Shown: positions 1-15,431, counted from the stretch's first letter. The stretch: 15,431 bases of DNA from Candidatus Mcinerneyibacteriota bacterium (GCA_016937175.1 JAFGWL010000007.1:1-15431); one strand, 5' to 3'. Numbers and translations are program-made. The notes: generated from the letters alone by a model not told the origin.

Positions 1-371
1 AGTTTCAGAGAGAAGGGGTCGATCTCTAAGGGACCGTAAAAGTCTTTTTCGCACTTTTCTCCCGGGTCGGGGGTGAGGCCGGCATTTTTATTGATTCCCT
101 CTTTACGGCAGGTATTCAGCAGTTCTGCTGCGCATTTCCTGATATTCTCTTCTGTGAGGATGTTTGTGGACTGTTCTATAAAAAATGATCCTGTAAAGGC
201 TGTGAGGGTCACGCCTTTGGCCGGGGACTGGAAGCTTACGTTTTGCTCATAGGTCCCCACACGGATCCCGCGCCCGGTCACAGAGCTGGCAAAGGCCGAA
301 GCGTAAGGGACTTCCTGCTCCAGCTCTAGGGTAATATCTCTCAAAATTTTTTTCAGGTCTTTGATTTCCAT
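1..371 (-). CDS. TldD/PmbA-family protein, N-terminal part (runs off window)
   Basis: The complement reads 123 codons from an ATG at 371, preceded by a strong AGGAGGT ribosome binding site (about 375-381), with no stop before the window edge. The protein begins MEIKDLKKILRDITLELEQ. It continues with a stretch (GRGIRVGTYEQ, then GVTLTAFTGSFF and an Asn-x-Leu-Thr-Glu-Glu-Asn segment) that matches the opening of TldD/PmbA proteins, where a 'G-x-G-x-R-V ... G-F-A-S-T-N-x-L-S-E-E' pattern precedes the metal-site region. TldD and PmbA form a zinc metalloprotease complex that degrades unfolded peptides and trims modified peptides. The His/Cys metal ligands lie in the missing part, so activity cannot be judged and TldD cannot be separated from PmbA. 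It is the only gene on the minus strand and is divergent from the flavin oxidoreductase gene. The family call rests on pattern recognition of about a quarter of the protein. Confidence 0.6.
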   Translation of the reverse strand, partial: MEIKDLKKILRDITLELEQEVPYASAFASSVTGRGIRVGTYEQNVSFQSPAKGVTLTAFTGSFFIEQSTNILTEENIRKCAAELLNTCRKEGINKNAGLTPDPGEKCEKDFYGPLEIDPFSLK

Positions 372-825
372 TCGTACCTCCTGTTATGGGCAGATTGAGT
401 ATAAGAAACGAAACGGGGTTTGTCCACCCTGAAAAAGGAAGGGGAGAGCAGGGCTTCAGATAAGGTGTAATTTTGAAGAAAGTTAAAAAAAAGGTGTCTT
501 TTTTCAGGATGTGGTGTATGATGAATAAGTAAGGTCGGAACGGAGTATTAAACTTTTCTATTTTACCTCAAGTTGATTTCCCCGATGTCTCATGACGGCA
601 CAACGTTCTCCCTTTACGGATGCGGTTTTAGAAAAAGACAAAGAGTAATGAAGACAGGTTTTTATGAACCATGGATGGGAACAATTGTGTTGAACAAAGA
701 GTATCAAATAAAAGCCACTTCTTTCTCTTCATTTATTTCCTGCAGGTTATCCGATGGAATCTTCCCCGGGGAGCCTGGCTGATGGTTCAGATAATCCCTT
801 TTTTATTGTATAAGGAGTGTGTTTT
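372..825. other. Divergent intergenic region with imperfect repeats; no convincing gene
   Basis: This 454-bp gap separates the tldD-like gene from the flavin oxidoreductase gene. It contains two copies of AAGGTGT (462-468 and 491-497), each followed by a similar TTTT-nn-AG stretch. An inverted pair CCTGAAAAAGG (428-438) and CTTTTTTCAGG (498-508) encloses both. A possible -10 box TATGAT lies at 517-522, but its -35 is poor. A 44-codon open frame (648-782) has no ribosome binding site and no recognisable similarity. The region is richer in A+T than the flanking genes, as expected of regulatory DNA. Confidence 0.5.
786..814 (+). promoter_or_regulatory. Possible promoter overlapping the oxidoreductase ribosome binding site
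   Basis: TTCAGA (786-791), a 17-base spacer and TATAAG (809-814) form a sigma70-like pair, with four and five matches to consensus. The -10 lies in TTATTGTATAA, which is identical to the core of the much stronger yicC promoter. Transcription would start near 821, only about five bases before the ATG at 826 and downstream of the AAGGAG ribosome binding site (812-817). The two signals are hard to reconcile, so this may be chance. Confidence 0.22.
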
Positions 826-1923
826 ATGAAAGACGTACAAATGCCTGAGCTGAGGATCGGAAATCTGACCATGACGCTCCCTGTGATCCAGGGAGGAATG
901 GGTGTGGGGGTCTCACTTTCACGGTTAGCCTCTTCTGTAGCTAAGGAAGGGGGGATCGGCGTCATCGCCGCTGCCGGAATCGGCATGCTGGAGCCCGATT
1001 TTAATACAAACAGCCGGGAAGCCAATAAAAGGGCGTTAAGGAAAGAGATCCGTAAAGCCAGGGAAGAGACAACAGGAGTGATCGGAGTGAACATCATGGT
1101 GGCTCTTTCCGATTATGATGCCCTTTCCGAGGTGGCCATGGAAGAGGGGGCTGATATCATCTTTATGGGGGCGGGGCTTCCCCTGAAGATCGGCCAGCGG
1201 ATTATAGAGAGCTCCAAAGAGGGGAAAATCAAGATCTGTCCCATCGTCTCCTCCGGGCGGGCTGCCAGGATCATTTTTCAATATTGGGCCCGTCATTATA
1301 ATCATGTCCCTGCGGCAGTTGTGGTGGAAGGACCCCTGGCCGGCGGGCATCTTGGTTTTAAAAAAGAGCAGCTCACCGACCCGGACTTTGCCCTGGACCG
1401 ATTGATTGAAGAAGTGCTTCCGGTGATCCGTTCTTATGAAGAGGAATTCGGACAGAAAATCCCTGTGATCGCTGCCGGAGGGATCTTTACCGGAGAGGAT
1501 ATTCACCGGGTATTGGAGCTGGGTGCGTCAGGCGTGCAGATGGCGACCCGGTTTGTGGCTACAGCCGAATGTGATGCTTCTGACGAGTTCAAGGAAAGTT
1601 ACATCAAATGCCGCAAAGAAGACATTGTGATTATCGACAGCCCGGTGGGCCTTCCCGGCCGGGCCATCAAAAACAGCTTTTTAGCAGACGTATCCCGGGG
1701 GGAGAAAAAACCGTTTCAATGTCCCTGGAAATGCCTGAAGACGTGTGACTATCACAAAGTCCCTTATTGTATCGCACTGGCCCTGACCAATGCTAAAAAC
1801 GGAAAATTGAACGAAGGTTTTGCCTTTTGCGGGCAAAACGCTTATCGTATCGATTCCATCGGGACTGTCCCTGAAGTCATCTCCGCTTTGAAAAAAGAAT
1901 ATGCTGCAGCTTCTCAACAGTAA
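826..1923 (+). CDS. NAD(P)H-dependent flavin oxidoreductase, nitronate monooxygenase / FabK-like
   Basis: A 365-residue FMN-dependent TIM-barrel enzyme of the 2-nitropropane dioxygenase (nitronate monooxygenase)/enoyl-ACP reductase FabK superfamily. The N-terminus has the PVIQGGMGVGVS phosphate/flavin-binding opening. The core has EGPLAGGHLGF with His175 at the catalytic-base position of nitronate monooxygenases, followed by the FMN phosphate-binding part VIAAGGIFTGEDI and GASGVQMATRF. The ATG at 826 is chosen because AAGGAG (812-817) lies 8 bases upstream; an in-frame GTG at 817 overlaps that site. The C-terminal region has a cysteine cluster C299-x3-C303-x3-C307-x7-C315 plus Cys335. I associate such a tail with homologues from anaerobes, and it might bind metal or an iron-sulfur cluster. 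No fatty-acid synthesis genes are nearby, so a FabK role is less likely than nitronate oxidation or an unknown flavin reaction. Superfamily is certain, substrate is not. Confidence 0.88.
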   Translation: MKDVQMPELRIGNLTMTLPVIQGGMGVGVSLSRLASSVAKEGGIGVIAAAGIGMLEPDFNTNSREANKRALRKEIRKAREETTGVIGVNIMVALSDYDALSEVAMEEGADIIFMGAGLPLKIGQRIIESSKEGKIKICPIVSSGRAARIIFQYWARHYNHVPAAVVVEGPLAGGHLGFKKEQLTDPDFALDRLIEEVLPVIRSYEEEFGQKIPVIAAGGIFTGEDIHRVLELGASGVQMATRFVATAECDASDEFKESYIKCRKEDIVIIDSPVGLPGRAIKNSFLADVSRGEKKPFQCPWKCLKTCDYHKVPYCIALALTNAKNGKLNEGFAFCGQNAYRIDSIGTVPEVISALKKEYAAASQQ

Positions 1924-2031
1924 CCGGGCTATCGTGGTTTGACCAGCCGGAAGTGATTATCGGGAAAGAAGGCGATTTAAACGGCTCGGCCCTATAGTGC
2001 TGTAAAAAATTGATTCATGCCACTCTCCCCG

Positions 2032-2060
2032 TTCACGGATGACTTTTTTTCCTGTATACT
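2032..2060 (+). promoter_or_regulatory. Sigma70-like promoter for the chromate transporter pair
   Basis: TTCACG (2032-2037) and TATACT (2055-2060) are separated by exactly 17 bases. The -10 matches consensus at five of six positions and the -35 at four. The predicted start near 2067 places the AAAGGAG ribosome binding site (2068-2074) at the very 5' end of the message, 10 bases before the ATG at 2085. This leaves a leader of under 20 bases. Confidence 0.55.
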
Positions 2061-2084
2061 TTCTTTCAAAGGAGAGCAGAAAGG

Positions 2085-2672
2085 ATGACCGAAGAGCGGA
2101 CAACATCCCTAAGCGAAGCAGGAGAGAGGATCGATTTTTTACAGATCTTCTGGACCTATTTCAAGATCGGGCTTTTCACTCTGGGGGGCGGTTTCGCCAT
2201 GGCGGCGATTCTGCGCCATGAACTGGTCCTCAAACGCGGCTGGATCAGCGACTATGAATTCATGTCGGAGATGTCCACAGCCACTCTCATCCCCGGCGCA
2301 GTAGCTGTGAATATGGCCTATCTCCAGGGGCGCCGCCTGCGGGGGAAACGGGGGGCCTTTACAGCTTCACTGGGAGTGATCCTTCCCTCTTTTCTCATCA
2401 TCCTTCTCATCGCCCTCTTTGCCCTGCCCTATTTTCAGAATCCCCATGTGAAAGCCTTTCTCAAGGGATGTTCCCTGGCCATTGCTGGACAGATCGCCTA
2501 TGCAGCCTTTGTCTTCGGGCGCAAATATCTCAATACGCTGCACAATATCATTATCTGTGTTTTGGGCCTTGTCCTGCTCCTTGTCTTCAAAGCGCATCCG
2601 GTCTTTGCCGTTGTAAGCGCCGGTGTTTTAGGCTATTTCCTCTGCCGGCACCGTGAAAAGAGGGCTGAGTGA
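2085..2672 (+). CDS. Chromate transporter (CHR family), half-size subunit 1
   Basis: A 195-residue membrane protein containing one CHR domain. Hallmarks are the opening FKIGLFTLGGGFAMAAIL, the RGWIS-x-x-EF motif (about 51-59), a Thr-Leu-Ile-Pro-Gly-Ala-Val-Ala-Val-Asn segment (about 67-76) and GVILPSFLIILLIALF, followed by more hydrophobic segments. Full-length ChrA is near 400 residues with two such domains. Short forms are normally encoded as adjacent pairs and are thought to act together, as here. Characterised members export chromate; the natural substrate in strains not exposed to chromate may be another oxyanion such as sulfate. AAAGGAG sits 10 bases before the ATG. The stop (2670-2672) overlaps the next start as TGATG, indicating translational coupling. 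No ChrB-type regulator is visible nearby. Confidence 0.9.
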   Translation: MTEERTTSLSEAGERIDFLQIFWTYFKIGLFTLGGGFAMAAILRHELVLKRGWISDYEFMSEMSTATLIPGAVAVNMAYLQGRRLRGKRGAFTASLGVILPSFLIILLIALFALPYFQNPHVKAFLKGCSLAIAGQIAYAAFVFGRKYLNTLHNIIICVLGLVLLLVFKAHPVFAVVSAGVLGYFLCRHREKRAE

Positions 2673-3199
2673 TGCGTCTTCTGTTTCAGCTTTTAAAAAG
2701 CTTTATGATCATCGGGATCGGGGCTTACGGCGGGGGGCTGGTGACTATCCCCCTGATACAGCATGAGATCGTAGGAACGAGGGGCTGGCTTCTTTTTGAC
2801 GAGATGGCTTCTCTTCTGGCCATAGCCCAGATGACGCCGGGTCCCATCGCCGTCAATGCGGCGACTTTTGTCGGTTTTCGTGTGGCGGGATCGGCCGGGG
2901 CGGCTGTGGCCACTTTCGGTGTGGTCCTCCCGGCTCTCTCTATCCTCTTTTTCGGAGCGCCTCTCATCGACCGGGTGAAGACAAACCGGCATGCGGCCAT
3001 GTTCCGGGAGGGGCTACAGGTAGGAGTCCTCAGCCTTCTTTTTTACGCTGCCTGGTCATACGGGTCGGCAGCTGTGGGGAGCCTTACTCAGTTTTTCGTG
3101 GCAGCGGGAGCCTTTCTTACCCTTGTTTTCCTGGAAGGGAAAATCCATCCTATCCTTGTGGTCCTGGCCTGCGGAATATTAGGAGTCTTTATCTTTTGA
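2672..3199 (+). CDS. Chromate transporter (CHR family), half-size subunit 2
   Basis: A 175-residue membrane protein, the second CHR half. It shows IGIGAYGGGLVTIPLI, a GTRGWL-x-x-DEM segment and QMTPGPIAVNAATFVGFR, the most conserved CHR motif, followed by four or five hydrophobic stretches. The ATG at 2672 shares its A with the stop of the upstream subunit; GAGGG (2660-2664) is a suitable ribosome binding site. A GTG at 2669 is an alternative start one codon earlier. The two halves differ in sequence (IPGAVAVN against TPGPIAVN), as is usual for paired short CHR proteins, which are believed to sit in opposite membrane orientations and form a heterodimer. Export of chromate or a related oxyanion is the family role; the substrate here is unknown. 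Confidence 0.9.
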   Translation: MRLLFQLLKSFMIIGIGAYGGGLVTIPLIQHEIVGTRGWLLFDEMASLLAIAQMTPGPIAVNAATFVGFRVAGSAGAAVATFGVVLPALSILFFGAPLIDRVKTNRHAAMFREGLQVGVLSLLFYAAWSYGSAAVGSLTQFFVAAGAFLTLVFLEGKIHPILVVLACGILGVFIF

Positions 3200-3321
3200 A
3201 AGGAGAGGGGAGGAGCCTTTCATCCCTCCATGAGGACGCTTGTCAGCGGATAGGGCCTTTTGTCGGAAAAGAAGAGCACTTTCCGGTTTCAGCACGTATA
3301 GTTATTCAAAAGGAGGTTCTT

Positions 3322-4377
3322 ATGAACAAAATGTTATTTGTTATTGTCGCCGGGGCGCTTCTCTTTTCCTGTGCTCCCAAGACAGAGATGGTGACTGTGA
3401 AACCGGAAAAGATCGTAGCCCTGGAGAATATTAATCCTGCCGATAATATCGGGGAGATGTGCAGGGTCACAGAAGAGGGGATCATTCATTACCATAACAA
3501 AGCCGAAAAAGTGACCGTCTATAAGACCGGTTTTGACGGAAACCAGTCTGAGATCGTCCAGATCGCAAAAGGGAAGGGCCCCGGAGAAGTGAATTACCCC
3601 ATGGCCATGCGGTTGCGCGGAGACCGCTTCCTTATCTACGATATGATGATGAGAAAATCTGTTGAATACCGCATGGACGGCTCCTATATCGATGAGCAGC
3701 TGGTCCAGGGGGATGTGGGGTTTGCCCACTCCTTTGATGTGACCGGGGATAAACTCCTCTTTAACGGCAGCCTTCAGACGGAGCTGGCCATCGTGGACGA
3801 TCAGGGCCGGATTGAAAAGCTTATCAAGTATAAGAATGTCCAGATGATGCCCGATGACGGGACTCCCTTTCCCGGCGGGTGTGTCCGGTATAATGCCCAG
3901 ACCAACCGGATCGTAGTGGGTTATTATAATGCTCCGTACCGCCTTACCTTTTTCGATGAAAAGGGGGAGCAGATCATGGCAAAAGAGTATAAAATGGACA
4001 GAAAGGTACAGCCCTGCGTCTGGACCCTGGAGTTCGGCATGCCTTTCCCCAAAGGGGATATCATGGTCGGCGGCGGCGCCATGTACAAAAAGTGGTTTAT
4101 TTCTTCACCCGTGGGGGGATATGACATCAAAGACGGGGAGTTTGTCACCAACGAACACCCTCTGGAGTTCTACATCTTTGACACACTGACCGGGGAAAAG
4201 ATCCAGGTCGTTAAGATCGAAGGCCTGGATTCTCTGGATTCAGGAGTCGTCATCGGAGCTACAGACGATTATATTTTCTTCATAGCCACCGATGAAGCGC
4301 TGAAAGAAAAGTACAGACTCTCTTCAGACACAGCTCTTCTTCTCCTTTCCAATCCTCTGAAGGGGAGGGAGGATTAG
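3322..4377 (+). CDS. Lipoprotein with 6-bladed beta-propeller signature
   Basis: A 351-residue exported protein. The N-terminus MNKMLFVIVAGALLFSC has a short charged start, a hydrophobic core and a lipobox-like LLFSC, so Cys17 is the likely lipidated residue. The mature part has repeated strand-rich segments typical of a propeller. The stretch around residues 84-110, with GKGPGE followed by a Leu-Ile-Tyr-Asp segment and a Val-Glu-Tyr element, is characteristic of the '6-bladed beta-propeller' family that I know mainly from Bacteroidetes-like bacteria. AAAGGAGG (3309-3316) lies 5 bases before the ATG. The frame stays open upstream to 3196, but that part has no signal sequence and no start with a ribosome binding site. 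One base separates its stop from the next gene, and a histidine kinase and regulator follow, so it may bind a ligand or partner at the cell surface for them. That role is inference; no function is known. Confidence 0.7.
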   Translation: MNKMLFVIVAGALLFSCAPKTEMVTVKPEKIVALENINPADNIGEMCRVTEEGIIHYHNKAEKVTVYKTGFDGNQSEIVQIAKGKGPGEVNYPMAMRLRGDRFLIYDMMMRKSVEYRMDGSYIDEQLVQGDVGFAHSFDVTGDKLLFNGSLQTELAIVDDQGRIEKLIKYKNVQMMPDDGTPFPGGCVRYNAQTNRIVVGYYNAPYRLTFFDEKGEQIMAKEYKMDRKVQPCVWTLEFGMPFPKGDIMVGGGAMYKKWFISSPVGGYDIKDGEFVTNEHPLEFYIFDTLTGEKIQVVKIEGLDSLDSGVVIGATDDYIFFIATDEALKEKYRLSSDTALLLLSNPLKGRED

Positions 4378-4378
4378 G

Positions 4379-5053
4379 ATGAGACGGTTTGTCATCGTTA
4401 TCACAGCGCTTTTTATGACGATCTCTCTCCTTTCGGGAGAAGAGGTCATGAAACGGATAAACGAAGGGAAGGAGCTCTACAATGCAGCCGCCCGGGACGG
4501 AGAAAAGACCGACGCGGCCCTGGCCTACTATGAGGAACTGGCAAAAGAGTTTCCCGAAGACCCCTTTGTGAAGGCCTATCAGGGAAGTGTCTACACCCTC
4601 AAGGCCCGGGACGCCTCTTCCCCCCTCTCTAAGATGAACTGGGTGAGAAAGGCCAACAAGAGTTTTGACACAGCCGTGGAGACTCTCCCGGAAAATATCT
4701 TCCTTCGCATAGAGCGGGGACAGAACAGCCTTTACCTTCCCTCTTTTCTGGGCCGGTTCAAAGTCGCCGAAGAGGACTTTGCATTTTTGGCCCGTCAGAT
4801 GGATAAGATGAGTGATGAGGAGATCGTTCATACAAAAGGAGCTCTTCTTTTCAAGCGGCCTGACGACACAGGCAAGACCTTTGCCCTTCGGATAAGACAA
4901 TTCTGCTACTATTATGCCGGGCATGTGGCCCTGGAAAGAAAAGAGAATGCAAAAGCGGAAAAATTCTGGAAGAGGGCTGTTCAACTAGATCCTGAGACAA
5001 AGAACGGGCAGGCAGCCCGGGAAAGGCTCGAAAAGCTGCATGAGAGCAAGTAA
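4379..5053 (+). CDS. Exported TPR-repeat protein
   Basis: A 224-residue protein with an N-terminal signal sequence (MRRFVIVITALFMTISLLSG), probably cleaved by signal peptidase I near residue 20. No lipobox cysteine is present. The mature part is helical, with TPR-like units: one around residues 45-75 (ALAYYEELAKEFPEDPFVKA) and a clear one near the C-terminus (YYAGHVALERKENAKAEKFW, then AVQLDPE). TPR proteins are protein-binding scaffolds. It follows the propeller lipoprotein by one base and overlaps the histidine kinase start by 14 bases, so all are translated from one message. A periplasmic or surface adaptor between the lipoprotein and the kinase is an attractive but unproven guess. No enzymatic motif is visible. 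Confidence 0.7.
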   Translation: MRRFVIVITALFMTISLLSGEEVMKRINEGKELYNAAARDGEKTDAALAYYEELAKEFPEDPFVKAYQGSVYTLKARDASSPLSKMNWVRKANKSFDTAVETLPENIFLRIERGQNSLYLPSFLGRFKVAEEDFAFLARQMDKMSDEEIVHTKGALLFKRPDDTGKTFALRIRQFCYYYAGHVALERKENAKAEKFWKRAVQLDPETKNGQAARERLEKLHESK

Positions 5054-6101
5054 GTTTCTTTCGGTCCTGAAAGCCCTGGCGCAGACGGCGGTCATCAATC
5101 AGATGATCGCCGTCCTCATCGCCTTCTTTATCTCTTTGGGGGTGGGTTTTCAGAATTTCTGGCGGACGCTTCTGGTCTCGGCAATTATTTCCAACTGTAT
5201 CGGATTTGTCACTTCCCTGGCCTTTTCAGCCGTGGAGCTCTATTTTATCCGGTTTATGCACAAAAAGTGGGTCTCGCTTTTGTTGGGGATCATCTCGGCC
5301 TTTATCGGGACCGAGATCGCTATCCTCATCATCACGCAGTTCACTCATATTCCTTTTTACTCGGGATTCATGGGCCATTTTGTCATGATCGTCATGAACA
5401 CCATCATCGTCTCCATCGTCGTGCTCCTCCTGTATATCTACTACAAGATGCATTACACTATCGAGGGAAAAGAGCAGAAGATCGATTCCCTGGAGCTGAA
5501 ACATACCGAAGCCCAGCTCCATGCGTTACAATCGAAGCTCAACCCCCATTTTCTCTTCAACACCCTGAACATCATTACGGAACTGGTCTACAAGTCCCCT
5601 GAGAAGGTAGAGGAGATCGTCTTAAACCTCTCTGAGATCTACCGTTTCATCCTCTCCAAGAGCGATGAAAAGCTGATCCCCGTAAGAGAAGAGCTTGACA
5701 TCATCAGGAAATACTGTGCCATCGAGAAAGCGCGTATGGGAGAGCGGCTTCAGTATGAGATCACGTGTAAGAGTGATGCCCGGGACGCCCTTATCCCGCC
5801 GCTTCTTCTGGAAGTACTGGCTGAAAATGCCGTGATCCACGGGCTCAGCCCCAAAAAAGAGGGGGGAAGCCTGCAGATCCTGGTGGCCCGGAAAGGGGAC
5901 AAGGTCCTCTGTATGGTGGAAGATGACGGCGTAGGGTTCGGACAGGCGGACAAGAATGAGAGCTACGGCTTGAAAAGTGTCCGCTCGCGGCTACAATTAC
6001 AGTATGGAGGCCGGGCAGATTTTTCCATCGCTTCCAACCGGGGGGAAGGGTCCCTGATAACCGTGGAGATTCCGTATGAAGATGACCGCTCTCATCGTTG
6101 A
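5040..6101 (+). CDS. LytS/YehU-type membrane sensor histidine kinase
   Basis: A 353-residue kinase of the His_kinase (PF06580-type) class. Four hydrophobic segments lie at about 20-37, 43-66, 77-99 and 112-136, joined by short loops, with no PAS, GAF or sizeable external domain. A charged helical linker (about 140-165) leads to the phospho-acceptor motif LNPHFLFNTLN with His170. The ATPase domain follows, with the N-box LLEVLAENAVIHGL (Asn263) and G-box VEDDGVGFG (296-301), then SYGLKSVRSRL. Its ATG lies inside the end of the TPR gene with only a weak ribosome binding site, so translation is probably coupled. It overlaps the response regulator by 26 bases and is its obvious partner. The bare four-helix input suggests that it senses the membrane itself or depends on partner proteins such as the two upstream gene products. 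Confidence 0.92.
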   Translation: MRASKFLSVLKALAQTAVINQMIAVLIAFFISLGVGFQNFWRTLLVSAIISNCIGFVTSLAFSAVELYFIRFMHKKWVSLLLGIISAFIGTEIAILIITQFTHIPFYSGFMGHFVMIVMNTIIVSIVVLLLYIYYKMHYTIEGKEQKIDSLELKHTEAQLHALQSKLNPHFLFNTLNIITELVYKSPEKVEEIVLNLSEIYRFILSKSDEKLIPVREELDIIRKYCAIEKARMGERLQYEITCKSDARDALIPPLLLEVLAENAVIHGLSPKKEGGSLQILVARKGDKVLCMVEDDGVGFGQADKNESYGLKSVRSRLQLQYGGRADFSIASNRGEGSLITVEIPYEDDRSHR

Positions 6102-6825
6102 AGATGAAAAATTCGCCGCTGACAGGCTGGTGAAGATGCTTCAGAAGTATGACAATATTCAGGTGCTGGATGTGGCTGTAGACGGGGAAGAGGCTGTGGA
6201 GAAGACGGATGCGTTAGAGCCGGATATCCTCTTTCTGGATATTCAGATCCCCGTCTTCGACGGTTTTGAAGTCCTGCGGAGGGTGGCTCATCTCCCCTAT
6301 GTGGTCTTTGTGACGGCTTATGACACTTATGCCATCAAGGCCTTTGACGTAAACAGCGTGGATTATCTTCTCAAACCTATCCAACACGAGCGCCTGGACA
6401 AGACGGTTCAGAGGCTGGTCTCCCTTGTCCGGCCCGAGCAGAAGAACATTGAAAAGCTCCTGGCCATGGTAGCTGAAAAAGAGGCTGAAACGGTGGAGCG
6501 CCTTCCCATCAAAGTCAACGATGTGATCCAGTTTGTCCCTGTGGAGGATATCCTCTGGTGCTCGGCGGACAACAAGTATGTGACGGTGGTCACCGACAAG
6601 AAAGAATATCTCTACGATTACTCTCTCAAAAAATTGGAAGAGATCCTGCCTCAGAACCGTTTTATCCGGATCCACCGCTCCACCCTTGTGAACATCACCC
6701 GGATCCTCCGTCTGGAGCGTTTCTTTATGGGGGATTACACTGCCATCATGAGCGACAGCAAGGGAACGGCCCTTCCGGTGAGTAAGCGCTACTTCAAGCT
6801 GCTGAAAGACAAACTTCAGATGTAA
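6076..6825 (+). CDS. LytTR-family response regulator
   Basis: A 249-residue two-domain regulator. The receiver domain (1-120) has the acidic pair Glu9/Asp10, the phosphorylated Asp55 in LFLDIQIP, Thr80 in VFVTAY and Lys100 in YLLKPI. The output domain (about 140-245) is a LytTR DNA-binding domain: IKVNDVIQFVPVEDILWCSA, YVTVVTD, then NRFIRIHRSTLVN and the C-terminal LPVSKRYFKLLKDKL. LytTR regulators bind paired short direct repeats upstream of target promoters, commonly controlling cell-envelope, secretion or transport genes. ATG 6076 is preferred because GGAG (6065-6068) sits 7 bases upstream; ATG 6082 is possible. The targets are unknown. The neighbouring strong gntP promoter or its own operon are candidates by position only. 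Confidence 0.93.
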   Translation: MKMTALIVEDEKFAADRLVKMLQKYDNIQVLDVAVDGEEAVEKTDALEPDILFLDIQIPVFDGFEVLRRVAHLPYVVFVTAYDTYAIKAFDVNSVDYLLKPIQHERLDKTVQRLVSLVRPEQKNIEKLLAMVAEKEAETVERLPIKVNDVIQFVPVEDILWCSADNKYVTVVTDKKEYLYDYSLKKLEEILPQNRFIRIHRSTLVNITRILRLERFFMGDYTAIMSDSKGTALPVSKRYFKLLKDKLQM

Positions 6826-6850
6826 GTCCTTACTCTTTTTAAAAAAAAAC

Positions 6851-6880
6851 TTTACACATCTCACCGAACTTCCTTATAAT
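6851..6880 (+). promoter_or_regulatory. Strong sigma70-like promoter of the gntP operon
   Basis: TTTACA (6851-6856) and a perfect TATAAT (6875-6880) are separated by 18 bases. An A-tract (6841-6849) directly upstream resembles an UP element. Transcription should start near 6887, just before the AAGGAGGT ribosome binding site (6893-6900). The permease block can therefore be expressed independently of the two-component genes. Confidence 0.75.
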
Positions 6881-6905
6881 GATAAGATGAATAAGGAGGT
6901 CGTGT

Positions 6906-8237
6906 ATGGTATCAGGCGGTTTAGCAGTTATCTATCTGATTGTTGCGATTCTACTGATCATCTTTCTGACATCCCGATTTCGCATGAACGCGTTCATTGT
7001 GCTGCTGGTAATCTCTTTCCTCTATGGGCTGGCTGTCCGTCTCCCCCTGGGAAAGATCATTGAGAATATCCGCAGCGGGTTTGGCGGTACCCTGGGTTAT
7101 ATCGGGATCGTCATCGTTGCCGGGACCATTATCGGGACGATTTTGGAAAAGACCGGCGGAGCCCTCTCCATGACCAATGCCATTCTTAAACTCGTGGGAA
7201 GCAAGCGCTCCCCCCTGGCCATGAGTATCGCCGGGTATGTGGTCTCCATCCCGGTCTTTTGTGACTCGGGGTATGTCATCCTGACCCCTCTCAACAAAGC
7301 GCTGGCCAAGAAGACCGACAAATCCATGGCCGTGATGGCCGTGGCTTTGGCCACAGGCCTTTATGCTACCCACTGTCTTGTCCCGCCGACTCCCGGCCCC
7401 ATCGCTGCTGCGGGGATCCTGGGCGCTGACCTGGGCATGGTCATCGGGCTGGGGCTTATCGTCTCTATCCCTGCCATGATCGCAGGCTATCTGTGGGCTG
7501 TTCTCTTTGCTAAAAAATATGACATCAAACCTGTCCTGGAAGAAAGTTATGACTCTCTTATGAAGAAGTACGGCAAACTTCCTTCTGCCTGGCTCTCCTT
7601 CATACCGCTTCTTATCCCCATTCTGCTCATTTTGCTCAAATCTCTGTCCAATCCGCGGCTGAATGTCATCCCTCCGGGGAAATGGGCCGACTTCTTCAAC
7701 TTCATCGGCGACCCGGTGACAGCGCTTCTCATCGGTGTCTTTCTCAGTCTCTTTTTAGTCAAAAAGGAGATGCTGGGGGAGGCCGTCCACGGCTGGATGG
7801 CCGACGGGATAAAAAATGCTGCGATCATCCTGGCCATCACCGGTGCTGGCGGAGCCTTCGGAGCCATCCTCAAGAGTTCTCCCATGGGAGATTTTCTGGG
7901 GAACACCATGTCCGGCTGGAACCTGGGAATCTTTCTGCCCTTCATCATAGCTGCTGCCCTGAAGACAGCCCAGGGATCGTCTACCGTGGCCATCATCACC
8001 ACATCTTCCATCATGGCCCCTCTTATGGGCACACTGGGACTGAGCCCGGCCCTGGCAGTTCTGGCCATCGGCGCCGGGGCTATGACGGTGTCCCATGCCA
8101 ACGATTCCTATTTCTGGGTCGTCTCTCAGTTTTCAGACATGGAGGTGCCTGTGGCCTACAGGACCTACACGACCGCCACGCTTCTCGAGGGGCTTGTCTC
8201 CATCATCATCGTGGCCCTGTTGAGCCTCTTTTTTTAA
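6906..8237 (+). CDS. GntP-family gluconate/sugar-acid permease
   Basis: A 443-residue, highly hydrophobic protein with about 12-14 membrane segments, the usual GntP length. Recognisable family segments are FGGTLGYIGIVIVAGTIIG, LEKTGGA, SIPVFCDSGYVIL, ATHCLVPPTPGPIAAAGILG, and near the end KTAQGSSTVAIITTSSIMAP and GAGAMTVSHANDSYFWVVSQF. GntP proteins import gluconate and related acids (glycerate, D-serine, fructuronate, beta-hydroxy acids) by proton symport. AAGGAGGT lies 5 bases before the ATG, behind a strong promoter. The operon also encodes a glycerate 2-kinase two genes downstream, so glycerate or an acid degraded to glycerate is the most likely substrate here. No gluconate kinase, dehydratase or aldolase gene is visible in the window. 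Confidence 0.93.
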   Translation: MVSGGLAVIYLIVAILLIIFLTSRFRMNAFIVLLVISFLYGLAVRLPLGKIIENIRSGFGGTLGYIGIVIVAGTIIGTILEKTGGALSMTNAILKLVGSKRSPLAMSIAGYVVSIPVFCDSGYVILTPLNKALAKKTDKSMAVMAVALATGLYATHCLVPPTPGPIAAAGILGADLGMVIGLGLIVSIPAMIAGYLWAVLFAKKYDIKPVLEESYDSLMKKYGKLPSAWLSFIPLLIPILLILLKSLSNPRLNVIPPGKWADFFNFIGDPVTALLIGVFLSLFLVKKEMLGEAVHGWMADGIKNAAIILAITGAGGAFGAILKSSPMGDFLGNTMSGWNLGIFLPFIIAAALKTAQGSSTVAIITTSSIMAPLMGTLGLSPALAVLAIGAGAMTVSHANDSYFWVVSQFSDMEVPVAYRTYTTATLLEGLVSIIIVALLSLFF

Positions 8238-8243
8238 GTAGTT

Positions 8244-8262
8244 CGGGGGGCTTTGCCCCCCT
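8244..8262. repeat. Perfect G/C hairpin between gntP and the TPR gene
   Basis: GGGGGGC (8245-8251), loop TTT and GCCCCCC (8255-8261) form a perfect 7-bp hairpin seven bases after the gntP stop. No U-run follows, so it is not a standard intrinsic terminator. It may stabilise the upstream 3' end, lower downstream expression, or be one copy of a dispersed small palindrome. Confidence 0.6.
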
Positions 8263-8280
8263 CAAAGCAAGGAAGGGATC

Positions 8281-8928
8281 ATGTTTAAACGTTTGAAATC
8301 AGCCCTCTGCAGGCGGAGGGCTCTTAATGCCTTTGTTTCGGGAGATTTTTCAGAAGCCCACAATCTTTTTTTAAAGCTTCGGGAACTCTCCTCCGGAGAG
8401 AAGGGGATCAGCTATAACCTGGGACTTACGTCGATGGCTCTGGGCCGTTTTGAAGAGGCTGAACGCTATCTCCTGGATGCCGAATCGGAACAGAACCGGC
8501 CGGAAGTCAATAATCTCCTGGCGGAGCTCTATTACTTTTGGGGGAAAGGCGCACTGGCTTCATCACGGTATAGAAACTGGGATGAAAACCGGAGCCCTCT
8601 CAAACCCGGGCTCGTCGAGCAGAGGATGGAGCACTGTCTCTCACCGGACAAGATGAAGATGGCAGCTGAATCCTACACAGCTCTGGAAAAGGGGAGTGAA
8701 GCTATGCAGAAAAGGTCCTTTGAGGAAGCTCTCTCCCATCTCCAAGAAGCTGTGGAAAAAGACGGGACCAACTATGTGGCCTGGAATAATCTCGGAACCC
8801 TCTATCTGAACCAACTGCATAAAAAGGAGAAAGCCCTGAACTGTTTTAATAAGGCCTTCGCCCTGGCGGATACCCCTTTGATAAGACGGAACCTGGCTAA
8901 AGCCGGGGAGGCACATAAGGAGGAGTAG
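8281..8928 (+). CDS. Cytosolic TPR-repeat protein of unknown role
   Basis: A 215-residue protein without a signal sequence, starting MFKRLKSALCRRRALNAFVS. Helical TPR units are seen at about 16-75 (SGDFSEAHNLFLKLRELSS, then YNLGLTSMALGRFEEAERYL) and again at about 140-200, including NYVAWNNLGTLYLNQ and EKALNCFNKAFALADTPLIR. Between them, residues 76-135 are less regular. The ribosome binding site is AAGGAAGG (8269-8276), and the gene ends one base before the glycerate kinase ATG, so the two are co-translated. TPR proteins mediate protein contacts; no catalytic motif is present. Its place between a permease and a kinase is unusual and offers no clear role. It is not obviously a close copy of the exported TPR protein at 4379-5053. 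Confidence 0.65.
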   Translation: MFKRLKSALCRRRALNAFVSGDFSEAHNLFLKLRELSSGEKGISYNLGLTSMALGRFEEAERYLLDAESEQNRPEVNNLLAELYYFWGKGALASSRYRNWDENRSPLKPGLVEQRMEHCLSPDKMKMAAESYTALEKGSEAMQKRSFEEALSHLQEAVEKDGTNYVAWNNLGTLYLNQLHKKEKALNCFNKAFALADTPLIRRNLAKAGEAHKEE

Positions 8929-8929
8929 T

Positions 8930-10285
8930 ATGGATCCCATGAAGGATCTGAAAGAGATCTTTCTGGCAGGGGTAGACCGGGCCGACCCGGAAAAGATGAT
9001 CACACGCACGATCTCCCTTTCAAAGGAGACCTTGCGTATCGAGACTCTGCAGGGGCCTCTCGTCTACTCTCTGTCTGACTACAAAAGGATCACAGTCCTG
9101 GGAGCCGGGAAAGCCGCTTTCCCTATGGCTTCTGCGATGGAAAAGATCCTGGGAGAACGGATCACCCGGGGAAAGGTCGTGACCAAATACGGCTTTTCCG
9201 GAAAACTGGACCATATCGAGGTCCTGGAAGCGGGCCACCCCATCCCGGATGAAGCCAGCCTCAGGGCCGCACAGGAGATCGGAGAGCTGGCAGACGAAGC
9301 TGACGAGTCTACCCTGGTCATCGTCCTCATCTCAGGAGGAGGGTCGTCACTCCTGGCTTCCCCTGCCGATTTCGGGGACGAGCCACTTACCCTTACAGAC
9401 AAACAGGCTGCCACAAAACTCCTTCTGGAGAGCGGCGCTACCATCAACGAGATCAACTGTATCCGGAAACACTGCTCATCCATCAAAGGAGGCCGCCTGG
9501 CCCGGAGGATCTTTCCCGCAGCTTTTGTCACTCTTATCCTCTCTGACGTGGTCGGGGACAATCTCAATGCCATCGCTTCGGGACCCACGGTGGGTGACAG
9601 CACCACCTACGGGGATGCTCTCGGGATCGTCCGGCGGTATGCCCTTGAAGAGCGTCTTCCCGCATCCATCCTCTCTCTTTTGAAAAAGGGAGAAGCCGGA
9701 GAGGCAGAAGAGACCCCTGAGCCGGGAAGTCCCGTCTTTGAAAAAGGACACAATATCCTTTTGGGAACGAACCTTGCAAGTCTGGAAGCGTGCCGCGACA
9801 AAGCGCTTCAGCTGGGTTATGACACTCTCATCCTTTCCCCCCGTATCACAGGTGAAGCCAGAGAAGCCGCCCGCTTCTATTTCGGCCTGGCCCGGGGTGT
9901 ACAGGAGCATGGGCTGTTGGGGAAAGCGCCCTTCTGCCTCATTGCCGGGGGAGAGACCACGGTGACCTTAAAAGGAAAGGGAAAGGGGGGGAGGAACCAG
10001 GAGATGGCCCTGGCTTTTCTTGAAGAATTGCGCAAGGAGGGCATAGACAATAGAAACCTCTTTTTCCTGGCAGCCTCTACAGATGGCAACGACGGCCCCA
10101 CCGATGCCGCGGGGGCTTATGCCTCATGGGAGATCTACCTACGCTCACGTGAGAAGGGGATCTCGTCTGAACGTTTTCTCGAGGAGAACGACTCCTATCA
10201 CTTTTTTGAACGTTGCGAAGGCCTTCTGAAGACAGGAGCTACCCGGACCAATGTCTGCGACATCCAGATTTTTATTGTCACATGA
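8930..10285 (+). CDS. Glycerate 2-kinase, MOFRL/GckA type
   Basis: A 451-residue protein of the MOFRL glycerate kinase family, which phosphorylates D-glycerate to 2-phosphoglycerate with ATP, feeding lower glycolysis. The N-terminal domain has the VLGAGKAAFPMA motif, GHPIPDEAS, and ISGGGSSLL with the Gly-rich loop at 136-140. LSDVVGDNLNAIASGPTVGD follows. The C-terminal MOFRL domain has GGETTVTLKGKGKGGRNQE (GRNQE at 354-358) and STDGNDGPTDAAGA, with Asp385 and Asp388 in the conserved DG-x-DG pattern. All expected motifs are intact and the length is normal. AAGGAGG lies 7 bases before the ATG at 8930; an ATG three codons later is less likely. With the GntP permease in the same operon it supports a glycerate or sugar-acid utilisation unit. 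Names in use include gckA, ttuD and garK for different families, so I give no symbol. Confidence 0.9.
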   Translation: MDPMKDLKEIFLAGVDRADPEKMITRTISLSKETLRIETLQGPLVYSLSDYKRITVLGAGKAAFPMASAMEKILGERITRGKVVTKYGFSGKLDHIEVLEAGHPIPDEASLRAAQEIGELADEADESTLVIVLISGGGSSLLASPADFGDEPLTLTDKQAATKLLLESGATINEINCIRKHCSSIKGGRLARRIFPAAFVTLILSDVVGDNLNAIASGPTVGDSTTYGDALGIVRRYALEERLPASILSLLKKGEAGEAEETPEPGSPVFEKGHNILLGTNLASLEACRDKALQLGYDTLILSPRITGEAREAARFYFGLARGVQEHGLLGKAPFCLIAGGETTVTLKGKGKGGRNQEMALAFLEELRKEGIDNRNLFFLAASTDGNDGPTDAAGAYASWEIYLRSREKGISSERFLEENDSYHFFERCEGLLKTGATRTNVCDIQIFIVT

Positions 10286-10303
10286 AGCAGGACACTTTAT
10301 AGT
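10275..10303 (+). promoter_or_regulatory. Promoter for the dsrE-like/xth operon, inside the end of the kinase gene
   Basis: TTGTCA (10275-10280), a 17-base spacer and TATAGT (10298-10303) match consensus at five of six positions each. The -35 overlaps the last codons of the glycerate kinase gene. Transcription should start near 10310, leaving a short leader with an AGGAGGT ribosome binding site (10321-10327). Confidence 0.65.
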
Positions 10304-10311
10304 GGAAACAT

Positions 10312-10322
10312 CTGACCGTCAG
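10312..10322. promoter_or_regulatory. Operator-like palindrome CTGACcGTCAG at the predicted transcription start
   Basis: A perfect 5+1+5 inverted repeat begins about two bases after the predicted transcription start of the dsrE-like/xth operon and touches its ribosome binding site. The one-base centre rules out an RNA hairpin using all pairs, so a DNA-binding protein site is the more sensible reading. It could be chance. Confidence 0.25.
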
Positions 10323-10332
10323 GAGGTAGAAG

Positions 10333-10686
10333 ATGAATGAAAGGAAAATGGCCCTTGTGGCCTTCAACGGTGAGATGATGTGTTTTGCCCATGTCCTGCT
10401 CAATGCTCTGGATATGGCCGGGAAAGGGTTTGACGTGAAGGTGGTCATCGAAGGGAAAGCTACAGGGCTTCTTGTGAAACTGACCGATGAACAGGCTCCT
10501 TTTTCCGATCTTTTCAGGAAAGTCCGCGATGCGGGCCTCATCGACTGTGCCTGCCGGGCCTGCTCCGCCCAGACGAACGCTACGGAAGCCGCCAGGGCTC
10601 TGGGGATCGAGTTGGCCGGTGATATGGAGGGGCATCCTTCGCTTTCAGCGTATCTCTTTTCCGGATACGAAGTCATCACCTTTTAG
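10333..10686 (+). CDS. DsrE-like small cysteine protein
   Basis: A 117-residue cytosolic protein with a DsrE/DsrF-like fold pattern: an N-terminal strand (KMALVAFNGEMMCFAHVL), a GFDVKVVIEGKAT segment, then the cysteine motif C72-x-C74-x2-C77 and the ending GHPSLSAYLFSGYEVITF. DsrE-family proteins carry sulfur as persulfide on conserved cysteines or act as related small redox proteins. Homologues that I recall, annotated only as 'DsrE family' or 'cytoplasmic protein', have the same CRAC-type motif and the same 'GHPS...GYEVITF' end. AGGAGGT sits 5 bases before the ATG, behind its own promoter, and exonuclease III follows by 8 bases. No sulfite reductase or tRNA-thiolation genes are nearby, so the physiological partner is unknown. 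Confidence 0.65.
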   Translation: MNERKMALVAFNGEMMCFAHVLLNALDMAGKGFDVKVVIEGKATGLLVKLTDEQAPFSDLFRKVRDAGLIDCACRACSAQTNATEAARALGIELAGDMEGHPSLSAYLFSGYEVITF

Positions 10687-10694
10687 GAGTCTCT

Positions 10695-11459
10695 GTGAAG
10701 CTGATCTCCTGGAATGTCAACGGGTTAAGGGCTGTAGCCAAAAAAGGCTTTTCAGAGTGGCTGGGGGGAACCGGAGCCGATATTGTAGCGGTTCAGGAGA
10801 CAAAAGCTCAGCCGGATCAATTCCCGGAGGAGCTTGTCAGGCTTCCGGATTATCATCTCTATCTTCATTCAGCCGAGCGTAAAGGGTACAGTGGAGTAGC
10901 CCTCTGGACACGGCAGGAGCCTGATGAAGTGGTTCTCAAAACAGGATATGAAGAGTTTGACCGGGAGGGGCGGATCCTTCGCCTGGACCGGGGCGGTTTG
11001 ACTCTGTTCAATATCTATTTTCCCAACGGGAAGGCTTCTCCGGAACGACTGGATTATAAGATGCGCTTTTATGAGATGATCCTTGAAGAAGCTCTCCGTC
11101 TTCGCAGGGAAAAACGCGGGGTGATCATCTGCGGAGATGTGAATACGGCCCACCGGGAGATCGACCTGGCCCGTCCCGCTGAAAACAGCACTGTCTCCGG
11201 CTTCCTGCCCCAAGAGAGGGCCTGGATCGACCGGCTTCTTGAAGCGGGCTTTATCGACTCCTTTCGGTATCTTCATCCTGAGCCGGGCCGTTACTCCTGG
11301 TGGGATTACAAGACCCGGGCCCGGGAGCGGAACATCGGCTGGCGTATCGATTATGTCTTCATTTCAGAAGAACTTCGGAGCGCCCTGAAGGAGGCCTTTA
11401 TCCTGGATGAGGTCTATGGTTCTGACCATTGTCCTGTGGGAATCGAACTGGAACTCTGA
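10695..11459 (+). CDS. xth: Exodeoxyribonuclease III (AP endonuclease)
   Basis: A 254-residue member of the exonuclease III/Ape1 family, which cleaves DNA 5' to abasic sites and has 3'-5' exonuclease and 3'-phosphatase activity in base excision repair. Catalytic residues are visible: Asn7 in SWNVNGLRA, Glu35 in VQETK, Asp148 and Asn150 in GDVNTAH, and Asp244/His245 in SDHCPVG. The substrate loop GYSGVALW and the segment RIDYVFIS are also present. The start is GTG at 10695, with AGGAG (10685-10689) 5 bases upstream; the family's usual MKLISWNVNG opening confirms it. It shares a message with the DsrE-like gene. Length and motifs are normal. Also called exoA in some genomes. Confidence 0.96.
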   Translation: MKLISWNVNGLRAVAKKGFSEWLGGTGADIVAVQETKAQPDQFPEELVRLPDYHLYLHSAERKGYSGVALWTRQEPDEVVLKTGYEEFDREGRILRLDRGGLTLFNIYFPNGKASPERLDYKMRFYEMILEEALRLRREKRGVIICGDVNTAHREIDLARPAENSTVSGFLPQERAWIDRLLEAGFIDSFRYLHPEPGRYSWWDYKTRARERNIGWRIDYVFISEELRSALKEAFILDEVYGSDHCPVGIELEL

Positions 11460-11482
11460 AAAACGGATTGTTTTCCTCGTCA

Positions 11483-11511
11483 TTGACTTTTATTCTCTCT
11501 TATTGTATAAT
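11483..11511 (+). promoter_or_regulatory. Near-consensus promoter of the yicC-rseP housekeeping operon
   Basis: TTGACT (11483-11488) and TATAAT (11506-11511) are separated by 17 bases, eleven of twelve consensus positions. Transcription should begin between about 11516 and 11520, while the yicC ATG is at 11520. The message is therefore expected to be leaderless or nearly so, and no ribosome binding site is present upstream of that ATG. Confidence 0.85.
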
Positions 11512-11519
11512 AGAGACCT

Positions 11520-12389
11520 ATGTTAAGAAGTATGACGGCATTTTCAAGGCTATTTACCAAAACGGAGGATTTTGAGTATGAACTCGTCCTCTCATCTGTG
11601 AACAGCCGTTATCTGGAGATCTCAGTCAAGACCCCCGATTTCCTGGCGCCTAAGCGGTGGGTGATGGAAAACCTGCTCAAGGAATATCTTTTGAGGGGGA
11701 AGGTCACTCTCCAGGCCAAGATCACCTTCACCCAGAAATATCTTAAAGAGAATGTGGCCATCAACGGGGACCTGATCCGTTCTTATTTTTCCCAGATCGA
11801 TGCCCTGGAGCTTCCCATCAACATCACTATCGGGGACCTGATGAAGCTTCCCCACGCTGTGGAAAGCATCAATACCGAGATCGACGAGGGAGCCTGGGAT
11901 CTGCTTCAGGGAAAGATCATCGAACTCATCGGCCTTTTCCTCAAGGAGGCCGACCGGGAAGGGACTCAGCTGGAGAGAGACCTGAAGGGCCGGCTCCAGG
12001 AGACGGTCCGGATCATTAAGTCTCTGGAGAAGGGTTCCCCCCAGACGGCAGAGCGCTATAGAGAACTCCTCCTGCAGCGGATCGAGAAGGCCGGTGCCGG
12101 GGATATCGTGGATGAGACCCGGCTCTACAAAGAGGTCTCGCTCTTTGCTGAATCGGCCGATTTTACCGAAGAGGTCACACGTCTGAAGAGCCATTGTGAC
12201 GCGTTCAGTGATTTTCTGGCTGAAAAGAGCCCGGAAAAAGGGAAGAAGATCTCCTTTCTCCTCCAGGAGATGAACCGGGAGATCAATACCATCGGCTCCA
12301 AATGCCGCGATTCAGACCTGGCCCTGCTGGTGGTCAATGCCAAAGAGGAACTTGAAAAGATGAGAGAACAAATACAGAATGTCTGGTAG
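11520..12389 (+). CDS. yicC: YicC/YloC-family endoribonuclease
   Basis: A 289-residue protein of the YicC/YloC family, single-stranded RNA endonucleases of which E. coli YicC takes part in small-RNA turnover. The N-terminus MLRSMTAFSR corresponds to the family signature M-[IL]-R-S-M-T-G-F-[GS]-R, which fixes the start at 11520 rather than at the internal ATG 11532. The C-terminal domain carries EMNREINTIGSKCRDSDLAL and VVNAKEELEKMREQIQNV, the most conserved part of the family, together with ERYRELLLQRI in the middle. Two small departures are Ala for Gly in SMTAF and Cys-Arg after GSK, where Ala/Asn-type residues are more usual. It is the first gene of the operon yicC-remA-gmk-rpoZ-dxr-rseP. 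No Shine-Dalgarno lies before it, and the promoter -10 ends only 8 bases upstream. Confidence 0.95.
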   Translation: MLRSMTAFSRLFTKTEDFEYELVLSSVNSRYLEISVKTPDFLAPKRWVMENLLKEYLLRGKVTLQAKITFTQKYLKENVAINGDLIRSYFSQIDALELPINITIGDLMKLPHAVESINTEIDEGAWDLLQGKIIELIGLFLKEADREGTQLERDLKGRLQETVRIIKSLEKGSPQTAERYRELLLQRIEKAGAGDIVDETRLYKEVSLFAESADFTEEVTRLKSHCDAFSDFLAEKSPEKGKKISFLLQEMNREINTIGSKCRDSDLALLVVNAKEELEKMREQIQNVW

Positions 12390-12401
12390 AAAGGAGGATT
12401 T

Positions 12402-12656
12402 ATGAGTGAGCTCTTAAATATCGGGTTTAAGAACGCCATTCCCAAAGAGAAGGTCGTGGCGATCCTGGCCCCGTCATCGGCTCCCATGAAAAGGCTGAAA
12501 GAGGGTGCCAGGGAAAAGGGCCTTCTTATCGATGCCACTCAGGGGAAAAAGACAAGAGCTGTGATTGTCACAGACAGTAATCATATCATTCTGTCTGCCA
12601 TACAGTCTGAAACGCTCATTCAACGTTATGAAGGGAAAGCCGCAGAAGAATTTTAA
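12402..12656 (+). CDS. remA: RemA/DUF370-family regulator
   Basis: An 84-residue protein of the RemA (DUF370, Bacillus YlzA) family. Bacillus RemA is a ring-forming DNA-binding activator of biofilm matrix and osmoprotection genes. Conserved segments are [26 protein letters not shown], a Gly-Leu-Leu-Ile-Asp-Ala-Thr-x-Gly-Lys-Lys-Thr-Arg-Ala-Val-Ile run, and [12 protein letters not shown]. Length and motifs match the family. AAGGAGG lies a few bases before the ATG at 12402, a strong site in contrast to yicC. It sits between yicC and gmk, the same order as in Bacillus. Outside Firmicutes the role is largely unstudied, so only the family, not the biofilm function, is secure. Confidence 0.93.
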
Positions 12657-13218
12657 TCCGATTCTCCTGGTCCTTTCAGCTCCCTCCGGGGCAGGAAAAA
12701 CGACCCTGGCCCGGAAATTCCTGGAAAAACATCCCGATTTCGGAGTCTCGGTCTCCTACACGACCCGGAAACCCCGCAGAGGGGAAAAGGAAGGGATCCA
12801 TTACTATTTCACCGATCCGCAGACCTTTCAGGAGATGATAGCCCGTAAAGAGTTCGTTGAATGGGCCCATGTGCATGATGACTGGTACGGGACTCCTTTT
12901 TCGGAGATCGAACGGCTCCACGGCCAAGGGAAGGGGATCCTGTTTGATATTGATATCCAGGGAGGGGTCAATATCTATAAAGCCTATCCCGACAGGACCC
13001 TTCTGGTCTTTATCCTGCCTCCTTCCATGGAGGAGCTGGAACGCCGCCTTCGGAACAGAAAGACAGATGATGAAAAAACCATTGAAAAAAGATTGAAAAA
13101 CGCCCAAAAGGAGATTAGTATAGCCAGGGATAAGTATGACTACTTTCTCGTAAATGATGACCTGGAAGAAGCCTTGAAGGAGTTGGAGATGATTGCCGCC
13201 TTTCCGCAGGAAGGGTGA
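12628..13218 (+). CDS. gmk: Guanylate kinase
   Basis: A 196-residue guanylate kinase converting GMP to GDP with ATP, essential for GTP and dGTP supply. The P-loop [10 protein letters not shown] spans about 17-26. The GMP-binding region [20 protein letters not shown] follows, then [32 protein letters not shown] and [20 protein letters not shown] (lid), all in family order. Length is slightly below the usual 200-210. The ATG at 12628 is chosen because the protein then begins ten residues before the first core strand. It lies 29 bases inside the remA gene in another frame, with no good ribosome binding site, so translation probably depends on ribosomes finishing remA. Longer reading to 12565 adds residues unlike any guanylate kinase. 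Confidence 0.96.
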
Positions 13219-13236
13219 GAAGAGGGGGGTGCGTTC

Positions 13237-13452
13237 ATGGTGCGTATTACCATTGAAGATTTTGTCAAAGCCACCCACTCCGTGTACAGGAGTACGGTGT
13301 TGGCTTTCAAAAGAGCCAGACAATTGAATGATGAGGGACATGCTCCCACTATTGAGACCAAAGGGGATAAAATAACCACATTGGCCATCAAAGAAGTCAT
13401 ACTGGGAAATGTAATTCCCTGCGAAAGCAAAGAGTTCAAGGTAGAGGAGTGA
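13237..13452 (+). CDS. rpoZ: RNA polymerase omega subunit
   Basis: A 71-residue omega subunit that assists folding and assembly of the beta-prime subunit of RNA polymerase. Family signatures are VRITIEDFVKAT at the start, TVLAFKRARQLND in the central helix, and the segment KGDKITTLAIKEVILGNV that corresponds to 'KPTVIALREIAEGKI'. The asparagine/arginine pair often seen near residue 15 is replaced by SVYRST, and a basic C-terminal tail is missing, as in other short omegas. GAGGGGGG (13222-13229) precedes the ATG by 7 bases. Its position directly after gmk is one of the most conserved adjacencies in bacteria and supports the call. In Bacillus coaBC and priA come next; here dxr follows. Confidence 0.9.
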   Translation: MVRITIEDFVKATHSVYRSTVLAFKRARQLNDEGHAPTIETKGDKITTLAIKEVILGNVIPCESKEFKVEE

Positions 13453-13489
13453 TTCCTCTATCTCTGGGAAACCGGCCCGGGAGTCAGTG

Positions 13490-14638
13490 ATGCAAACCGT
13501 TTCCCTCTGTGGTTCAACGGGCTCCATCGGGCAGTCGGCCTGCCGGATTCTCGGCCAGGCACAACACCTGACATGTAAGACACTGATCTTCGGGCGTAAC
13601 GAAGCAAAGGCCCGTGAGCAGATCGCCCTGTTAAGACCCTCTTATGCGGGATGTCTGGAAAAAGAGACGGCCTTGCGCATCAAGAGGGAGTTCTCATTTT
13701 TAAAAGAAGTCTTTTACGGAGAGGGGTTGACAGAAGCTGCCTCGCTCCCATCGGATATCTTTGTCTCGGCGGTATCGGGTTCTGCAGGAACGGCTTTCTC
13801 TTTTGCTGCCCTCAAGGGGGCGAGGCGGCTGGCGCTGGCCAACAAGGAGACCCTGGTCATGGCCGGGCAGATTTTTATGAAAGAAGCCTTACAGAGGGGG
13901 GTTTCCGTCTATCCCGTGGACAGTGAACACAATGCTCTTTACCAATGTCTGCAGGGTGAAGAGCGGGAAAATGTGGAAAGCCTGGTTTTGACAGCTTCAG
14001 GCGGCCCTTTTCGGGGGTTCGGAGCCGAGGAGCTTGCCCGTGTGACTCCTGCTCAGGCGTTGAAGCATCCCACATGGTCCATGGGGAAAAAGATCACCAT
14101 CGATTCAGCGACAATGGCGAATAAGGGGTTGGAGATCATCGAGGCTTCCTGCCTCTTCTCCTTTCCGGAAGAGCGTATCGAAGTGGTGGTGCATCCCCAG
14201 AGCATCATCCATTCCATGGTGCGGATGCGGGACGGTAGCCTGAAGGCCCTGCTGGGAGAACCCGATATGCGTCTTCCTTTGGCCTATGCCTTTGACTATC
14301 CCCGCAGGGAACGTTACGGCTGGGGACATTGCGACCTCACCCGGTTGGGGCCGCTGACCTTCGAAGCTCCTGATGAGAAGGCTTTCCCCGCTCTGCCCCT
14401 TGCCCGGGCTGCTTTGCACGGGGGAGGGATCCTGCCTCTGGTCTATAACCGGGTTAATGAAGAGGCTGTCAAGGCCTTTCTGGCAGGCAAGATCCCCTTC
14501 ACCGGGATCGCCGGATCAATCGAGCGTTATCTGGGAGAGTACAGCGGGAACAACCGGATACCGGGGAGTGTTGAAGAAGTGGAAGAGACGGATAAGGAAA
14601 TTTACCAACGGATCAGGAACGATTTGGAGTTGACATGA
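13490..14638 (+). CDS. dxr: 1-deoxy-D-xylulose 5-phosphate reductoisomerase
   Basis: A 382-residue enzyme of the non-mevalonate (MEP) pathway that converts DXP to 2-C-methyl-D-erythritol 4-phosphate with NADPH and a divalent metal. The NADPH-binding loop GSTGSIG is at 8-14, followed by ALANKETLVMAG. The metal site is Asp144, Glu146 (VDSEHNAL) and Glu215 (ATMANKGLEIIEAS, with Asn211/Lys212), and the substrate loop is PTWSMGKKITIDSA. SGGPFR and HPQSIIHSMVRM are intact, and the C-terminal helical domain is complete. ATG 13490 is preferred, with GGGAG (13479-13483) 6 bases upstream; GTG 13487 is one codon earlier. The stop overlaps the rseP start (ATGA). Also named ispC. Isoprenoids are therefore made by the MEP route. 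Confidence 0.97.
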   Translation: MQTVSLCGSTGSIGQSACRILGQAQHLTCKTLIFGRNEAKAREQIALLRPSYAGCLEKETALRIKREFSFLKEVFYGEGLTEAASLPSDIFVSAVSGSAGTAFSFAALKGARRLALANKETLVMAGQIFMKEALQRGVSVYPVDSEHNALYQCLQGEERENVESLVLTASGGPFRGFGAEELARVTPAQALKHPTWSMGKKITIDSATMANKGLEIIEASCLFSFPEERIEVVVHPQSIIHSMVRMRDGSLKALLGEPDMRLPLAYAFDYPRRERYGWGHCDLTRLGPLTFEAPDEKAFPALPLARAALHGGGILPLVYNRVNEEAVKAFLAGKIPFTGIAGSIERYLGEYSGNNRIPGSVEEVEETDKEIYQRIRNDLELT

Positions 14639-15431
14639 TACTTTATATTCTCATTGCTGTTTTTATTCTGGGTATTGTAGTCTTTTTTCATGAACTGGGC
14701 CATTTTCTTCTGGCCAAAAAGAACGGGATCAAGGTCTATACTTTTTCTATCGGCTTCGGTCCCAGGATCTGGGGCAGGGAGTACAAAGGGACAGAGTACA
14801 GGATCTCGGCAGTCCCCTTCGGGGGCTATGTGGCCATGGCCGGGGAAGAGCTCGAAGACCGCAAGGGAGAACCTGACGAATTTGCTTCCAAAAGCCTCTG
14901 GCAGCGCTTTCAGGTGGTCTTCGCCGGCCCCCTGATGAACTTTATACTTGCGTTCGCCGTGATCTGGCTGGCTCTCATCATCGGGGTCAATGAGCCCATA
15001 CGGGAGACAGACCTGAAGATCGGCTGGGTCGAAGAGGGGAGTATCGCTGAACAGGCGGGGCTGACGGCGGGGGACACTATCACAGCCCTGAACGGCAAAC
15101 CCGTGAAGAATTGGAAGGATTTTACCGACAAGCTTATCTTCTCCAAAGAAGAAGCGACCATCACCTGGCTCTCCGGAGAGAAGACCGTAAGTGCTGAACT
15201 CTCGCTGGAACGGGATCCTTATACGGGGATGGTCCTTTTCGGGGCCGCTCCCGGCCATCCTGCCGTGGTCCGTTCTGTCGGTGAAAAGAGCCCGGCCGAT
15301 AAGGCGGGTATCCTTCCCGGAGACAAGATCATCTCCCTCAACGGAGAAGAGGTCACGTGTGCAGAAGAGCTGGTGATGAGCCTTATGGATCCTGATCAGG
15401 AGTTCGACCGTCTGCTTATTACGGTGGAGCG
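14635..15431 (+). CDS. rseP: RseP/RasP site-2 intramembrane protease, N-terminal part (runs off window)
   Basis: The first 265 residues of an M50 zinc metalloprotease. A first membrane segment carries the active-site HELGH (19-23, Glu20 catalytic), followed by a KVYTFSIGFGPRIWG segment and VPFGGYVAMAGE. Near 98-108 comes FAGPLMNFILA, the start of the next membrane segment. Two PDZ domains follow, at about 122-175 (GSIAEQAGLTAGDTITALNG) and from about 205 (SPADKAGILPGDKIISLNG). The C-terminal membrane segments with the third zinc ligand lie beyond the window. RseP cuts anti-sigma factors within the membrane in envelope stress responses and clears signal-peptide remnants. ATGA overlap with dxr and GGAG (14626-14629) show coupled translation. 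The dxr-rseP adjacency is common, usually behind cdsA, which is absent here. Confidence 0.95.
   Translation, partial: MILYILIAVFILGIVVFFHELGHFLLAKKNGIKVYTFSIGFGPRIWGREYKGTEYRISAVPFGGYVAMAGEELEDRKGEPDEFASKSLWQRFQVVFAGPLMNFILAFAVIWLALIIGVNEPIRETDLKIGWVEEGSIAEQAGLTAGDTITALNGKPVKNWKDFTDKLIFSKEEATITWLSGEKTVSAELSLERDPYTGMVLFGAAPGHPAVVRSVGEKSPADKAGILPGDKIISLNGEEVTCAEELVMSLMDPDQEFDRLLITVE

Follow-up and report, generated by a model that had tools for sequence, protein, structure and literature searches.

An operon with an exported TPR protein, a bare four-helix PF06580 kinase, a LytTR regulator and a candidate AlgR-like tandem operator in Candidatus Mcinerneyibacteriota

The window analysed here, a stretch of 15,431 nucleotides that makes up one contig of the 1.88 Mb genome of a Candidatus Mcinerneyibacteriota bacterium (G000), carries four consecutive genes for a propeller lipoprotein, an exported tetratricopeptide repeat (TPR) protein, a histidine kinase and a LytTR response regulator. 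The reading given slightly better than an even chance is that of an autoregulated operon resembling AlgZ/AlgR, in which the TPR protein would serve as a split input subunit of the kinase and the propeller lipoprotein would be a lineage-specific addition, either a partner or an output. By sequence comparison, the core of TPR protein, kinase and regulator recurs in two phyla, and the propeller lipoprotein appears to have been added in this genus.

All four reading frames run in one direction with the spacing described in an earlier, sequence-only reading of this DNA (Table 1): a single base separates the lipoprotein and TPR genes, and the TPR/kinase and kinase/regulator pairs overlap by 14 and 26 bases, respectively, an arrangement that points to co-expression. 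Shine-Dalgarno-like sequences can be read 5' of the starts of the lipoprotein (AAAGGAGG), TPR (GGGAGG) and regulator (GGAG) genes, and no known RNA elements were found in the window. The genome collection holds only two close relatives, G001 of the same genus and G002 of the same order. The order of the lipoprotein and TPR genes and their 1-base gap are kept in the sister species G001, which indicates that their pairing goes beyond chance; the lipoproteins of the two species are 79% identical, among the best values of the neighbouring genes, and the TPR proteins 51%.

Table 1. Coordinates of the four genes and of the candidate regulatory elements in the window
Feature	Coordinates	Strand	Basis and remarks
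Candidate LytTR operator, tandem AlgR-like	3237-3264	+	CGCTTGTC, 12 bases, CTTTTGTC; period 20; upstream of the -10-like box
-10-like box TATAGT	3297-3302	+	From sequence inspection and the leader alignment; TATAAT in G001
Propeller lipoprotein gene	3322-4377	+	ORF; six-bladed NHL-type beta-propeller; one of 18 family members in the genome
Exported TPR protein gene	4379-5053	+	ORF; N-terminal signal-like segment, TPR matches; candidate extracytoplasmic input subunit
PF06580 (LytS-type) histidine kinase gene	5040-6101	+	ORF; Pfam; bare four-helix membrane domain
LytTR response regulator gene	6076-6825	+	ORF; PF00072 and PF04397
Sigma-70-like promoter of GntP permease gene	6851-6880	+	11/12 consensus matches; downstream boundary of the unit

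Only a 30-base block is still alike in the otherwise diverged leaders of the operon in G000 and G001; it is identical at 23/30 positions in an ungapped alignment, a value equalled in 0/500 shuffles. The G001 leader bears the half-sites CGTTTGTC and CGTTTGTC 20 bases apart, and the halves in the window are each one base off CGTTTGTC; measured against the half-site CCGTTYGTC, the window has two copies with one mismatch each and G001 has perfect 8-mers. The half-site equals sites of AlgR, given as CCGTTCGTC and CCGTTTGTC, and LytTR regulators related to AlgR recognise imperfect direct repeats with a spacing of about 12 bp (PMC4064291). Across the three genomes searched, the exact joint pattern occurs only in the G000 and G001 leaders of this operon, and a genome-wide search for further targets with at most two mismatches returned matches only at the level of the controls. 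The same tandem site stands upstream of a row of TPR, kinase and regulator genes elsewhere (L207; period 20) and of a kinase-regulator pair of Lacibacter (L045; period 21). No good -35 hexamer is present in the operon leader, as would be expected of an activator-dependent promoter. The tandem site is likely the LytTR operator of the operon, and its conservation, along with the recurrence of the TPR family beside PF06580 kinases and LytTR regulators described below, upholds the proposal that the genes constitute one signalling unit.

The kinase matches PF06580 (E 3e-26, 91.9 bits) and displays a PHFLFN motif whose P, H, F and N residues are invariant in 13 relatives, while its match to PF02518 reaches 28.1 bits in a genome search, over the cut-off, and 25.8 in hmmscan, just under it; the protein thus has the features of the PF06580 class, namely the His of PHFLFN and a HATPase domain. 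Hydropathy places four membrane segments within residues 13-135, joined on the outside by connections of about 6 and 12 residues, in agreement with the earlier description of four membrane helices and almost no external region. The helices of a structural model match these segments, its membrane part being of low confidence. With four segments rather than five or more, and no match to PF07694 (5TMR_LYT) in the Pfam scan, the kinase falls outside the LytS family in the strict sense. This bare four-helix build is not unusual: AlgZ is likewise predicted to have four helices within its first 150 residues (PMC4064291). The sequence-only reading had held that such a kinase could not sense an external ligand alone, a claim contradicted by BtsS of E. 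coli, whose membrane helices form a pyruvate-binding cavity (PMC10653868), so that ligand sensing is compatible with a short external part. The regulator combines the receiver and LytTR features of its class (PF00072, E 4e-20; PF04397, E 3e-28), and its best NCBIfam match is BtsR, with a score below the cut-off of that model.

The TPR protein gives weak Pfam matches to TPR and belongs to a family in which an R..RG...L.LP motif, with DF after it, is conserved. With a two-sequence profile, the family was detected in 13 genomes outside the genus among 386 searched. Outside Acidobacteriota, its members stand in several cases beside ABC/FtsX-LolA-like or carotenoid genes, and no PF06580 kinase was found in the neighbourhoods read; the family is therefore not kinase-specific. 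When 80 named PF06580 loci were counted by six-frame search, one contained a clear member (L031, Acidobacteria; E 7e-18), a GC-rich locus in which the TPR gene lies directly upstream of the kinase gene, followed by that of a LytTR regulator. In Acidobacteriota the family occurs in 43 of 396 genomes, as found with a profile (alignment A6) that included the kinase-linked L031 protein, so that the search was not blind. Besides L031, both a PF06580 kinase and a LytTR regulator are present in the fetched stretch at 6 of the 20 Acidobacteriota TPR loci read, compared with a chance expectation of about 1 in 20 if a 4.5 Mb genome is assumed to encode 20 such kinases. The TPR, kinase and regulator genes follow one another in a row in L207 and in other orders in L200, L209 and L219, and TPR protein and kinase are joined in one reading frame, followed by the regulator, in L202 and L205. 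In the L202 fusion the membrane helices come after a signal-like segment and the TPR part, so that its TPR part should lie outside the cytoplasm.

The closest counterpart of the window core is L200, whose bare four-helix kinase has 345 residues and whose TPR protein has 197. Among the loci compared, these two proteins and the LytTR regulator of L200 are each the best match outside the genus (TPR protein, 37% identity; kinase, 33% over its full length; regulator, 39%). The membrane part of the window kinase alone matches the L200 kinase (E 1.6e-9). The L200 kinase gene stands in a run with genes for an ABC ATPase, an FtsX-type permease, a LolA-like protein, a barrel-like protein, an Omp85 protein and the TPR protein, whose composition suggests a link to envelope traffic; the regulator gene is convergent and separate from this operon. 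These comparisons make the TPR protein the strongest candidate for an input subunit.

The lipoprotein is predicted by AlphaFold to fold into six blades (mean pLDDT 92.4), and the best structural matches of the model are NHL domains, led by that of Brat (VIA-align Z 22.6 over 263 residues). Its fold and lipobox are features of the PF17170 propeller lipoproteins, with which it also shares the GkGPGE motif; unlike 6 of the 22 propeller relatives, which match PF17170, the window copy has no Pfam match, either to PF17170 or to LpqB. The lipobox Cys17 is conserved in at least 90% of the alignment of 22 relatives, and the lipobox cysteine and GkGPGE motif are common to the lipoprotein and 21 aligned relatives. 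The family numbers 18 members in G000, 13 in G001 and 18 in G002, several of them adjoining radical SAM and ABC exporter genes, and the window copy is the only one with a PF06580 kinase beside it. No propeller was found in the 80 PF06580 neighbourhoods (0/80) or beside the TPR-linked kinases of the Acidobacteriota loci read. Another copy, on contig C6 of G000, adjoins an operon for a periplasmic binding protein and a hybrid kinase, a link that was rejected since the same operon in G001 is devoid of a propeller. In G002, LytTR genes precede propeller cassettes; these were rejected as independent support and counted as few events because the LytTR parts are copies 94-97% identical to one another, on three of four contigs, and because the cassettes yielded no PF06580 partner. 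The propeller lipoprotein therefore looks like a lineage-specific addition to the core, either as a further partner in the envelope or as an output. The claim that propeller and TPR protein together form the sensor thus survives for the TPR protein, through its recurrence and two fusions with the kinase, and not for the propeller (0/80 neighbourhoods; 1/18 copies). Likewise, the co-occurrence with PF06580 kinases expected of both exported proteins holds for the TPR protein in Acidobacteriota, fails for it in the other phyla sampled, and fails for the lipoprotein.

A different account would make the exported proteins the outputs of the system, with the four-helix kinase sensing a small ligand or the state of the membrane within its own helices and the regulator raising expression of the lipoprotein and TPR genes. 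The sole strong operator of the genome does stand before these two genes, BtsS offers a precedent for sensing between helices, propeller and TPR relatives often occur away from kinases, and the G002 cassettes again place LytTR genes ahead of propellers; yet the TPR-kinase fusions at two loci argue for a direct action on the kinase, and in L200 it is the TPR gene that shares the operon of the kinase while the regulator is encoded apart. This account is considered rather unlikely. Still less probable is the full model of the sequence-only reading, in which propeller and TPR protein are jointly the receptor of the bare kinase and relay a surface signal inward. It draws on their position as the first genes of one overlapping operon, on the order, gap and lipoprotein identity kept in G001, and on the accessory lipoprotein of MtrAB-LpqB (PMC3353115), but must contend with the absence of propellers from the 80 neighbourhoods and from the TPR-linked kinases, with the lack of a second PF06580-adjoining propeller in three genomes, and with the copy at the hybrid kinase operon being missing from that operon in the sister genome.

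Directly 3' of the regulator gene, after a gap of 80 bases, lies the gene of a GntP permease, with that of a glycerate kinase further downstream. No LytTR site pair was found in this gap, and G002 has a row made up of a GntP gene (product 76% identical), a TPR gene and the beginning of a glycerate kinase gene, none of them next to a regulator gene. Control of GntP by the window system was rejected on these two grounds, and the four-gene unit most likely ends at the regulator, because the G002 row stands without one. The kinase, regulator and GntP genes are all absent from the G001 assembly; as its contigs C57 and C26 end inside the TPR and glycerate kinase genes that adjoin the missing block, loss of the three genes was rejected, and the G001 kinase and regulator probably fall in an assembly gap. 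That kinase and regulator serve GntP and glycerate kinase in carboxylate uptake, in the manner of BtsSR and its pyruvate carrier and with the lipoprotein and TPR genes as unrelated neighbours, is very improbable, for although GntP follows directly, E. coli LytS/LytTR systems control pyruvate carriers (PMC5552118, PMC10653868) and the three genes are jointly missing from G001, the G002 row does without any regulator, the 80-base gap has its own promoter-like sequence and no LytTR pair, and the joint absence fits an assembly gap.

In the favoured reading of an autoregulated operon with a split TPR input subunit, the kinase, composed of the bare membrane domain and PF06580, would work with the exported TPR protein on the outer side of the cytoplasmic membrane, the same pair being carried fused in relatives. 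The direction of signalling would run from a stimulus in the envelope, which would alter the contact between TPR protein and kinase, to phosphorylation of the LytTR regulator by the kinase. The phosphorylated regulator would then bind the tandem site (3237-3264) and drive the operon, an autoactivation through which lipoprotein, TPR protein, kinase and regulator would be made together. A broader proposal, speculative and on balance unlikely, is that of a class of envelope-monitoring systems not described before, in which PF06580 kinases of at least two phyla have an exported TPR subunit, separate or fused, as their receptor. This receptor would report on the traffic of lipoproteins or of the outer membrane, and in the present lineage the propeller would extend it towards the outer membrane; the reading in terms of envelope traffic derives from the loci that the TPR family shares with FtsX-type ABC, LolA-like and Omp85 genes.

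Several known systems resemble parts of this unit. AlgZ (FimS)/AlgR of Pseudomonas aeruginosa has the four N-terminal helices, LytTR-type regulator and similar half-sites (CCGTTCGTC/CCGTTTGTC) seen here, and hydropathy and the model likewise indicate that the PF06580 kinase of the window has a bare four-helix membrane domain; unlike in the window, no TPR or propeller partner is named in the passages of PMC4064291 consulted, the regulon is a different one, and AlgR sites, unlike the tandem site, are often not direct repeats 12 bp apart. BtsS/BtsR and YpdA/YpdB of E. coli also pair a LytS-type kinase with a LytTR regulator and a membrane input (PMC10653868, PMC5552118), although BtsS has seven helices, 5TMR_LYT and a GAF domain, none of which is present in the window kinase. 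The actinobacterial MtrA-MtrB-LpqB system shares the adjacent gene for an accessory lipoprotein, and LpqB is reported to touch the extracellular domain of MtrB (PMC3353115, PMC5845573); the window kinase, with its short loops, is devoid of such a domain, the window lipoprotein has no LpqB match, and MtrAB-LpqB is without a TPR partner. Finally, Bacteroidota possess PF06580 kinases with a TPR region ahead of the kinase (e.g. L042, L095), albeit within one protein and with canonical TPR_12 repeats, whereas in the window the TPR protein is encoded separately and belongs to a divergent family. In view of the Mtr lipoprotein and the Bacteroidota fusions, the earlier statement that no described system has this composition was too strong; a search of open papers returned no description of a system with an exported TPR protein, a histidine kinase and LytTR.

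Short inputs confined to the membrane are found in many LytS-type kinases, and a recurrent exported TPR partner, fused or separate, is a concrete candidate for the means by which such kinases read the envelope. The shared candidate operator may make target promoters predictable across phyla, and the comparison separates a likely core of TPR protein, kinase and regulator from a lineage-specific accessory, the propeller lipoprotein.

The exported TPR protein of the window lacks the CxxCH motif, unlike two of its relatives encoded beside PF06580 kinases in Acidobacteriota (loci L031 and L207; see table). There the motif lies within NCATCHRE and GCHSCH, respectively, contexts resembling c-type haem sites, and the input domain may bear haem. 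Loci L133, L139, L140, L142, L200/L220 and L201 encode members of the TPR family together with ABC transporters of the FtsX type and LolA-like proteins (PF17131), and further members adjoin crtI/crtB-like carotenoid genes (L134, L135, L141, L203 and L206).

Features of the compared loci and of the window
Feature	Location	Remark
Kinase-linked Acidobacteriota TPR proteins with CxxCH	L031:3798-4670 and L207:4518-5342	Motif near C terminus
Second LytTR protein of the genus	L018:5173-5913 and L022:4706-5437	Found in both species
LytTR domain fused to cyclic-nucleotide-binding domain	L028:4593-5447 (G002, genome of the same order)	Propeller gene nearby
Consecutive genes for a propeller lipoprotein, a periplasmic binding protein and a dCache hybrid kinase	L012:627-5490	Minus strand
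Genes for a GntP permease, a TPR protein and a MOFRL glycerate kinase	Window 6906-10285; L030	Conserved with G002

The copy of the second LytTR protein in the genome of the window (G000) has a receiver-like region with Ser (FMSL) where the phospho-Asp is usual and is possibly a pseudo-receiver regulator. Four short contigs of G002 (L026, L153, L154 and L155) each have a LytTR gene at one end, and these genes are closely related; with them occur a propeller lipoprotein and radical SAM and/or ABC exporter genes that differ between contigs. This repeated cassette resembles peptide-modification loci. In the sister species, L151 has the other two genes of the L012 row but no propeller.

A strong promoter-like sequence lies at 6851-6880 in the window, at the GntP, TPR and glycerate kinase genes. 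The GntP proteins of the window and G002 share 76% identity, and the three genes likely constitute a glycerate uptake operon.
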